Assembly (NCBI RefSeq): GCF_000063445.1
Contig: NC_009464.1
Span: forward strand, 1,240,001 to 1,304,000
DNA from: Methanocella arvoryzae MRE50
GTDB taxonomy: Archaea > Halobacteriota > Methanocellia > Methanocellales > Methanocellaceae
Reading direction: 5' to 3'
Length of the DNA: 64,000 nt
The translations under genes were made by a program, and so were the position numbers. This document shows positions 1 to 64,000 of this stretch, one piece after another. The notes beneath the pieces were generated by a model that had not been told where the DNA came from, did not search any database, and worked only from the letters and a program-made list of their open reading frames with translations. Position 1 is the stretch's first letter. The number at the start of each line of letters is the position of its first letter.

Positions 1-406
1 GGCTGGCGTTCCTGATGACGTTGATGATGGCCGCCTCTCCGCCCCGGTCGTAGTTGCCGTGCAGGTTGTCCGCCTCGTCCAGGATGACTAAACGCCGTCC
101 TCCGGTGCCTTCGAATGTGCCCGCCATAGCCGCGGGACCGGCGATCCGGTTGATCGCGTCCTTCGTGCGGACGTCAGAGGCGTTTAGCTCGATATAGTCC
201 CAGCCCATATCGTGGGCGAGCGCCAGCGCTGCGGAAGTCTTACCCACGCCCGGGCCGCCGTAGAGGATGACCGCTTTCTTGCCGGTGCCGAAGGTCTCCG
301 CCCACTGCCTGAGGGCTTTTACGGCAGCATCGTTGCCGACGATATCGGCGAGGCTGACCGGCCGGTATTTCTCAGTCCAGTCCCGGGTGTCGTTGTCCGC
401 AGTCAT
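1..406 (-). CDS. rfcL: Replication factor C large subunit (N-terminal part, runs off window)
   Basis: Clamp-loader large subunit that opens and loads the PCNA sliding clamp at primer-template junctions. Only about the first 135 codons are inside the window, reading leftward from an ATG at 406-404; the 3' end lies beyond base 1. The start MTADNDTRDWTEKYRP carries the WTEKYRP motif typical of RFC subunits. A Walker A motif GGPGVGKTS sits at about residues 50-58 and the Walker B/DEAD box LVILDEADN at about 106-114, both AAA+ hallmarks. The large subunit is preferred over the small one because of the WTEKYRPVSLADIVGND pattern and the GYEFPE-less short start, which resemble archaeal RfcL. It is divergent from the marker-2 gene, with about 55 bases between the starts. 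Confidence 0.9.
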   Translation of the reverse strand, partial: MTADNDTRDWTEKYRPVSLADIVGNDAAVKALRQWAETFGTGKKAVILYGGPGVGKTSAALALAHDMGWDYIELNASDVRTKDAINRIAGPAAMAGTFEGTGGRRLVILDEADNLHGNYDRGGEAAIINVIRNAS

Positions 407-461
407 CGAACCCTATTTCTACCCGTAAGTAAATTAACATTTGGATGGTATACTACCCTTG

Positions 462-1439
462 ATGAAACTGGAGTCACTGGCAGAATCGCTGCGGGACTAT
501 CTCGGCGCCACCCGTAAGCATTCTATTAAAAACATTGTCAACATGTTCGACGAGAAGGGCACCAACCCTTCCTTCGGGGAGGACGCCGCCATCATCGAAG
601 CCGGCGAGGAGGCGCTGCTGCTCGCTGCCGATGGCATCTGGGACAGGCTGATGAGGGCTGACCCGGAATGGTCCGGCTACTGCGCGATCCTGGTCAACGT
701 CCACGACATCGCAGCCATGGGCGGCCGGGCGCTGGGTATGGTCGATATTTTCTCCTCCAGCTCCCCGGAGCTTTCTGAAAAAGTCCTCAAAGGCATGAAG
801 GCCGGCGTGGAGAAGCTGGGCGTCCCCATCGTGGGGGGACACATACACCCTGATACACCTTACACGGCTGTCGACGTGGCCATTCTGGGCCGGGTCAAAA
901 AGGACAGCATCATCTATAGCAGCACCGCGAAGGAAGGCGACGACATAGTGCTCGGCATAGACCTCGACGGCCGGGTGCACCCGTCCTGCGACATGAACTG
1001 GGACTCGACCTTCCTGAAGGAAGCGGCAATCGTCAGGCACCAGATGGAATCGATGGTAGAGCTGGGGGAACGCCACCTGCTCACGGCGGGCAAGGACGTC
1101 AGCAACCCCGGCATCCTCGGAACGCTTGGCATGATCCTCGAAGTCTCCGGAGCCGGCGCAGAGGTAGAGCTCGACAGCATACCTAAGCCGGCCTCGCTTG
1201 ACTGGGACCGGTGGCTGAAAATGTACCCCGGCATGGGATTCATCGTGACCTGCAGGCCGGAGAACACTGCCAGAGTAATCGAAGTCTTCAACAACCACAA
1301 ACTTAATGCTTCTCGTATTGGTAAGATAGTGCCGGGCAGCCACCTCGACATAGTCAGGGGCGGCGAGCGAGCCACGGTTTTCGACTTCACGAAGCACAAT
1401 ATCACCGGGCTCCGGCCTGTCAAAGGGTGCAACCAGTAA
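462..1439 (+). CDS. Methanogenesis marker protein 2 (AIR-synthase-like)
   Basis: Member of the PurM/AIR-synthase-related superfamily (relatives: ThiL, SelD, HypE), of the type conserved across methanogens as methanogenesis marker 2; its reaction is unknown. The N-terminal ATP-binding region shows FGEDAAII (about residue 33) and the following LLAADGIWDRL; a Gly-rich VGGHIHPDT lies near residue 120. I start at ATG 462; a TTG at 441 in frame would add seven residues, and neither has a clear ribosome site, so a leaderless message is possible. The stop TAA overlaps the ATG of the next gene (TAATG), so the two are probably co-translated. Identity comes from motif and family recognition, not from a search. 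Confidence 0.82.
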   Translation: MKLESLAESLRDYLGATRKHSIKNIVNMFDEKGTNPSFGEDAAIIEAGEEALLLAADGIWDRLMRADPEWSGYCAILVNVHDIAAMGGRALGMVDIFSSSSPELSEKVLKGMKAGVEKLGVPIVGGHIHPDTPYTAVDVAILGRVKKDSIIYSSTAKEGDDIVLGIDLDGRVHPSCDMNWDSTFLKEAAIVRHQMESMVELGERHLLTAGKDVSNPGILGTLGMILEVSGAGAEVELDSIPKPASLDWDRWLKMYPGMGFIVTCRPENTARVIEVFNNHKLNASRIGKIVPGSHLDIVRGGERATVFDFTKHNITGLRPVKGCNQ

Positions 1440-2452
1440 TGTCCAAGAAAGTAGCAGTCCTCAACGGCGACGGCGTAGGCCCCGAGCTCATGGCAGCGGC
1501 CATGAAGGTCATGAAGGCCACCGGCGCTAACGTAGAGTTTATCGAATGCCCGGGCGGAGCCGAGTGGTGGCAGGCCAACGGCGGCAACACGCTCATCCCC
1601 GAGCAGTCCTGGAAGAGCATGGACGAGGCCGACGCCATTTTCAAAGGCCCGACCACGACCCCGGGCGGCATAGGCTCGCCCAAGAGCGTGGCCGTCTCCA
1701 TCAGGCAGCGGTACGATCTGTACGCCAACGTCAGGCCGATCAAGTCCTACAAGGGAACCCCGTCCCCGCTGGGCGAAGTTGACTTCGTCTGCGTGAGGGA
1801 GGGCACCGAAGGCCTGTACGTCGGGGAAGAGATCCAGATCACCGACGACGTCGTCATCGCCATCAGGAAGATCACCAGGCCCGCCTGCATGCGCATCGCG
1901 AAGTACGCCTTCGAGGAAGCGCAGCGCAGGGGCTGGAAGGCTGTTGTAGCAATCCACAAGAGCAACATCCTCAAGAAGACCGACGGCACGTTCCTGCAGG
2001 AGTGCGAGAAGGTCAAGCACGACTTCCCGGGCATAGAGCTGGAAGAATACCATATCGACAACGTGGCCCAGCAGCTCATCAAGAATCCCTTAATATTCAA
2101 CCAGAAGGTGCTGCTCTCGACCAACCTGTTCATGGACGTGCTGAGCGAAGAGTGCTCTGCGCTGGTCGGCAGCATCGGGTTAATCTATTCGGCCAACATC
2201 GGCGATAAGAAGGCCATGTTCGAGCCCGCCCACGGCAGCGCCCCGAAGTACAGGGGCATGGACAAGACCAACCCGGTCGCAACCATTCTGGCGGGCGCCT
2301 GGATGCTCGACTACCTCGGCGAGAAGCAGGCAGCCCAGAAGATATTCAAGGCCACCGAAAAGGTCATCGCCGAAGGCAAGACCATTACATACGACCTTGG
2401 CGGCAGCGCGAAGACCAGCGAGATGGCTGACGAGATAATCAAGAACTTATAA
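1439..2452 (+). CDS. Isocitrate/isopropylmalate-family dehydrogenase
   Basis: NAD(P)-dependent beta-decarboxylating dehydrogenase of the IDH/IPMDH/homoisocitrate family. N-terminal LNGDGVGPELM is the family start; the substrate loop contains SIRQRYDLYANVRP; VREGTEGLYVG matches the REN-TEGLY type seen in homoisocitrate/isocitrate members more than the bacterial LeuB loop; IHKSNILKKTDG and the C-terminal EPAHGSAPKY (cofactor/metal region) are present. Length of about 337 residues is typical. Substrate cannot be decided: 3-isopropylmalate (Leu), homoisocitrate (coenzyme B, AksF) or isocitrate are all possible. The classical IDH Ser-x-Asn pair is not clearly present, which argues against a standard IDH. 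ATG at 1439 overlaps the preceding stop; the GTG at 1427 is an upstream alternative. A hairpin with a T-run follows. Confidence 0.85.
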   Translation: MSKKVAVLNGDGVGPELMAAAMKVMKATGANVEFIECPGGAEWWQANGGNTLIPEQSWKSMDEADAIFKGPTTTPGGIGSPKSVAVSIRQRYDLYANVRPIKSYKGTPSPLGEVDFVCVREGTEGLYVGEEIQITDDVVIAIRKITRPACMRIAKYAFEEAQRRGWKAVVAIHKSNILKKTDGTFLQECEKVKHDFPGIELEEYHIDNVAQQLIKNPLIFNQKVLLSTNLFMDVLSEECSALVGSIGLIYSANIGDKKAMFEPAHGSAPKYRGMDKTNPVATILAGAWMLDYLGEKQAAQKIFKATEKVIAEGKTITYDLGGSAKTSEMADEIIKNL

Positions 2453-2461
2453 ATGAGCATA

Positions 2462-2490
2462 CGGGCCGCTGGCCCGGGCTTTTCTCTTTT
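2462..2490 (+). terminator. Hairpin plus T-run after the dehydrogenase
   Basis: GGGCC-GCT-GGCCC (2463-2475) is followed by the T/C-rich tract CTTTTCTCTTTTT, ten bases past the dehydrogenase stop. In archaea the T-rich tract alone may suffice for termination. Confidence 0.5.
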
Positions 2491-2562
2491 TCACCGGGTG
2501 AGAAGACAAGTCTTTTCGTCTATGGCCGCCTGATATATACCATCATCTCGTATGTGATATTT

Positions 2563-3228
2563 ATGGAAGTCCAGCGAAAGATCATCCGCGGGGACGGGTT
2601 CCATATCCCGGCCATTCTTATGATGCCGTACAGCTCAGGAGCGGCAGTCGTGATCGTCCACGGCTACGGCGGCTGTAAAGAGGAACAGCTCGGGCTTGCG
2701 TGGAGGATAGCGGAGATGGGTATCGCCACGTGTACGATCGATCTCCGCGGCCACGGCGAGCACTCGCTGATGCTGACTGACCGGGTGATCGAGGATGTGG
2801 AGACCGCCGTCCAGTTCTGCAGGGCTTACGGCAAGGTTGCCGTAGTCGGCCACTCCCTCGGAGGCAGGCTCGCCCTCCTGAGCAGCGCAGACCTGGCAAT
2901 CGCCATATCGCCGGCACTTTGTAAGACCTATACCCAGCAGACACACGACGGCATGAAAAAGCGCAGCTTCCGGGCTCGGGCAGCTTCTCCGGAGACAATC
3001 TTCGAGATATGCGAGGCCCTGCCCTTGTGGGAGCAAAGCGACCGGCCGGCGGCTATCATCTACGGTTCCAGGGACATACCAGAGATAGTCAAAGCCTGTG
3101 AGGAGCAGAATACAAAAGGCGTGCCCGTGACATGCATTGAGAACGCAGCCCACAACGACACTTACCTGCTTGAGGCCACGTTCGAAGAGATCGGCAAACA
3201 CCTGGCCGCAATTGTATCCGATTACTAG
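2563..3228 (+). CDS. Alpha/beta hydrolase family protein
   Basis: Small serine hydrolase fold protein of about 221 residues; substrate unknown. Strand-turn-helix VVIVHGYGGCKEEQ (oxyanion HG motif) precedes the nucleophile elbow VVGHSLGGRLAL, giving Ser as nucleophile; a late IENAAHNDTY supplies a plausible catalytic His, and IIYGSRDIPE the acid-strand region. No signal peptide, so it is cytoplasmic. ATG 2563 is chosen; GTG 2554 would add three residues. A likely TATA region (TGATATATAC) lies about 30 bases upstream of the start, so it is probably its own transcription unit. Confidence 0.8.
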   Translation: MEVQRKIIRGDGFHIPAILMMPYSSGAAVVIVHGYGGCKEEQLGLAWRIAEMGIATCTIDLRGHGEHSLMLTDRVIEDVETAVQFCRAYGKVAVVGHSLGGRLALLSSADLAIAISPALCKTYTQQTHDGMKKRSFRARAASPETIFEICEALPLWEQSDRPAAIIYGSRDIPEIVKACEEQNTKGVPVTCIENAAHNDTYLLEATFEEIGKHLAAIVSDY

Positions 3229-3281
3229 CACAGCATAACCCACCATGTTTCATTTCTACCACTGAGACTCCCAGAGGCAGA

Positions 3282-3421
3282 TTCACCACAGAGACGCACA
3301 GAGAAACGGTTCACCACAGAGGCACAGAGAAACACAGAGACGCACAGAGATTTTTGGATAGAAGGACAGATTTAAATCTATTATGGTGAGCCTCTGTGCA
3401 CCTCTGTGCCTCTGTGGTTAA
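3282..3421. repeat. CACAGAGG-family palindromic repeat, copy 1
   Basis: Intergenic element made of CACAGAGA/CACAGAGG words (3282-3350) facing the complementary CTCTGTGC/CTCTGTGG words (3391-3420), with an AT-rich loop containing TTTAAATCTATTA. A near-identical copy lies at 46302-46443. Transcripts would fold into a long imperfect hairpin. No ORF spans it. The whole gap 3229-3461 otherwise shows nothing I can name. Confidence 0.8.
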
Positions 3422-3461
3422 TAATCGCCGTACTGCTGTGGCTATAGCATAAATATGGCTT

Positions 3462-3689
3462 TTACTTCCCGGCAACTCTGGCCGCAAACTCCCTGGCCTT
3501 CTCGAGGTCGCTCTCGTCCGGCCTGCCCTTGTTGGTGCCGCCGAAGCCGATCAGATCATAGGTGGCGAGCAGGTCGGCGTCTACTTCCCCGGGCTTCTTT
3601 ACTTCGGCCTTTAGCGGGCCGGCCATGCTGTCGGCTACCTTTTTGGTGCAGCCGTGGTGTACGGATTCGCAGATTATTAGTGTCTTCAT
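3462..3689 (-). CDS. Flavodoxin-family protein, internally deleted (75 aa)
   Basis: The first 50 residues are a flavodoxin N-terminus (MKTLIICESVHHGCTKKVAD, an FMN-phosphate-loop region, then YDLIGFG). The last 24 residues, TNKGRPDESDLEKAREFAAR, look like the C-terminal end of the same family (NKGRPDEEDL type). The middle of about 80 residues that normally completes the FMN site is absent, so GFG is joined directly to the tail, in frame. A strong ribosome site (AGGAGG on the minus strand at about 3699-3704) precedes the ATG at 3689, so it may still be translated. FMN binding is doubtful. It could be a remnant or a shortened functional protein; the sequence cannot decide. Confidence 0.7.
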   Translation of the reverse strand: MKTLIICESVHHGCTKKVADSMAGPLKAEVKKPGEVDADLLATYDLIGFGGTNKGRPDESDLEKAREFAARVAGK

Positions 3690-3822
3690 TATTTTTTCCT
3701 CCTGGTTTTCAGTAATGTGAAGGATTTAAGCATCTGGTATGCATAGCGGAGCGATTGGATATCTCTGCAGGAATGATTGGTAACATTTTCCCGGCACAGC
3801 TATAACACCAGCGATGCGATAG

Positions 3823-5050
3823 ATGATCACCGGGGATCAATATCAGCTATCGTCTGATCGCAGGAGTTGCGCTGGCAGGCGCTGTCATAGCCGCCATCCT
3901 GGGGGTCTTTCCGGCTTCGTTGCAGGCCCGGCCTGCCGACAGTCCGCCCCAGATAGAGTGGAGCAAGGCATACGACTGGGGCTACTACGATTACGGCAGC
4001 TCGGTCGCCCGGACCGGCGACGGCGGCTATGCAGTTACGGGAGGCACCAGCCCGACCTATAAGGGGGACAGGGACGCGTTCCTCCTGAAGACCGACAGGA
4101 ATGGCAACCAGCTCTGGAAAAGGACCTACGGAGGAGAGAGCTTCGACTATGGCTATGCGGTGATAGAGACGGCTGATGGCGGCTACGCCATCGCTGGCAC
4201 GACCGAGTCCTACGGCCAGGGCAGTGGCGACGTATACCTTGTCCGTACGGATGCGGCCGGTAACCCGTTGTGGGAGAAGACGTTCGGAGGACCCGGCTAT
4301 GACGAAGGCCGGGCACTGCTGCAGACGCCGGACGGCGGGTACCTCATCGCAGGCGTGACCGAGTCGTTCGGCAACGGCAGCAGCGATATTTACCTGATCA
4401 AGACCGATGCCAGGGGCGAAAAGGAATGGGACAGGGCTTATGGAGGAGCCTATAACGACCTGGCCCTCTCGATCGAGCCCACAACTGACGGAGGGTACAT
4501 CATTGCGGGGAGCCACGGGGTTACGGCTAACAGCAGTGCCGCTTACCTGCTCAAGATCGATGCCGGCGGCCACTGGCAGTGGGACCAGAAGCTCGGCGGG
4601 TATAAGGATAGCGTAGCATACTACGCCAGACAGACGGCTGACGGGGGTTTCATCGCAGTCGGCTACGACAACCTGCGTGAGGGCCCGAGCAGCGTGTGCC
4701 TGTTCAAACTCGACGCCGGCGGCAATCTCATGTGGCAGAAAGCGTTCAGCGGGAGTGGAACGCAGAAGGGCTATAATGTTCACGAGACGCCCGGGGGAGA
4801 CTACGTGATCATAGGCATGGCAGGCGTTGGCGATAGTAATAGCTCTGGCATGCGATACGAGAGCCTGCTGATCAGGACAGACTTCGCCGGAGAGGTCAGG
4901 TGGCTGCAAACATACGGGGCGGACAGGGACGTGTTCACCAGGGCGGGAACGATGACGGCTGACGGAGATCTGGTCATCGTGGGCTCGACCGGCAGTCCGG
5001 GGGACGTAGAGACTTGGGACGTGTACCTGGCAAAGTTCACTGGTACCTGA
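3823..5050 (+). CDS. Exported beta-propeller-like repeat protein; start is frameshifted
   Basis: About 400 residues made of six to seven repeats of roughly 55 residues, each with the pattern W-x-(K/R)-x-YGG, then D-x-G, then T-x-DGGY-x-I-AG-x-T and (V/I)YL-(I/V)-K-T-D-x-x-G-x. This resembles blade repeats of archaeal and bacterial surface propellers. In the reading frame of the body, codons from 3836 encode a clear signal peptide (ISYRLIAGVALAGAVIAAI then FPASLQA), but that frame has no ATG, GTG or TTG before 3920. The only suitable ATG (3823) is in the neighbouring frame; dropping one G from the GGGG run at 3832-3835 joins them. Either the gene has a real or sequencing frameshift, or translation begins at TTG 3920 without a signal. 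Function unknown. Confidence 0.7.
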
Positions 5051-5188
5051 ATCCCGGGCTCTTCAACACGGCTGATCAAAATGTGGAGAAACACTATCAG
5101 CCGGGCCGGCGATTTATTACTGATACCAAACGACGTGCTGCAGCGCTGAACCGTCATGCCTGAGCCTGCAGGCGCCGGAGGTTTAACT

Positions 5189-6061
5189 ATGGCCAGACAT
5201 CACACGCTGAATTTACCTGGAAGCGCCAGGGCCACGGACGAGCCGGGCTCGATCTTTTTCGTGGGGACAGCGACCACGATCATCAGAAATAACGGCTTCA
5301 CCATTCTTACCGACCCGAACTTCGTCCACGCAGGTGATCACGTGCACCTCGGGTACGGGCTGACGGCAGAGAGACTGACGAATCCGGCGGTCGAGATCGA
5401 GCGGCTGCCCGAGATCGACTTCTGCCTTTTGTCACACATGCACGGCGATCACTGGGATGACGTGGCCACTGAAAAGCTGCGCAAAGACATACCGGTCGTC
5501 ACCACCCCGGAAGCGGCGAGCGTGCTCAAGGATAAGGGCTTCACCAACACGCGGCCGCTCGATACGTGGGACCAGATCACCGTCAATAAAGGAGGAGTGT
5601 GGGCGCGCATCACCTCCCTGCCGGGCAAGCATGGCCCTCCAGTCCTGGACATCGCGCTGCCCGAAGTGATGGGCAGCATGCTGGAATGGGGCAAAGGCAA
5701 CGCTGTCTCAGGCCCCAGGATATACATTTCGGGAGATACGCTGGTGTTCGACGACCTGAAGGAGATACCGAAGCGGTACCACGATATCGACCTGGCGCTG
5801 TTTCACCTCGGCGGCACCCGGATCATGGGCATTCTCGTGACCATGGACGCGGAGCAGGGCATCGAAGCGATCCGGATCATCAAGCCCGGGCACTCCATAC
5901 CCATCCACTACAACGACTATGACGTGTTTAAGTCGCCGCTGGAGGATTTCCAGAAAGCGGTGAAAGAAGCCGGGCTGGAATCAAGGGTCACATACCTGAA
6001 GCACGGGGACACGTTTACCTTTGACAGGCTTCCCCGGAAGGAAGTGCCGCTGAGCCGGTGA
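5189..6061 (+). CDS. MBL-fold metal-dependent hydrolase
   Basis: Metallo-beta-lactamase-fold protein of about 290 residues, UlaG/UPF0173-like. The signature SHMHGDHWDD (HxHxDH, two-metal site) lies at about residue 80; later ligands are suggested by YISGDTL and the closing IPIHYNDYD. No signal peptide, so cytoplasmic. Start at ATG 5189 is preferred because GGAGGT sits just upstream; an ATG at 5156 in frame has no such site. Substrate not predictable; lactonase or phosphodiesterase-like activities are known in the superfamily. Confidence 0.82.
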   Translation: MARHHTLNLPGSARATDEPGSIFFVGTATTIIRNNGFTILTDPNFVHAGDHVHLGYGLTAERLTNPAVEIERLPEIDFCLLSHMHGDHWDDVATEKLRKDIPVVTTPEAASVLKDKGFTNTRPLDTWDQITVNKGGVWARITSLPGKHGPPVLDIALPEVMGSMLEWGKGNAVSGPRIYISGDTLVFDDLKEIPKRYHDIDLALFHLGGTRIMGILVTMDAEQGIEAIRIIKPGHSIPIHYNDYDVFKSPLEDFQKAVKEAGLESRVTYLKHGDTFTFDRLPRKEVPLSR

Positions 6062-6090
6062 AAAAAAGGTTAAAAATAGAGGCGCCCGGA

Positions 6091-7497
6091 TTACTTCTTC
6101 TTCCCGGACGTCTTCTTCGAGACCTTGAATTTGGGGCCCTGCCCGAGGTTGATCGAAGCGGGGCTCACGGCAGGCATCAGCTCGGCCGGAATCCGGGGAG
6201 CGGTGACCGCTTTCTTCCGGGTTACCGGGGCCGGGGCTTCATGCTCCTCGCGCTCGTCTTCGCCGTCCACCTGGAATACGAAGTACTTGCGCACGAAGTC
6301 GTGCAGTTCCTCGTCCGATACGGAGGAACGCCTGTCCTCGGCATCGTACATCTTCTGGATGTCCTTGTGGATGCACTTGATGCGGGGGTCGTGCTTGTTT
6401 ACCTGGGCTTTGATGCCGAGCAGTTCTGACAGGGCTTCCTCGACCTTGAGGCGGATGACATCTGTGCCGGAGGTGTCGCCGATCATGAGGTTCCTCTTGC
6501 CGCCGACAAGCTCGGGCGGGAAGGGCTCGTAGGTGAAGGGATTCTTGATGATGCCGGCGGTGTGGATGCCGGACTCGTGGGAGAAGATGTTCTTGCCCAC
6601 GATGGCTTTGTTCCTCGGGACGCGCAGGCCGATCTCCTGTTCCATGTACTCCGCGAACTCTGTCGCCTTCTGTAGGTTGTACTTCTCGAAGCCCTCGACC
6701 CTGGTGATCAGGAAGGCCATGATCTTTTCCAGTTCAGTGTTGCCGGCACGCTCGCCAATGCCGAGGAAGGTCAGGCTGGCCCAGTCCGCGCCGTACCACA
6801 GGCCGGCCAGCGTGTTCCCGATGCCGAGGCCGAAATCGTCGTGGACGTGCATCTCGATGTGTTTCACGCCCATCTCTTTCAGATTCTTGACCACTGTGGG
6901 GATGCCGTAGGGCTCCTCATACCCGGGGAAGGGGATGCCGTAGCCCAGGGTGTCGCAGATCCTGATGATGGTGTCGGGGTCTATTTCGATGAGCTTCTGG
7001 ACGAAGGGATATACGAATTCGTAGTTAGCCCGGGAGGTGTCCTCTATGTGGCACCGGGTCTTGAGCCCGTGATCGATCGCGTACTGGAGCGCCTTGAGGT
7101 ATTTCTGTTCCGCCTCAGCGTAGCTCTTCAGGCCCATCTTGTCGAAGATGTGGGAGTCGGACACCGACATCAGAATGCCGGTTTCCCTGATGCCGTCGAC
7201 CTTGAGCACCTCGTCGATGTCTGCCGGGTTTGCCCTGGCCCAGCCGGTGACCTCCGGGAACTCGTAGCCGTAGTCCATCATACTCTTACAGGCGTCCTTG
7301 TCACGGTCGTTATAGACGAACGTCTCGAGCTTTTCCACCCCCATCTCGTGGAGGTACTCGAAAATCTGGAGCTTGTGGGACTTCTTCATCACTACGCCGG
7401 GCATCTGACAGCCATCACGAATGGTCGTGTCGCTGATCTTGATTTCCGCCGAGTGGGGGAGCCGTATTTTGGGCATGTCTTCGTACGTTCTCATCAT
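6091..7497 (-). CDS. Re-citrate synthase-like / homocitrate synthase family enzyme
   Basis: DRE-TIM aldolase-type acyl-CoA condensing enzyme of 468 residues. ISDTTIRDGCQMPG supplies the metal-binding D and catalytic RDG; HIEDTSRANYEF, ICDTLGYGIPFPG and the HVHDDFGLGIGN metal-ligand motif follow, then GIGERAGNTELE. The segment ETFVYNDRDKDAC, FPEVTGWARA, and ETGILMSVSDSHIF recalls the anaerobic (Re)-citrate synthases described from Clostridium kluyveri more than LeuA, AksA or NifV. That would give citrate for glutamate synthesis. Homocitrate or isopropylmalate synthase activity cannot be excluded. The C-terminus (about residues 415-468) is a low-complexity, Lys-rich extension. Palindromes at 7571-7580 and 7594-7607 lie in its upstream region. 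Confidence 0.75.
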   Translation of the reverse strand: MMRTYEDMPKIRLPHSAEIKISDTTIRDGCQMPGVVMKKSHKLQIFEYLHEMGVEKLETFVYNDRDKDACKSMMDYGYEFPEVTGWARANPADIDEVLKVDGIRETGILMSVSDSHIFDKMGLKSYAEAEQKYLKALQYAIDHGLKTRCHIEDTSRANYEFVYPFVQKLIEIDPDTIIRICDTLGYGIPFPGYEEPYGIPTVVKNLKEMGVKHIEMHVHDDFGLGIGNTLAGLWYGADWASLTFLGIGERAGNTELEKIMAFLITRVEGFEKYNLQKATEFAEYMEQEIGLRVPRNKAIVGKNIFSHESGIHTAGIIKNPFTYEPFPPELVGGKRNLMIGDTSGTDVIRLKVEEALSELLGIKAQVNKHDPRIKCIHKDIQKMYDAEDRRSSVSDEELHDFVRKYFVFQVDGEDEREEHEAPAPVTRKKAVTAPRIPAELMPAVSPASINLGQGPKFKVSKKTSGKKK

Positions 7498-7570
7498 CGA
7501 AAGGTCACCTACCGTAAATTCAGAACTACATACTATGTGCTAGTTTAAAAGATTTATGTCTTCGAACTGG

Positions 7571-7607
7571 CAGAATTCTGCAGGATTAAACAAGTAATTC
7601 GAATTAC
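7571..7607. promoter_or_regulatory. Two palindromes upstream of the citrate-synthase-like gene
   Basis: CAGAATTCTG (7571-7580) and the perfect 14-base palindrome GTAATTCGAATTAC (7594-7607) lie just upstream (minus-strand sense) of a probable TATA element (TTTTAAAC, about 7543-7550). A further GAATTAC half-site occurs at 7673-7679. This placement suits an operator for a dimeric regulator of the 7497 leftward gene. No regulator can be assigned. Confidence 0.45.
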
Positions 7608-7675
7608 AGGCGGTAGAATCGATTTATTTCCGAATAATATGGTAAATTTCTGAGTATCTCCGGAAAAGGTCCGAA

Positions 7676-7882
7676 TTACGACGCTTGATCTACTATCACC
7701 TTTATTCTGCCCACTCTCCCATCTCTCAGCCGGACCTTGATCCCGTGAGGATGGGTAGGGGAATTAGTGAGGATCGCCGCAACGATGCCCCGTGTCAGCT
7801 TGCCGGTTGGCTGGTCCTGCTTGAGCACGATGTCCACGGTAGCGCCGATTTTTACGTCTTTTCTGATCTTCCCGTCGGCCAT
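7676..7882 (-). CDS. YwbE family protein (DUF2196)
   Basis: 68-residue protein matching the YwbE pattern almost throughout: GATVDIVLKQDQPTGKLTRG, then AILTNSPTHPHGIKVRLRDG and VGR. The family is small, widespread in bacteria and some archaea, and has no established function. The ATG is at 7882-7880. It sits between the citrate-synthase-like gene and a TrmB regulator, all on the minus strand. Confidence 0.88.
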   Translation of the reverse strand: MADGKIRKDVKIGATVDIVLKQDQPTGKLTRGIVAAILTNSPTHPHGIKVRLRDGRVGRIKVIVDQAS

Positions 7883-7935
7883 GAAAGGCCATATGGGTGC
7901 AGCAGGATAAAAGGCTGCCGGGCGAAATGCGGGAA

Positions 7936-8718
7936 CTACTTTCCGGGGGCGTCAGCTGCATCCCACATCATGTTGAAGTTGCTCAGCATGTAAGAGGATA
8001 TGTCCGGGTTGGGCGTCCAGATAGCCACGGCATTCCGGGCGTCAGGCACGTCGTCTTCCACCCGGGAGAACATGATCATTATCTCGCGGCCATCTATCAC
8101 TACGAACTTGATGAACGGCGTCCTGAAGAGCCGGATATCGCTGCCCGCCATCGAAAACGCCTCGACAGTGGCGATGCCGCCCTCACCCGTGGCGATCGTC
8201 GGCCGGGTGATGATGCGGACGTTCACTCCTCGCTTCCTCGCGCTCGCCAGGTACTTTTTCACTCTGGCGATCTCGTCCCTGGTGTACAGGGCCCCTAGCA
8301 TGCAGACATCGTGCCTTGCCCTCGATATCATGTCCTCTATCCGGGGCACGATGTTATCCATGCCCCTGATGAGCTTTACGTTAGGCGCCTCCTGATCGAC
8401 CTGCCGGTCGTATACTGAGGACAGTTCGGCAGACGCGTACTCGATCTCCGCATTAAGCGCCTTGCGGCGCTCTTCGATGGCTTCCTTTGGGTATACAGGC
8501 TTGTAAGTGAGCGGCCTGCTCCTCTCTACCCGGACCCAGCCGCTTTCTTCCAGGCGCTTCAGCGTCTCATAAATCTTGGACCGGGGCACCTCCGCCTCTC
8601 TCGCGATGGCGGAGGGAGATGAGGGCCCGCTGGCCACGAGGACCGCATAGGCCTTAGCGCCGTAATAGGTCATGCCCATACGCTGCAGAGTTGTCAGCAC
8701 TTTTTCGTCGAGCACCAT
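7936..8718 (-). CDS. TrmB family transcriptional regulator
   Basis: 260 residues. An N-terminal winged helix (about 1-75: LTTLQRMGMTYYGAKAYAVL, SPSAIAREAEVPRSKIYETL, WVRVERSRPLTYKPV) is followed by a short coiled segment and a C-terminal PLD-like TrmB effector domain (about 105-250). This is the archaeal TrmB layout; ligands are usually sugars or other small molecules. It is divergent from the metal operon starting at 8887, across a 168-base gap, so it may regulate that operon. That link is only positional. Confidence 0.85.
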   Translation of the reverse strand: MVLDEKVLTTLQRMGMTYYGAKAYAVLVASGPSSPSAIAREAEVPRSKIYETLKRLEESGWVRVERSRPLTYKPVYPKEAIEERRKALNAEIEYASAELSSVYDRQVDQEAPNVKLIRGMDNIVPRIEDMISRARHDVCMLGALYTRDEIARVKKYLASARKRGVNVRIITRPTIATGEGGIATVEAFSMAGSDIRLFRTPFIKFVVIDGREIMIMFSRVEDDVPDARNAVAIWTPNPDISSYMLSNFNMMWDAADAPGK

Positions 8719-8886
8719 ACGATATACTAGTTGGATTTCACCTTCTTAAAGTAACACTATCCTTATCTGTCGCCCCGGTAACTTACTGATCGACAGATCA
8801 TGCGATCTAACCGGACAGCATGACTGACAGAATCCCTGAACGGCAACTATTTAGCCGTATAGATAGATGTATTGAGGAGTGATCTT

Positions 8887-9045
8887 ATGAGCTACAAGTG
8901 CCTGTGTGGACTGAACATGAAAGACCTGGAGATGGCTGAGCCCACGAAAGGGCCCAGCTTCCGTAAAGTCATCTGCGAGAAGTGCAAGAAAGAGTTTTTC
9001 ACCGACATCGAAGGCAAGACGATGTGCTTCGAGTGCGAGAAATAG
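8887..9045 (+). CDS. Small Cys-rich zinc-ribbon-like protein (52 aa)
   Basis: Too short for ordinary gene calling but well supported: ATG 8887 is preceded by GAGGAGTGATC, and the gene leads directly into a metal operon. The 52 residues carry CLC at positions 5-7, CEKC at about 34-37 and CFEC at about 48-51, with an acidic/basic linker; the two CxxC knuckles would form one metal ribbon. Next gene starts 20 bases downstream. Function unknown; a metal chaperone or sensor role is a guess based on neighbours. Confidence 0.72.
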   Translation: MSYKCLCGLNMKDLEMAEPTKGPSFRKVICEKCKKEFFTDIEGKTMCFECEK

Positions 9046-9065
9046 TTACGGGAAAGGTGTGATCG

Positions 9066-9290
9066 ATGGAAGAGAAGAAAGTGATCATGCAGCTCGAAAA
9101 CCTGAGCTGCCCGGACTGCGCGATGAAGATCGCCATGGTGCTCAGGAACAGCAAGGGCGTCTCGAACGCCGAGGTTCTGTACACTTCCAGCAAGGTGAAG
9201 GTCGTCTACGACCCAGAGGTCACGAAAGTCGAAAACATCGTTAAGCTGATCGAGAGCATCGGCTACGGCGTGAAGGACATCAAGCAGTAG
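9066..9290 (+). CDS. Heavy-metal-associated (HMA) domain protein
   Basis: 74-residue free-standing HMA domain (ferredoxin-like fold) with the metal-binding loop LSCPDCAMK (CxxC at about residues 15-18). It resembles CopZ-type metallochaperones. It ends six bases before the P1B ATPase, which itself lacks an N-terminal HMA domain, so this protein may deliver metal to the pump or replace its missing domain. Preceding AGGTGTGATCG provides a ribosome site. Confidence 0.88.
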   Translation: MEEKKVIMQLENLSCPDCAMKIAMVLRNSKGVSNAEVLYTSSKVKVVYDPEVTKVENIVKLIESIGYGVKDIKQ

Positions 9291-9296
9291 ATCGAT

Positions 9297-11240
9297 ATGA
9301 CCCTGGCTGACCTGAGAAAATTTTACCGGAAGAACGGCAAGCTGATCGTGACAGTGATCTCCGGCGCATTACTCGTAGCCGCGTTTGCCGCCGGTAAGCT
9401 GCAGTACGAGCAGTTAAGCAGCGCCCTGTGGATACTGGCCGCCGTCATCGGCGGCTTCGGCATCGCTAAGAGCGCTGTCATCCAGCTTCGATATAAGGTA
9501 CTGGGTATCCAGGCGCTGGTGACCATCGCCTCCATCGGGGCGATCCTCATCGGCGAGTACTGGGAAGCGGCCGTGGTCATTTTCCTGTTCACCTTCGGAG
9601 GCTATCTGGAGGCGCTGACGCTGGACCGGACCAGGAACGCGCTCCGGTCGCTCATGAGCCTGGCTCCCACCACAGCGTCGGTGAGAAGAGACGGGAAAAT
9701 TGTAACCGTGGATCCGCAGGAGGTCAGGCCAGGGGAGATCGTCATTGTCAGGCCAGGGGAAAAGCTGCCGGTAGACGGCATCGTCCTGAAAGGCGAAGCC
9801 CAGGTCAACCAGGCGTCGATCACAGGCGAGTCAGTACCGGTGAGCAAAGGCCCCGGGGAGCAGGTCTTCAGCGGTACGGTCAACGAGGTCGGCTTCATCG
9901 AGATCGAGACGAGGCGCAGCGGGGAAGACACCACGCTGGCCAGAATCATATCGCTGGTTGAGGAAGCGCAGGAACAGCGGGCCCCGACCCAGCAGCTGAT
10001 CGAGCGGTTCGCGAAGTACTATACTCCGGCGATCATCGTGCTGGCCATAGGCGTATTCCTCCTGACGAGAGATCCGCTGGTAGCGCTGACGCTGCTGGTC
10101 ATCTCCTGCCCGGGAGCCCTGGTCATCTCGACGCCTATCGCCGTGGTTACCGGCATCGGGAACGCTGCCGGACGGGGAGTGCTCATCAAAGGCGGCGCTC
10201 ACCTGGAGCGGGCCGGCCGTATCAACATAGTGGCCATGGACAAGACAGGCACGCTGACGAAGGGCGAGCTGGAAGTGGTGAACGTCCGGGCATTCAAGGG
10301 GACGGCAGACGAGGCAGTGTTTAAGGCGGCGGTGGCGGAGAAGATGTCCGAACACCACCTGGGCCGGGCAGTGCTAAAGAAAGTGCCGCAGGGAGTGGCC
10401 CTGCCGGATCCTGAGGACTTCAAGGTGTTGCCTGGCAGGGGAGTGATCGCCAGGCACGGAGGCCGAAGCCTCACGGTGGGCAACCGGCGGCTGCTGGCCG
10501 AAACTGGCTTCAGCCTGACGGCAGTCGCCGAAGCGTACGTGCAGGGGGAGGAAGAGCGAGGAAGCACCGCGGTATTCCTGATCGAGGAAGGAGAGCTGCT
10601 CGCAGTGATCTCTCTGGCAGACACGGTAAGAGAGGAAGCAAAGGACCTGATCTCCAGGCTCAAGCAGGCGGGCGTGAAGAAGGTAGTCATGCTGACGGGC
10701 GACAACGAGCGCACCGCCCGCGCTATCGCAGGCCGCCTGGGCATCGACGAGTACCGGGCAGAGCTGCTGCCCGAAAACAAGGTAGAGGCAATCAAGGAGC
10801 TGAAGAAACACGGAGTGGTAGCCATGGTGGGCGACGGAATCAACGACGCTCCGGCCATGGCAGCCGCCGACATCGGCATCGCGATGGGCGCCGCCGGCAC
10901 CGACGTGGCCATCGAGACCGCTGATATCGCCCTCATGTCCGACCGCCTCGACCGGATCGCCTATACGATAGGGCTCAGCCGGAAGACGCTGGGCATCATC
11001 ATGCAGAACACGGCGTTTTCACTGCTGGTCGTCCTTCTGCTGGTGGCGGGAGTGCTGCTCAAAGTCGTCGTGCTCGCGTCAGGCATGTTCATCCACGAGG
11101 CCAGCATCTTCATCGTCATCCTCAACGGCATGCGGCTGATTCGATATGGCGGAGGGCTGAGCTGGCGGACGGATACCCGGAAAGATAAGGAGAAGGGGAA
11201 GGGCGGGACGGAGCGGCCAGTACAGCCAGGGCCGGCCTGA
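9297..11240 (+). CDS. Heavy-metal translocating P1B-type ATPase with CPG/HEAS motifs
   Basis: 647-residue metal pump of the plasma membrane. Actuator loop ITGESVPV, phosphorylation motif DKTGTLT (Asp about 315), ATP-binding GDNERTARA region, and hinge GDGINDAPAM are all intact. N-terminal hydrophobic segments start at about residue 17 and there is no N-terminal HMA domain. The transmembrane metal motif is CPG (about 271-273, SCPGALVISTP) instead of CPC, and the last membrane segment carries HEASIFIVILN (about 600) where Zn/Cd pumps have an Asp-containing motif and P1B-4 pumps have HEGG. Metal specificity therefore cannot be read from standard rules. It is cotranscribed with the HMA and zinc-ribbon genes. 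Confidence 0.9.
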   Translation: MTLADLRKFYRKNGKLIVTVISGALLVAAFAAGKLQYEQLSSALWILAAVIGGFGIAKSAVIQLRYKVLGIQALVTIASIGAILIGEYWEAAVVIFLFTFGGYLEALTLDRTRNALRSLMSLAPTTASVRRDGKIVTVDPQEVRPGEIVIVRPGEKLPVDGIVLKGEAQVNQASITGESVPVSKGPGEQVFSGTVNEVGFIEIETRRSGEDTTLARIISLVEEAQEQRAPTQQLIERFAKYYTPAIIVLAIGVFLLTRDPLVALTLLVISCPGALVISTPIAVVTGIGNAAGRGVLIKGGAHLERAGRINIVAMDKTGTLTKGELEVVNVRAFKGTADEAVFKAAVAEKMSEHHLGRAVLKKVPQGVALPDPEDFKVLPGRGVIARHGGRSLTVGNRRLLAETGFSLTAVAEAYVQGEEERGSTAVFLIEEGELLAVISLADTVREEAKDLISRLKQAGVKKVVMLTGDNERTARAIAGRLGIDEYRAELLPENKVEAIKELKKHGVVAMVGDGINDAPAMAAADIGIAMGAAGTDVAIETADIALMSDRLDRIAYTIGLSRKTLGIIMQNTAFSLLVVLLLVAGVLLKVVVLASGMFIHEASIFIVILNGMRLIRYGGGLSWRTDTRKDKEKGKGGTERPVQPGPA

Positions 11241-11278
11241 CGCAGCTTTTTTATACTTAATCAGCGACGGGTAGCCTG

Positions 11279-11767
11279 ATGATAATCAGGGATGCCACCG
11301 GGAGCGATCTTCCCAGGATAGTCGAGATATACAACTCGACGGTGCCCGGCCGGATGGTGACTGCTGACACGGAGCCGGTTACCGTAGCCAGCCGGCTGCA
11401 GTGGTTCGGAGAGCATAATCCGGCCACAAGGCCTCTCTGGGTAGCGGAGATCGACGGAGAGATCTGCGGGTGGCTCAGCTTTTCCTCGTTCTACGGCCGA
11501 CCCGCTTATAACGCTACGGTAGAGATCAGCGTTTATGTCGCCCCTGAGCACAGGGGAAAGGGCATCGGCGGAACTCTGCTCGGGAAGGCGATCGATCACA
11601 GCCCCGCAATCGGTGTAAAAACCCTGCTGGGGTTCATCTTCGCCCACAACGCCCCGAGCCTGAGCCTCTTCAAGAAATTCGGCTTCGAGCAGTGGGCTTA
11701 CCTCCCGGACGTGGCGGAACTGGACGGCGTTCCCCACAGCCTGGTTATAGTAGGTAAGAAAGTCTGA
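11279..11767 (+). CDS. GNAT N-acetyltransferase, phosphinothricin-acetyltransferase-like
   Basis: 162 residues. MIIRDATGSDLPRIVEIYN is the typical Pat/Bar/YncA-like start; ISVYVAPEHRGKGIGGTLL is the acetyl-CoA pyrophosphate loop (R/Q-x-x-G-x-G/A); FIFAHNAPSLSLFKKFGFEQ is the usual closing motif. Members acetylate amino acid analogues such as phosphinothricin or methionine sulfoximine; the true substrate is unknown. It has its own TATA-like element (TTTTTATACTTAA) about 30 bases upstream. Convergent with the TrmB gene, only two bases apart. Confidence 0.87.
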   Translation: MIIRDATGSDLPRIVEIYNSTVPGRMVTADTEPVTVASRLQWFGEHNPATRPLWVAEIDGEICGWLSFSSFYGRPAYNATVEISVYVAPEHRGKGIGGTLLGKAIDHSPAIGVKTLLGFIFAHNAPSLSLFKKFGFEQWAYLPDVAELDGVPHSLVIVGKKV

Positions 11768-11769
11768 GC

Positions 11770-12591
11770 TCAGTCCTCTTTTTCCGTCGTTTTCTGCAGC
11801 TCAGGATAAGCAGTGGTAGTCTTCCATGTGTTGTCGAACAGCGTCTTCATCATCCGGCCCAGCTCGGGCTGGTTGATCCAGATGCCGGTCTCTTTGCCCG
11901 TAGACTTGAAGTCGTCTTCGGGGTACTCGGCGAACAGTACCTCTTTGCCGTCCACCAGCACGAACCGGATGGGGGGCAGCGTGTCGATTCGCCGGAGCTC
12001 TACCAGCCGGGCCAGCTTCTGGGCGACGTCCTCCACGTCAGGAGTGATCGGGGCAATAAACCGGACGGCGATGTCCTTTCTCCGGAACTGCGAGGCCACG
12101 TCGCTGAAGTATTTGTAGAACCGGACGATGCCGTGGGAAGTGGTCATGATATCCACGTCGTGCTCGCACCGCTGGAACATCTCGTCGACCAGCTTGTAGA
12201 CGTTCTGCCGGCCGTAGTACAGGGAAACGATGGAATGGCTGCCGTCGGGGATCGCTTCCTTCGGCTTGATCTCCGACAGGAGCTGGTCCCGGGCGATGCG
12301 GAGGGACGAGAACTGTTTCTCCTTCTCCTCGATGAGCAGGTCCAGCCCTTCGTCCAGCGGCACCGCACGGTAGCGGTTCACCGATTCGGGTATGACAGTG
12401 ACGAGGCCGCGCATCTGCAGGGTTTTCAAAACGGAATAAGTGTGCGGGCGGGGAAGGCCTGAGTACCGGGATACTTTGCTGGCCTCCTGGGCGCCTTTGA
12501 CCAGGAGCGTCAGGTAGACCTTGGACTCGTATTCCGTCATCCCGAACATGCTGAGCTTTGACAGCGTTTTTTCGTCGAAATGCTGCTCCAT
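11770..12591 (-). CDS. TrmB family transcriptional regulator beside the lactate permeases
   Basis: About 273 residues with the TrmB arrangement: winged helix (LSMFGMTEYESKVYLTLL, ASKVSRYSGLPRPHTYSVLK, RGLVTVIPES), a coiled segment, then a PLD-like effector domain. Start ATG 12591 is chosen over a TTG at 12609. It is divergent from the first lactate permease with only about 80 bases between starts, and a short palindrome lies there, so it is a good candidate regulator of the permease pair. Confidence 0.85.
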   Translation of the reverse strand: MEQHFDEKTLSKLSMFGMTEYESKVYLTLLVKGAQEASKVSRYSGLPRPHTYSVLKTLQMRGLVTVIPESVNRYRAVPLDEGLDLLIEEKEKQFSSLRIARDQLLSEIKPKEAIPDGSHSIVSLYYGRQNVYKLVDEMFQRCEHDVDIMTTSHGIVRFYKYFSDVASQFRRKDIAVRFIAPITPDVEDVAQKLARLVELRRIDTLPPIRFVLVDGKEVLFAEYPEDDFKSTGKETGIWINQPELGRMMKTLFDNTWKTTTAYPELQKTTEKED

Positions 12592-12611
12592 ATAGCTACG
12601 TACAATCAAGT

Positions 12612-12630
12612 TATACTGGTATATATAGGT
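12612..12630. promoter_or_regulatory. Divergent promoter with TATAC-TG-GTATA palindrome
   Basis: The palindrome TATACTGGTATA (12612-12623) overlaps an AT-rich TATATATAGG tract that can serve as TATA element for the rightward permease. It lies in the 80-base gap between the TrmB gene and permease 1. Confidence 0.45.
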
Positions 12631-12671
12631 TTTAGGCGGACCCTTTGTCGGAGAGATAGAGGGGTTTACCT

Positions 12672-14288
12672 ATGGATATTGCGGGTCTGATAATCTCGTT
12701 GCTTCCCCTGATCGTAGTGTTCCTGGGGATCGTATTGTTTAAAAAATCCGGTTCGGTAATGGTCGTTGTCGCGCTGGCGCTGACCGCATTCCTGGCATGG
12801 TGGTACTTCAACACCGGCCTCGACGTCATCTTTGGCGGCATCATCATGGGCATTCTCAAGTCCCTGGGCATTGCCGTTGCCATCGTGTTCGCCATGTTCA
12901 TGGTATTCCTCATGCAGATCACCGGGGCGCTGAACCGCATATCTGATGCCATCCACAATATCGCAGGCACCAGGGAGGAAAAAGCGCTGTTCGTCGGCAT
13001 GGGCTTCGGCTCGTTCGTGACAGCGCTCGGCCTCGTCACCCCGACCCTGTTCCCGCCTCTGCTGGTCGCCATGGGCTTCACACCGCTGGCCGCAATAGCG
13101 ATCGCCTGCCTGGGCTACGACCCGCTGTGCTCGTTCGCGCTGCTGTCCCTGCCGATCACCCTGCCGGCCAGCACTGTCGCAGGAATGGGAATACCTATCA
13201 CCGAGCACTCGTTCGCCATGAACATCTCGATCTACCTCCCCGTGATCAGCGTCCTCTTCGCCTTCGCCATCCTGATAGTGGTGGGAGGAGTTGAGGCCGT
13301 AAAGCGGTCCTGGCTGCCGGCGCTCCTGTCGGGCCTGGTCATCTCGCTATCCGCGCTCGGCATGGTCTATACGAACATAGTGCCGATATCGGTCGTAGGC
13401 GTGGTAGCAGGCGGACTGTCAATGATCACCCTGTATGCGTACAGTAGAATCCGCAGCCACCTGTCGAAAGAGACTCCTGTTGCCACAGTAGCGGCAGACG
13501 GTGGAACCACGAGCGCTCCGGCCCGGAAGATGTCCCTCCTGAGGGCGCTTTCCCCGTGGCTCATCCTGATCCTGCTGGTGGGCATCGTCAGCGTGCCCCA
13601 GATCTCCGCCGTCCTCAAAGATGCGCCGGGCAACGCTGAAGTCATCACCGCCTTTGCCAACCAGAAGGTAGACCTGGACTTCCTCTCCCAGGCATACACC
13701 TGGATCCTGGTCGCCTCTGTAATAGGCATCTTCACTATGGGAGCTACGAAAGAGCAGGTATCGAAAGCCATGGACACTACAGTAAAACGGTTCCTGGGCC
13801 CGTTCCTGGCGTACAGCCTGTTCTTCTCCATCGCCTACATCATGTACTACTCCGGGGGCTCAGTCATCGCGGGCAAGTTCGTCCCCGGAGCCCTGGAGGC
13901 CAACATGGACGGCATCATCGGACTGGCTCTGGCCGCGGCCTTCGGCTCATACTACGGCCTCGTCGCCCCAATCCCCGGCTTCATCGGCTCGGTTATCGGC
14001 GGCAGTGAGACGTCTTCCAACGTCATGTTCGCCAAGATCCAGAATGTGGCGGTCAGCCAGACCATCGGCGCGGACAAGTTCGCCCTCGCCTTCGGTTCCA
14101 TGGCTGTCGCCGGCGGCATCGCCAGCGCCATCACTCCCTCGAAAATCCACAACGCCTGTGCCACACTGGGAGAGGGCGGCAAGACGGAGAGCGAAGTCAT
14201 GAAAGTCAACGCGGGAGTAGCCATCGTCCTGACCGCGGTGACCTGCGTCATGACCTTCCTGTTCCTGAAGATAGGGCTGGGATTCTAA
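12672..14288 (+). CDS. lctP: L-lactate permease family protein (copy 1)
   Basis: 538-residue polytopic membrane protein with about 12-14 hydrophobic segments. GGSETSSNVMFAKIQ near residue 445 and the FVGMGFGSFVTALGLVTPTLFPPLL-type hydrophobic core (about residues 115-140) match the LctP lactate/glycolate:proton symporter family. It begins MDIAGLIISLLP with a weak GAGGGG upstream. A second copy starts 218 bases downstream. Shares a 110-base identical tract with it (13179-13288 against 15014-15123). Lactate as substrate is inferred from family and from the lactate-oxidation genes at 34-38 kb. Confidence 0.85.
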   Translation: MDIAGLIISLLPLIVVFLGIVLFKKSGSVMVVVALALTAFLAWWYFNTGLDVIFGGIIMGILKSLGIAVAIVFAMFMVFLMQITGALNRISDAIHNIAGTREEKALFVGMGFGSFVTALGLVTPTLFPPLLVAMGFTPLAAIAIACLGYDPLCSFALLSLPITLPASTVAGMGIPITEHSFAMNISIYLPVISVLFAFAILIVVGGVEAVKRSWLPALLSGLVISLSALGMVYTNIVPISVVGVVAGGLSMITLYAYSRIRSHLSKETPVATVAADGGTTSAPARKMSLLRALSPWLILILLVGIVSVPQISAVLKDAPGNAEVITAFANQKVDLDFLSQAYTWILVASVIGIFTMGATKEQVSKAMDTTVKRFLGPFLAYSLFFSIAYIMYYSGGSVIAGKFVPGALEANMDGIIGLALAAAFGSYYGLVAPIPGFIGSVIGGSETSSNVMFAKIQNVAVSQTIGADKFALAFGSMAVAGGIASAITPSKIHNACATLGEGGKTESEVMKVNAGVAIVLTAVTCVMTFLFLKIGLGF

Positions 14289-14306
14289 CAATTAAGTTGC
14301 CATACG

Positions 14307-14340
14307 GCCCCACTGTAAAAGGTGGGGCTATATCCTTTTT
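14307..14340 (+). terminator. Hairpin and T-run after permease 1
   Basis: GCCCCAC (14307-14313), eight-base loop, GTGGGGC (14322-14328), then TATATCCTTTTT. It suggests permease 1 is terminated and permease 2 has its own promoter. Confidence 0.6.
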
Positions 14341-14405
14341 GCAGTTATGCCGGGGCGGACATGCGATAATATTACGCCCTTAGAGTTTGGTCCCGCACAG
14401 CAACC

Positions 14406-14464
14406 TATTTATATTTAGTGGGTATCTATGTACATAAAAGTACAATCATGTACAAATGTGTATA
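14406..14464 (+). promoter_or_regulatory. Permease 2 promoter with four 10-bp-phased GTACA repeats
   Basis: A TATA-like element (CTATTTATATTTAG, 14405-14418) is followed by GTACA at 14430, 14440 and 14450 and GTATA at 14460, exactly ten bases apart, one helical turn each. The expected transcription start falls on the first repeats, a position suited to a repressor that binds one DNA face cooperatively. Permease 1 has no such array. Confidence 0.6.
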
Positions 14465-14506
14465 TCCATATCGTGCAGAGTCTAAACTGAGATCAAAGGT
14501 TTTACT

Positions 14507-16135
14507 ATGGACATAGCAGGCTTGATAATATCTTTACTTCCCCTCCTCGTCGTATTCACGGGGATCGTGCTATTCAAGAAGTCTGGCTCGGTAATGGTCA
14601 TCGTGGCTCTGGCGCTGACCGCATTCCTGGCATGGTGGTACTTCAACACCGGCCTCGATATCATCTATGGCGGGATAGTCATGGGGGTTCTCAAGTCCCT
14701 GGGCATCGGCATAACAGTCGTATTCGCTATGTTCATGGTGTTCCTGATGCAGGTCACGGGTGCGCTGAACCGCATCTCAGACGCCATCCACCGCGTGGCC
14801 GGCAATAAGGAAGAGAAGGCGCTGTTCGTGGGCATGGGCTTCGGCTCTTTCGTGACGGCGCTGGGGCTCGTCACGCCTGCGCTGTTCCCGCCCCTGCTGG
14901 TCGCCATGGGCTTTACTCCGGTGGCCGCAATTGCGATCGCCTGCCTTGGCTACGACCCGCTGTGCTCGTTCGCGCTGCTCTCCCTTCCGATCACCCTCCC
15001 GGCCAGCGCCGCGGCAGGAATGGGAATACCTATCACCGAGCACTCGTTCGCCATGAACATCTCGATCTACCTCCCCGTGATCAGCGTCCTCTTCGCCTTC
15101 GCCATCCTGATAGTGGTGGGAGGGATGGAAGCCATGAAACGGTCCTGGGTGCCTGCCCTCCTGTCGGGCCTGGTCATATCCCTGACAGCTCTGGTTCTGG
15201 TCTACACCCAGATAGTGCCCCTGTCGATAGTGGGAGTCGTTGCAGGCAGTGCCTCCATGCTCTCGCTGTACCTCTACCATATAGCCGGCCAGTACCTCGG
15301 TAAAAAGGAGGTTGCGCTGCAGGAGACGGCGAAACAGCCGGCCATGGCAGACGGCGGGGCCAGAGCCACTGGAATATCTCTGGTCAAGGCGCTGTCTCCG
15401 TGGGTCATCCTGATCCTCCTGGTCAGCATCGCCAGCGTCCCGCAGATCGCAGGCATCCTCAAGGGCGTCCCCGGGAACCTGGAGGTCATCACCGCCTTCG
15501 CCAACCAGAAGGTCGACCTCGACATCCTCTCCCAGGCCTACACCTGGATCCTGGTCGCCTCCGTCATAGGCATCTTTACCCTGGGAGCCAGCAAAGCTCA
15601 GGTCTCGCAAGCGCTGGACCTGACAGTGAAACGCTTCTTCAGCCCCTTCATGACGTACACGATGTTCTTCTGCATCGCCTACATCATGTACTACTCCGGC
15701 GGCTCAGTCATCGGGGGCCAGTTCGTCCCCACGAGCGTGCTGGAAGCAAACATGGACGGCATCATCGGAGTGGCGCTCGCCGCCGCCTTCGGCGCCTACT
15801 ACGGCCTCGTCGCCCCAATCCCCGGCTTCATCGGCTGCGTGATCGGCGGCAGCGAAACCTCCTCGAATATCATGTTCGCCAAGATCCAGAACGTGGCGGT
15901 CAGCCAGACCATCGGCGCCGAAAAGTTCGCCCTCGCCTTCGGCTCTCTCGCAGTGGCGGGCGGCATCGCCAGCGCCATCACCCCCTCGAAGATCTACAAT
16001 GCCTGCGCAGTCCTTGGGGAGAGCAGCAGGACGGAGAGCGAGGTCATGAAGATAAACATCTGGGTAGCCCTCGGGCTGACGGCAGTGACCTGCATCATGA
16101 CGTTCTTCTTCCTGAAGGTCGGCATCGGGTTCTGA
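14507..16135 (+). CDS. lctP: L-lactate permease family protein (copy 2)
   Basis: 542 residues, a paralogue of the preceding gene with the same topology and the GGSETSSNIMFAKIQ motif. The copies differ mainly in the hydrophilic loop at about residues 265-290 and in scattered positions, but contain stretches of complete nucleotide identity, which points to tandem duplication with later gene conversion. It has its own TATA and phased-repeat operator, so the two permeases are probably expressed under different conditions. ATG follows GATCAAAGG. Confidence 0.85.
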   Translation: MDIAGLIISLLPLLVVFTGIVLFKKSGSVMVIVALALTAFLAWWYFNTGLDIIYGGIVMGVLKSLGIGITVVFAMFMVFLMQVTGALNRISDAIHRVAGNKEEKALFVGMGFGSFVTALGLVTPALFPPLLVAMGFTPVAAIAIACLGYDPLCSFALLSLPITLPASAAAGMGIPITEHSFAMNISIYLPVISVLFAFAILIVVGGMEAMKRSWVPALLSGLVISLTALVLVYTQIVPLSIVGVVAGSASMLSLYLYHIAGQYLGKKEVALQETAKQPAMADGGARATGISLVKALSPWVILILLVSIASVPQIAGILKGVPGNLEVITAFANQKVDLDILSQAYTWILVASVIGIFTLGASKAQVSQALDLTVKRFFSPFMTYTMFFCIAYIMYYSGGSVIGGQFVPTSVLEANMDGIIGVALAAAFGAYYGLVAPIPGFIGCVIGGSETSSNIMFAKIQNVAVSQTIGAEKFALAFGSLAVAGGIASAITPSKIYNACAVLGESSRTESEVMKINIWVALGLTAVTCIMTFFFLKVGIGF

Positions 16136-16215
16136 AGACAGAGTTTCCATTTTCGCCCTGCTGGACAGGCGGGCGAATCCTCTTTTATAAAAGTTATAGA
16201 TGAGCTCGCGAACGA

Positions 16216-16425
16216 TGACGAACGCTGCGCTGTGCGTTTTCTGATTGCTCCTGGGTGGTGAGACAGCAAGACAAACGCTGCGCTGTGCTAAACCACACAG
16301 ATGCCACAGATTGAAACAGAATCCACAGATTCCTAATGGATAGCACAGCAGAGAAATCTGTGGAATCAATCAGAATCTGTGGCATCTGTGAGGATTAGCA
16401 CAGCGCAGCGTTCGTATTGCGGAGT
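16216..16425. repeat. GAACGCTGCGCTGTGC palindromic element, copy R1
   Basis: Hairpin element filling the gap 16136-16440. The left arm starts ACGAACGCTGCGCTGTGC (16216-16233, with a second ACAAACGCTGCGCTGTGC at about 16272) and continues CACAGATGCCACAGATTGAA; the right arm carries GAATCTGTGGCATCTGTGAG and ends GCACAGCGCAGCGTTCG (16397-16413). Arms of over 60 bases pair with a loop of roughly 40 bases. Related copies: 25740-27328 (split by an IS), 48823-49143 and 51697-51884. Confidence 0.85.
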
Positions 16426-16440
16426 CGCCGATCAGGGAAA

Positions 16441-17073
16441 CTATAAGATCTTGTAGATTGCCACATCTTCGTTGCTGTACACCTTCTGGAAGTACCGCCC
16501 ATCCTCGAACTTCTCCTTACTGACTTCCGAAGGAGAGACCCACCACCCTGTGTTGAGGCGGCGGTGCTGGGGGACGAAGGCGTAGGTGGCGTTCAGCCCT
16601 TTGGCCAGCTGGTAAGCCCGGGCAGGGTCTTTTGTAGTAAAGATCTCGTTGGTGTCTGTCATCTTCTGGATGGGGTCGGGGGCGTTAGCCCAGTCGCCTC
16701 CTTCGGTCGAGACCCGGGTGGTCATGCCCATGATGAGCTCCGCCCCGAAGATGTCGGCTACGAACCTGTCAGAATCCAGGGTGTTTTCCTTTATCCATGC
16801 GGTGGCGTTGAGCTCGCCATGAGTGATCACCAGGTCGTTGAGGGTCGCGTTCGTCGCTCTCACGATTTCGGGCGGGGGCAGGAGAAGAGCGGCCCGTTCT
16901 TCCGGCGGCAGCTTTTCGAGGTACCGGTCTACGTCAGCCCTGAAAGGGTCGGGGGTCAGGTTCCGCAGGTCGGTGGCGTAAAGGGGTACGGGCCAGAAGT
17001 AGGTCAACAGCAGGATGAAGGCGAATAGCGCCAGGACGGCCGCTGCTTTTCCACGGGAGGTCTCGCCGTTCAT
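16441..17073 (-). CDS. Membrane-anchored extracellular protein, unknown function
   Basis: 210 residues: one N-terminal membrane segment (AAAVLALFAFILLLTYFWPV, about 10-29), the rest hydrophilic and probably outside. NATAWIKENTLDSDRFVAD resembles the soluble C-terminal region found after the membrane part of some archaeal glycosyltransferases, and N-glycosylation-type sequons (NAT, NAT, NAT) are present, but no catalytic motif is visible. It might be a detached domain. ATG at 17073. Confidence 0.6.
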   Translation of the reverse strand: MNGETSRGKAAAVLALFAFILLLTYFWPVPLYATDLRNLTPDPFRADVDRYLEKLPPEERAALLLPPPEIVRATNATLNDLVITHGELNATAWIKENTLDSDRFVADIFGAELIMGMTTRVSTEGGDWANAPDPIQKMTDTNEIFTTKDPARAYQLAKGLNATYAFVPQHRRLNTGWWVSPSEVSKEKFEDGRYFQKVYSNEDVAIYKIL

Positions 17074-17474
17074 AGGATCATCGATCGCTTACGGCAGGAA
17101 AGTACAAAACTTTATCGAGGCCGGGCCTGTCGGCCGTAAGCAGCGCTTACGCCAGCTCCGGGATTAAATGACGCCTGTCTGCACAGCCGAAGGCGGACGA
17201 CGACAGCCCGGCAGCTATTTCCACGTATACAGGACGTATCAGCCACGCTGTGGACAGTCTCCGAGAGATATATATGCATTAGCAAGCGGTACAATGATAT
17301 ATCATACTGGCACAATAATATGGCAACAAGGCCACATAGAGGTAATCTCCTGGCCGGCGGTCACGCGCTGTCCTTCCCTCTGAATGAAGGTGCGCCTGGA
17401 TGCGGTTAGAGTTGAAAGGCCGGGATAATTTGAGGATATGATTCAAATCGTATGCTTATGCAGGATGGATTGTT
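17074..17474. other. 401-base intergenic region upstream of pgk
   Basis: No convincing ORF. It holds the start side of the 17073 leftward gene and the pgk promoter. Visible sites are the palindrome ATGATATATCAT (17294-17305), a TATATATGCATTA tract (about 17269-17281), and an inverted repeat ATTTGA-N9-TCAAAT (17428-17448) about 27 bases before the pgk ATG, placed where an operator could act. No proof of function. Confidence 0.4.
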
Positions 17475-18689
17475 ATGGAGCGCGACTATAACACGATGGA
17501 TGATTTCTCCTTCAAGGGAAAGACTGTGCTGCTGCGGGTAGAGTTCAACTCCCCGATGAGCCCGGACGGCAAGATTCTCGACGACAAGCGTATCCGGGAG
17601 AGCGTGCCGACGATCCGGGAGCTGGACGAGGCTAAAGTGGTGCTCCTGGCACACCAGAGCAGGCCCGGCAAAAAGGATTTTACCACCATGGAGGATCATG
17701 CCAGGCGGCTCCAGAAATACCTGGAGCAGAACGTCCGGTATGTGGACGACATCTTCGGCTCCCACGCCCGGTCAGAGATCGTGGAGGCAGAGCCCGGCGA
17801 CGTCCTGCTCCTCGAGAACGTGCGCTTCTATGCAGAAGAACAGCTGGAGCAGGCACCGGAGGCCCATGCTAAAACGCATCTGGTCAAGAAGCTCGCACCT
17901 CTCGCCCAGGCTTTCCTGAACGACGCCTTCGGCGCGTCCCACAGGTCCCAGTGCTCCCTGGTAGGCTTCACCCCCGTGCTCCCGTCAGGGGCAGGCAGGC
18001 TCATGGAAAAAGAGATCGACTCCCTGAACAAGGCGCTCACCGGCGGCGGGGAGACGACGTATGTCCTGGGCGGCGCCAAGGTCGACGACAGCATCAGCGT
18101 GACCAGAAACGTGCTAGAGAAGAACATCGCCACCAAAGTGCTGGTCACCGGCGTCGTCGCCAACATCTTCCTCGCGGCCGCTGGAATAAACATTGGCAAG
18201 CCTAACCTGGCCTTCATAGAGAAGAACGAGTACCTCGGAGAGATCGACAGGGCCAGAGAGATCCTCAAAGCCTTCGACGGCAAAATAGTCCTGCCCACCG
18301 ACGTGGCCATCAACAAAGACGGCAAGCGCGTCGAGATGAGCGTCAAGAGCCTTCCCACTGACTACGTAGTCTCAGATATCGGCAGAGAGACCATCGCCCT
18401 CTTCAACGACATCGTCCGGAAATCGGATAAGGTAGTCCTCAACGGCCCGGCCGGCATCTTCGAAAACCCCGACTTTAGCGCCGGCACCAACGAGATGCTC
18501 ATGGCGGCCACCAAAGCGAAGTTCTCAGTAGTAGGCGGCGGCCACAGCTCCGCGGCAGTCGAGACCCTGGGCATCGAAGGCAAGATCAGCCACGTCTCCA
18601 CCGGCGGCGGCGCTGCGATAGACTTCTTAAGTGGCAAGCGCATGCCCGCCATAGAGGCGCTCAAGGCAGCAAAAGCGATGAGGAAATAG
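17475..18689 (+). CDS. pgk: Phosphoglycerate kinase
   Basis: 404-residue glycolytic/gluconeogenic kinase (1,3-bisphosphoglycerate + ADP to 3-phosphoglycerate + ATP), cytoplasmic. Family motifs: KTVLLRVEFNSPMSPDG, LLAHQSRPGK, LLLENVRFYAEE, AFLNDAFGASHRSQCS, VLGGAKVDDS, VVLNGPAGIFE and SVVGGGHSSAAVE. The usual DFN substrate motif reads EFN here, and the nucleotide loop GGGDS reads GGGHS; otherwise complete, so probably active. In a methanogen it would serve mainly gluconeogenesis. Confidence 0.93.
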   Translation: MERDYNTMDDFSFKGKTVLLRVEFNSPMSPDGKILDDKRIRESVPTIRELDEAKVVLLAHQSRPGKKDFTTMEDHARRLQKYLEQNVRYVDDIFGSHARSEIVEAEPGDVLLLENVRFYAEEQLEQAPEAHAKTHLVKKLAPLAQAFLNDAFGASHRSQCSLVGFTPVLPSGAGRLMEKEIDSLNKALTGGGETTYVLGGAKVDDSISVTRNVLEKNIATKVLVTGVVANIFLAAAGINIGKPNLAFIEKNEYLGEIDRAREILKAFDGKIVLPTDVAINKDGKRVEMSVKSLPTDYVVSDIGRETIALFNDIVRKSDKVVLNGPAGIFENPDFSAGTNEMLMAATKAKFSVVGGGHSSAAVETLGIEGKISHVSTGGGAAIDFLSGKRMPAIEALKAAKAMRK

Positions 18690-18690
18690 A

Positions 18691-18722
18691 AGGCCAGGTA
18701 TATCTGGCCTTTCTTGTTTTAA
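18691..18722. terminator. Hairpin between convergent pgk and argC
   Basis: AGGCCAG (18691-18697), loop GTATAT, CTGGCCT (18704-18710), then TTCTTGTTTTAAAG. It lies right after the pgk stop and before the argC stop; the T-run serves the rightward direction. Confidence 0.6.
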
Positions 18723-18734
18723 AGAAAACGCTAT

Positions 18735-19673
18735 TTATATCAGACCCAGGCTCTCTTCGACCCCCAGGTGCACGTTCATGGCCTGTACTGCAGCGCCGGA
18801 AGCGCCTTTGCCGAGGTTGTCGAGGCGGGACATCAGCACTATGCGGTCGTTGTTGCCGAAGACGAACAGGTCGGCGTAGTTCGTGTCGTTACAGCCTTCG
18901 ACGTCGAAGAAGCCGCCCTGAGTGTTGCGCTCCAGATCGATCGGGGCTACCCGGACGAACTGTTCGCCCGCGTAATAGTCGGCCAGTAGGTTCTGGATGT
19001 CGCCGGGAGCCGCCGCCCGGGTAAACTGCTTCGGGTCGAGGTAGACGGTCACGGTCAGGCCTTTGTAGAACGAGCCGACGATGGGCTGGAAGATCGGCGA
19101 AACGGTCAGGCCTGTGTAAGCGCACATTTCGGGCAGGTGCTTGTGGGCCAGCGGCAGCCCGTAGGGCCTGGGCGACCAGCCGCGTTTAGGGCCGTTGTAG
19201 TCCTCGATCATCTTCTTGCCGCCGCCAGAGTAGCCGGTGATCGAGCTGGCCGCGAGCCTGGTGTCGGCCGGCAGGAGGCCCGATGCAATTAACGGCTTCA
19301 CAGCCAGGATGAAGGCAGTTGCGTGGCAGCCGGGGTTCGCTATGCGCTTCGACGCCCGGATCTTCTGCCTCTGGCCTTTGTCCAGTTCGGGCAGGCCGTA
19401 GGCCCAGGCCGGGTTGACGCGGTGAGCGGTCGAGGTGTCGATGATGCAGGCATCAGAATTCTCGGCCAGGGCCGCCGATTCTCTGGCAGCCTCGTCCGGC
19501 AGGCACAGAAAAGTGACGTCCGATTCGCTGATCAGCCGCTTCCGCTCAGCCGGGTCCTTACGCCTGGCGGAATCGATCCTGAGCACCTCGACGTCGGTGC
19601 GCCGGGCCAGGTATTCGTGGATCTGGAGGCCGGTGGTGCCTTCCTGGCCGTCGACGAAGATCTTGTAGGACAT
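18735..19673 (-). CDS. argC: N-acetyl-gamma-glutamyl-phosphate reductase, type 2
   Basis: 312-residue NADP-dependent reductase of arginine (ornithine) synthesis. VDGQEGTTGLQIHEYL is the nucleotide-binding start of the short type-2 ArgC; RIANPGCHATAF contains the catalytic Cys; PYGLPLAHKHLPEM follows. The type-2 form (about 310 residues) is typical of proteobacteria, whereas archaea usually carry the type-1 form of about 340-350 residues, so transfer is likely. Start at ATG 19673 (MSYKIFVDG) is chosen; an upstream start at 19700 adds nine unlikely residues. Confidence 0.88.
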   Translation of the reverse strand: MSYKIFVDGQEGTTGLQIHEYLARRTDVEVLRIDSARRKDPAERKRLISESDVTFLCLPDEAARESAALAENSDACIIDTSTAHRVNPAWAYGLPELDKGQRQKIRASKRIANPGCHATAFILAVKPLIASGLLPADTRLAASSITGYSGGGKKMIEDYNGPKRGWSPRPYGLPLAHKHLPEMCAYTGLTVSPIFQPIVGSFYKGLTVTVYLDPKQFTRAAAPGDIQNLLADYYAGEQFVRVAPIDLERNTQGGFFDVEGCNDTNYADLFVFGNNDRIVLMSRLDNLGKGASGAAVQAMNVHLGVEESLGLI

Positions 19674-19720
19674 ATTATCAAAAGTTTTTGATGGGGGCAA
19701 TCATATATAAAGAAGTGGTT

Positions 19721-20173
19721 TCACCGGTTCTCGGCGAGCAGGCTTTCGAGCCCCCTGGTACAGAACCCTAGCTGGAGGTAGTCGCAGCCCCGGCAGAATT
19801 CCGGGAGGTCCTCGGGACGGATCTTTTCCTTGATCAGAGCGTAGATCTCCCGGACCTTGAACCGGTCACGGGGCTTGATCTCCAGCTTTTCCATGACTCT
19901 GTGGTCCATGTCCCGGACCGTTTTGTTGTCGGGCGCCCCGCCTTTCACGCACAGGGAATCCTGGGAATGGGGGCACTGGAGGCAGACGACGTCGCAGTCG
20001 TCGACGACTTCGATGTCGAGCTCCGGGTTCTGGTCGACCATCCGCTTGACTTTGTGGAAGTTGCGGATGAACTCTGCGGAGTAGCCGATGCCCTGGAAGC
20101 CGAGCAGGCACAATAGATGATGTGCTCTGAGCGGTATGCCCTTTTTGCCGGACAGGGGTCGTGGCTGCAGCAT
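19721..20173 (-). CDS. DUF1284 family Cys-rich protein
   Basis: 150 residues. LRAHHLLCLLGFQGIGYSAEF is the DUF1284 signature. Cysteines occur as CDVVCLQCPHSQDSLC (about 54-69) and in FCRGCDYLQLGFC near the C-terminus, suggesting an Fe-S or zinc site. Function unknown. Same strand as argC, 47 bases upstream of it, so possibly cotranscribed. Confidence 0.8.
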   Translation of the reverse strand: MLQPRPLSGKKGIPLRAHHLLCLLGFQGIGYSAEFIRNFHKVKRMVDQNPELDIEVVDDCDVVCLQCPHSQDSLCVKGGAPDNKTVRDMDHRVMEKLEIKPRDRFKVREIYALIKEKIRPEDLPEFCRGCDYLQLGFCTRGLESLLAENR

Positions 20174-20274
20174 GTCTTATAATATAAGTTCTCCGGCACT
20201 ATAAACGTTTTCGGGAGCCTTAACCGGCTTTCCCGGGCGAAGAGGCTTTTACGCGCAGTGCGGATAATTACATT

Positions 20275-21174
20275 GTGAGCCCGGGAGAACCTGAGTCAGA
20301 GAAATACAGCCCTAAATGCCAGTGCGCTCCGGAAAACAGCCTGATCCACGTGGACTGCGCCAGCCACCGGTATCCTGACGGAAGCATGGGTATCCACGAC
20401 ATGTGCTTCTACATAAAGCCCGCAGAGATCGTCGCTATCTGCGGGGCTAACGGCTCGGGCAAGTCGACGCTGCTGGAGCACCTGAACGGCCTGCTGCTGC
20501 CGACGTCGGGCCACGTGTACGTCATGGGCAGGCCGTTCAGAGAGAAAAAAGACACGATATGGAGGCAGGTAGGCCTCGTGTTCCAGCGGCCTGAAGATCA
20601 GCTGTTCGCGCCCACGGTACTCGACGACGTCATGTTCGGCCCGATAAACCTGGGCATGAGCAAAGAGGAGGCCCGGGAAGTAGCGATCAGTGCGCTGGAG
20701 CACGTGGGTGTCTCAGACCTCGTGGACAAGATGCCGAATTACCTGAGCGGAGGCCAGAAGAGGCTGGTGGCCATCGCGGGAGTGCTGGCCATGAGGCCGA
20801 AAATCATATGCATGGATGAGCCGACCTCAGACCTTGACGAAGTCCATTCCCGGAGAATCGTGGACATCATCGAAGAGATGAGGCGCTTCCACGGTATCAG
20901 CGTGGTGATCTCCACCCACGACCTGAATCTCGCCTCCCGGATTGCCGACCGGGTCTGCATTGTGCGGGAGGGCAGCATCATAGCTGACGGCCAGCCGAGA
21001 GACGTGTTTTACGACAGGGAGCTAATCGAGTACGCAGGGCTGTCCCTGCCGGCCGTTGTAGAGCTATACTATGCGTACTGCGAACGAATGGGCCTCAGGC
21101 CCGACAGAAGGCCGCTGACCGTGGAAGAGCTGCTGGACGCGTTGACTGCCCGGACCTGCCCATCATTTATATAA
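20275..21174 (+). CDS. CbiO/EcfA-type ABC transporter ATP-binding protein
   Basis: 299 residues. Walker A CGANGSGKSTLLEHL (about 59), Q-loop VFQRPEDQLFAPT, signature YLSGGQKRLVAIAGVLAM, Walker B IICMDEPTSDLD, and H-loop STHDL. The RPEDQLFAPTVLDDVMFGPINLG stretch is typical of cobalt/nickel and ECF transporter ATPases. No S or T component is adjacent, so its partners must be elsewhere. Starts with GTG 20275; the first 25 residues include CQC before the core. Confidence 0.85.
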   Translation: MSPGEPESEKYSPKCQCAPENSLIHVDCASHRYPDGSMGIHDMCFYIKPAEIVAICGANGSGKSTLLEHLNGLLLPTSGHVYVMGRPFREKKDTIWRQVGLVFQRPEDQLFAPTVLDDVMFGPINLGMSKEEAREVAISALEHVGVSDLVDKMPNYLSGGQKRLVAIAGVLAMRPKIICMDEPTSDLDEVHSRRIVDIIEEMRRFHGISVVISTHDLNLASRIADRVCIVREGSIIADGQPRDVFYDRELIEYAGLSLPAVVELYYAYCERMGLRPDRRPLTVEELLDALTARTCPSFI

Positions 21175-21205
21175 ATCCGGGCAGCATACCGTTATAGGAG
21201 CTTTC

Positions 21206-22588
21206 ATGAGCGGCCATACTCTTGATCCACTACTCAAGCCGAAGAGCATCGCGGTCATCGGCGCCTCAAAAGACCAGTCCAAGTGGGGCTACAAGGTACT
21301 CTACAACATTCTCAGTAACCGCTACAAAGGTAAAGTGTTCCCGGTAAACCCTTCGGCACAGGAAATACTGGGGAAGCAGTGCTTTCCCGACGTCACCTCG
21401 ATCCCGGACGAGGTAGACCTGGGAGTAGTAATCGTCCCGGCCCAGGCAGCGCCTTCAGTGATCGACGACTGCGGCAGGAAAGGTGTCGGAGCGCTGTGCG
21501 TGATCACCTCCGGGTTCAGCGAAGTGGGCAAGGAGGGCGCGGCCCTGGAAGAAGACCTGAAAAAGAAGGCGAAGGCTTACGGGATGCGGATGCTCGGCCC
21601 GAATACCATGGGCTTCGTGAACCGGAGCATCTCGCTGAACGCCAGCATCGTGCCCCGGATGCCATACAGGGGCGAGATTTCCTTCATCAGCCAGAGCGGC
21701 GCGCTGGGCCTGGCGCTGACGGACTGGTCCATCGGCTCCCGCCTGGGCCTGAACTGCATCATCAGCACCGGCAACAAGGCGGACGTCTCGGAAGCAGATT
21801 TGCTGGAGTACTTCGATCAGGACGAGGACACGTGGACCATATCCATGTATATCGAGGGGCTGAAAGACGGGCGCAGGTTCATCGAGGCCGCCTCTAAGGT
21901 GAAAAAGCCCATGCTGGCCATTAAAGCGGGAGTCAGCCAGGCCGGCGCCAGGGCGGCGGCTTCCCACACGGGCAGCCTCGCAGGCTCCGACGCAGTCTAC
22001 GACTCGGCGTTCCGCCAGTGCGGCGTCATCAGGGTCGAGGGCGTGGAGGAGATGTTCGACGCGGCGATGGCGGTATCCACCCAGCCCAGGCCTGAAGGTA
22101 ACAGGGTAGCCATCCTCTCCAACGGAGGCGGCATGGCGATCATGGCGAGCGACGCGTGCGAGCGCAGGGGCATGCAGGTGCCGCAGCTCAACAAGTACAC
22201 AAGGGCAGGCATCGCCCGGCTTCTGCCCGCATTCGCATCGGTGAAAAATCCCGTGGACACGGTGGCGAAGTCCGACTACCACATCTACAAAGAGGCGATG
22301 AGGGCGCTCCTCGACGATAAGGACATAGACTGCGTGATGGTGATATATGCGCATGCAGGAATGACCGATGCCATGGAGCCGGCCCAGGCAGTGGTAGATA
22401 TGCTCAAGGAAAAATACCCGAAGCCTGTCGTCGCCTGCTGGATGGGCGGTGAAGACATCGACGCGGTGGCGAGGATGTTTCGCAAGAACAGGGTGCCGTT
22501 CTACCCTGTGCCCGAGCGAGCAGCAGAGGCGCTGCGGACTTTGATAGAATATGATAGCTCGCTGGTCAGGAAGAAGGTGAAGCGATGA
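21206..22588 (+). CDS. acdA: Acetate--CoA ligase (ADP-forming), alpha subunit
   Basis: 460 residues. CoA-binding Rossmann domain first (LKPKSIAVIGASKDQSKWG), then succinyl-CoA-ligase-like domains; SHTGSLAGSDAVYD (about 253-266) holds the His that becomes phosphorylated. The beta subunit follows with an ATGA overlap (22585-22588). Converts acyl-CoA + ADP + Pi to acid + ATP, reversible; acetate is the usual but not certain substrate. TATA-like TTTATATAA precedes the start by about 35 bases. Confidence 0.88.
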   Translation: MSGHTLDPLLKPKSIAVIGASKDQSKWGYKVLYNILSNRYKGKVFPVNPSAQEILGKQCFPDVTSIPDEVDLGVVIVPAQAAPSVIDDCGRKGVGALCVITSGFSEVGKEGAALEEDLKKKAKAYGMRMLGPNTMGFVNRSISLNASIVPRMPYRGEISFISQSGALGLALTDWSIGSRLGLNCIISTGNKADVSEADLLEYFDQDEDTWTISMYIEGLKDGRRFIEAASKVKKPMLAIKAGVSQAGARAAASHTGSLAGSDAVYDSAFRQCGVIRVEGVEEMFDAAMAVSTQPRPEGNRVAILSNGGGMAIMASDACERRGMQVPQLNKYTRAGIARLLPAFASVKNPVDTVAKSDYHIYKEAMRALLDDKDIDCVMVIYAHAGMTDAMEPAQAVVDMLKEKYPKPVVACWMGGEDIDAVARMFRKNRVPFYPVPERAAEALRTLIEYDSSLVRKKVKR

Positions 22589-23241
22589 CTGCGTCTACGA
22601 GGCTGCTTAATGAACTTGAGGCCAAGGAACTGCTGGCCAGCTACGGTATCACGATAAACGCAGGGCAGGCCGTAAGTAGCCCGACAGAGGCGGCTGATGC
22701 GGCGGCGAAACTGGGCTTCCCGGTCGCCCTGAAGGTGCTGTCGGACAAGATCTCCCACAAGAGCGACCTCGGGCTCGTGGCGCTGAACATCGCCTCGGCA
22801 GATTGCGCCCGGGGAGCCTACGATCGCATCATCACAGCAGCGAGGGCCCTCGACCCGGAAGCCACCGCAGTAGTCCAGACAATGGCCGCCCCCGGCAGGG
22901 AGGTCATCGTCGGAGCCAAGAGAGACCCCCAGTTCGGGCCGATCGTCCTCTTCGGCATGGGCGGCGTGTTCGTGGAGGTCTTCAAGGACGTCTCCATCCG
23001 GGTAGCGCCGGTAGACCACCAGACAGCTATAGAGATGATCAAGGAGATCAAAGGCTACAGGATGCTCACCGAGTTCCGGGGCCAGAAAAGCGTAGATATA
23101 GATGCGCTGGCGGACGTGATCGTAAATATTTCCCGGCTCATCATGGAGCGGGAGGACATCTTGGAGCTGGATGCCAATCCTGTCATGGCTTACGAGAGTG
23201 GAGCCATCGCTGTGGATGCCAGGGTTCTGCTAAAAGATTGA
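22585..23241 (+). CDS. acdB: Acetate--CoA ligase (ADP-forming), beta subunit
   Basis: 218 residues, ATP-grasp fold subunit. LNELEAKELLASYGI start, GFPVALKVLSDKISHKSDLG with the beta-subunit His that shuttles phosphate, REVIVGAKRDPQFGPIVLFG and LELDANPVM (metal/nucleotide ligands) are all present. Overlaps acdA by four bases, so stoichiometric translation is likely. In many archaea and bacteria the two parts are fused; here they are separate. Confidence 0.9.
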   Translation: MTASTRLLNELEAKELLASYGITINAGQAVSSPTEAADAAAKLGFPVALKVLSDKISHKSDLGLVALNIASADCARGAYDRIITAARALDPEATAVVQTMAAPGREVIVGAKRDPQFGPIVLFGMGGVFVEVFKDVSIRVAPVDHQTAIEMIKEIKGYRMLTEFRGQKSVDIDALADVIVNISRLIMEREDILELDANPVMAYESGAIAVDARVLLKD

Positions 23242-23322
23242 ATAAAAAGTCTGGAACTCTGGATTTTGATGATCAGGCATAAGTGATGTAAAACTGGCAG
23301 TTCTCAGATTCTGCGCTTGTAA

Positions 23323-23500
23323 AGCCGCCAAGCACGCCAAGAGGCCAGGCACGCCAAGCGATAATTAGTGATCGGCGTGATTCCGATCGAAAAAGTCCCT
23401 GGCGTGCCTGGCTTCTTGGCGTTCCATAAAAAACTATCTCTTGGCGTACCATGAAAAATTAGCTCTTGGCGAGCTTGGCCTCTTGGCGGGCTTGGCGGTA
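23323..23500. repeat. CGCCAAG-family inverted repeat
   Basis: In the 477-base gap 23242-23718. Left arm 23323-23360 has GCCGCCAAGCACGCCAAGAG followed by GCCAGGCACGCCAAGCG; right arm 23463-23500 has CTCTTGGCGAGCTTGGCCTC followed by TTGGCGGGCTTGGCGG, its complement, with extra TTGGCG words between (23415-23440). A further GCTTGGCGGCCTTG lies at 23578-23591. The rest of the gap, up to recQ, shows no feature I can name. Confidence 0.7.
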
Positions 23501-23724
23501 TTTTCGACCTATACAGGGCCAACTTCCAATTTTTTCATAGCATCTACCTGAATATCCCATTTTTCATAAGGTGAGTGCTTGGCGGCCTTGCAACCATCGC
23601 CGAATTTACAGATATATTAGTATTACTTTCAGCCCACTATTACTTCGACTTTATCTAACGTCCCGCTAACTTACAGAAAGTGCCGGGTGCCTGATGCCCG
23701 GTTTTCTCTGGCAGCGGGATGGAA

Positions 23725-25536
23725 ATGGCAGTCGACAAACAGTTATTGCGGGATACTCTCGAGCGCTATTTTGGCTACAGTACTTTCAGGCCGTTTCAGG
23801 AGGAGATCGTCACCGACGTGCTCGAAGGACGGGACGTCCTTGCCATTATTGCCACCGGCGGCGGCAAATCGCTCTGCTACCAGCTTCCCGCCCTCGTATC
23901 GGGCGGGCTGACGATCGTCGTCTCTCCCTTAATCTCGCTGATGAAGGACCAGGTGGACGACCTCCTCGCGAGAAACATTTCTGCCGCCACATTGAACAGC
24001 TCGATGGAGCTGTGGGAGATCCGGTCGATCGAGGATCAGCTGCTCGGGGGGAAGATCAAGGTGCTGTACATTTCCCCGGAGAGGATTACGCAGGACTCGT
24101 GTTTGCAGTTCCTGGAAAAGCTGGACGTGAAACTGATCGCTATCGACGAGGCTCACTGTATCTCCATGTGGGGCCACCAGTTCAGGCCGGACTACAGAAG
24201 GCTATCGCTGCTCAAGAGTAAATTCCCGAAAGTCCCTATGATTGCCCTGACTGCCTCCGCCATACCTGAGGTCAGAGAAGATATCGCCAGCCAGCTCAAG
24301 CTTGTCTCCCCGAAGAAGTACCTCGGCAGCTTTAACCGGATAAATTTGAGGTACGAGGTCCGGGAGAAGAAGGATGCCACAGCCCAGATCCTCTCCTACA
24401 TTGCAAGAAACCGGGGCAAGTCGGGCATCGTTTACTGCCTGGCGAGGAAGACTACGGAAGAGCTGGCGGAAAAGCTGCGCAGGGCGGGCATCAAGGCGCT
24501 GCCCTACCACGCCGACCTGCCTGATACGGTCCGATCTGCCACGCAGGAGAAGTTCGTCCGTGACGATGTGGAGGTCGTTTGCGCGACAGTCGCCTTCGGG
24601 ATGGGCATCGACAAGCCGGACGTGCGGTATGTCATACACTACGATATGCCCAAGAACCTGGAAGCGTACTACCAGGAGACCGGACGGGCCGGCAGGGATG
24701 GAGAGGCAAGCGATTGTATTATGTTCTACTCGCCTGCGGACGCTTTAAAAATGAGAGGCCTGCTGGAAAAAGAGTACACCGATTACCACCTGAGCCGGGT
24801 AGCCATGAAAAAGTGGCAGGCCATGAGGGACTTCTGCGAGACCCGCCTCTGCCGCAGGAAATACCTGTTAAGCTACTTCGGGGAAGAATATGATGATCCG
24901 GCCTGCGACGGCTGCGATAACTGCCTGCATCCGAAAGACACCATCGACGGTAGGGACATCGCAAACAAAATCGTTACCTGTGTCACGGCGCTGGGCGGCA
25001 AGTTCGGAGCCGGCCACGTAGCAGACGTAATCTGCGGCTCCTCAAACCAGACGATCATCGCCTACCGGCACAACCGGAATCCTGCCTACAACACCGGCAA
25101 GCCGTACACCAGAGTCCAGTGGATCGGCTTCATCAAAGAGCTGGTCCGGCTCGGCTATCTGTCAGTAGCGGGAGACAAGTACCCGGTCATCACCACCAAC
25201 AGCAGGTCGAAGGAAGTGACCTTCATCCAGGAACTGCGGCTGACCAGGCCGACATCAGGCGGAGAGGCGGCCTTCAAGCCTGCCGTTCAGGAAAAATACG
25301 ATGCCAGGCTCTTCCAGCAGCTCAGAAGCTTGCGAAAGAGCATCGCAGACGCCAATGGCTGGCCGCCTTACGTAGTATTCCATGATACGACGCTGAGAGA
25401 GATGGCCACGACCTGCCCAAAGACGCTGGCCGAACTGTCCAAAATTTCGGGAGTCGGCAAGGCGAAGCTCGAAAAGTACGGCGGGGAGTTCGTGGGAGTC
25501 ATCAAAGGGTATGTCGAGGCTGAGGGTATCGCTTAG
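23725..25536 (+). CDS. recQ: ATP-dependent DNA helicase RecQ
   Basis: About 603 residues, 3'-5' helicase for recombination and fork repair. FGYSTFRPFQEEIV (motif 0), ATGGGKSLCYQLPAL (Walker A), IDEAHCISMWGHQFRPDY (DEAH plus aromatic-rich loop), and MGIDKPDVRYVIHYDMPKNLEAYYQETGRAGRDG (motifs V-VI, given in pieces here) are complete in order. RQC zinc cysteines: CRRKYLL, then CDGCDNC. The C-terminal LSKISGVGKAKLEKYG is an HRDC domain. I favour the second ATG (23725, MAVDKQ); ATG 23719 is also possible. RecQ is unevenly distributed in archaea, so bacterial origin is plausible. Confidence 0.92.
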   Translation: MAVDKQLLRDTLERYFGYSTFRPFQEEIVTDVLEGRDVLAIIATGGGKSLCYQLPALVSGGLTIVVSPLISLMKDQVDDLLARNISAATLNSSMELWEIRSIEDQLLGGKIKVLYISPERITQDSCLQFLEKLDVKLIAIDEAHCISMWGHQFRPDYRRLSLLKSKFPKVPMIALTASAIPEVREDIASQLKLVSPKKYLGSFNRINLRYEVREKKDATAQILSYIARNRGKSGIVYCLARKTTEELAEKLRRAGIKALPYHADLPDTVRSATQEKFVRDDVEVVCATVAFGMGIDKPDVRYVIHYDMPKNLEAYYQETGRAGRDGEASDCIMFYSPADALKMRGLLEKEYTDYHLSRVAMKKWQAMRDFCETRLCRRKYLLSYFGEEYDDPACDGCDNCLHPKDTIDGRDIANKIVTCVTALGGKFGAGHVADVICGSSNQTIIAYRHNRNPAYNTGKPYTRVQWIGFIKELVRLGYLSVAGDKYPVITTNSRSKEVTFIQELRLTRPTSGGEAAFKPAVQEKYDARLFQQLRSLRKSIADANGWPPYVVFHDTTLREMATTCPKTLAELSKISGVGKAKLEKYGGEFVGVIKGYVEAEGIA

Positions 25537-25860
25537 AAATGATCGGCGACAGGCCGCCTTGTTTTTAGTTCGAAATATGCAAGAATTCGACCCTTCGGTC
25601 GCGTCGGCGCAAGGGCGCAACGAGGCAAAGATATATCAATAAAAATGCAGGCTGTCTCATAATTCGTTTTCGTTATACAATAAGAAAGTTCGCCCGTCAG
25701 GACGCCTGCTTTGCAGGCGTCCGATGCGGGCGATGCGATGACGATCGCTGCGCTGTGCCTGAACACAGATTGCTCAGATAGCACAGATTGACACAGATAG
25801 TCATCGAATCAGTCGGATAAAGGCGATCATTACCTATTTTTGTCTATTGTGTTCATCTGT

Positions 25861-27271
25861 CAGTAGTTCCGATGTGGTTTTTGGTTTTTTCTTCTGTGGG
25901 TGGTGGTAGGGGCTGGATCGTAATCGTATGTAGGGTATATCGTAATTTCCTGTTTTCCTAGAAAATCAGATTATTCAATAGTGAGGTGAGGTTATCCCCG
26001 GTGTTTTTTGATAGCCAGGGCTATTGGGCGGTTGTTAAGCAATCACTACGAGTGTTCTTGAGAGTCTGTGTTCTCCGGTAAATGGTTTCTCTAAAAGTAG
26101 TTTTACCAGTTTCTTCAGCTCGTCATTTCTGAAGAAGGTCCTGTTAACAGTTCTTACTACCTGTGATAGATTCATGAGGTAATGGCATATGCAATAGATG
26201 AGGAGTCGGAATGCCTTATCGGTGCTGCATGTGAGGATCTTGTAACAATTCTTCTCTTTATAACTGATTTCCACGTTATTCCGTACGAAATACCAGTCCA
26301 TGAAATCAGGGACTGCTTCCGGGTGAACGTTCTTGCTGCTGATCACTCCCACGTACTCCCGTTCTTTCCGCTTCTTAACCTTCCGAGTTTTCCTTTTCGT
26401 GCCTGCCTCCACCTGCTTCTTTTTCTCGTTCTTTTTCTCTTTCTTTTTTGACAGGTACACCCAGGTTTGCAATGGGTCGACAGGCTTGTTTAAAATGTAC
26501 CGGTGTTTAAACACTCCCGTTGCTTTGGATTCCTCCCAGACAAGGTCACTCCATTTCTGCTTTTTTAAGGGTATCACGTAGTCCATGCCCATCTCTCTTA
26601 TGATTTTAAGTATCCTGGTACTGTAGAAACCCCTATCCAGTAGCACTGTATCGATCTTGACGAGGGTTCTGGCTTTCTCCAGGAGTAGTTTAACGATATC
26701 GGCGAGATCGTCGTTTTTACTGACCGGCAGACAAGCCAGAGTAAGCTTATGTTTCTCATCAACGACGGATACACTGGCGTACCTGAGGACATACGCGTTC
26801 TTGCTGATCCCCTTTTTGCAATGCACGTACTCATCATCCGTATCACCCCAGTACTCCACATCGTTCGTATCAACAGCTACCACACACCCCTGCTCCCCAA
26901 GGATTCCCGCCTGACGATGGAAAAACCCGTCCATCGCATCTACTACAGTACTCATGGAGTACTTGAAAAAATTGAAAAAACTATCCGGGGGAAGCCCATT
27001 ATGATTATTGTATATGGACTCAAGACTCTTTCTTCGCACAGCAGCATGAACCAGACACCTCGCATAATCAGAGCTGCGAGGAAAATCGAACCGCTCCGCA
27101 AACATTCTCGCGAAAAGATTTATATCAACATGCTTAACACTGCAAACGCGGGGACCGTTAGAGGCCTTCATACATTACCACAAACCACAAAGCCCCTAAC
27201 GCCCCCACATTTTAAATACTAAAACCTGCTCCACCACCACAACCCATCACACACCAACCTCGGAACTACTG
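25861..27271 (-). mobile_element. Insertion sequence, ISH3/IS4-like, 1411 bp, intact
   Basis: Ends are inverted: CAGTAGTTCCGA at 25861-25872 and its complement TCGGAACTACTG at 27260-27271, with weaker matching further in. The flanks carry a 5-base direct repeat TCTGT (25856-25860 and 27272-27276), the target duplication. One transposase gene fills 26035-27171. It landed in the loop of palindrome R2. Family is assigned from the transposase and size, not from a search. Confidence 0.88.
26035..27171 (-). CDS. DDE transposase (ISH3/IS4-like)
   Basis: 378 residues. VVAVDTNDVEYWGD gives the first Asp (about 101), VLLDRGFYSTRIL the second (about 179), and VRNNVEISYKEKN the Glu (about 301), the D-D-E triad of IS4-type enzymes. 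A very Lys-rich insert (about 242-272) lies between the second Asp and the Glu. Lower G+C and different codon use than its neighbours mark it as foreign. Complete, with no stop or frameshift, so potentially active. Confidence 0.88.
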   Translation of the reverse strand: MKASNGPRVCSVKHVDINLFARMFAERFDFPRSSDYARCLVHAAVRRKSLESIYNNHNGLPPDSFFNFFKYSMSTVVDAMDGFFHRQAGILGEQGCVVAVDTNDVEYWGDTDDEYVHCKKGISKNAYVLRYASVSVVDEKHKLTLACLPVSKNDDLADIVKLLLEKARTLVKIDTVLLDRGFYSTRILKIIREMGMDYVIPLKKQKWSDLVWEESKATGVFKHRYILNKPVDPLQTWVYLSKKKEKKNEKKKQVEAGTKRKTRKVKKRKEREYVGVISSKNVHPEAVPDFMDWYFVRNNVEISYKEKNCYKILTCSTDKAFRLLIYCICHYLMNLSQVVRTVNRTFFRNDELKKLVKLLLEKPFTGEHRLSRTLVVIA

Positions 27272-27545
27272 TCTGTGCAATCTGTACAATCTGTTAAATC
27301 TGTGTCCAAGCACAGCGCAGCGATCGTCTTGCTATCTCACCGAATTCGGACACTATGAATTATGAGACAGCCTGCTTAGCGCCTTTGCACCCTTGCGCCG
27401 ACGCGACCGAAGGGTCGAATTCCTGCATATTGCGAACTAAAACCGAGGCCTCCCGGAGCCGAGACTAAATAATTTATGACAAGCCGTACTTTTCAACGCA
27501 ATCTTTTATACAACATCTCCCAGATCATTATTGAAGGGATTTAAT

Positions 27546-28295
27546 ATGCAGCTCAAGATCGGCACCTGCGGCTGGGGCTTGAAAGGCAGGCACGAGGCCT
27601 ACTATTCCGAGTTTGGGGTGGTCGAGCTGCAGGATACTTTTAACAGGCTCCCGAAGCCGGAGACGGCCCTGCACTGGAAAGAGGAGGCGCCGCCGGGCTT
27701 CGAGTTCACTATGAAAGCCTGGCAGGCGATCACCCACCCTTCTGTCAGCCCGACCTGGAGGCAGGGAAAGCTGCCGGAAGGTAACCCGGAGCACATCGGC
27801 CTGCTGCAGCCTACTGAAGAAAACTTGAAGGCGTGGGCTGAGACCGCCGAGATATGCAAAATATTGGAGTGTAGAATTCTCGTAGTGCAGACGCCCCCGA
27901 AATTCGATTCCACGAGGGAGCACATCCAGAACGTCCGCTCGTTTTTCTCGAAGGTGAAGAGACCTTGCGCCGTGGCGTGGGAGCCCAGAGGACGGTGGGA
28001 TAACGAGACAATACGGGGAATGTGCGAGGACCTCAACCTGATCCACATCGTCGACCCCTTCAGGAATAAGCCGGCCAGAAAGACGGACACTGTATACTTC
28101 CGGCTCAACGGCATCGGCCCGGGGGATGCCAACTTCAGGTACAGGTACACGGATCAGGATTTACAAAAGCTGTTCGGCATGCTGGGCACATACGCTGATG
28201 CCCGGGAAGTCTACGTCATGTTCAATAACATGTCTATGGGCGAAGACGCCATCAGATTTAAGAAGATGGCTATGGCGATCAACGCTCAGGTTTGA
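27546..28295 (+). CDS. DUF72 family protein
   Basis: 249 residues, TIM-barrel-like DUF72 (YecE-type). Signature pieces: IGTCGWG at the start, LQDTFNRLPKPET, WKEEAPPGFEFTMKAWQAITH, AWEPRGRWDN, and VYFRLNGIGPG. Function unestablished. ATG 27546 is used, with GAAGGGA upstream; a TTG at 27531 is in frame. Its last 17 bases overlap the convergent ecfT gene. Confidence 0.85.
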   Translation: MQLKIGTCGWGLKGRHEAYYSEFGVVELQDTFNRLPKPETALHWKEEAPPGFEFTMKAWQAITHPSVSPTWRQGKLPEGNPEHIGLLQPTEENLKAWAETAEICKILECRILVVQTPPKFDSTREHIQNVRSFFSKVKRPCAVAWEPRGRWDNETIRGMCEDLNLIHIVDPFRNKPARKTDTVYFRLNGIGPGDANFRYRYTDQDLQKLFGMLGTYADAREVYVMFNNMSMGEDAIRFKKMAMAINAQV

Positions 28296-28881
28296 TGCTG
28301 TAGCATCGTGCTTCCATAGCCTGGGCGATCCGGTCAGCCCTTGCTGAAATGGCGTTGACCAGTGGTATGATGGTGTAGATCTCCCCTTTCAGGTACTGTA
28401 CCGGCCCGTCGAAGCTGACGCCCCGGGCTTCCTGGGCGAGCCTGATTATGTCGTGCTCTTCTTTGATGATCGGGAGGAAAGCGATGGCCAGCACCATCAT
28501 GGTCGCTATGTCCCTGCCTAGGTTAGTCCCGGTCACTTTACCGACAGGCCATAGCAACGCCTGTACTGCCCGGACGAACTCGGCCTCCGTCGTGGTGATG
28601 GTGACGATAGACCCGGCCAAGTAGAGCAGCAGCATACGCATGAAGGATAGCAGGGCAATGTCCGGCCCGGAGATGAGCCACTGGAATAGCGCTATGATGA
28701 GGATGAAAGGCATAGCGGGCACGAGCATTTTTAAAAGTCTGCTAATGTCAGCGCCGAGGAGGAGCGCGCATGCGAGAAGTACTGCTACGCATGCCAGGAG
28801 CATCCGAAGGTCCCCTATGATGACAATGCCTATGCTGAAGACCGACAGGCCGATCAGCTTAATTATGGCCGGCACTTTCAC
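28279..28881 (-). CDS. ecfT: ECF transporter T component (energy-coupling membrane protein)
   Basis: 200 residues, about five hydrophobic segments. The two coupling motifs that contact the ATPases are visible as QEARGVSF and AMEARCYSI. Last gene of bioY-ecfA-ecfA-ecfT; start overlaps the upstream ATPase gene by 23 bases. With BioY it forms the biotin uptake complex (BioN role), although it could also serve other S components. Confidence 0.88.
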   Translation of the reverse strand: MKVPAIIKLIGLSVFSIGIVIIGDLRMLLACVAVLLACALLLGADISRLLKMLVPAMPFILIIALFQWLISGPDIALLSFMRMLLLYLAGSIVTITTTEAEFVRAVQALLWPVGKVTGTNLGRDIATMMVLAIAFLPIIKEEHDIIRLAQEARGVSFDGPVQYLKGEIYTIIPLVNAISARADRIAQAMEARCYSIKPER

Positions 28882-29665
28882 GCCTGATCACCTCGGCCAC
28901 CCGGTCTGCCAGATCCTCGGGGGAGAATGTCTCCGGCACGTCGAAACCGCACTCCTTCAGCTTTCTGGCGAGCGCCAGCGTATCAGACCTGATACCCGCC
29001 CTGGCCAGGTCGACTTTCACGGGCGCACCGTCTGATACGACTTGTCCTCCGTCCAGGATTATCAGACGGCTACATATGTCCGCGAAGAAAGAGGGATCGT
29101 GAGAGGCGATGACGATGGTCACCCCACTCCTGTTCAGGCTTCTGAGGAGCTCCGCAATTCGCCGTTTCCATGGATAGTCCAGGCCCGCGGTGGGCTCGTC
29201 CAGGAATAGATATGCAGGCCGGGCGGAGAGTACTGAAGCGATTCCAGCCAGGCGTTTCTGTCCGTAGCTCAGCGAAGCGTGGGGCTGTGTCAGCAGGCTG
29301 TCGGGCATGCCAATGGCCTCCTTCGCATAAGCCACCCGGCGGCTCACGTCTTCGTCTTTCAGGCCGGCATTTTTTGGCGCGAACGCCAGGTCGTCGTAGA
29401 TCGTCTTTCCGAAGAGCGCCCTTTCCGGGAACTGGATGGCCAGGCCTACCTTGCTTCTGGCTTTTGCTGCAGGCTGGCCATCGATCGTCACGGTGCCCAT
29501 GGAAGGCTTCTGGAGGCCGGCAAGACACTTGAGCAGGGTGCTTTTACCCGAGCCATTCCTGCCGCAGACTGCCACAAGTTCGCCGGGCCCGATCTCCAGC
29601 TCAACGGCATCAAGGGCGGTAACGTCGTAATAAAAGTGGCTCACGCCTTCGGCTTTAACTGGCAT
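28859..29665 (-). CDS. ecfA: ECF transporter ATP-binding protein (second)
   Basis: 268 residues. Walker A CGRNGSGKSTLLKCL, Q-loop AIQFPERALFGKT, signature LSYGQKRLAG (Tyr in place of Gly), Walker B YLFLDEPTAGLD, and H-loop ASHDPSFF. The FPE after the Q is typical of EcfA2. It pairs with the next ATPase, whose signature is canonical, giving the usual EcfA heterodimer. Overlaps both neighbours by about 24 bases. Confidence 0.88.
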   Translation of the reverse strand: MPVKAEGVSHFYYDVTALDAVELEIGPGELVAVCGRNGSGKSTLLKCLAGLQKPSMGTVTIDGQPAAKARSKVGLAIQFPERALFGKTIYDDLAFAPKNAGLKDEDVSRRVAYAKEAIGMPDSLLTQPHASLSYGQKRLAGIASVLSARPAYLFLDEPTAGLDYPWKRRIAELLRSLNRSGVTIVIASHDPSFFADICSRLIILDGGQVVSDGAPVKVDLARAGIRSDTLALARKLKECGFDVPETFSPEDLADRVAEVIRRESAGHN

Positions 29666-30426
29666 AGCACCTCCACGGTACCATCTACGGTCAGTTGCGG
29701 CCGATCTACTTTGATACCCCTTTCGCCCAGCCGGTTCCAGAACCTCGCCAGCCCGGGCAATTCGATGTCGGCGTCGGTCGGTGCGATTGCATTATATGAG
29801 GCAATCCTCCCGTCCTTTAGCACGAGTATACGATCAGCCGCTCCCATGATATCCGGATCATGGGTAATGAGCAGGACGCCTTTTCCGGCAGACTTCGCAG
29901 CCGCGACAGCCTGCATGATCAACCCTGTCCCATCCTGGTCCAGCATGGCGGTAGGCTCGTCGAGAACAATGTACGCAGGCCTCATGGCCAGGACGCCGGC
30001 AATGGCCACGAGCTGTTTCTGGCCTCCGGAGAGCGTCTGGATATCCCGGTCAGCAAGATGCTCTATGCCCAGGGTTTTTAGAGCGTCGGCAACACGTGCC
30101 TCGACGTCCGGCGCCCCGATGTTCAGGGGACCGAAGGCCACGTCGTCCGAGACTCTGCGGGATACCACCTGATCATCGGGGTCCTGAAATACGAGCCCGA
30201 CTTGCAGCCGGGCATTAAGAGGATCATCCTTAGTGCTGACACCGTCGACGACGCATTCGCCGCTCCCGGGAATAAGCAGGCCGTCCAGGATTCTGGCGAG
30301 CGTCGATTTGCCCGAAGCGTTAGGGCCCATGAGAGCGACTATCTCGCCCGGGCGGATCTCCAGGGAGACGTCTTTCAGCACTTCTGTTCCAGCGTACGAG
30401 AGGCTTACATGCCGGAGCTCGATCAT
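29641..30426 (-). CDS. ecfA: ECF transporter ATP-binding protein (first)
   Basis: 261 residues. Walker A MGPNASGKSTLARIL, Q-loop VFQDPDDQVVSRRVSDDV (DPDDQ is EcfA1-like), signature TLSGGQKQLVAIAGVLAM, Walker B YIVLDEPTAMLD, H-loop ITHD. Eight bases after bioY. Its C-terminal tail (about 215-261) is a short extra domain common in EcfA. Confidence 0.9.
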   Translation of the reverse strand: MIELRHVSLSYAGTEVLKDVSLEIRPGEIVALMGPNASGKSTLARILDGLLIPGSGECVVDGVSTKDDPLNARLQVGLVFQDPDDQVVSRRVSDDVAFGPLNIGAPDVEARVADALKTLGIEHLADRDIQTLSGGQKQLVAIAGVLAMRPAYIVLDEPTAMLDQDGTGLIMQAVAAAKSAGKGVLLITHDPDIMGAADRILVLKDGRIASYNAIAPTDADIELPGLARFWNRLGERGIKVDRPQLTVDGTVEVLCQLKPKA

Positions 30427-30434
30427 GACGATAC

Positions 30435-30962
30435 CTAAACCTTGATCCTTTTTGCAATGTACGCGCCGATCAGCACTTTCAGGATGTCGGTCGGCACGAA
30501 CACGAGGGCTCCGACCAATATTGCCTTATCGATCGGCAGGCCGGTTACGATTGATAGCTGTATGACACCACAAACGTCGATGATGAGTATACCGATTGTC
30601 AGGGCCAGACAGTACCACCAGTAGCCCGGCTTTTCCTTCATCCTGACGATCAGGCCGATGGCGATGGCGGCGAGGATGAACCCGATCAGGTAGCCTCCGC
30701 TCTGCCCGAAGAGCACGCCCAGGCCGGACTGGCCTCTGGAAAAGACGGGAAGCCCTATCAGCCCCAGCAAAACGTAGACGATCATTGACAGGGCGCCGAA
30801 GTACGGGCCCAGAACGGCCCCGGACAGAATGGTGAACAGCGTCTGCAAGGTCACAGACACATAAGGAAGGGGTATGGCGATCCAGCTGCCGATGCCGGTA
30901 AGAGCGGCGAATAGGGCCGCGTAAACCATCTTTTTAACAGAGTAACCCTGCTTCTCGGGCAT
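30435..30962 (-). CDS. bioY: Biotin transporter BioY (S component)
   Basis: 175 residues, six hydrophobic segments. MVYAALFAALTGIGSWI, PYVSVTLQTLFTILSGAVLG and GLPVFSRGQSGLGVLFGQSGGYL are the BioY signatures (substrate-binding FSxGxxGxGxLxGxTGGYL). First gene of the ECF operon. The ATG (30962-30960) is only four bases from a perfect BirA-type operator, and GAGGT within that operator can act as ribosome site. Confidence 0.93.
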   Translation of the reverse strand: MPEKQGYSVKKMVYAALFAALTGIGSWIAIPLPYVSVTLQTLFTILSGAVLGPYFGALSMIVYVLLGLIGLPVFSRGQSGLGVLFGQSGGYLIGFILAAIAIGLIVRMKEKPGYWWYCLALTIGILIIDVCGVIQLSIVTGLPIDKAILVGALVFVPTDILKVLIGAYIAKRIKV

Positions 30963-30966
30963 ATAA

Positions 30967-30998
30967 TTGTAAACCTCAAAAAAATTAGTGGTTTACAA
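30967..30998 (-). promoter_or_regulatory. BirA-type biotin operator in front of bioY
   Basis: TTGTAAACC (30967-30975), 14-base spacer, GGTTTACAA (30990-30998): nine-base arms that are exact complements and equal the known BirA/BPL operator consensus TTGTAAACC-N14/15-GGTTTACAA. It spans the expected transcription start, with AT-rich TTTAAGTATTTG upstream (minus strand) as TATA region. A BirA with DNA-binding domain is encoded at 32396-33355. Confidence 0.92.
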
Positions 30999-31022
30999 AT
31001 ACTTAAAGATTACCTGTCGGGA

Positions 31023-32342
31023 TCATCTTCTTCCTGCGATCAGATATGCCCCCAGGATAGCCGCCATCAGGAGCGTTATGCCAGGAGACGGTGCAGGCAC
31101 AGGCGTAGGCACTGGCGTCGGTGTCGGGGTGGGCGTCGCCGGTACCGGGGTAGGCGTTGCCGGGTACCACCAGGGGGCCATGGAAGGGAACCAGGGCACC
31201 GGCGAGTACCGGTCTGTCTTCGTACCGTCGCCCAGCTGACCGAACTGGTTCATGCCCCAGACCCAGACGTTGCCATACGTGTCTATAGCCATGCATCCCG
31301 TAGGTGCTGCATAGATCTTCTTGATGTCGTACAGCCCCTTCACCTGCACAGGCTCGGGGTGCCTCTCATTGTCCGCACTTCCGGTCCCCAGCACGCCATT
31401 GCCGTTGTAGCCCCAGGCCCACACAGTACCGTCGTACTTTAGTGCCAGAGAGTAGCGATCGCTGGCCGCTATGGTTTTGACGTTCCGGAGGTTCCCGCAT
31501 TTGACAGGGACGAGGCTGTTGTTAGGGATGCCGTCGCCAAGCTGGCCGTAGTCGTTGCCTCCCCAGGCCCAGACGGTGCCGTCTTCCAGCAGTGCGAGAG
31601 AGTGGTATTCGCCCGCGGCGACATCGGTAACCTCGTTGATCCTGACTTTCACAGGCGTGTTGCTGCTGTTGTAAGTGCCGTCGCCAAGCTGGCCGAAAAG
31701 ATTGTCTCCCCAGGCGTAAGCCTCCATGCCATAAGTGGCAATGGAATGCCTGCCGCCGGCTGCTATCGATCGGATGCCCTGGACGCCCATGACTCTGGCA
31801 GGCTCACCTGTCAGCGCCTTGCTGCCGTTGCCCAGCTGGCCGAAGCTGTTATCGCCCCAGCTCCACACGGTGCCGTCGACTTTCAGCGCCAGCACGTGCC
31901 CCTCGCCAGCGTCGATGCGGGCAACGTTGCTCATGTTAGGGATCTGAGTGAATACGGCATTGTCTGCCCGGTTCCGCTGCCCCAGCTGGCCGGCGTCGTT
32001 ATTACCGGACGTCCACACCGTGCCATCGTTTCTGAGGATGACCGTGTAACCATAGCCGCCGTCTATCGAAGAGATGCCGATCAGGTTACCGCCGAGGAGG
32101 TCCGTATAGTCCTTGATGAGCACCGGGACTAATCGATTGATGTACGTGCCGTCGCCAAGCTGGCCGTTATTATTGTTTCCCCAGGCCCAGAGAGAGCCGT
32201 CGTTCTTGATCATGAAACCGCAGCCATCCCCAAGATACGCGGCGGCTGGAGGCGTATCGGTGACGGCGGCCATGGCCGGGGATAGCAGGAGCGTTCCTAA
32301 AACCAGTACCAGAGCAAGTTTCTTCCACCACAAGGCAACCAC
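31023..32342 (-). CDS. RCC1-repeat surface protein with C-terminal anchor
   Basis: About 439 residues. Signal peptide from GTG 32342 (WWKKLALVLVLGTLLLSPAMA), then about seven RCC1 repeats with the motif W-x-W-G-x-N-x-x-GQLGDGT and (S/Y)-S-L-A-L-x-x-DGTVW, which should fold as one seven-bladed propeller. A Pro/Thr linker (TPVPATPTPTPT) and a C-terminal membrane helix ending AGRR follow, resembling archaeal PGF-CTERM-like anchors. The longer reading frame upstream of 32342 runs over birA and is unlikely. Ligand unknown. Confidence 0.8.
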   Translation of the reverse strand: MVALWWKKLALVLVLGTLLLSPAMAAVTDTPPAAAYLGDGCGFMIKNDGSLWAWGNNNNGQLGDGTYINRLVPVLIKDYTDLLGGNLIGISSIDGGYGYTVILRNDGTVWTSGNNDAGQLGQRNRADNAVFTQIPNMSNVARIDAGEGHVLALKVDGTVWSWGDNSFGQLGNGSKALTGEPARVMGVQGIRSIAAGGRHSIATYGMEAYAWGDNLFGQLGDGTYNSSNTPVKVRINEVTDVAAGEYHSLALLEDGTVWAWGGNDYGQLGDGIPNNSLVPVKCGNLRNVKTIAASDRYSLALKYDGTVWAWGYNGNGVLGTGSADNERHPEPVQVKGLYDIKKIYAAPTGCMAIDTYGNVWVWGMNQFGQLGDGTKTDRYSPVPWFPSMAPWWYPATPTPVPATPTPTPTPVPTPVPAPSPGITLLMAAILGAYLIAGRR

Positions 32343-32395
32343 TGGCTTATGGTCGGCTGAGAGGATAATAAAGGTTGCGCAGACGCATGAAGAGA

Positions 32396-33355
32396 TTAGT
32401 TTTTCAAACTCCGGAGGTGAATGCAATCTCCGGAGACGATCTTGCGGACGCTCCCGTCGGCCAGCTTCACGAGGAGGGATCCCGCGTCGTCCACGTCCTG
32501 TGCGATGCCGCGGATGGCCTCGCCCTGGTAGGTGACTTCCACCGGCCTGCCGAGGGTGTCGGAGTACCTGCGCCAGTTCCACAGGATCGGGGTGAAGCCC
32601 TGTTCCCGGAGGGTGGCGTAGTCCTCGTCAAGCTCCTCCAGGATGCTCTGGGCCAGCTTCAGCCTGTCGACCTTGTGGCCCAGCTCTGCCCGGGCTGTGG
32701 TCGCAATGTCCAGTGGCACTTCGTTGTTGACATTGATGCCGGCGCTCAGGATGATAAAGTTCACCATGTCGGTCTCTGCGCTCATCTCGGTCAGGATACC
32801 GCAGATCTTCTTGCCGTTGACCAGAACGTCATTCGGCCACTTGATCACGGCTTCGAGGCCGAGCTCCCGCAGCGCCTTCGTCACTGACACGGCGGCCATC
32901 AGCGTGATGCTGGCCGCGTGCATGGGGTCGATCTTCGGCTTGAGCACCACGGTCATCCAGATGCCGCCCTGCCTCGCGCTCCACTTTCTCCCCAGCCGGC
33001 CTTTGCCCCGGGTCTGTGTCTCCGCGATGACGACCGTACCTTCCTCTATCCCCCGCTCCGCCAGCTGCCTCGCCACGAGGTGTGTGGAGCCGGTCACGTT
33101 GAAGTGGACGATCTTGCTCCCGATCAGCCTGGTCTGCAGGCCGTACCTGACTTCGAACGGGTAGAGCTTATCGGGTATACCGGTCAGCTTATAACCCTTG
33201 TTCTGGTGGGACTCGATCTCGTACCCGTCCCGCACGAGCGCCTGGACCTGCTTCCAGATCGCAGCCCGGGAAACGCCGAGCGCTTCGGCCATCTGCTCCC
33301 CGGAAACGTAGTCCCCTTTCTCTCTCAGAAGTCGCAGGATCTCGTCCTTGGCCAT
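32396..33355 (-). CDS. birA: Biotin--protein ligase and biotin operon repressor
   Basis: 319 residues, bifunctional BirA. N-terminal winged helix (about 1-60: LLREKGDYVSGEQMAEALGV then SRAAIWKQVQALV) binds DNA. The catalytic domain has TQTRGKGRLGRKWSA (biotinyl-AMP loop, GRGRRG type), GGIWMTVVLKP, and IKWPNDVLVNGKKICGIL. A C-terminal SH3-like domain follows. It attaches biotin to carboxylase subunits and, when charged, should bind the TTGTAAACC operator before bioY. Starts ATG 33355. Confidence 0.93.
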   Translation of the reverse strand: MAKDEILRLLREKGDYVSGEQMAEALGVSRAAIWKQVQALVRDGYEIESHQNKGYKLTGIPDKLYPFEVRYGLQTRLIGSKIVHFNVTGSTHLVARQLAERGIEEGTVVIAETQTRGKGRLGRKWSARQGGIWMTVVLKPKIDPMHAASITLMAAVSVTKALRELGLEAVIKWPNDVLVNGKKICGILTEMSAETDMVNFIILSAGINVNNEVPLDIATTARAELGHKVDRLKLAQSILEELDEDYATLREQGFTPILWNWRRYSDTLGRPVEVTYQGEAIRGIAQDVDDAGSLLVKLADGSVRKIVSGDCIHLRSLKN

Positions 33356-33541
33356 ACAGATATAGAAGAGCCTTCTCCGGTGATATATTTAGCGGACTGC
33401 AGAAAAGGCATGGCCGTCTGCACCCCGGTGGAAAATTAGCATAAAGGTGCTATCGAATAGCGGCGTCCCGATCACGCCCGTTGCCGGCCGGATGAGCTGC
33501 CTGCTATTCGATGGCTGTCTCTCAGTCAGTCCAGCTCTGCC

Positions 33542-34210
33542 TTACCTGACGCGGGTGGGCGTAGTCACGGGGCAGCCGCAGTCACCGCAGTCGATGTCGA
33601 AGCAGTTGAGCCTGGCGTTGACCTGCGGAAGTGCGATGGTCGCCTGCGGAGCCAGGTTGATGACCGGGAACTCCGGCTTGATGACCGGGGACACAAGGTC
33701 TACCCGCTGGGGCACGGTGTTCACGACAGGGCAGCCAAGGTTAACGATGGGTCCCTGGAAGGTGGTCAGCCTCTCCTCGCAGGTGCACTCCGGGCATACG
33801 CCGCAGTCGCCATCACAGGCCAGAGTGTTGAGCGGGCACGCGTCGATGCTGTTGATCAGGCTGATAGCCTCCAGGTCCGTCTGGGCGCCGAGAGCGTCAG
33901 CGGTGATGCCGTCAAGGACAGGGAATCCGAACGCGTCTGCACTGGAGGCGGCAAAGGCTTCCTTCTGGAGCGCTTCAGCTACCGCGGTGCCGTCAACCTG
34001 GGTTACGGGAACTGTGGTTGATACAACGCTGTCCAGGGCTGTTCCGCAGGTGCATGCGTCGCAGCACGGGCTGTCCCCGGTGCAGACACACTTATCGCCA
34101 CAGGTGCAGCTCGAGCAGCAATTAGGATTTGAGCATGCCATGGCAGTACCTGCTGTGAAGATCAACAGGACACTGGCAATGGCCAGCGCTATTAATAATT
34201 TTACCCTCAT
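33542..34210 (-). CDS. Secreted Cys-cluster (metallothionein-like) protein
   Basis: 222 residues from ATG 34210. Signal peptide VKLLIALAIASVLLIFTAG then TAMA, then a block of about 30 residues with eleven Cys (CSNPNCCSSCTCGDKCVC followed by CCDACTC), a second block of six (ACPLNTLACDGDC, VCPECTC) and a third of four near the C-terminus (CFDIDCGDCGC). Between blocks lie Cys-free, Val/Pro-rich segments. Such CxC/CC packing is typical of metal-thiolate clusters, but export is unusual. I know no named family. Strand-specific TATA and GAGGGT site lie upstream. The start 34246 in frame is less likely. Confidence 0.72.
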   Translation of the reverse strand: MRVKLLIALAIASVLLIFTAGTAMACSNPNCCSSCTCGDKCVCTGDSPCCDACTCGTALDSVVSTTVPVTQVDGTAVAEALQKEAFAASSADAFGFPVLDGITADALGAQTDLEAISLINSIDACPLNTLACDGDCGVCPECTCEERLTTFQGPIVNLGCPVVNTVPQRVDLVSPVIKPEFPVINLAPQATIALPQVNARLNCFDIDCGDCGCPVTTPTRVR

Positions 34211-34365
34211 CTTCAATACCCTCCATATTTGAAAAAAGGTTTGCATGCCAGAATAAATAGCTTATACGGGAAAAGGGCACATTTTTACAGAGTGGGCACT
34301 TCTTATAGCATTAATACTGGTAAAACTAAGAAAAGAAGAAGATTTTATGGCCGTACTGCCAGCGT

Positions 34366-35607
34366 TCATGCAGGTTTGGGCAACATCATACCACCGTACG
34401 GGGATACGAGCACCTTCGCGTTCGGGCCGTGCTTCTTTAGAGCTGCGTCCAGCGCCTCCTGCGGCGTCTTTACCGGCTTCAGGAACATCTTGCGGACGGT
34501 CTCGTCGGGGATCTTCGAGACCAGGAAGATTTCGCACTTCTGGGCGGTGCGGGCGATGACCGACGCCTTATGGCCCCCGAGCTCGAACTTTTTGTCCATG
34601 CGGGCGGCCTGCTCTTCGATAGTCGTGGCCTCGTCCACCCAGCACGCGAACACGTCATTGCCCAGGCACTCTTCGCACTCGGCGACCATGATCATGGTGC
34701 CGCCCTGCTTAACCACGTGCTTGGCGTTGTCCATCGCCTTCTGAGCCTGGTACATGTTGATGTCTTTAGGATATCCGCCCGCGCTGGTGATCACGATGTC
34801 GGCGACCGGGACTTTCGCGCTGTACATCCGGTCCACGTACTCGATGCCCTTGCGGTGTGCCTGTATGGGATCGCCGGCCACCACAGCCACGATCTCTTTC
34901 CGGCTGTTGAGCACCACGTCCAGCAGGAAGCCAGGCTTCACCATGTGGTAAACCTCGTCGATCTCCACCCTGATGGGGCTGTCGATCCGGCCGGTCTCGG
35001 CTTTGGGGCTGCGCATCATCTCGTGGTTGTTCTGGATGGTGTCGTGGCTCGCACACCCCGGCAGGATCGCCTTGACTCCACCGGAATAGCCGGCAAAATA
35101 GTGGTACTCGATATTGCCGGTACAGACGACGAAGTCGGCGTCGACAATCTCCCGGAAGACGTGAATGCGGTGGCCGAACGAGGAGGTGCCGACGTACTTA
35201 GCGTCGTACTTGTCCTGATCGATGCACCGGACCCGCCCGTAGGACTGCCCCATAAGCGCCTTGTGCTCTTCCGGAGTGCTCTTGCGATGGCTGCCGAGGG
35301 CTACCACGACGGTGATGTCGCTGTCCTGGACGCCGCCGGCGTTGAGCTCGTCGAGCAGCATGGGCAGGAACTTGTAGGATGGCACTGGCCGGGTGACGTC
35401 GCTGATGATGACGGCTACTTTCATGCCCGGCTTGACCTTTTCCCTGAGCCTCTGGGAGCCGATCGGGTTTTCCAGCGCCCGGCGTATCTCCGCGACTTCG
35501 TCCGGCACGCCTGCGAGCTCCTCGGGCAGGATGATGCCAGCCAGATTTTCCTCGGGAACGTCGACGTCGAAATGACCTTTGCCGTACTTTAAAGATATGA
35601 TTGTCAT
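34366..35607 (-). CDS. larA: Nickel-dependent lactate racemase family protein
   Basis: 413 residues, LarA (DUF2088) family. ISDVTRPVPSYKFLP, VALGSHRKSTPEE, the GNIEYHYFAGYSGGVKAILPG region (its Lys carries the nickel-pincer cofactor in LarA), and a C-terminal domain with ITSAGGYPKDINMYQAQKA are present. It interconverts D- and L-lactate, or another 2-hydroxyacid. LarB, LarC and LarE, which make the cofactor, are not in the window. Last gene of an operon with a Fe-S subunit and a FAD oxidase (gap 4 bases). Confidence 0.87.
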   Translation of the reverse strand: MTIISLKYGKGHFDVDVPEENLAGIILPEELAGVPDEVAEIRRALENPIGSQRLREKVKPGMKVAVIISDVTRPVPSYKFLPMLLDELNAGGVQDSDITVVVALGSHRKSTPEEHKALMGQSYGRVRCIDQDKYDAKYVGTSSFGHRIHVFREIVDADFVVCTGNIEYHYFAGYSGGVKAILPGCASHDTIQNNHEMMRSPKAETGRIDSPIRVEIDEVYHMVKPGFLLDVVLNSRKEIVAVVAGDPIQAHRKGIEYVDRMYSAKVPVADIVITSAGGYPKDINMYQAQKAMDNAKHVVKQGGTMIMVAECEECLGNDVFACWVDEATTIEEQAARMDKKFELGGHKASVIARTAQKCEIFLVSKIPDETVRKMFLKPVKTPQEALDAALKKHGPNAKVLVSPYGGMMLPKPA

Positions 35608-35611
35608 TGTA

Positions 35612-36670
35612 TTACCCCTCTGCTTTTCCGTCGATCGATCTCAGGATCAGATCGCAGATGTCGATGACTTTCGCGCCTGCATCTTCCAGGTTGGAGTTGC
35701 ACATCGGGCAGGCGGTCACTATGTAATCCGTGCCTGCGGGTACTTCGTTAAGGCGCTTGGCGGCCACTTTCCGGGCCAGATCTTTATAGCCCCTCCGCAC
35801 TCCGCCTCCCCCTCCGCAGCACCTCGCGTCCTTCTTCGAGGAGGCCATCTCGGTGAAGCTGCCGATTCGCCTGATGATCATCCGGGGCTCGTCGTAGACG
35901 TGCATGCACCGGCCGAGGTGGCAGGGGTCGTGGTAGGTCAGCTTCAATGGCAGCGGCTTCAGGCCGAGCTCGTCCACCTTTCGGGCGAGGAACTGGGTGA
36001 TGTGCAGGACTTCCACGTTGCCGAGGCCATAGGTTTCTTTGAGTGTCTTGTAGCAGCCGGCGCAGCTCGTCACTATCGTCTTTGCCCCGCTCTGCTCAAT
36101 CTGGCGGATGTTGTGCTCGATAGTGGCGGGCTTGCCGCCCAGCCGGAGCAACGGAGATCCGCAGCACTGCTCATCCTCGAGGAGCTTCGCCCCGAAGCGG
36201 CTCAGCAGAGAGAAAGCAGCCTGTGCCTCTTTCTGTTTTCGGTAAGACATCAGGCATCCGGCGAAGTAGATGAGATCGGATTTGCCAGTGGAGCCCGCGG
36301 GAGCCCACGCGGCCCTGGAACCGGCTTCGCCGAGGGGATTCCCGAAGCTGGCTATGTTACCTTCTACCATGCCGTAGTAGGCCGGGACTGCGCCGGCCCG
36401 GACCATCTCCGCCCGGGCAGCCTCGACTACCTCGTCCGGCGTTGCCCCGGAAGGGCAGGTAGAGGAGCACATAGCGCAGGTCAGGCAAGTGTAGAAGGAA
36501 TTTTTCATCGCTTCAGACGGCTGCACGCCCTCGGCCATCGCCCGGGCCAGCAGCATCCTGCCTCTGGCGTTGGTGGACTCCCAGCCCAGTTCCTCGTTGA
36601 CCGGGCACAGTGCCCGGCACCGCCCGCAGCGGGTACATTTCAGGATATCGTCGATGTGGTCCTTGATCAT
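35612..36670 (-). CDS. Fe-S oxidoreductase subunit (GlcF/LldE-like)
   Basis: 352 residues. Two 4Fe-4S motifs at the N-terminus: CTRCGRCRALCP (about 12) and CLTCAMCSSTCP (about 62). Two cysteine-rich CCG domains follow: DEQCCGSPLL with SCAGCYKTL, then CHLGRC, ARCCGGGGGVRRG, and CPMCNSN. It would take electrons from the adjacent FAD subunit, like GlcF or the HdrD-type CCG proteins of methanogens, and may pass them to the membrane or to heterodisulfide reductase. Confidence 0.88.
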   Translation of the reverse strand: MIKDHIDDILKCTRCGRCRALCPVNEELGWESTNARGRMLLARAMAEGVQPSEAMKNSFYTCLTCAMCSSTCPSGATPDEVVEAARAEMVRAGAVPAYYGMVEGNIASFGNPLGEAGSRAAWAPAGSTGKSDLIYFAGCLMSYRKQKEAQAAFSLLSRFGAKLLEDEQCCGSPLLRLGGKPATIEHNIRQIEQSGAKTIVTSCAGCYKTLKETYGLGNVEVLHITQFLARKVDELGLKPLPLKLTYHDPCHLGRCMHVYDEPRMIIRRIGSFTEMASSKKDARCCGGGGGVRRGYKDLARKVAAKRLNEVPAGTDYIVTACPMCNSNLEDAGAKVIDICDLILRSIDGKAEG

Positions 36671-36672
36671 TT

Positions 36673-38043
36673 TTACATCCCCATCTTGCCAGGGTTCATG
36701 ATGCCGTCCGGGTCTATCGCGCGCTTGATCGCCTTCATGACATCGTAACTCTTCCCGTGCGCCCGGGTCATATAGCTGCCGCGTATGACCCCGGTGCCGT
36801 GCTCGCCCGGCAGGGTGCCGCCCAGCGACAGCACGACGTCATAGATGTCGTCCTTGATCGCGTGGACCTTTCTCCACTCCTCTTCGCTCCTCGTGTCGAT
36901 CGCGATGCCGGTGTGCAGGTTGCCGTCCCCGATGTGGCCGTATGTGACCAGCGGCATGTCGTGCTTTCTGCCGATCTCCTGGATGGTCTTGAGCATGAAC
37001 GGGACGTGCTTGATCGGGACGCCGATGTCCTCCGCCTCGTAAACCCTGACCTTGCCGGGATTGAGCTTGGTGACTGCCACGCCGACGAGACGGCGGGCCG
37101 ACCAGAGCCGCTCCTCTTCGTTCTTATCCTTTGCCACCACTGTGCGGCCGTTGCACTTCTCGCAGGCCGCCACTACGCCCTGCACCTGCCTGGCCACAGC
37201 TTCCTTATACCCGTCGACCTCGAAGAGCAGCATCGCCTCGACGTCAGGGATGTCGAGCGAAGCGTCGATCTTCTTGACCGCCTGGATGGCGCTGGCGTCC
37301 ATGATTTCCATGGCTGCAGGGATGACACCAGAGGAGAGGGTGGTAACTGCCGCCCTGCCCGCATCCTCGATCCTGTCGAAGCAGGCCATGAGGATGGCCT
37401 TCGTCTCAGGCAGAGGGAACAGCTTGAGCCTGGCTTTGGTGATGATGCCGAGGGTGCCCTCGCTCCCCACAAATAATCTCGTCAGATCGTAGCCGGAAGA
37501 CGATTTCGGCGCGTTGCACCCGGTGTTGATGATGTCGCCGTTCGGCAGCACTACTTCGAGGTTGAGGACGTAGTCCTTGACGGTGCCGTATTTTACGGAG
37601 TGCATGCCGCTGCCGCCGTTCGCTATTAAACCGCCGACGGTACACATGTCGCTGCTGCCGGGGTCAGGCGGGAAGAAGAAGCCGTGCTTTGCCAGTTCCC
37701 TGTTGAGCGCCCTGTGAACCACGCCAGGCTCTATCGTGACCTGGAGGTTGTCGATCTCCACCTCGAGGATGCGGTTCATGCTGGCCATGTCCAGCACGAT
37801 GCCGCCCTTGATAGGCACGGAGCCCCCGGTCAGCCCGCTGGCCGAGCCCCGGGGCACGATCGGCACTTTGTATTTTGAGGCGATTTTGACGATCGCTGAG
37901 ATCTCCTCGGCGGACTTCGGCCTGACCACGTAGTCGGCGCTGCCGCGGATGTACGACGAATCAAATGAATAACAGTAAAGCTCGGCCGGGTCATCAGTAA
38001 CCCGGTCTTCTCCCAGGATAGCTCTTAGCTCCTCAATAATCAT
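36673..38043 (-). CDS. FAD-linked 2-hydroxyacid (D-lactate) dehydrogenase, GlcD family
   Basis: 456 residues from ATG 38043 (a GTG at 38088 is in frame). FAD_binding_4 domain: VPRGSASGLTGGSVP and FFPPDPGSSDMCTVGGLIAN; C-terminal FAD-oxidase domain with YGHIGDGNLHTGI and GEHGTGVIRG, ending IDPDGIMNPGKMG. This is the glycolate oxidase GlcD / D-lactate dehydrogenase signature. Next to the Fe-S subunit (gap 2 bases) and LarA, lactate is the likely substrate. First gene of the operon. Confidence 0.88.
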   Translation of the reverse strand: MIIEELRAILGEDRVTDDPAELYCYSFDSSYIRGSADYVVRPKSAEEISAIVKIASKYKVPIVPRGSASGLTGGSVPIKGGIVLDMASMNRILEVEIDNLQVTIEPGVVHRALNRELAKHGFFFPPDPGSSDMCTVGGLIANGGSGMHSVKYGTVKDYVLNLEVVLPNGDIINTGCNAPKSSSGYDLTRLFVGSEGTLGIITKARLKLFPLPETKAILMACFDRIEDAGRAAVTTLSSGVIPAAMEIMDASAIQAVKKIDASLDIPDVEAMLLFEVDGYKEAVARQVQGVVAACEKCNGRTVVAKDKNEEERLWSARRLVGVAVTKLNPGKVRVYEAEDIGVPIKHVPFMLKTIQEIGRKHDMPLVTYGHIGDGNLHTGIAIDTRSEEEWRKVHAIKDDIYDVVLSLGGTLPGEHGTGVIRGSYMTRAHGKSYDVMKAIKRAIDPDGIMNPGKMGM

Positions 38044-38336
38044 GCCAGCACCAGAAGGCAGTCGCAGGTATTCGATTGCGGACTGCACGTGGAGGTATCA
38101 CTATTATTAAAGATATAAATTTGTTGATCAACGGGAAGAGGTTGTGAACCTGCCGATCGGCTTTCAAGATTATAAGAGAAAACTTATCAGCTTAAAGATA
38201 AATGGAGAATTATTAGCCGGCCAGTAAACATTTGATCATTTAAAAAAGTGGATTGTATTATTGGCCCATCTCAGCTTTGAATTCCAGTCATACCCTATAT
38301 TACCGGTAAATGATCTAACCGGTGGATGTATCAGCC

Positions 38337-40886
38337 ATGTCCAGCGCACGGACAAAGTACCAGCATATCTGCCTATTGGTCATATTGGTTATCCTTTTAT
38401 CTCCATGTCTATTGCAGCCGGCCGCGGCGCAGCCCCCGAAAAAGACGGTGCTGTTCCTCAACTCCTACAGCCCCGGCATGGTCTTTTCCGACGAGGAGTA
38501 CAGGGGCCTGCAGGACAGCCTGAAGCCCATGGGCAACGAGGTGGACCTCAGGGTAGAGTACATGGACTGCAAGAGGATCTCTGACGAGGAGCACCTGCAA
38601 AACCTGTACTGGCTTTACAAGCATAAATACTCGAACGTCAGGGTCGACGTGATCGTCGCCGCCGACAACTTCGCCTTCGACTTTATAAGGCAGTACCACG
38701 ACGACCTCTTCCCCGGGGTGCCGGTGGTTTTCTGCGGCGTCAACTACTTCACCGGGGACATGCTCGCCGACAACCGGAACATGACCGGCGTCGTGGAGGA
38801 CTACGACATCCGGAGTACGCTGAACCTCGCCTTCGAACAGTTCCCGGACACGAAGCACGTCTGTGTGATCCACGACGAGACGAGCACGGGCATGGCGATG
38901 CACAGGCAGGTCCTGGACCACATCCCCGAATTTTTGGACAGGGCGGAGTTTATCTTCCTGTCCAACGTCACCCTCGACGAGCTGCTGGAGAGGATAAAAG
39001 ACCTGCCCCCGGACAGCGTCATATTGCTGGAAGCGTTTAACCGGGACAGCGCGGGAAACGTGTACACCTACGAGGAGATCGGCGACCTGCTGGCCGCCAG
39101 CACAGACGTCCCTATGTACAGTAACGGCGAGATGTACCTGGGCCACGGCATCGTCGGGGGCAAGATTACGGCGGGCTACCAGCAGGGGGTTATAGCAGGC
39201 GATATGGTACAGCAGATCATCGCCGGAACGCCCCCTTCGGCTATCCCGGTGGTCGAAAAGAGCCCGAACGTCTACATCTTCGACCACGACAAGCTCAGGC
39301 AGTACGGGATTAGCGAATCATCGCTGCCCGCAGGCAGCACGATCGTTAACAAACCAGTCTACATAGTCGACGCCTGGGTGCTGCATTTGACGATAACTAT
39401 CATCGTGGGCATGTGCTGCCTGATCGGCCTGCTCGTATACTCGATCAGGATCAGGCGGAAAGCCGAGGCGGCGCTCAGGCAGAACATCGCTGAGCGTAAG
39501 CTCGCCCAGGAACAGCAGGAAGAGTCCAGAAACTACCTTAACAGCATCATCAACGCAGTGCTGGACCCCATATTCGTAAAAAACAGCAGGCACGAATTTG
39601 TCATGGTCAACGACTCGCTGTGCGACTTTATCGGGCGCAGGCGGGAAGAGATAATCGGAAAGTCCGATCATGACCTCTTCCCGAAAAGCCAGGCGGACGT
39701 ATTCACCGAAAAGGACGACATGGTGCTGGAAACCGGGAAGGAGAACACCAATGAAGAGGTCATCACGGGCTCGGAAGGAGTGCTGCACACCGTATCGACG
39801 AAGAAGCGCCTGTACATGGATAAGACGGGAGAGCGGTTCATCGTCGGCATCGTCAGGGACATAACAGAGAGAATAGCGGCCGAAAAGGCGCTGCAGGAGA
39901 GCGAAGAGAAGTTCCGGGTGCTGGCCGAAACATCGCCCGTGGCCATCGCCCTGTATCAGGGCGAACGGCACATCTACAACAACCCGGCCCACGTGAAGCT
40001 GTCCGGCTACTCGGCACAGGAACTGCTGGACATGCGCTTCTGGGACTGGATTCACCCTGACTACCGGGAGATAGTCAGGGAACGCGGCATGAGCCGGCAG
40101 AGGGGAGAAGGGGACACGTTCGGCTATGAGATGAAAATAGTGACCCGGGACGGCCGTGAACGGTGGATATACCTCACCGCAGGCCCGATCCTGTACCAGG
40201 GCCGGCCCGCAGGCATCGCGACCCTCGTAGACATCACGGAGCGCAAACTGGCAGAAGAAACCCTGATTGCCTCGCTGCGGGAAAAAGAGGTGTTGCTCAA
40301 GGAGGTCCACCACCGGGTAAAAAATAACCTGCAGATCGTGTCCAGTCTCCTGAATCTGCAGAGCAATGCCCTGAGGGACGAGAAAATCCGGGCCGTGTTC
40401 CAGGAGAGCCAGAACCGGATCCGCTCGATGGCGCTGATCCACGAGAAGCTGTACAGGTCGGACGACCTGTCCAGAGTGGACTTCAGTGACTACCTCAGAG
40501 TCCTCTCGACGGACCTGTACAGGGTGTACGCCGACCCGTCCAAGATCAGGCTCTCCGTGGACTGCGAGGAAATACTGTTGAGCATCGACGCGTCCATCTC
40601 CTGCGGCCTCATCGTTACCGAGTTGCTCACCAACTCGTTCAAGCACGGGTTCCCGGGCGGCCGGGAAGGGCAGGTGACGGTAAGCCTGCGCCGGACTGCC
40701 GGGGGATATGTGACAGTCACGGTCAGCGACGACGGCGTCGGCATGCCGGCAGGATTCGTAGTTGAGGACACTTCTACATTAGGCCTGCAGCTGGTGACCA
40801 CCCTCGTGGAGCAGCTTGAGGGCAGGCTGGAAATCGGCAGCGAGGGCGGGACGAGCTTCAGCATAACCTTCAAGGACCGCCAGTAA
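38337..40886 (+). CDS. Membrane sensor histidine kinase with periplasmic-binding-like input domain
   Basis: About 849 residues. Signal/anchor (ICLLVILVILLSPCLLQPAA), then an extracellular ABC-substrate-binding-like domain (about 40-330: KTVLFLNSYSPGMVFSDEEY, VIVAADNFAFDF, PVVFCGVNYF), one membrane helix (about 355-380), a short coiled region, two PAS domains (about 400-520 and 530-640), HisKA_2 (LKEVHHRVKNNLQIVSSLLN, His about 680), and HATPase (ELLTNSFKHGF, VSDDGVGMP, GLQLVTTLV). No response regulator is adjacent. Its divergence from the lactate operon makes it a candidate sensor for that operon, but only by position. ATG 38337; GTG 38322 is possible. Confidence 0.88.
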   Translation: MSSARTKYQHICLLVILVILLSPCLLQPAAAQPPKKTVLFLNSYSPGMVFSDEEYRGLQDSLKPMGNEVDLRVEYMDCKRISDEEHLQNLYWLYKHKYSNVRVDVIVAADNFAFDFIRQYHDDLFPGVPVVFCGVNYFTGDMLADNRNMTGVVEDYDIRSTLNLAFEQFPDTKHVCVIHDETSTGMAMHRQVLDHIPEFLDRAEFIFLSNVTLDELLERIKDLPPDSVILLEAFNRDSAGNVYTYEEIGDLLAASTDVPMYSNGEMYLGHGIVGGKITAGYQQGVIAGDMVQQIIAGTPPSAIPVVEKSPNVYIFDHDKLRQYGISESSLPAGSTIVNKPVYIVDAWVLHLTITIIVGMCCLIGLLVYSIRIRRKAEAALRQNIAERKLAQEQQEESRNYLNSIINAVLDPIFVKNSRHEFVMVNDSLCDFIGRRREEIIGKSDHDLFPKSQADVFTEKDDMVLETGKENTNEEVITGSEGVLHTVSTKKRLYMDKTGERFIVGIVRDITERIAAEKALQESEEKFRVLAETSPVAIALYQGERHIYNNPAHVKLSGYSAQELLDMRFWDWIHPDYREIVRERGMSRQRGEGDTFGYEMKIVTRDGRERWIYLTAGPILYQGRPAGIATLVDITERKLAEETLIASLREKEVLLKEVHHRVKNNLQIVSSLLNLQSNALRDEKIRAVFQESQNRIRSMALIHEKLYRSDDLSRVDFSDYLRVLSTDLYRVYADPSKIRLSVDCEEILLSIDASISCGLIVTELLTNSFKHGFPGGREGQVTVSLRRTAGGYVTVTVSDDGVGMPAGFVVEDTSTLGLQLVTTLVEQLEGRLEIGSEGGTSFSITFKDRQ

Positions 40887-40969
40887 TATTCTACATTATC
40901 AAAATGACTGAGTCATTATCAAAATGACTATGGGCATCATCGGCAATAGACGATGAATTGCCGGTCTGT

Positions 40970-41000
40970 CGGGCAGGCCTGCCCGGGCAGGCTTTTCTAC
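40970..41000 (+). terminator. Palindrome and T-tract after the kinase
   Basis: GGGCAGGCCTGCCC (40971-40984) is a perfect palindrome followed by GGGCAGGCTTTTCT. Just before it, the words TTATCAAAATGACT occur twice (40897-40910 and 40915-40928), a direct repeat of unknown role. Confidence 0.45.
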
Positions 41001-41081
41001 TACCCGCAAGCATATCTTTTAAACCCGGAATAGTAACCTTTTTAATGATTGGCACAATACTAAAGCTGGAGAGAAATTTTA

Positions 41082-42089
41082 ATGGTCACTACGATTGTCG
41101 TAGGCGGATTCTTCGGCGACGAAGGCAAAGGTAAAATCGTCGCCCACATCGCTTACACCGATCACCCCTCCATTATCGCCCGCGGCGGAGTCGGGCCGAA
41201 CGCCGGCCACACGGTCATCAAGGATGGAGTGAAGCACGGGGTCAGAATGATCCCCTCCGGTTTTATATATGATAACGCAAGGCTCCTCATCGGCGCAGGC
41301 GTCCTGGTGGACCCGGTCGTGCTGGAGAGGGAAGTCGCGCTGCTGAACGCCGGCAACAGGCTGGGCGTCGATTACAGGTGCTCGATCATAGAAGCGAAGC
41401 ACATCGAGGAGGACAAGGGCACCGAGCGGCTGGCCAAGAAGATCGGCACCACCGGAACGGGCTGCGGCCCCGCCAACAAGGAGCGCGTCATGCGCAGCGC
41501 CCTGCAGGCGAAAGATGTTCCGGCGCTCAAGAGCTACCTCACCGACGTGGCTAAGGAGTGCAACGACGCCATCGACAGAGGCGAGAGTATCATCATCGAA
41601 GGCTCCCAGGGCTTCGGCATATCATTATACTACGGTACTTACCCGTTCGTCACTTCCAAGGATACCTCGGCTTCGCAACTCGCGGCAGACGTGGGCGTCG
41701 GCCCCACGAAGATCGACGAAGTGGTAGTAGTTTTCAAAGCGTTCCCGACCAGAGTCGGCGAAGGGCCGTTCCCCACCGAGATGACCAGGGAAGACGCCCA
41801 GAAGAGGGGCATCGCAGAGTTCGGCACCGTCACGGGCAGGGCCCGCCGCATCGGCTACTGGGACCCCGAGATGGCGCGCTACTCGGCCATGATCAACGGC
41901 GCCACCCAGGCGGCGATCACCGGCCTCGACAGAATTGACCCTGCCTGCAAAGGCGTCACCGACTGGGACAGGCTGCCTGACAAGGTCAAGGACTTCATCC
42001 GCCAGGCAGAGAAAGACGTCGGTGTTCCCTTCACCCTGCTCTCCACCGGGCCGAGCCTGGACGAGATCATCGACCTCAGGAAGAGGTAA
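41082..42089 (+). CDS. purA: Adenylosuccinate synthetase, short archaeal form
   Basis: 335 residues; IMP + Asp + GTP to adenylosuccinate, AMP branch of purine synthesis. [18 protein letters not shown] (GTP/IMP loop), [40 protein letters not shown] and [12 protein letters not shown] are the family motifs. It lacks about 100 residues compared with bacterial PurA, as expected for the archaeal type. GGAGAG lies before the ATG. The Trm112-like gene follows after four bases. Confidence 0.93.
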
Positions 42090-42093
42090 GACA

Positions 42094-42273
42094 GTGAAGA
42101 AAGACCTGATGAACATCCTGTGCTGCCCCGTCTGCAAGGGCGATCTGGAGCTGCAGGTTACCAGAGAGGAAGGCGCCGAAGTGATCGAGGGGACACTCTA
42201 TTGCAAGCAGTGCAACGAGAGCTACCCGATCCAGGACGGCATACCCAACCTCCTTCCTCCTGAGCTACGCTGA
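42094..42273 (+). CDS. Trm112-like zinc protein (59 aa)
   Basis: GTG start at 42094, four bases after purA. KKDLMNILCCPVCKGDLELQ, then LYCKQCNESYPIQDGIPNLL: two CxxC pairs and the YPI-x-DGIP-x-LLP ending are the Trm112/UPF0434 signature. Trm112 activates methyltransferases acting on tRNA, rRNA and release factors in eukaryotes and archaea; here it could do the same. Overlooked easily because of its size and GTG start. Confidence 0.85.
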   Translation: MKKDLMNILCCPVCKGDLELQVTREEGAEVIEGTLYCKQCNESYPIQDGIPNLLPPELR

Positions 42274-42282
42274 GGCATAAGT

Positions 42283-42720
42283 ATGGGCCGCAGGGGAGAA
42301 GACTACGCATCCTACGAGGGAGACGACGACAGCGGCGGTGCTGCCTCGTTCGGCGAAGCCCCCTCTGCAGGCTACGAGATACCGCCGGAAGTGCTGGCCA
42401 GAGCGGACAGCAGTCCCCGACGCAGGCACAGCCGGGGCGGCATGGGAGCTGCTACAAGATCTGGCCACAACAGTGGTAGCGGCAGTCGCGGGCACAGCCG
42501 CGGGCGATCCAGGGGCTTCAAGTTTAACGCTTCTTCGTTGAGAGAGGCGGCAGGCTCGATGCTGACAGTGGCAGTGGCAGGGGTCATAGTCTGCGCCATA
42601 ATATTATACTTCACTTTTATGCAGGCTATAATCCCCCAGTTCTATGGCGCCCTTGGCGCCTCAATGGTTGTTATGTTTTTGATCTGTTTTGTAGCAGCCC
42701 GTTTGTTAGGCTCGGAGTAA
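42283..42720 (+). CDS. Small membrane protein with Arg/Ser/Gly-rich N-terminus
   Basis: 145 residues, not recognised. The first 85 residues are polar and basic (RRRHSRGGMGAA, RGHSRGRSRG); two membrane segments follow (MLTVAVAGVIVCAIILYFTF and the segment from GASMVVMFLICFVAARLL). The basic tail is probably cytoplasmic and might bind nucleic acid or lipids. It starts ten bases after the Trm112-like gene, so purA, Trm112-like and this gene form an operon. Confidence 0.65.
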   Translation: MGRRGEDYASYEGDDDSGGAASFGEAPSAGYEIPPEVLARADSSPRRRHSRGGMGAATRSGHNSGSGSRGHSRGRSRGFKFNASSLREAAGSMLTVAVAGVIVCAIILYFTFMQAIIPQFYGALGASMVVMFLICFVAARLLGSE

Positions 42721-42857
42721 AAAGGCAGCAATGGCCCGCAGGGCCCCATGCTTATAGATCCCTATGCACTCTGGCCACGAAGTGGCCTGGCGACAGGTTT
42801 ATCAGTAACTATATCACTAAGACGACACTATAATTTCAGGATATACTGGTGATAGTG

Positions 42858-44435
42858 ATGAAGTATGTGGTCGTAACAGGCGGTGTCATGAGTGGTCTGG
42901 GAAAAGGTATTACTGCAGCCTCTACGGGCAGAATCCTCAAGAACAAGGGCTACAACGTGACGGCGATCAAGATCGACCCGTACATCAACATCGACGCGGG
43001 CACCATGAGCCCCTTCCAGCACGGCGAAGTCTACGTCCTGAAGGACGGCGGGGAAGCGGACCTGGACCTCGGGAATTACGAGCGTTTCATCGACATCAAC
43101 CTCACCTCGGACCATAACATCACCACGGGCAAGATTTACAAGGCTGTCATTGAGAAGGAGCGCAGGGGAGACTACCTCGGGAAGACAGTCCAGATCATCC
43201 CCCACATCACCAACGAGATCAAGGAGAGAATTCGCAGGATCGCCCGGGACAGCGGCGCCGAGATCTGCCTCATCGAGGTGGGCGGCACGGTGGGCGACAT
43301 CGAGAGCATGCCCTTCCTGGAGGCCATCAGGCAGATGCTCGCCGAGGAGAAGGAAGACGACATCAGCCTGATCCACGTCACTCTGGTGCCTATAGACAGC
43401 ATGGGCGACCAGAAGACCAAGCCCACCCAGCACTCCGTGAAGGAATTAAGAGAATTGGGCCTCAAGCCGGACATTATCGTAGGCCGGTGCAAGAAGCCCC
43501 TCGACAAGTCTACCAAGGGCAAGATTTCGCTGTTCTGCGACGTGCCGGAAGCGGCCGTCATCAGCGCCCACGACGCGGCGGATATTTATCAGGTGCCTCT
43601 GCAGATGGAGCAGGAGGGCCTGTCGGACTACCTGATGAAGCGGATGAACCTCGCCATCAGGGAGAACAACCAGTCCTGGGCCCAGATGGTCCACAAGCTG
43701 GAATCGGCGGACAGGATCGTCAACGTGGCCATCGTCAGCAAGTACGGCATGGAAGACGTCTACTTAAGTGTCAAGGAGGCGCTGAAGCACGCCGGCACTG
43801 CCATGGGCTGCAAAGTTAATATCAGGTGGATCGAGTCGGAGGACGTGGAGCAGGCAACGGACGTCACGCCGTTCTTCAAGGACGTCGACGGCATTTTAGT
43901 GCCGGGCGGCTTCGGCATCCGGGGCGTGGAAGGCAACATCAAGGCCATCCAGTACGCCAGGGAAAAGAACGTGCCCTACCTGGGATTGTGCTTCGGTTTC
44001 CAGCTGGCCGTCATCGAGTTCGCCAGGCACGTGGCCGGCTTCCCCGACGCGACGAGCAGCGAGCTTTCGGCATCCGGCACCCACGTGATCGACATCCTGC
44101 CTGAGCAGAAGGACATCAAGAAGATGGGCGGCACCATGAGGCTCGGCGAACTGTCGGCGTGGGTCAAGGAAAACACCCTCGCCCACAAGCTCTACGGCAC
44201 TACGAAAATCTGCGAGCGCCACAGGCACAGGTACGAGGTCAACCCGGACATGATCGACGTCATCGAGCAGCACGGTTTAGTGTTCTCCGCCAAGAACGAC
44301 AACCGCATGGAAATCGCCGAGCTGCCCGGCCACAAGTTCTTCCTCGGCACCCAGTTCCACCCGGAGTTCCGCTCCAGGCCGGAGAGGCCCTCCCCGCCGT
44401 TTTTGGGATTCGTGGAGGCGATGCTCCACAAATAG
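42858..44435 (+). CDS. pyrG: CTP synthase
   Basis: 525 residues; UTP + Gln + ATP to CTP. Synthase domain: [40 protein letters not shown], and [18 protein letters not shown]. The glutaminase half has [13 protein letters not shown] with the nucleophile Cys, and [10 protein letters not shown] with the His-Glu pair. ATG 42858 is used; GTG 42849 adds three residues. Complete and ordinary. Confidence 0.94.
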
Positions 44436-44748
44436 TTTTGAGGGGGCTCCCGGGGCAGCGGCTGGGAAGGCGGTCTCCTTCATCCTGGGTGGGCGAGAAA
44501 GAGTCTGCACTACAGGCGATCGCTGGTAAGTATCCCGTCGCTACACTTATATCGGATATTCCCCTATCACTATAGCTGTTAGATTATCGTAGCCCGGCGA
44601 AGGCTCTGTTGGCCGTTGCCACTGTGCCGGACAGATGGTAAGCCTGGCTAGCCCTGGTTTTTCACCCGGCAGCCGGGTTGCTACTGACACTGACAGTAAG
44701 GATTTAAAGTGGCAGTGTATAAATAAAAAGTTATAAGGATGTTAAAGG
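44436..44748. other. 313-base intergenic region between pyrG and nrpR
   Basis: No gene seen. The right end carries the nrpR promoter: TGTATAAATAAAAAG (about 44717-44731) is a good TATA element. The GGCTAGCC word and a GCCGGG-type inverted pair (CCCGGCAGCCGGG, 44667-44679) are GC-rich but no tRNA fold is present. Confidence 0.4.
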
Positions 44749-45729
44749 ATGCCTGACGCGGATACACAGCGTAAGCTCATAGAGATCTTAAGAATACTCA
44801 GCGAAGCTACCGAGGAGATGGGCGCGAGAAAGATCGCCGAGGAGATGAACCGGAGAGGCTACAATCTCGGCGAGCGTGCGGTCCGGTACCACTTGCGGAT
44901 GCTGGATGAGCGGGGCTTCACCAAAAAGCACGGCTACCTCGGCCGGGTCCTCACCGCTACCGGCGAGGATGAGCTGAAACAGGCACTGGTCACCGACCGC
45001 ATCGGGTTCATATCGACGAGGATCAAGGAGATCGAGCTGATGACCACCTATGATCCGGCCACAAATACAGGCGAGGTGGCGGTCAACATCTGCTACATTC
45101 CCAAGGACCGGTTCGAAGATGCGCTTGGCGCGATCAAGCGCGTGGTCAACGCCGGGTACGCCATCAGCCCGAGGATCAAGATCGTCGATGAAGGTGAGGA
45201 GATCCTGGAGAACGACGTGCCTCTGGGTAGCGTCGCCTTTGCCAGCGTCTGCAGCATCACGCTTGACGGGGTGCTCCTCAAGAACGGCATACCAGTCAAC
45301 CTGAAATACGGCGGCATCCTGTGGATACAAAACGGCGAAGTCCAGCGCTTCACTGACGTTATCGACTACAGCGGCACCTCGATCAACCCGATGAGCGTCT
45401 TCACTTCCAGGAAGATGACGTCGGTCAACAAAGCCATCGAAACAGGCACGGGAGGAGTGCTCGCCAACGTGAGGGAAATACCCGTCGCTGCCAGGGAGAA
45501 AGCGCAAGAGCTGATATACCAGATGAAAGCCGCTGAGTTCCTGGGCGTGGTGTCCGGGTGCGAGCCGGTCAGGCCTCTGCTCGGGGTACCCATCGAGCTG
45601 GGCAAGTGCGGCATCGTAGAGTACTCGGGCATCAACCCGTTCGCAGCGTTCGTGGAGCTTGGCATCAAGACCAGGATCATGCCGCTCGCCACGGTCATAA
45701 ACATCAGGGAACTGAAGAAGATGGAGTAG
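44749..45729 (+). CDS. nrpR: NrpR-type global nitrogen regulator (single DUF128 domain)
   Basis: 326 residues. Winged helix at about 5-75 (LIEILRILSEATEEMGARKI, RAVRYHLRMLDERG) is followed by one NrpR/DUF128 effector domain (about 85-320: RIGFISTRIKEIELMTTYDP, VAFASVCSITLDGVLLKNGI). NrpR represses nif and glnA genes in methanogens and is released by 2-oxoglutarate. Some species have two DUF128 domains in one protein; here there is one. No GGAA-N6-TTCC operator was noticed nearby. Confidence 0.87.
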   Translation: MPDADTQRKLIEILRILSEATEEMGARKIAEEMNRRGYNLGERAVRYHLRMLDERGFTKKHGYLGRVLTATGEDELKQALVTDRIGFISTRIKEIELMTTYDPATNTGEVAVNICYIPKDRFEDALGAIKRVVNAGYAISPRIKIVDEGEEILENDVPLGSVAFASVCSITLDGVLLKNGIPVNLKYGGILWIQNGEVQRFTDVIDYSGTSINPMSVFTSRKMTSVNKAIETGTGGVLANVREIPVAAREKAQELIYQMKAAEFLGVVSGCEPVRPLLGVPIELGKCGIVEYSGINPFAAFVELGIKTRIMPLATVINIRELKKME

Positions 45730-45737
45730 GAGTTAGC

Positions 45738-46241
45738 ATGGTTAAGAACACTATAGAGACGTCAAAAGGCCTGTCAGGCATGCTGAGGATGTTCAAGGCT
45801 ACGATGACGGAAAAGCTCGGGCTGCAGCCCACCCACCGCATAGCGTTTGTGGGCTGCTCTGGAACATGTGTTCCCTTCATCGAATTATTCGCGTACACGA
45901 TCCGGGAAACCATGCCCGGCATGATCCTCATCCCCGACGGCATCATTGACGATGCCAGGGGTATCTGGTACGTCAGCGGCCTCGGCATGCAGATCGGCGG
46001 CAACGTCGACCCCCACGGGGCCGACTTCGTCGTGGTCCTCGGCGGCATATCCATGCCCTCGTGCTCCCTGGGCATCGAAGGCACCAACAAGGTGATCAAA
46101 GAAGTCCTCAAGCCCGGCGGCAAAGTCATCGGCGTCTGCTTCATGGACATGTTCGCCAAAGCGGGATGGGAAGGAAAAGTGCCCTTCGACCTCGTCATAA
46201 ACGCCAACATTGACACAGTTACACTCGACAAGGTCGAGTAA
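45738..46241 (+). CDS. DUF2124 family protein
   Basis: 167 residues, a family restricted largely to methanogens, function unknown. IAFVGCSGTCVPFIELFAY, VVVLGGISMPSC and GVCFMDMFAKAGWEGKVPFD are recognisable; Cys residues recur at conserved-looking places. ATG 45738 has GGAG upstream; longer upstream starts overlap nrpR. Eight bases after nrpR, so an operon. Confidence 0.82.
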   Translation: MVKNTIETSKGLSGMLRMFKATMTEKLGLQPTHRIAFVGCSGTCVPFIELFAYTIRETMPGMILIPDGIIDDARGIWYVSGLGMQIGGNVDPHGADFVVVLGGISMPSCSLGIEGTNKVIKEVLKPGGKVIGVCFMDMFAKAGWEGKVPFDLVINANIDTVTLDKVE

Positions 46242-46249
46242 GATTACCC

Positions 46250-46280
46250 AGTGCTTAATCTTGGAGCACTCACTTTTTTA
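46250..46280 (+). terminator. Hairpin plus T-run after DUF2124
   Basis: AGTGCT (46250-46255), nine-base loop, AGCACT (46265-46270), then CACTTTTTTA. It ends the nrpR operon. Confidence 0.55.
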
Positions 46281-46301
46281 ACGCAGGGTGCATGGCGATC
46301 T

Positions 46302-46443
46302 GTTCACCACAGAGACGCACAGAGAACAAGTAACCACAGAGGCACAGAGAACCACAGAGACGCACAGAGATTTTTTATTGAAGAATGATCTTCTAACCAG
46401 TTATCAAGTAAGTCTCTGTGCACCTCTGTGCCTCTGTGGTAAA
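46302..46443. repeat. CACAGAGG-family palindromic repeat, copy 2
   Basis: TTCACCACAGAGACGCACAG, then CCACAGAGGCACAGAGA, an AT-rich loop (about 46370-46410), and the complementary CTCTGTGCACCTCTGTGCC then TCTGTGG. Organisation, length and words match copy 1 at 3282-3421, while the loops differ. Confidence 0.8.
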
Positions 46444-46495
46444 CCAGCCACTCTGTGTGTCTCGGTAGTGAACCATGGCTGTGCCATCGTGGCAA

Positions 46496-48106
46496 TCAGA
46501 ATTTCATCTTCCGGAGCAGCGAAGCGGCGATAGTGAATAATATCGCCCCTGCGGTGATGCCCGTGAGGGCCGGGCCTTCCCAGCCGTGGGTAGCTGGCAG
46601 TTCGGGGGTGGGTGAGGGCTCCGGGGCAGGGACTACGATGCTGCCGGTGAGGGTCATGTCTCTGCCGGGGGATTCGAGGTAGACCTTTATGGGGAAGGTG
46701 CCGTAGGTGCCATTGGGCACCATTGTCCTGATGGTGAACTCCTGGGCTTTGCCGGGCGAGATCTTGACTCTGCCGCCGGGCACTCCGTCTATGTAGTAAG
46801 GCCAGTTATCGGCGATCAGGGCGCTGGCCTGTATGTTGACGGGAAAGGTCCAGCTATTGTAGATCCTGACGGGAATGTCGAAGGCAGTGCCGGTCGATAC
46901 GTTGAACTCAGGGTAGCCTTCAGGAGAACGGTTGTGGCTTTTGATGATCGCGTCGTAGAGCGGGTCAGCTTCTACCCGGAGCTTCAGCGTTAAAGTATTA
47001 GACTGGATCCCGTCTCCGCACAGAGTCACATTAACAGTATAGTTGCCGGGAGGAGTCTCGGCGGGCACGTATACATAGAAGTGTGTCTGGGTGATCTTGC
47101 CGTCCGGGATGAAGAGCTCAGTGCCGTTGCCGGTCGTGGCGCTCCAGTTGGGAGGGATGTCATCTACCCTGATGTTCATGAGCTTGTCCTGGGCGTACTT
47201 ATTCTCGACATACAGGATGAAATCGGCGGTGTTCCCGGGCTTGATATATTTTTCAGGGGAAGTCGCGTAGAAGTCCATGGACTCGAAGGGGAGGTCCTTG
47301 ACCACGACGATCACGGGGATCTCGGCGAAGTAGGCGCCTCCGTTGACCACTACTTTTATAGTATGCGCCCCCTGTTGCTTGCCCGTGTATTTCATGCGGA
47401 AGATCATTTCGTTGGAGTCGCCTGTCCGCACCATCATCGCTTCGCCCAGAGGGAACCATGCCTGCCATTCAGGGGGCGTGACCGCCGTAAAGGTGACCAT
47501 TTGATCGATGATCTGAAAGTTTTCTACTACAATGGTGCAGTCGAATTCCCGGCCGGGGCTGGTTTCGAGCACGGGGTACAGCGCGTAGGGCACGAATCCG
47601 TTGAAGGGTATAGGTGTCAGACCGATGTCGTGCGTCTGAGTGCTCCGGAATGTCTGTTCCCTGATCAGCGTCTGGAAGCCGGGAGCCGCTGCTGCGACGG
47701 TATAGTCGCCTGCAGGTATGGCTACTGAGTAGAAGCCTACGGCGTTGGACGTCGCCGTAGCGAAGACGATGTTGTTGCGGATGAAGTAGATCTGCGCATT
47801 AGGCACGGGGATGAGCACTCCGGGACGGTCACGGATGTCCGGCGCTTCGCTCACGTAGCCCTCGATCAAGACCACAGGCACTATTTCTATATCGGGTACT
47901 TCAGGCGGTTCCACCTCTTCCTCGTCAGGAATCTCAACCTCTGTCTCGGTTTCAGTCCCGGCCTTCGTATCATTGATCGCCTGGGCATGGGCAGGACAGG
48001 CTGAGGCGATCAGGAGAGCTATTGCTGCTGCCACAATAGCGAGCTTGATAGTAACTCTGAAGGACGGCACTTTCCGTTTAAAGACAGAGCCTGCAGGCGG
48101 TATCAC
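46496..48106 (-). CDS. Surface-anchored protein with carboxypeptidase-regulatory-like and NEW3 domains
   Basis: 536 residues. Signal segment (IKLAIVAAAIALLIASACPA), an acidic Glu/Pro spacer, a carboxypeptidase-regulatory-like beta sandwich (about 85-165: SNAVGFYSVAIPAGDYTVAA), several NEW3/Ig-like domains (about 170-500: PGNTADFILYVENK, PPGNYTVNVTL), and a C-terminal membrane helix (ALTGITAGAILFTIAASLL). Probably exposed outside the cell. Function unknown; related in style to the NEW3 protein at 61-62.5 kb. A nearer start than 48106 is possible. Confidence 0.75.
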   Translation of the reverse strand: MIPPAGSVFKRKVPSFRVTIKLAIVAAAIALLIASACPAHAQAINDTKAGTETETEVEIPDEEEVEPPEVPDIEIVPVVLIEGYVSEAPDIRDRPGVLIPVPNAQIYFIRNNIVFATATSNAVGFYSVAIPAGDYTVAAAAPGFQTLIREQTFRSTQTHDIGLTPIPFNGFVPYALYPVLETSPGREFDCTIVVENFQIIDQMVTFTAVTPPEWQAWFPLGEAMMVRTGDSNEMIFRMKYTGKQQGAHTIKVVVNGGAYFAEIPVIVVVKDLPFESMDFYATSPEKYIKPGNTADFILYVENKYAQDKLMNIRVDDIPPNWSATTGNGTELFIPDGKITQTHFYVYVPAETPPGNYTVNVTLCGDGIQSNTLTLKLRVEADPLYDAIIKSHNRSPEGYPEFNVSTGTAFDIPVRIYNSWTFPVNIQASALIADNWPYYIDGVPGGRVKISPGKAQEFTIRTMVPNGTYGTFPIKVYLESPGRDMTLTGSIVVPAPEPSPTPELPATHGWEGPALTGITAGAILFTIAASLLRKMKF

Positions 48107-48218
48107 ACACAGACTTCGGCATGCATTAATAAATATATTTCCGATAGAATAAATGTAAAAAGGGCTGACGCTATCTTAATAGATAAATTTATATGCATCA
48201 CGTGCAGTTTAGTCGATT

Positions 48219-48776
48219 ATGGAACTGCCAACCCCGGAAAGCATCAAGAAGCGGCGGATCAAGCTCGGCCTCACCCAGGCCTCCCTCGCGGAGAAGGCCA
48301 ACGTCAGCCAGCCGCTGATCGCCCGCATCGAGTCGGGAGATGTGGACCCCCGACTATCTACACTCCGAAGTATCCTGACTGCCCTGGACGAGATGGAGCG
48401 GTGCAAGGTGACGGCCAAAGACCTGATGACCTCACCGGTGATCGCAGTGACGTCATCCGACACAGTGGACAACGCCGTCAAGCTCATGGAGAAGCACGGG
48501 TTCTCGCAACTCCCGGTGATCGACGGCGGCGTGCCCGTCGGCAGCATCTCGGAAAATTCTGTCGTACAGGCCATGGGCACCGAAGACTTCGCCAGAGTCA
48601 GCGCATCCCAGGTCAGGGCTCTCATGGAAGAGTCCTTCCCGGCAGTATCCCCCGGCACAGACATGGGCACAGTCTCCCACCTGCTCGAGACCTACCACGC
48701 GGTGCTCGTCATGGAGCTGGGGAAGGCCGTAGGGGTCATCACCAAGTACGACGTTATGCGGCTGCTTAATAAGTGA
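48219..48776 (+). CDS. HTH (XRE) - CBS-pair transcriptional regulator
   Basis: 185 residues. XRE helix-turn-helix (about 8-60: IKKRRIKLGLTQASLAEKAN, VSQPLIARIESGDVDPR), then two CBS motifs (about 68-125, TAKDLMTSPVIAVTSSDTVD; about 130-183). CBS pairs often bind AMP, ATP or SAM. This HTH-CBS fusion is typical of euryarchaea. TATA-like AAATTTATATGC stands about 25 bases upstream of the ATG, so little or no leader is expected. Confidence 0.87.
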   Translation: MELPTPESIKKRRIKLGLTQASLAEKANVSQPLIARIESGDVDPRLSTLRSILTALDEMERCKVTAKDLMTSPVIAVTSSDTVDNAVKLMEKHGFSQLPVIDGGVPVGSISENSVVQAMGTEDFARVSASQVRALMEESFPAVSPGTDMGTVSHLLETYHAVLVMELGKAVGVITKYDVMRLLNK

Positions 48777-49613
48777 AGCAGTTTACGGCCCTTATTATCT
48801 TGATAAGGGCTCGTGACTGCAAGACGAACGCTGCGCTGTGCGTTTCTGATTGATCTGAGGACATGAGACAGCAAGACGAACGCTGCGCTGTGCCAGACCC
48901 TCACAGATGCCACAGATTGAAACAGAATCCACGGATTTCGACCGATTGCACAGATGACGCTTGATTCCACAGATAAACAAAAATATTCTGATCGAGTGCT
49001 CTTGTGATTGCTATCGGTGTTCGAATAGTATTGTATATTCCTTCTGTGATATCGTGTAGTAATCTGTGGATTCAGCAGAGAAATCTGTGGAATCAACCGA
49101 AATCCGTGGAATCTGTGTGGATTGGCACAGCGCAGCGTTCGACAACGTTCACCCACATAGAGACAACTGTTTACCTTATCCTTGTAATAATGGCCGGTAA
49201 AGTGCAGCGTTAGCCTTATGACTCAAGCGTTCTGGTGAAATACTTTCGGCCTGCTCTCCGGGCCATCTTATATACCAGCCTGCCCATCTGCGCATCATGT
49301 ATAACCATACAGATCACCGGGAGTGCAACCGTACAGGCTGCCCCTACAGGGCGCCGGCTTATAGTGCCACCGGCAAAAAGAGCGGCTTCTGCAGTATTGT
49401 CCGCTCGATGGCCGCATATTGTTGCCCTGATGCAGGTGGCCAGATACATAAATAAATCAGCTTTTGGGCATTTTACTTTTATATATAACGCCATTTTGCT
49501 TTTTATGACTATAATTGCCTCGAAAAGAATAAATAGGTCAGAATCGGCGAGAAAAGAAAATTTTATTAGGTATTGGGTGCTTACTTAAGCTATACGATAA
49601 AGAGGTAGTTTAT
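48777..49613. other. Long intergenic region with repeat R3 and histone promoter
   Basis: 837 bases. The first half is repeat R3. From 49150 to 49600 two overlapping opposite reading frames exist (49216-49494 minus, 49235-49588 plus), but neither resembles a known protein or has a ribosome site, so I do not call them. The right end holds the histone promoter (AAAATTTTATTAGG, about 49556-49569) and GAGGTAG before its ATG. Confidence 0.5.
48823..49143. repeat. GAACGCTGCGCTGTGC palindromic element, copy R3
   Basis: Two left ends (GACGAACGCTGCGCTGTGC at 48823 and 48877), then CACAGATGCCACAGATTGAA; the right arm has AATCTGTGGATTC, GGAATCTGTGTGGATT and GCACAGCGCAGCGTTCG (49125-49141). The central 70 bases (48988-49060: TTCTGATCGAGTGCTCTTG and onward) are shared with copy R4 in the same orientation. 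Confidence 0.85.
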
Positions 49614-49826
49614 ATGACCGAGATTTCCAAGGCACCAATTTCCAGGCTGTTAAGCGAGGCGGGCGGCGAAAGGATCTCTGCAGAGGCCGTCGACGAGATG
49701 GTAAAATATACCGAGGACTACGTCCTGAAGATCGGCCGCGAGGCGAGCAAGCTGTGCGCGCACGCAGGCAGGAAGACTATCAAGGCCGAAGACATTAAGC
49801 TGGCTGTAGAGCGGCTTAACCTTTAA
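49614..49826 (+). CDS. Archaeal histone
   Basis: 70-residue histone-fold protein: ISRLLSEAGGERISAEAVDE (alpha1 and loop), a long central helix, and AGRKTIKAEDIKLAVERL (loop 2 and alpha3, with the RKT DNA-contact). Length is that of one minimal histone fold with no tails. Forms dimers that wrap DNA. GAGGTAG precedes the ATG. Confidence 0.94.
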   Translation: MTEISKAPISRLLSEAGGERISAEAVDEMVKYTEDYVLKIGREASKLCAHAGRKTIKAEDIKLAVERLNL

Positions 49827-49976
49827 TCTATTTTATCCGATACCCTTCAGGGGCTATCACCCTTTTCTGAGCCTTCTCCAAAGCCCACGGCCTGAACGCC
49901 AGTTATTTATCGGCTTGCTTATCGGTTAAGCTTTTAAATATAGACATACAAAATGCCATCATTTAACGTGGTCATT

Positions 49977-50456
49977 ATGAGAGAAGTACTGGAGCTACTG
50001 GAGAAGGACGCAAGACTTTCTCCCAAAGATATCGCTGCGCAGACGGGCTTAGACGAGAACGAAGTAGCCAACTTCATCAAGGCCATGGAAGCCAGAGGTA
50101 TTATCAAGCGGTACAAGACCGTCATCGACTGGGAAAAGTTCGGGGACGACTCTGTGTACGCCATCATCGAAGTCTCGGTTTCGCTGGAGCGGGGCGTAGG
50201 CTATGAGACGATCGCCGAGCGTATCTCCAGGTTCCCGGAAGTGGTCACCTGCATGCTGGTTTCCGGCGACCACGACCTCCACTTAGTGATCAAGGGCAGG
50301 ACGATGAAAGAAGTAGCCTTCTTCGTCGCCGAGAAGATAGCGCCGCTGAACCAGGTCCAGCACACAGCCACGCATTTCATGCTGCGGGCTTATAAGACCG
50401 AGGGCGAGATCATGTTCGACAAAGAAGAAGATACCAGGCTGGTCGTCCACCCATGA
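49977..50456 (+). CDS. Lrp/AsnC family transcriptional regulator
   Basis: 159 residues from ATG 49977; ATG 49953 in frame is the longer choice, but the TATA element TTTTAAATATA (about 49930-49940) places the transcript start near 49960. An N-terminal HTH (LLEKDARLSPKDIAAQTGLD) leads into an RAM/AsnC effector domain with VVTCMLVSGDHDLHLVIKG. Overlaps the aminotransferase gene by four bases (ATGA), so the two are linked; it may sense the amino acid handled by that enzyme. Confidence 0.87.
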   Translation: MREVLELLEKDARLSPKDIAAQTGLDENEVANFIKAMEARGIIKRYKTVIDWEKFGDDSVYAIIEVSVSLERGVGYETIAERISRFPEVVTCMLVSGDHDLHLVIKGRTMKEVAFFVAEKIAPLNQVQHTATHFMLRAYKTEGEIMFDKEEDTRLVVHP

Positions 50457-51640
50457 AGATCTCCAACAAGGTCAGAAACCTGCCCCCCTCGGGCATCCGG
50501 AAATTTTTCGACATCGCTTCAGGGATACCAGACGCCATCTCACTGGGTGTGGGCGAGCCCGACTTCGTGACGCCCTGGAGGGTGAGGGAAGCGTCCATCT
50601 ACGGGCTGGAGCGGGGCTACACCACGTACACGTCCAACTGGGGCCTTTTAGAGTTAAGGGAACAAATCTCTAAATACATCTATGACGGAGCCGGCGTCGA
50701 CTACAGCCCAAAGAATGAGGTGCTGGTCACCACTGGAGTGAGCGAGGGCATCGACCTCGCCGTCAGGGCGATCACCGACCCCGGGGACGAGATCCTCGTC
50801 GTCGAGCCCAGCTATGTATCCTACAAGCCGTGCGTCATCATGGCCGGGGGCAAGCCGGTCGTCGTGAACACCACGGTCGACAACGACTTCAGGGTCACCA
50901 GAGAAGACTTAGAGGCGAAGATCACCGATCGCACCACCGCCATCATCATGAGCTACCCGAACAACCCCACGGGCGCAATCATGCCGAAGAAGTACCTCGA
51001 AGAGGTCGCTGACGTGGCCATCGAGCACGATCTCATGGTACTGTCGGACGAGGTCTACGAGAAGATGACCTACGAGGGCACCCACACGTCCATCGCCTCG
51101 CTCGAAGGGATGCGGGACAACACCATCCTCTTAAACGGCTTCAGCAAGGCCTTCGCCATGACCGGGTGGAGGCTGGGCTTCGCATGCGGCAACCCCGACG
51201 TCATCGAAGCCATGATGAAGGTGCACCAGTACACCATGCTCTGCGCACCGATCAATGCACAGATGGCGGCCATCGAGGCGCTCAAGAGCGGCCAGGACGA
51301 CATGCAGGAAATGATCAAGGAGTACGACCGCCGCAGGCGCGTCATCGTGAAAGGGTTTAATGACATGGGCCTCGACTGCTTCGAGCCGAAAGGCGCTTTC
51401 TACGCATTCCCCTCGATCAAGAAGACGGGCCTTACCGACACCGAATTCTCAGAGCGGCTTGTCTTCGAGAAGCACGTCATCGCCGTCCCCGGCAGCGTGT
51501 TCGGAGAGACTGGAGTTGGCCACCTGAGATGCTCCTACGCTACAAATATGGAGCAGATCAAGGAGGCGCTGGACAGAATAGCAGAGTTCTTACAAGAGCT
51601 GGAAAGAGAGCAGGCACCCAAGATTAAAACGAGGACCTGA
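50453..51640 (+). CDS. Aspartate/aromatic-type aminotransferase (class I/II)
   Basis: 395 residues, PLP enzyme fold type I. SLGVGEPDFVTPWRVREA, YTTYTSNWGLLELREQIS, SYPNNPTGAIM, LSDEVYEKM, the PLP-Lys motif NGFSKAFAMTGWRLGF, and a C-terminal LRCSYATNME (substrate-carboxylate Arg) are in order. Many archaeal relatives act on aspartate, aromatic amino acids or alanine. Coupled to the Lrp-like gene. Specificity undetermined. Confidence 0.9.
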   Translation: MKISNKVRNLPPSGIRKFFDIASGIPDAISLGVGEPDFVTPWRVREASIYGLERGYTTYTSNWGLLELREQISKYIYDGAGVDYSPKNEVLVTTGVSEGIDLAVRAITDPGDEILVVEPSYVSYKPCVIMAGGKPVVVNTTVDNDFRVTREDLEAKITDRTTAIIMSYPNNPTGAIMPKKYLEEVADVAIEHDLMVLSDEVYEKMTYEGTHTSIASLEGMRDNTILLNGFSKAFAMTGWRLGFACGNPDVIEAMMKVHQYTMLCAPINAQMAAIEALKSGQDDMQEMIKEYDRRRRVIVKGFNDMGLDCFEPKGAFYAFPSIKKTGLTDTEFSERLVFEKHVIAVPGSVFGETGVGHLRCSYATNMEQIKEALDRIAEFLQELEREQAPKIKTRT

Positions 51641-51696
51641 GCTCTTTCTTTTTACAATTTTTAAGCTATATATCCTTGAATAATATCTGACTCAGC

Positions 51697-51884
51697 AGTA
51701 CGAACGCTGCGCTGTGCCAAACCATTCTGATCGAGTACTCTTATGATTGCTATCGGTGTTCGAATAATATAGAGTATTCCCTCTGTGATATCGTGTAGTA
51801 ATCTGTGGATTCAGCAGAGAAATCTGTGGAATCAATCGGAATCTGTGGCATCTGTGAGGATTAGCACAGCGCAGCGTTCGTCGC
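51697..51884. repeat. GAACGCTGCGCTGTGC palindromic element, copy R4
   Basis: Fills the gap 51641-51948. ACGAACGCTGCGCTGTGCCA (left end), the central block shared with R3 (TTCTGATCGAGTACTCTTA, TATCGGTGTTCGAATA, ATCGTGTAGTAATCTGTGG), then the R1-type right arm AATCTGTGGCATCTGTGAG and GCACAGCGCAGCGTTCG. It lacks the left CACAGATT arm of R1 and R3, so the hairpin is reduced to its terminal 16-18 bases. Confidence 0.82.
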
Positions 51885-51948
51885 CCTTCTATGGCTCATA
51901 AGCATTAGCTCAATAAATGTCTATGACGAACGCAAATTCGGCTTAGTG

Positions 51949-52518
51949 TTACTTTAGCGGGCTGTCCCCATACTTGACCGGTATGGTCTCCCAGTAGTTC
52001 TGGGCAAGGTAACCATCAACCCAGCTCTGGACCTGATCTTCAGTCCAGCCGTTGACCGAGCCGAGATATGCACCCTGTACTGCGAGCGCCCTGGCCTCGG
52101 ATTCCCGGGCGGTGTACGAGTGATCTAAGAAGTAGACGTTGTCGTCGTAGGTGTGCTGGGCCTCGTGGATGAGGACTCCGGCCAGCCAGTATTTAGATGC
52201 TCTGGCATCATCAGAATCGATGTAGCAGATGCCGTGGTTGTCGATCCGGGTGTAGGTACCCGTAGGTCTGATCTCCGATATCCAGTAGGCGACACGACCG
52301 TAGTCGTCAGGGTACTCTTCGCGTAGATAATCCATGGCATCGGCAATGCTGGCCTTGAACTGGCTGTTGCCGTACATAGTCGGGCCCGGGGAGCCGAAGC
52401 TGCCGGCGGGCAGGGCTTCGTAGGCGACGGCGGTGGCCGAAGCAGGGAGCAGCGACGTGAAGATTAGCGCCAGTAGGGCCAGGCAAATGGCGGCCCTTAC
52501 GATCCTGAAGCTTGCCAT
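51949..52518 (-). CDS. Secreted protein with HExxH zinc-protease-like motif
   Basis: 189 residues. Signal peptide (VRAAICLALLALIFTSLLPA then SATA). LAGVLIHEAQHTYDD places an HEAQH motif at residues 118-122, and ARESEARALAVQGA (about 137-150) offers a downstream Glu as third zinc ligand, a gluzincin-like arrangement. The region before it (VAYWISEIRPTGTYTR, CYIDSD) is not recognised. Likely an exported small metalloprotease or an inactive relative; no family assigned. Confidence 0.72.
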   Translation of the reverse strand: MASFRIVRAAICLALLALIFTSLLPASATAVAYEALPAGSFGSPGPTMYGNSQFKASIADAMDYLREEYPDDYGRVAYWISEIRPTGTYTRIDNHGICYIDSDDARASKYWLAGVLIHEAQHTYDDNVYFLDHSYTARESEARALAVQGAYLGSVNGWTEDQVQSWVDGYLAQNYWETIPVKYGDSPLK

Positions 52519-52715
52519 GGTAGTAATTACAAATTTGTAATTACCTATTGATAATATTTTCTATGTAAGTGGTAAATTATCTGTAAGCTGTATTGCGACG
52601 CCCATGCCGGGAAACAGAGAGCTTTTATAAGGGCTTGCGTCTCCGCCGTCCTGTTCTGCGCACCCAAACCTTTTTATCCTTGACCATGTTTAGCAATAGC
52701 AATAGCGAGGTTATA

Positions 52716-53987
52716 GTGTTGAATCCCGACGTGAAGACGATAGTAGACGCCGTCGAAGGGAGCCAGGACCTGTTCAGGCATTCCCTGCCGATGATCGCCA
52801 GCGAGAACGTGACCAGCCCGATGGTGCGGAAGGTACTTTCCTCCGACCTGGGCCACAGGTATGCCGAAGGCCAGGTAGGGCACCGCTTTTACCAGGGGTG
52901 CGGCTTTGTGGACGTCATCGAGGGCAAAGCCATCGAGCTCGCGAAGGAGATCTTCAGGGCTCCGCATGTCAACGTCCAGCCGGTTTCAGGAGTCAACTGC
53001 AACATCGCCGCTTTCTTCGCCCTGGCGGACCCGGGCGACAAGCTCATGGCGCTCGCGGTGCCGAGCGGCGGTCACATCAGCCACGCGAAGTTTTCGGCGG
53101 CCGGTATTAGAGGCCTTAAAATTTATACCCATCCCTATGATAACCAGATCATGAACATCGACGTCGACCGGATGATCAAGCAGATCAGGGAGATCAGGCC
53201 CAGGGTAGTCATGTTCGGCGCCAGCCTGTTCCTGTTCCCGCACCCGGTGAAAGAGGCGAGAGAAGTCTGCGATGAAGTGGGAGCGAGCATCGTCTACGAC
53301 GGCGCCCACGTCCTCGGCCTTATCGCCGGCGGGCAGTTCCAGGATCCGCTCAGGGAAGGGGCAGACGTCGTGACTGGCAGCACTCACAAGACCTTCCCCG
53401 GGCCGCAGGGCGGCATTATCCTGTGTAAGGAAAAGTTCGCAAAAGACATCGATGAGGCAGTTTTCCCCGGCACCGTGAGCAACGCTCACCTGCACCACAA
53501 GGCAGGCCTCGCTATTACCCTGGCCGAGATGAAGGCGTTCGGCAAGCAGTACGCGGCCCAGATAGTGAAGAATTCGCAGGCGCTGGGAGCGGCGATGGAT
53601 GACCTCGGCTTCAACGTGCTGTGCAAGGATCTCGGCTACACTAAGTCCCACCAGATTGCGGTGGACGTCTCGAAGATCGGCGGCGGCTCCGTGCTTGCGT
53701 CGAAGCTGGAGAGGGCGAATATCATCACTAACAAGAACCTGTTCCCGTGGGACGATGTGAACACGACGGACAACCCGTCCGGTCTGCGCCTGGGCACCCA
53801 GGAGTTAACCCGCCTGGGCATGAACGAGCCGGAGATGAAAGAAGTGGCAAAGTTCATCAAGCGCGTCGCCATTGACAAAGAGGAACCCGAAAAGGTTAAA
53901 AAGGATGTCGTACACTTTAAGTCACAATATCAGGCAGTCAAATACTGCTTTGATGGCGATGGTGCCTATGAGTTTTCACTCAGGTGA
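52716..53987 (+). CDS. glyA: Serine hydroxymethyltransferase (archaeal type)
   Basis: About 424 residues; serine + pterin to glycine + methylene-pterin, with tetrahydromethanopterin as probable carrier in a methanogen. [51 protein letters not shown], and [15 protein letters not shown] (PLP Lys) are the SHMT markers. GTG 52716 is preferred since GAGG lies just before it and a TATA element (CTTTTTATCC, about 52670-52679) would start transcription near 52700; ATG 52686 is in frame. serB overlaps its 3' end. Confidence 0.9.
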
Positions 53988-54651
53988 CTCGAAGGAGGCA
54001 GACTGTTCTCGAAAAAAACTGATCATCTTTGATATGGACTCGACAGTCATAGACTGCGAGGGCATTATCGAACTCGCCCGCGCCAGAGGCGTGGGTGATT
54101 ACGTGGCAGATGTCACCCGGCGCGCCATGAACGGCGAGCTGGACTTCGAACAGGCACTCATCGAACGGGTCAAGCTCCTCAGGGGCCTCACTGAAAGCGA
54201 TGCCATCCGCATCGCCGAAAGCGTTCCTCTGATGCCCGGTGCCAGTAAACTGATGAGCGAGCTGAGGGCGAGCGGATATCGCATCGGCCTCGTCTCGGGA
54301 GGGTTTACGATTATAGCGGAGCGCGTGGGCTCCATGCTCGGCATGGACTACGTGTACGCGAATGAGCTTATGATCCAGGACGGCGTGGTCACCGGAGAAG
54401 TCCGGGGGCCGCTGACGAAGCAAAACTCGAAGAAGGAGGTTCTCGAAGAGATTTGCAAACTGGAAAACATTAGCCCGAAAGACTGCATAGCGGTGGGCGA
54501 CGGGTCGAACGACCTGTGCTGGGTTGGCGTAGTCGGCAAATTTGTGGCCTTCAATGCCAAACCGGTGGTTCGCCAGGCTGCTGACGTAGTCGTAGAGGGC
54601 AAAAATATGGAATCCTTGATTCCTATGATAAAAGAGGAGGAAGACGACTAA
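53968..54651 (+). CDS. serB: Phosphoserine phosphatase
   Basis: About 227 residues, HAD superfamily. [15 protein letters not shown] (nucleophile DxDST), [16 protein letters not shown] (motif II), and [15 protein letters not shown] (motif IV, GDGxND) match SerB. The start lies inside the glyA end (overlap of about 20 bases), with several candidate ATGs (53953, 53959, 53968). glyA and serB together give serine and glycine supply. Note that its C-terminus reads [19 protein letters not shown] where most SerB have D-L-x-M-I-x-x-A-G. Confidence 0.9.
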
Positions 54652-54652
54652 C

Positions 54653-55513
54653 ATGCTTAAAGAACTGCAAGAAAAAAAATCAAAGTTCCTTAAAGAGGCT
54701 GAGGAGTTAAAAAACAACAGGAACGAGTGGAACTCCAAGGCCAGCGCATTCGCCAAGAGGAGGGATGAACTCAACAAGAAGACGAAGGAACTGATCGAGA
54801 AAGCCCAGGAATACCGCGTCAAGAGAGACGAGTATAATGAACAGGTAAGCTCGAACAAAGAGCTGCGCAACGATCTGAATGACAAGGCCAACGAAGTCTA
54901 CAGCAAGGTAGATGGCATCCGCAAGAAGGACAGCACCACCAGCGGCAGATCGCTGAACGAACTCAGGAAAGAAATCGACCACATGGAGTTCAAGCAGCAG
55001 ACTGAAGTGCTGAGCCCCGAGAAAGAGCGCGCACTCGTAGACAAGATCTCCGAGATGAAGGAAGAGTTCAGGAAGAAGAAGGAACAGCTCGAGCAGAACC
55101 AGGAGCTTAAGACTTTCCTGACAGAAGCGCAGAGCTACAGGGACCAGGCATCGGAATACCACAAAAAGGTCAAGGAATACGCCGACCTGGCACAGGAGTA
55201 CCACGACAAGATGATCGAGTGCTTCCGCGAAGCAGACAAGACCAGGGCAGATGCAGACGCACAGCACAAGGAATTCGTCAAGGCGCAGGAAACTGCAGAC
55301 GAGTACCACAAGCAGTTCCTGAAGCTGCAGAAGGAAGTCCGCGACTTCGACAAGGTCATTGTGGGTCTCAAGAAGAAGACCAAGGCCGAGAAGGACACCA
55401 AGGACAAGGTCGAGTACAAGAAGCAGGCAGAGGATGTTTACGCCCAGTTCAAGGCCGGCGAGAAACTCAACACCGAAGATCTGCTCCTGTTACAGCGCTC
55501 CGGATTACTGTAA
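54653..55513 (+). CDS. Archaeal coiled-coil protein (COG1340-like)
   Basis: 286 residues, nearly all coiled coil: Glu/Lys/Gln-rich heptads from residue 1 to about 95, a short break (KKDSTTSGRSLNEL), then a second long coiled coil to about 250. Starts two bases after the serB stop. The C-terminus (DVYAQFKAGEKLNTEDLLLL) resembles the closing motif of uncharacterised archaeal coiled-coil proteins often found next to serB. Function unknown. Confidence 0.82.
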   Translation: MLKELQEKKSKFLKEAEELKNNRNEWNSKASAFAKRRDELNKKTKELIEKAQEYRVKRDEYNEQVSSNKELRNDLNDKANEVYSKVDGIRKKDSTTSGRSLNELRKEIDHMEFKQQTEVLSPEKERALVDKISEMKEEFRKKKEQLEQNQELKTFLTEAQSYRDQASEYHKKVKEYADLAQEYHDKMIECFREADKTRADADAQHKEFVKAQETADEYHKQFLKLQKEVRDFDKVIVGLKKKTKAEKDTKDKVEYKKQAEDVYAQFKAGEKLNTEDLLLLQRSGLL

Positions 55514-55526
55514 ATAGAGATCATAG

Positions 55527-55560
55527 GGTTCCTCGTCGAGGAACCTGCCCAATTCTTTAT
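55527..55560 (+). terminator. Hairpin after the coiled-coil gene
   Basis: GGTTCCTC-GTC-GAGGAACC (55527-55545), a perfect eight-base stem, then TGCCCAATTCTTTAT. It closes the glyA-serB-coiled-coil unit. Confidence 0.6.
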
Positions 55561-55696
55561 ACTCATTTTAAAGTAGCTGCAGCTTACAGTAACTGTAGCT
55601 AAATTCCGGCAGCATCGCCGAGAGAAGATTTATAATTGACGAGCGCCTTGATGATACCTGAATAGAAGTCTTCTACGCACTTGCGAGGTAACCATC

Positions 55697-56800
55697 TTGG
55701 ACATGCTGATCGTATGTATCGATAAAGACGATGACATAGGAGTCAAGGGAGGAGTTCAAAGCCCGGTGATCGGGAGAGCTGCCTGCCTCGAAGCAGCAAC
55801 CAAGCTGGGCGCTGCCGACCCGGAGGACTCGGACATCAACACGATCTTCGGCGGCATCCAGGTCTACGATGAGCTCAAGTCCGAAGGCTTCGACGTCGAA
55901 GTAGTCTGCATCGCAGGCCACCGGGAGCTGGGCCTGAAATCTGACAGGGCTATCGCCCAGCAGCTCGACGACATCCTGCTCAAGATGCAGGTGGAGAAAG
56001 CGGTACTTGTCAGCGACGGCGCGGAAGATGAATCCGTTCTCCCCATCCTTCAGTCGAGGATGAAGGTCGAGTCCGTCAGGAGAGTCGTTGTCAAGCAGGC
56101 GCAGAACCTCGAGAGCACGTATTATATCATAAAAGAGCTGGCAAGCGACCCGAAGGTTGCGAGGATCATCTTCATACCCACCGGCGTCACGTTCCTGGTA
56201 TATGCGATTACCACGCTGACAGGCATACAGAACGCAGCCCCTGTCGCCATCGCCACCCTGATCGGCAGCTACATGCTATATAAAGGCCTGGGGTTAGACG
56301 ATCTGCTGCAGACATTTACGTACAACCTGCGCAAGTCGTTCCAGGAAGCCAAGCTGACCTTCGTCACTTACCTTATATCCTTGATCCTGATTACAATGGC
56401 CTTCATCAGCGGTGCACTAGAAGTATTCAACCAGCTGAACATTGCTAACGGACAGCCAGGATACCTGATGCTGGCGGCATGGTTCTTTAACGCAGCAATA
56501 TGGTGGTTTGTGGCCTCGATGCTGGCCATCGTCATAGGCTGGATTATAGACGCTTACACGGAAGAGAGCGAGACGCTCTACCGCTACCTGGCGACGCCGT
56601 TCTTCCTGGTTGCCATGGGAACTCTCGTGTGGGGCGGCACCGACTACATCATCAGGATGCAGGATGCTACATCAGTAGCTTTACAACACCTGGGCATAGC
56701 GATACTCGTAGCCGTCATAGTCAGCTACGTTGGGGTGCAATTATCCAATTACGTGCGTAAGATAGCACAGTTCAGGACCGTGGAAGTCATCGACTTCTAA
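55697..56800 (+). CDS. DUF373 family membrane protein
   Basis: 367 residues. A soluble N-terminal domain (LIVCIDKDDDIGVKGGVQSP, VVCIAGHRELGLKSDRAIA, VLVSDGAEDESVLPI) is followed by about six membrane segments (from residue 160 on). This matches DUF373, an archaeal family with unknown function. TTG 55697 has GAGGT nine bases upstream and is preferred; ATG 55703 is an alternative. Confidence 0.85.
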   Translation: MDMLIVCIDKDDDIGVKGGVQSPVIGRAACLEAATKLGAADPEDSDINTIFGGIQVYDELKSEGFDVEVVCIAGHRELGLKSDRAIAQQLDDILLKMQVEKAVLVSDGAEDESVLPILQSRMKVESVRRVVVKQAQNLESTYYIIKELASDPKVARIIFIPTGVTFLVYAITTLTGIQNAAPVAIATLIGSYMLYKGLGLDDLLQTFTYNLRKSFQEAKLTFVTYLISLILITMAFISGALEVFNQLNIANGQPGYLMLAAWFFNAAIWWFVASMLAIVIGWIIDAYTEESETLYRYLATPFFLVAMGTLVWGGTDYIIRMQDATSVALQHLGIAILVAVIVSYVGVQLSNYVRKIAQFRTVEVIDF

Positions 56801-57063
56801 GCCTGAAAATCTTTTTAGCAGAGCTAAGTAAGTCCGGCTACCAGCAGAGCAGCCAGATCGCCATGTTCGATCAGGTGCTTCTGACCTCCGGGCCGGAAGG
56901 CATTACTGACATAATGGAATAATTTCAACGAGTCCATGGATAATCCCAGGATACAGAGGCTCTGGCACATGCCCGGTATTTCCTCCAGGGGATAAAAATA
57001 TGAAAATACTGGCCGCCTCAGGAAGCCGAAGCCGGCGGGATAACGCCTTAGAACCCCGAGGCG
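56801..57063. other. Intergenic region after DUF373
   Basis: 263 bases between convergent genes. It contains GGGCCGGAAGG-type GC-rich sequence and T-runs (ATCTTTTTAGC, 56808-56818). No gene or tRNA seen. Confidence 0.35.
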
Positions 57064-57441
57064 CTATTGCTCTGGTAGCGGTCCCTGCCTGCGCCTGGCT
57101 TCGGGATCCTTGTTCTCCTCGCCCCCGGGACCCGGGATCAGGCAGCTCTCGTCGATGGGAGTGCAGTTCTTCAGCTCCCCCAGCTCTTTGCGGAATTGTG
57201 ACTGCTCTATGAGGATGTCTCTCTTGCGATACTCCCTCTTTTTCATGTCTTCCCGGGCGTGCTCTATCCATTCTACAGCCTGCTCCCGGGTCATTCCGCG
57301 GTCCATCAGGACCTTCACCCGCTTCTCGTAGGGTATGTTCTCGTCCACGAGAGGATCCGTGGTATCCAGACGGTTCTCTATATCCAGATTCGCTTCGTAG
57401 TCCGGTTTGCCGAAGTCCCCTATTCTGCCAACGCCAGCCAT
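57064..57441 (-). CDS. Hypothetical protein (125 aa)
   Basis: Charged, soluble, not recognised. Central region is helical (RVKVLMDRGMTREQAVEWIE, then REDMKKREYRKRDIL) and resembles a small all-alpha domain; the last 20 residues are Pro/Gly/Glu-rich and disordered. One Cys pair (NCTPIDESC) could bind metal or form a disulfide. Supported as a gene by a good upstream set on the minus strand: GGGAG before the ATG at 57441 and an AT-rich TATA region at about 57465-57475. Confidence 0.6.
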   Translation of the reverse strand: MAGVGRIGDFGKPDYEANLDIENRLDTTDPLVDENIPYEKRVKVLMDRGMTREQAVEWIEHAREDMKKREYRKRDILIEQSQFRKELGELKNCTPIDESCLIPGPGGEENKDPEARRRQGPLPEQ

Positions 57442-57674
57442 ATAATCTCCCAGTTTATGTCGCTTTTTATCATATTAACCATCATCGACGGAATCCGCGG
57501 GTCGTTTAGATATGACAACGGGGGTAAGCTTGCCCGTTTTCGCTCTATGTGGTGATAAGCTCTTTTTCGACACATCCGAACATCTTTATGTCGCATATAC
57601 ATCCGAAGTGGCCGGCTGCATCGCGTTGCCGGCATATATGGGCCAGGGATAGAAATCAGGGGGTATCAGCAATC

Positions 57675-58085
57675 ATGGATGAGCAAAGCATGAACGCAGC
57701 GTGCGATACGGTAGGCAGCCAGCTAGGGTACAAGATAGAGCATAACGTAAATCTCGGAGCGGGCAACCTGGACCAGGTATGGTCGAAGCAGGATCACCCG
57801 AACCTGCCTGAGCTCAAGATTGCCTTCAGGCTAATCACGTCCAGCGGAGATGTCCCGCCTGAGGTTATCGGGGCAGGAGCAATGAGTGCTCTGTGGACCG
57901 ACTGCGACCACCTCGTCTTCGTCGTGCCTGACCCGGGAACCCAGAAGTCTATTCAGGGTAAGGTAAAGGCCTTTGACTCCATAGGGGGCTTTCTGCAGCT
58001 GCATAAGTATATTACGACCATAACGCTGTCAGAGCTGCTGAAAGGAGTGAAAGCGGAAACCAGGACAAGCGAAGTTACAGCATAG
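57675..58085 (+). CDS. Hypothetical protein (136 aa)
   Basis: Soluble alpha/beta protein, not recognised. The pattern CDHLVFVVPDPGTQKSIQGK after a charged N-terminal half, and LKIAFRLITSSGDVPPEVIG, recall nuclease-like folds only vaguely. ATG 57675 has GGGGGTATC upstream. Next gene starts 18 bases later, so it may be cotranscribed with the phosphoribosyltransferase. Confidence 0.6.
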   Translation: MDEQSMNAACDTVGSQLGYKIEHNVNLGAGNLDQVWSKQDHPNLPELKIAFRLITSSGDVPPEVIGAGAMSALWTDCDHLVFVVPDPGTQKSIQGKVKAFDSIGGFLQLHKYITTITLSELLKGVKAETRTSEVTA

Positions 58086-58103
58086 CGTGTGTGATGTGAA
58101 ACT

Positions 58104-58754
58104 ATGAAGTTCAGAAATCGGGCGGAAGCTGGCAAGATACTGTCAAAAGAGCTGAAAGCCTTTCGGGGCAAAGACGTGATCGTGCTCGCCATACCGAGGG
58201 GAGGCGTTCCAGTGGGCTTCGAGATCGCCCGGGATTTCAGGGCGCCGCTGGACCTGGTCATGAGCAAGAAGATCGGCGCCCCGTTCAACCCGGATTTTGC
58301 CATAGGGGCGGTCACGTGGAACGGCGCAGTCATGCTCGATCAGGCCATGGTCGACAGGTGGCAGATATCCCGGGAGTACATCGGCGGAGAAGCGAGGCGC
58401 ATCATCTCTGAGATGAAGGCGACGCTGGATGACCTGCGCGTCGGCCTCGGCAACTTTCCCAAGCTGTACGGGCGGACAGTCTTCATCGTGGACGACGGCA
58501 TCGTCACCGGGGCAACTATGATCGCCGCAGTGGAAGCAGTCAGAGATCAGGGCCCGGAAGAGGTGGTGATCGCGACCCCGGTGATGCCCGCGGAGCTGGT
58601 GGAAGAGCTCAAGTATGTAGCCCCGCTGGTATACGTCCAGGCGCCCGAGGACTTCGAAGCAGTGGGAGAGTACTACCAGGAGTTCGAGACCCTGAGCGAC
58701 GAGCAGGTGAAGGAATACCTGCTGCTGGCAAACAGCAGCGATCTGGTGAAATGA
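58104..58754 (+). CDS. Phosphoribosyltransferase family protein
   Basis: 216 residues, type-I PRTase fold. VLAIPRGGVPVGFEIARDF is the PPi-binding start, and VFIVDDGIVTGATMIAAVEA is the PRPP loop (DDGxxTG). Archaeal and bacterial relatives of this length are often annotated as phosphoribosyltransferase with unknown base; some have hydrolase-like partners. No upstream base-specific domain is visible. Confidence 0.85.
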   Translation: MKFRNRAEAGKILSKELKAFRGKDVIVLAIPRGGVPVGFEIARDFRAPLDLVMSKKIGAPFNPDFAIGAVTWNGAVMLDQAMVDRWQISREYIGGEARRIISEMKATLDDLRVGLGNFPKLYGRTVFIVDDGIVTGATMIAAVEAVRDQGPEEVVIATPVMPAELVEELKYVAPLVYVQAPEDFEAVGEYYQEFETLSDEQVKEYLLLANSSDLVK

Positions 58755-58953
58755 GAACGTAGAAATTTAGCCTGCGCAGGACTATTTTTTAATATTTTAT
58801 CTCATAGAGGATAGATTACCATCGCACTCAATAGTTCAGGTAAGCCGCGAGCCCTTTATCCTGGTACCAGACCACTTACAATACTCTAGTATATGACTAC
58901 GGCACAATCCGTAGTTTTAATAATGCTTTTATATTTCACGGTTATATGGTTAA

Positions 58954-59880
58954 ATGACCGTTATGATAAAAACAGAGAGCCTGACAAAAGTCTACGATGG
59001 AGTAAAAGCCGTAGACTCAGTGAGCCTCTCGGTTGGCGGCGGTGAGGTCTTTGGGTTCTTGGGACCCAACGGCGCCGGGAAAACGACGACGATCGGAATG
59101 ATGGTCGGCCTTATCGAGCCAAGCGGGGGAAAATGCTGGATAGATGACATAGATGTCACGCGCAAGCCGCTGGAAGCAAAGCGGATCACAGGATACCTGC
59201 CGGACGGAGTGGGCTTCTACGCCAACCTGTCGGCCAGGCAGAATCTGAAATACTTTTCACGATTTTACGGGATGACGGATACGGCTTCAGATGCCCGGAT
59301 TACTGAATTGCTCCGGCGGGTAGGCCTGGATAAGGTTGAAAAGCCCGTAGGGGGCTACTCGAGAGGCATGAAGCAGCGGCTGGGACTGGCCCAGGCCCTG
59401 CTGAACGACCCTAAATATGTGTTCCTCGACGAGCCGACCAACGGGCTTGACCCCGAAGGCGTGATCCAGTTCCGCAACATCATCAAGGAGATGGCCGCAG
59501 AAGGCCGGACAGTCTTCTTCTCCTCCCACGTCCTCAACGAGGTGCAGCAGGTCTGCAATACCATCGGCATCATCTCGAAAGGCAGGATCGTGGCCCAGGG
59601 CACGCCTGACGAGGTCAGGAGAATGATGAGGAAGGACGAGCATGTCACCATCAAGATCAAGGTGATCGGCACGATGCCGAAGCTCAGCGATTCCCGGATC
59701 GTCAGCGCCGACTACGTCGACGGCAGCGCAATCATCACCGCCACAGAAGACATCCGGGACGACATCTCGGAGCAGCTCTACACCAGCGGCATCCGCATCA
59801 GGGAACTGCGCCTCGAAGAGCAGACCCTCGAAGAGGTGTTCCTGAACACTATTTACAGAGGTGAAAAACATGAGGTCTGA
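58954..59880 (+). CDS. ABC transporter ATP-binding protein
   Basis: 308 residues. Walker A GPNGAGKTTTIGMM, signature GYSRGMKQRLGLAQALL, Walker B YVFLDEPTNGLDPEG, H-loop FSSHVLNEV, followed by a C-terminal regulatory part common to ABC-2 exporters. Its own TATA (TGCTTTTATATTTCA, about 58923-58937) leaves an almost leaderless start at 58954, or 58963. The permease gene overlaps the stop. Confidence 0.92.
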   Translation: MTVMIKTESLTKVYDGVKAVDSVSLSVGGGEVFGFLGPNGAGKTTTIGMMVGLIEPSGGKCWIDDIDVTRKPLEAKRITGYLPDGVGFYANLSARQNLKYFSRFYGMTDTASDARITELLRRVGLDKVEKPVGGYSRGMKQRLGLAQALLNDPKYVFLDEPTNGLDPEGVIQFRNIIKEMAAEGRTVFFSSHVLNEVQQVCNTIGIISKGRIVAQGTPDEVRRMMRKDEHVTIKIKVIGTMPKLSDSRIVSADYVDGSAIITATEDIRDDISEQLYTSGIRIRELRLEEQTLEEVFLNTIYRGEKHEV

Positions 59881-61096
59881 ACTAATTGTGGCCGCCAAAG
59901 AGTTCCGCGACCACCTGACCAGCAAGAGATTCATCCTGATCTTCGCTGTCCTGATGCTGGTCTGCATCTACTCGATGGTCAACGGCATGGGCGACTACCA
60001 GAAGATGCTCGACCAGTACAAGAAGTCCGCAGCGGAAAACCCTCAGCAGCCATGGTACCAGGAACAGGTGGCCATGTACCAGAAAATGATCGCTGAAGCC
60101 GAGAGCAGAGGCGCCCCCCAGGAGGAGATAGATAGCCTGAAGTACCAGCTGGAACAGTTTACGAATCCGCCGATGCCATCGGTGCTGTTCGTCTTCCAGA
60201 ACCTGAACCAGTACTTCGCCCTCATCGGGATGGTGCTGGCGGTATCCATGGGCTTCGACCTCATCAGCCGGGAGAAAGAGGAGGGCTCGCTCAAGTCGCT
60301 GCTGTCCCACCCCGTCTACAGGGATTCGATCATCAACGGCAAGACCCTCGGCGCCTTCGGAGTGCTGGGCATCGTGCTCGGCGCCACGTTCCTCATCACC
60401 ATGGCGATCATGCTGATCTACGGCGTAATCCCCCAGATGAACGACCTGATGGCCATCGCCGTGTACTTCGTGATGGCACTGCTGTACTGCCTGGTCTTCT
60501 TCGCGCTTGCCATGATGACCTCCACGCTGGCAAAAAGCTCATCCATGTCAGTCATGTACGTCCTCGGCCTGGTCATCTTCATGGTCGTGCTCTCGATGTT
60601 CTCGTATAACATCACCCAGCTTATCCTCGGCCCCCCGCCCGAATACCCCGGCGGGCCGATCTTGTACGCAGAACCAATAGCGATTGAGGCCGACACGAAG
60701 GTTGCGGCCAGCACTGCCGAGATCAGCAGCAGCGATCCCGACGTCACGATAGATAGAGGGGACGTAAGTATACTGCCAGCGCCATTGCCAAATGATGAAT
60801 ATGATGAATACTACAAGGAATGGCAGCAATACTACGAGCGCCAGAGCATGATCATGCAGGCTATAGACGCCATCTCACCGATGTCCAACTTCCAGAACCA
60901 CATCGCCCCGGCGATCTTCAACCAGGGCTACATGATCTACAGGTCGGCCCTGATGGTCAAGCCATACTACCCCCACCAGGTCACCCTGTGGGAATCGATC
61001 GCCTCAGTATGGGTAAACATACTGGTGCTGCTCATTGAAACACTGATCGCGTTCGCAGTCGCTTACGTTAAGTTCCTGAGGGTGGATGTGAGATGA
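59870..61096 (+). CDS. ABC-2 type transporter permease
   Basis: 408 residues. One N-terminal membrane segment (FILIFAVLMLVCIYSMV), a large external loop (about 40-100), five more segments (FALIGMVLAVSMGFDLIS, SHPVYRDSIINGK linker, VLGIVLGATFLITMAIML, LLYCLVFFALAMM, VMYVLGLVIFMVVLSMF), a second external loop, and a last segment. SREKEEGSLKSLLSHPVYR is the ABC-2/NosY-like coupling motif. ATG 59870 has GAGGTG before it. Confidence 0.9.
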   Translation: MRSELIVAAKEFRDHLTSKRFILIFAVLMLVCIYSMVNGMGDYQKMLDQYKKSAAENPQQPWYQEQVAMYQKMIAEAESRGAPQEEIDSLKYQLEQFTNPPMPSVLFVFQNLNQYFALIGMVLAVSMGFDLISREKEEGSLKSLLSHPVYRDSIINGKTLGAFGVLGIVLGATFLITMAIMLIYGVIPQMNDLMAIAVYFVMALLYCLVFFALAMMTSTLAKSSSMSVMYVLGLVIFMVVLSMFSYNITQLILGPPPEYPGGPILYAEPIAIEADTKVAASTAEISSSDPDVTIDRGDVSILPAPLPNDEYDEYYKEWQQYYERQSMIMQAIDAISPMSNFQNHIAPAIFNQGYMIYRSALMVKPYYPHQVTLWESIASVWVNILVLLIETLIAFAVAYVKFLRVDVR

Positions 61097-62547
61097 AGGC
61101 TGGCAGAATATTATCGGGAGCAGTGATGATGGTGCTGGCCATTAGCCTGCTCCAGCCCATTATGGTACCAGTAGCAATGGCAGCGGCCAATGAGTACACC
61201 GGGACCTTGACTCAGACAACACAAGATCAGCCCAGAGTATTCAATAACTGTTTCGTCTGGTACAATCCGGTGAATGGTTCAAATACCGCCAAGGTCACCA
61301 TAAAGTCCGCCCAACATCCTCAGCTTGAGAACTATACGGTAAGTTCTGACGGTACACGGGACAGGATATATTACTTTGGCAAACTCGAGATTTATTTCAT
61401 AGACATAGATCCTAATACAGGCATAGCGCAGGTCCACATCACCTGGCCGACATCGGACGGTAGCAGCTCCGGCTCTTCAACCGGCACGAGCCTGACCTGC
61501 AATATCCCCGGCCAGACGGCTCTTGCAGGCGACAAGGTCGTCTTCCCCATAACTATCCAGAACAACAACAATGAGGACAAGACGTATACCCTCTCCGCCA
61601 CCAGTGGCACAGGATGGGACCTCAGGTTCACCTCCGGCAGTAACGGCATCTATAAGGTGTTCGTGCCGAAGATGCAGTCCACGACGGTGAACCTTGAAGT
61701 CATGACTAATGCTGCAACAGGCGTGGGCGAGAAAAAGATAACCGCCACGGTGGACGACAAGAACATCGACCTGTACGTCCAGATCACCAGCATTAACCAG
61801 TCGGCAGAGGTCAGCACCAAAGTAACATCGAAGATAGCCTCCATAGGCGACAAGATCTACTACGACATATGGATCAAGAACCTGCAGCCAAAGGAGAACA
61901 TCTATAAGCTGGCAGTGACTGGCCTGCCGGAGAACTGGTACTACCGGTACAAGGAGAGCACCGTAAGCATCGAAGAGATGGCGGAGACGGTCATCCCTGC
62001 TGGCGGAGAGAAGACCCTGGTACTGGAGATCGTCCCCCCGAACAGCGTCCAGGCAGGTGAGTACAACTTTACGGCTGCTGTGACCACGCCGGACGGCCAG
62101 GTCATCGCCAAAGACCTGAACCTGCGGCTGAAGAGCAGCGTCGACATGAGCATGACCAGCTCGAAGCTGGCGTACTCGGCCAAGCCGGGCGAGTCGTTCA
62201 ACATCGACGTGTACGTCACCAACACCGGCAACGGGGCAGCGCTGACTAACGTCGGCCTGGAAACCACGGCACCCGAAGGCTGGCTGGTACAGGTGACCCC
62301 CAACAGCACCAACAGCATCAAAGCAGGCCAGACCCAGACCTTCCGGGTGAAGGTGACCCCGCCGGGCAACATCGTAGCCAGCGACTACGATATCACCATC
62401 AAGGCGAAGAGCGATCAGGCCAGCAAAGAGAAGGACTACCGCATCACCATCACGGTCGACTCCTACATCCCGTACATCGGAGGAGCCATCATAGTGCTGG
62501 TAGTGGCAGGCCTGTTCATAGTGTACAGAAAATACGGCCGCCGGTAA
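61093..62547 (+). CDS. NEW3-domain surface protein coupled to the ABC exporter
   Basis: 484 residues. Signal peptide (MMVLAISLLQPIMVPVAMAA), a beta-rich N-terminal domain, three NEW3/Ig-like repeats (about 140-440, each with PGE/AGD-type turns and V-x-V-T-P-P), and a C-terminal membrane helix (GGAIIVLVVAGLFIVY) with a short basic tail. ATG overlaps the permease stop (ATGA). The fixed order ATPase-permease-NEW3 suggests a complex at the envelope, with this protein as the external part. Confidence 0.82.
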   Translation: MKAGRILSGAVMMVLAISLLQPIMVPVAMAAANEYTGTLTQTTQDQPRVFNNCFVWYNPVNGSNTAKVTIKSAQHPQLENYTVSSDGTRDRIYYFGKLEIYFIDIDPNTGIAQVHITWPTSDGSSSGSSTGTSLTCNIPGQTALAGDKVVFPITIQNNNNEDKTYTLSATSGTGWDLRFTSGSNGIYKVFVPKMQSTTVNLEVMTNAATGVGEKKITATVDDKNIDLYVQITSINQSAEVSTKVTSKIASIGDKIYYDIWIKNLQPKENIYKLAVTGLPENWYYRYKESTVSIEEMAETVIPAGGEKTLVLEIVPPNSVQAGEYNFTAAVTTPDGQVIAKDLNLRLKSSVDMSMTSSKLAYSAKPGESFNIDVYVTNTGNGAALTNVGLETTAPEGWLVQVTPNSTNSIKAGQTQTFRVKVTPPGNIVASDYDITIKAKSDQASKEKDYRITITVDSYIPYIGGAIIVLVVAGLFIVYRKYGRR

Positions 62548-62564
62548 AATCGAAAAAGCGCGAA

Positions 62565-62610
62565 GAGAGCCTTTAGCTAAAGGCTCTCTCGCACTCTACT
62601 TTTTTCTTTA
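62565..62610 (+). terminator. Strong hairpin and T-run after the ABC operon
   Basis: GAGAGCCTTT-AGCT-AAAGGCTCTC (62565-62588), a ten-base stem, followed by TACTTTTTTCTTTAC. Confidence 0.75.
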
Positions 62611-62705
62611 CAGATACACACGCACGCCAAAAATGCAGACGTAAAGCGGTAACTATAACCGCCTAAGGATAAATAATTATATAATTATCCGTATGAGGAT
62701 AAAAC

Positions 62706-62828
62706 ATGGCATTCTTCGACCAGCCGCATAATGGATAGTCAGGGACCCTGGCCATCGTCTCGATGCTCGCCTGGGACGCTATAGTTGCCCGGGACATGCG
62801 CATTCACGAGCTTTCGAATATTAGTTGA
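62706..62828 (+). pseudogene. Possible mini-gene interrupted by one in-frame UAG
   Basis: ATG 62706 has GAGGAT nine bases upstream and an AT-rich imperfect palindrome (62667-62690) as probable promoter. The frame reads MAFFDQPHNG, UAG (62736-62738), then SGTLAIVSMLAWDAIVARDM and RIHELSNIS before TGA. Both halves together give about 40 residues with a plausible hydrophobic middle. It could be a broken small gene, or chance. The rest of 62548-62889 holds the terminator and nothing else I recognise. Confidence 0.3.
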
Positions 62829-62889
62829 GGAGGCTCTCTAAAAAAAGTCAAGGGCAGGGATGATAAACCTGCCCGGATCACCTCCGCAT

Positions 62890-63873
62890 TCACCGCTGAA
62901 AGAACTCGGTAACGGGCGTCGGAACCGGAGTCGGGATCTCAGTCGGAGTCACGATTGGCACTTCAGTCGGCTCCGGCGTCGGAGTCGGCATCTCGGTCGG
63001 TTCTGGCGTCACGATCGGTGTGGCGGTCGGAATTTCTGTCGGGACCGGAGTCGGAGTCGGCATCTCAGTCGGCTCCGGTGTCGGGGTCGGCGTTGTCGTT
63101 GGCGATGCAGTGGGCACTGCAGTCGCTGCCGGCCTCAGGATGGGCGCAGTACCGATCGACTGGACTCTGCCGGTGCTCTCGGCAGCCCGCATGTCCTTGA
63201 TGTTGAGCGGCGGCTGATCATCCGGGAACTTGCCCATGTTTGTGAAGGCATAAGCGAGGATATCACCGTATGCCGGGTACGCGTCGATCATGACCAGTTT
63301 CCGCTCTTTGGAGTACGCCACCTGAACGGGCCTGTCGAGACAGTAGACCTTCTCCGTGCCATCAGGCAACAGTACAGCCACCTTATTGTACTCGAACATG
63401 AACTTGTCCTTCTCCTTGTCATGCATGAGCACCCTGATGTCCTTCATCGTCATCACCATGGACGTGCCGCTGATGTTGAGAGTGGCGGTATCCAGAGGCC
63501 TGATGGCGACATCCGCGGACTTAGCGCCGCCCGCAGAAATGAAGCCCATGCCTCCCCTCAGGTTAAAGGCGCCGGTCAGCGGGGTCGGGAAGGTCACCGT
63601 GGAGACTTTGCCATCCTTAGTAGTGATCGCAACGCTGGGCACCTGGAAGAAGACTGTATTGTCCCTCACGCTGGTCACTGTTTTCACCATGTCTATGCTC
63701 TTAATGTGATGATGGCCTTTGAACGACTCCTTTTTGCAATAGCTGTCTTTGCAGGAGTCATCGTCTTTACCATAGCCACCATCAGACAGTGCGCCAGGCA
63801 TCAGTGCGGTGAATAGCACCAGCAGGGCGCCGACTGTCATCAATATTTTCAAAGTTTTGGCCTTTATCTGCAT
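62890..63873 (-). CDS. Secreted protein with Pro/Thr/Glu repeat tail
   Basis: 327 residues from ATG 63873 (MQIKAKTLKILMTVGALLVL signal peptide). The folded part (about 35-240) is beta-rich and unrecognised; early residues have a Cys/His-rich patch (CKDSYCKKESFKGHHH), possibly metal-binding. The last 75 residues are tandem repeats of the type TPTPEPTEMPTPTPVPTEI, a stalk-like linker rich in glycosylation sites, with no C-terminal anchor. The matching DNA is a minisatellite (about 62920-63110). Confidence 0.72.
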   Translation of the reverse strand: MQIKAKTLKILMTVGALLVLFTALMPGALSDGGYGKDDDSCKDSYCKKESFKGHHHIKSIDMVKTVTSVRDNTVFFQVPSVAITTKDGKVSTVTFPTPLTGAFNLRGGMGFISAGGAKSADVAIRPLDTATLNISGTSMVMTMKDIRVLMHDKEKDKFMFEYNKVAVLLPDGTEKVYCLDRPVQVAYSKERKLVMIDAYPAYGDILAYAFTNMGKFPDDQPPLNIKDMRAAESTGRVQSIGTAPILRPAATAVPTASPTTTPTPTPEPTEMPTPTPVPTEIPTATPIVTPEPTEMPTPTPEPTEVPIVTPTEIPTPVPTPVTEFFQR

Positions 63874-64000
63874 GTTATCCCCGGGAGCAGATTCGGGAAA
63901 ATCTGGGAAATAGGTTCGCGAAAATATGAGCGTGAGTTCTCCGGCATCATAAAAAATAATGACAGCAAGGGTACTGTGAATATTACCCATACTATAGAAA

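Follow-up and report, generated by a model that had tools for sequence, protein, structure and literature searches.

Does the biotin uptake operon of Methanocella arvoryzae MRE50 stand under a switch of the bacterial BirA type, in which a biotin ligase with a DNA-binding domain acts on an operator at the promoter? This question is raised by an inverted repeat found in the window analyzed here, a stretch of 64,000 nucleotides of the M. arvoryzae genome. The repeat, TTGTAAACC-N14-GGTTTACAA, occupies positions 30967–30998 of the minus strand and is separated from the bioY ATG by four bases (30966–30963). Its distal arm (30990–30998) and proximal arm (30967–30975), given here as read on the minus strand, are complementary at 9/9 positions, and the whole inverted repeat reads TTGTAAACC-TCAAAAAAATTAGT-GGTTTACAA. 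The published BirA consensus is TTGTAAACC-[N14/15]-GGTTTACAA (PMC545781), and the intergenic gap between bioA and bioB of E. coli contains TTGTAAACC-N16-GGTTTACAA; the arms in the window are identical to both. The window box is thus a palindromic site of the kind that defines a BirA regulon, at the promoter of a biotin gene. These observations bear out an earlier sequence-only reading of this DNA, which had described a perfect BirA operator, equal to the bacterial consensus, four bases from bioY. No other copy with up to 3 mismatches was present in the window, and none arose in 100 shuffles. The same reading had called for a scan of the genome for further copies of the site; a pattern search of the single-contig genome (3,179,916 bp) returned only the copy at 30967–30998 when up to 3 mismatches were allowed.

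The gene behind the box, bioY (30435–30962, minus strand), encodes the biotin-specific S component of an ECF transporter (PF02632, E = 6.3e-40). It is followed on the same strand by frames that overlap or nearly abut: two ECF ATPases, A1 (29641–30426) and A2 (28859–29665), and then a CbiQ-like T component (28279–28881; PF02361, E = 5.4e-16). Both ATPases were recognized as ABC_tran proteins, with ECF_ATPase_1 and ECF_ATPase_2, respectively, as their best NCBIfam models; neither the ATPases nor the T protein reached the NCBIfam cut-offs. By Pfam, BioY, two ATPases, and a T protein lie together in one operon, the gene set of an ECF biotin transporter. The bioY-ECF operon that had been proposed is therefore confirmed, with bioY heading a complete set of components, and from its gene content we consider the operon a putative ECF biotin transporter. 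A domain search of the M. arvoryzae genome found no BATS-domain biotin synthase, and a published table gives the Methanocellales as lacking bio genes (PMC6138646). Since this genome has no biotin synthase domain, uptake should be its source of biotin, and M. arvoryzae, a methanogen, appears to depend on it.

The candidate regulator is the product of birA (32396–33355, minus strand), a biotin ligase of 319 aa with an N-terminal winged helix-turn-helix (HTH), predicted to be bifunctional. The birA stop codon lies 1.4 kb from the edge of the box. The domains HTH_11 (58 bits, cut-off 25), BPL_LplA_LipB (67, cut-off 21), and BPL_C (52, cut-off 21) were all found, which substantiates the earlier statement that a BirA with a winged helix is encoded 1.4 kb away. 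The combination of an N-terminal winged HTH and a ligase domain places the protein among the group II ligases, and both parts match the solved BirA structures of S. aureus and E. coli. Among NCBIfam models, the cut-off of the ligase model TIGR00121 was reached (219.7 vs 83.1); the HTH scored 53 bits against a cut-off of 70 for TIGR00122, and the full-length PRK11886 models were not reached. The ligase motifs GKGRLGRKW and KWPND...GKKICGIL are kept. The HTH-containing BirA of S. aureus has been reported to bind a bioY promoter (PMC6391492).

Other genes surround this pair. An RCC1-repeat gene (31023–32333, minus strand) sits between birA and the box; its product, probably surface-exposed, is rich in Pro/Thr over one stretch and hydrophobic at the C-terminus. 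One other Methanocellia genome (G003) seems to carry an RCC1-repeat gene in the equivalent position. On the other side of birA are genes for a secreted-looking, cysteine-rich protein of 234 aa without an NCBIfam match (33542–34246, minus strand) and for a LarA-type protein (34366–35607, minus strand) that scores 580 bits, above the cut-off of 500, with the model for nickel-dependent malate racemases of the LarAH6 family. Beside the latter, an Fe-S protein resembling TfrB is encoded (35612–36670).

Conservation of the box was examined in the Methanocellia and across the phylum. Orthologues of HTH-BirA (71% identity) and BioY (60–62%) were present in 3/3 other Methanocellia genomes examined, and in 4/4 genomes of this group the box lies directly upstream of bioY while the gene farther upstream differs; in G001, birA and bioY are neighbors and the box takes up the interval between them. 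BioY is also present in the genetically tractable relatives Methanosarcina acetivorans and Haloferax volcanii. The boxes of G001 and G003 have perfect arms and an N13 spacer. That of the same-genus genome G002, TTGTAAACC-N13-GGTTGACGA, has an imperfect proximal arm. We scanned 296 genomes of the phylum with a strict core of variable spacer, GTAAACC-N11..17-GGTTTAC, which matched in 40 genomes; a reversed control pattern matched in 15. Among the strict matches fetched, 27/30 were at bioY, bioB, or bioF, 25 of them at bioY. One match lies between divergent bioF and bioB (L046) and another at bioB (L067), and the bioB and bioF genes at these loci reach NCBIfam cut-offs. A haloarchaeon (G240) has a box at bioB and also at bioY. 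Several matches were taken as chance: two inside a coding frame (L049 and L050), one with no biotin gene near (L071), a second strict match in G001 inside an MFS-transporter-like gene (L234), and a 3-mismatch match in G001 with poor arms (position 2045560, L002). A phylum-wide search with a fixed N14 spacer and 3 mismatches gave mostly chance matches outside haloarchaea and failed to pick up the relatives' boxes, whose spacer is N13.

We also scored regions upstream of bioY with a degenerate box, TYGTHAACC/GGTTDACRA with a spacer of N13–16, at a threshold of at least 16/18. This score was reached in 58/69 regions (18 families) and in 0/69 with the reversed control; because the regions were hand-picked for spread and are non-independent, with 32 from one family, the figure is descriptive. 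The site is kept at the biotin genes of relatives, and the box looks real and common to many related archaea.

If BirA is the protein that reads this box, the box should follow the HTH. Three families (f5, f6, and f15) each contain genomes whose BirA has the HTH and genomes whose BirA does not, the latter class being defined by an HTH left unaligned (judged by alignment start in the search table) or by no ligase being found. At the threshold of at least 16, a box preceded bioY in 15/20 genomes with the HTH vs 1/10 without it (Fisher p = 0.0014, uncorrected for relatedness). In the lone genome of the second class that has a box, birA was not found at all. The five HTH genomes under the threshold still have box-like dyads near the usual place, and several sub-threshold sites keep dyad symmetry by matched changes in both arms, as in CAGTAAACC-N12-GGTTAACTG. 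Within these three families, the site thus accompanies BirA only where BirA has the HTH. Families f20 and f21 have an HTH-BirA, and no recognizable box was found near birA-bioY, the region upstream of birA included; their control may be of another kind, or their site may have diverged. At the f20 and f21 loci L141–L144, birA and bioY are directly coupled, behind another gene. At another locus (L176, genome G104), a ligase without an HTH shares one open frame of 707 aa with a radical-SAM/B12-binding-like protein, possibly as a fusion or as a frame-joined neighbor; a PycA fusion was rejected here, as the partner is radical-SAM-like by translation.

Because the box is conserved and co-occurs with the HTH, we consider it very probable that it serves the bioY-ecfA-ecfA'-ecfT operon as operator and that HTH-BirA (32396–33355) binds it, repressing uptake when biotin suffices. 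The operator, the domains of the regulator, the operon, the conservation, and the co-occurrence of HTH and operator can all be read directly from the DNA. The role assigned to HTH-BirA in the sequence-only reading, that of a regulator of biotin uptake acting through this operator, is strongly supported by the last two. Counting against it are the families f20 and f21 without a box, the imperfect arm in G002, the TIGR00122 score of 53 vs 70, and the presence of a second ligase, discussed below.

The surroundings of the box suggest how binding might affect transcription. A TATA-like element, TTTAAGTA (31000–31007, minus strand), abuts the distal arm. TATAAATA or TTTAAATA occupies this position in the 3 other Methanocellia, and the TATA-like element ends at the start of the distal arm in 4/4 Methanocellia, in Methanosarcinales-like families, and in other methanogen-like families. 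The distance from TATA element to transcription start in archaea is usually about 25 bases. With the TATA-like element at the distal arm, this spacing puts the predicted bioY start inside the box, at about 30975–30980, so that a BirA dimer on the operator would lie over it. The proposal that the operator lies across the transcription start is thus plausible, given the TATA-like box that abuts the distal arm in 4/4 Methanocellia. In haloarchaea-like families, the arrangement is different: an A+T-rich TATA-like stretch is found in the spacer, so that BirA would sit directly on the TATA element, and the ATG is mostly 12–15 bases past the box. The further suggestion that the box contains the ribosome site fared poorly. 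GAGG (30974–30977, minus strand), the sole Shine-Dalgarno-like candidate, overlaps the proximal arm; it is common to the window and G003 only, and its function is doubtful. A leader of about 15 bases is predicted. The ATG of G001 and several other methanogens overlaps the box end, and across G001 and families f11 and f14 it either shares the final box base or follows directly on it. No Shine-Dalgarno-like sequence was found to be conserved.

From this geometry, a mechanism can be proposed. With enough biotin available, biotinyl-AMP-charged BirA would dimerize and place one HTH on each arm. The dimer would then span the stretch between the TATA box and the vicinity of the bioY ATG, keeping RNA polymerase from being recruited or from initiating. 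Under biotin shortage, BirA without its charge would dissociate, and the uptake operon would be transcribed. Dependence on biotinyl-AMP, dimerization, repression, and the block to initiation are carried over in this proposal from the bacterial BirA family. Since the direction of control is itself inferred, charged BirA might activate bioY instead of repressing it. We think this very improbable: the site reaches from the TATA box almost to the start codon, which is a blocking position, and the bacterial BirA systems described repress (PMC545781, PMC6391492).

Two further explanations dispense with BirA altogether. Winged-helix regulators are numerous in archaea, and the dyad could in principle be the operator of another one. 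This seems highly unlikely given that the arms are identical to those of both the E. coli operator and the BirA consensus, that genomes whose BirA is without the HTH almost never have the box (1/10), and that sites are also found at bioB and bioF. The other explanation works through RNA. The arms of the repeat enclose a T-rich spacer, and the box lies 24 bp past the stop of the same-strand upstream gene, as might be expected of a terminator of the RCC1 gene or of a hairpin or switch in the bioY leader. A riboswitch was rejected because there was no Rfam match, and a terminator because no terminator-like site was found there. The box also keeps its place at bioY where a different gene, birA included, lies upstream; within families, its distance from bioY holds steady although the spacer varies in sequence; and its distal arm is upstream of the predicted start and so would be outside the RNA. 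We give this explanation almost no weight.

An operator bound and controlled by HTH-BirA leaves room for a division of labor between two ligases. The sequence-only reading had called the circuit complete; its operator, operon, and HTH-BirA are present, but it omitted a second ligase domain, which in 4/4 Methanocellia forms the C-terminal part of a fusion with a biotin carboxylase of the PycA type (G000:C1:2072662-2073438, L039, in M. arvoryzae; L037, L038, and L040 in the others). A PycA-BirA/Bpl fusion has been reported for Methanocella (PMC11237513) and is the fusion seen here, in agreement with the archaeal origin stated in that reading; in its passages on the fusion, that paper draws no link to bioY control. 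In M. arvoryzae, the fusion gene adjoins pycB. Apart from the AMKMEN of PycB, the genome yielded no biotin-acceptor signature; the one further PF00364 match is a lipoyl-type E2. As the second ligase is encoded beside the only acceptor found, HTH-BirA may be mainly a sensor, and the second ligase could uncouple it from acceptor demand. As a refinement compatible with operator control by HTH-BirA, we tentatively suggest that BirA binds the box and senses biotin or biotinyl-AMP while the PycA-fused ligase loads PycB, a possibility somewhat short of even. It is similarly possible, though not favored, that repression of uptake reports free biotin, not the demand of unloaded carboxylase or acceptor as in E. 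coli. Consistent with separate roles, HTH-BirA and the carboxylase-ligase fusion are both present in 4/4 Methanocellia, PycB is encoded next to the fusion, and in L. lactis BirA1 binds bioY1 whereas BirA2, without an HTH, is the more active ligase (PMC4861984). On the other hand, the ligase motifs of HTH-BirA are intact, so that it may also load PycB and both enzymes could do so; the fusion ligase has S or N in place of K before WPND and could therefore be the weaker enzyme.

Comparison with known systems places this locus among them. The site resembles the E. coli bioA-bioB operator in its identical 9-base arms, its presumed repressor (an HTH ligase), and its position at a biotin gene promoter. 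It differs from bioO in having a spacer of 14 instead of 16 and in controlling uptake instead of synthesis, and M. arvoryzae differs from E. coli in having an archaeal TATA-type promoter and a second ligase. In L. lactis, too, an HTH ligase acts at a bioY promoter (binding has been reported for BirA1 and is predicted here) alongside a ligase without an HTH (PMC4861984); this second ligase is free-standing in L. lactis and PycA-fused in Methanocellia. The novelty for an archaeon that the sequence-only reading had implied does not hold: archaeal BirA sites were reported in 2002 by Rodionov, Mironov and Gelfand (Genome Res 12:1507), a paper cited for the same consensus in PMC545781. Since such sites have been known since then, the switch in the window is a well-formed further case of the BirA type. 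The abstract of the 2002 work by Rodionov, Mironov and Gelfand is also said to give the correlation between HTH and site. To this our analysis adds the scale on which archaea were sampled, a within-family comparison of HTH and box, the layout of the promoter, and a connection to the PycA-fused ligase.

Overall, these results point to a bacterial-type vitamin switch, its protein and its DNA word together, on archaeal TATA-type promoters across the phylum. Two placements of the box were seen: in methanogens it adjoins the TATA element, and in haloarchaea a TATA-like stretch lies within it. The Methanocellia, for which two ligases but a single acceptor were found, may offer a clean system for separating sensing by BirA from loading.
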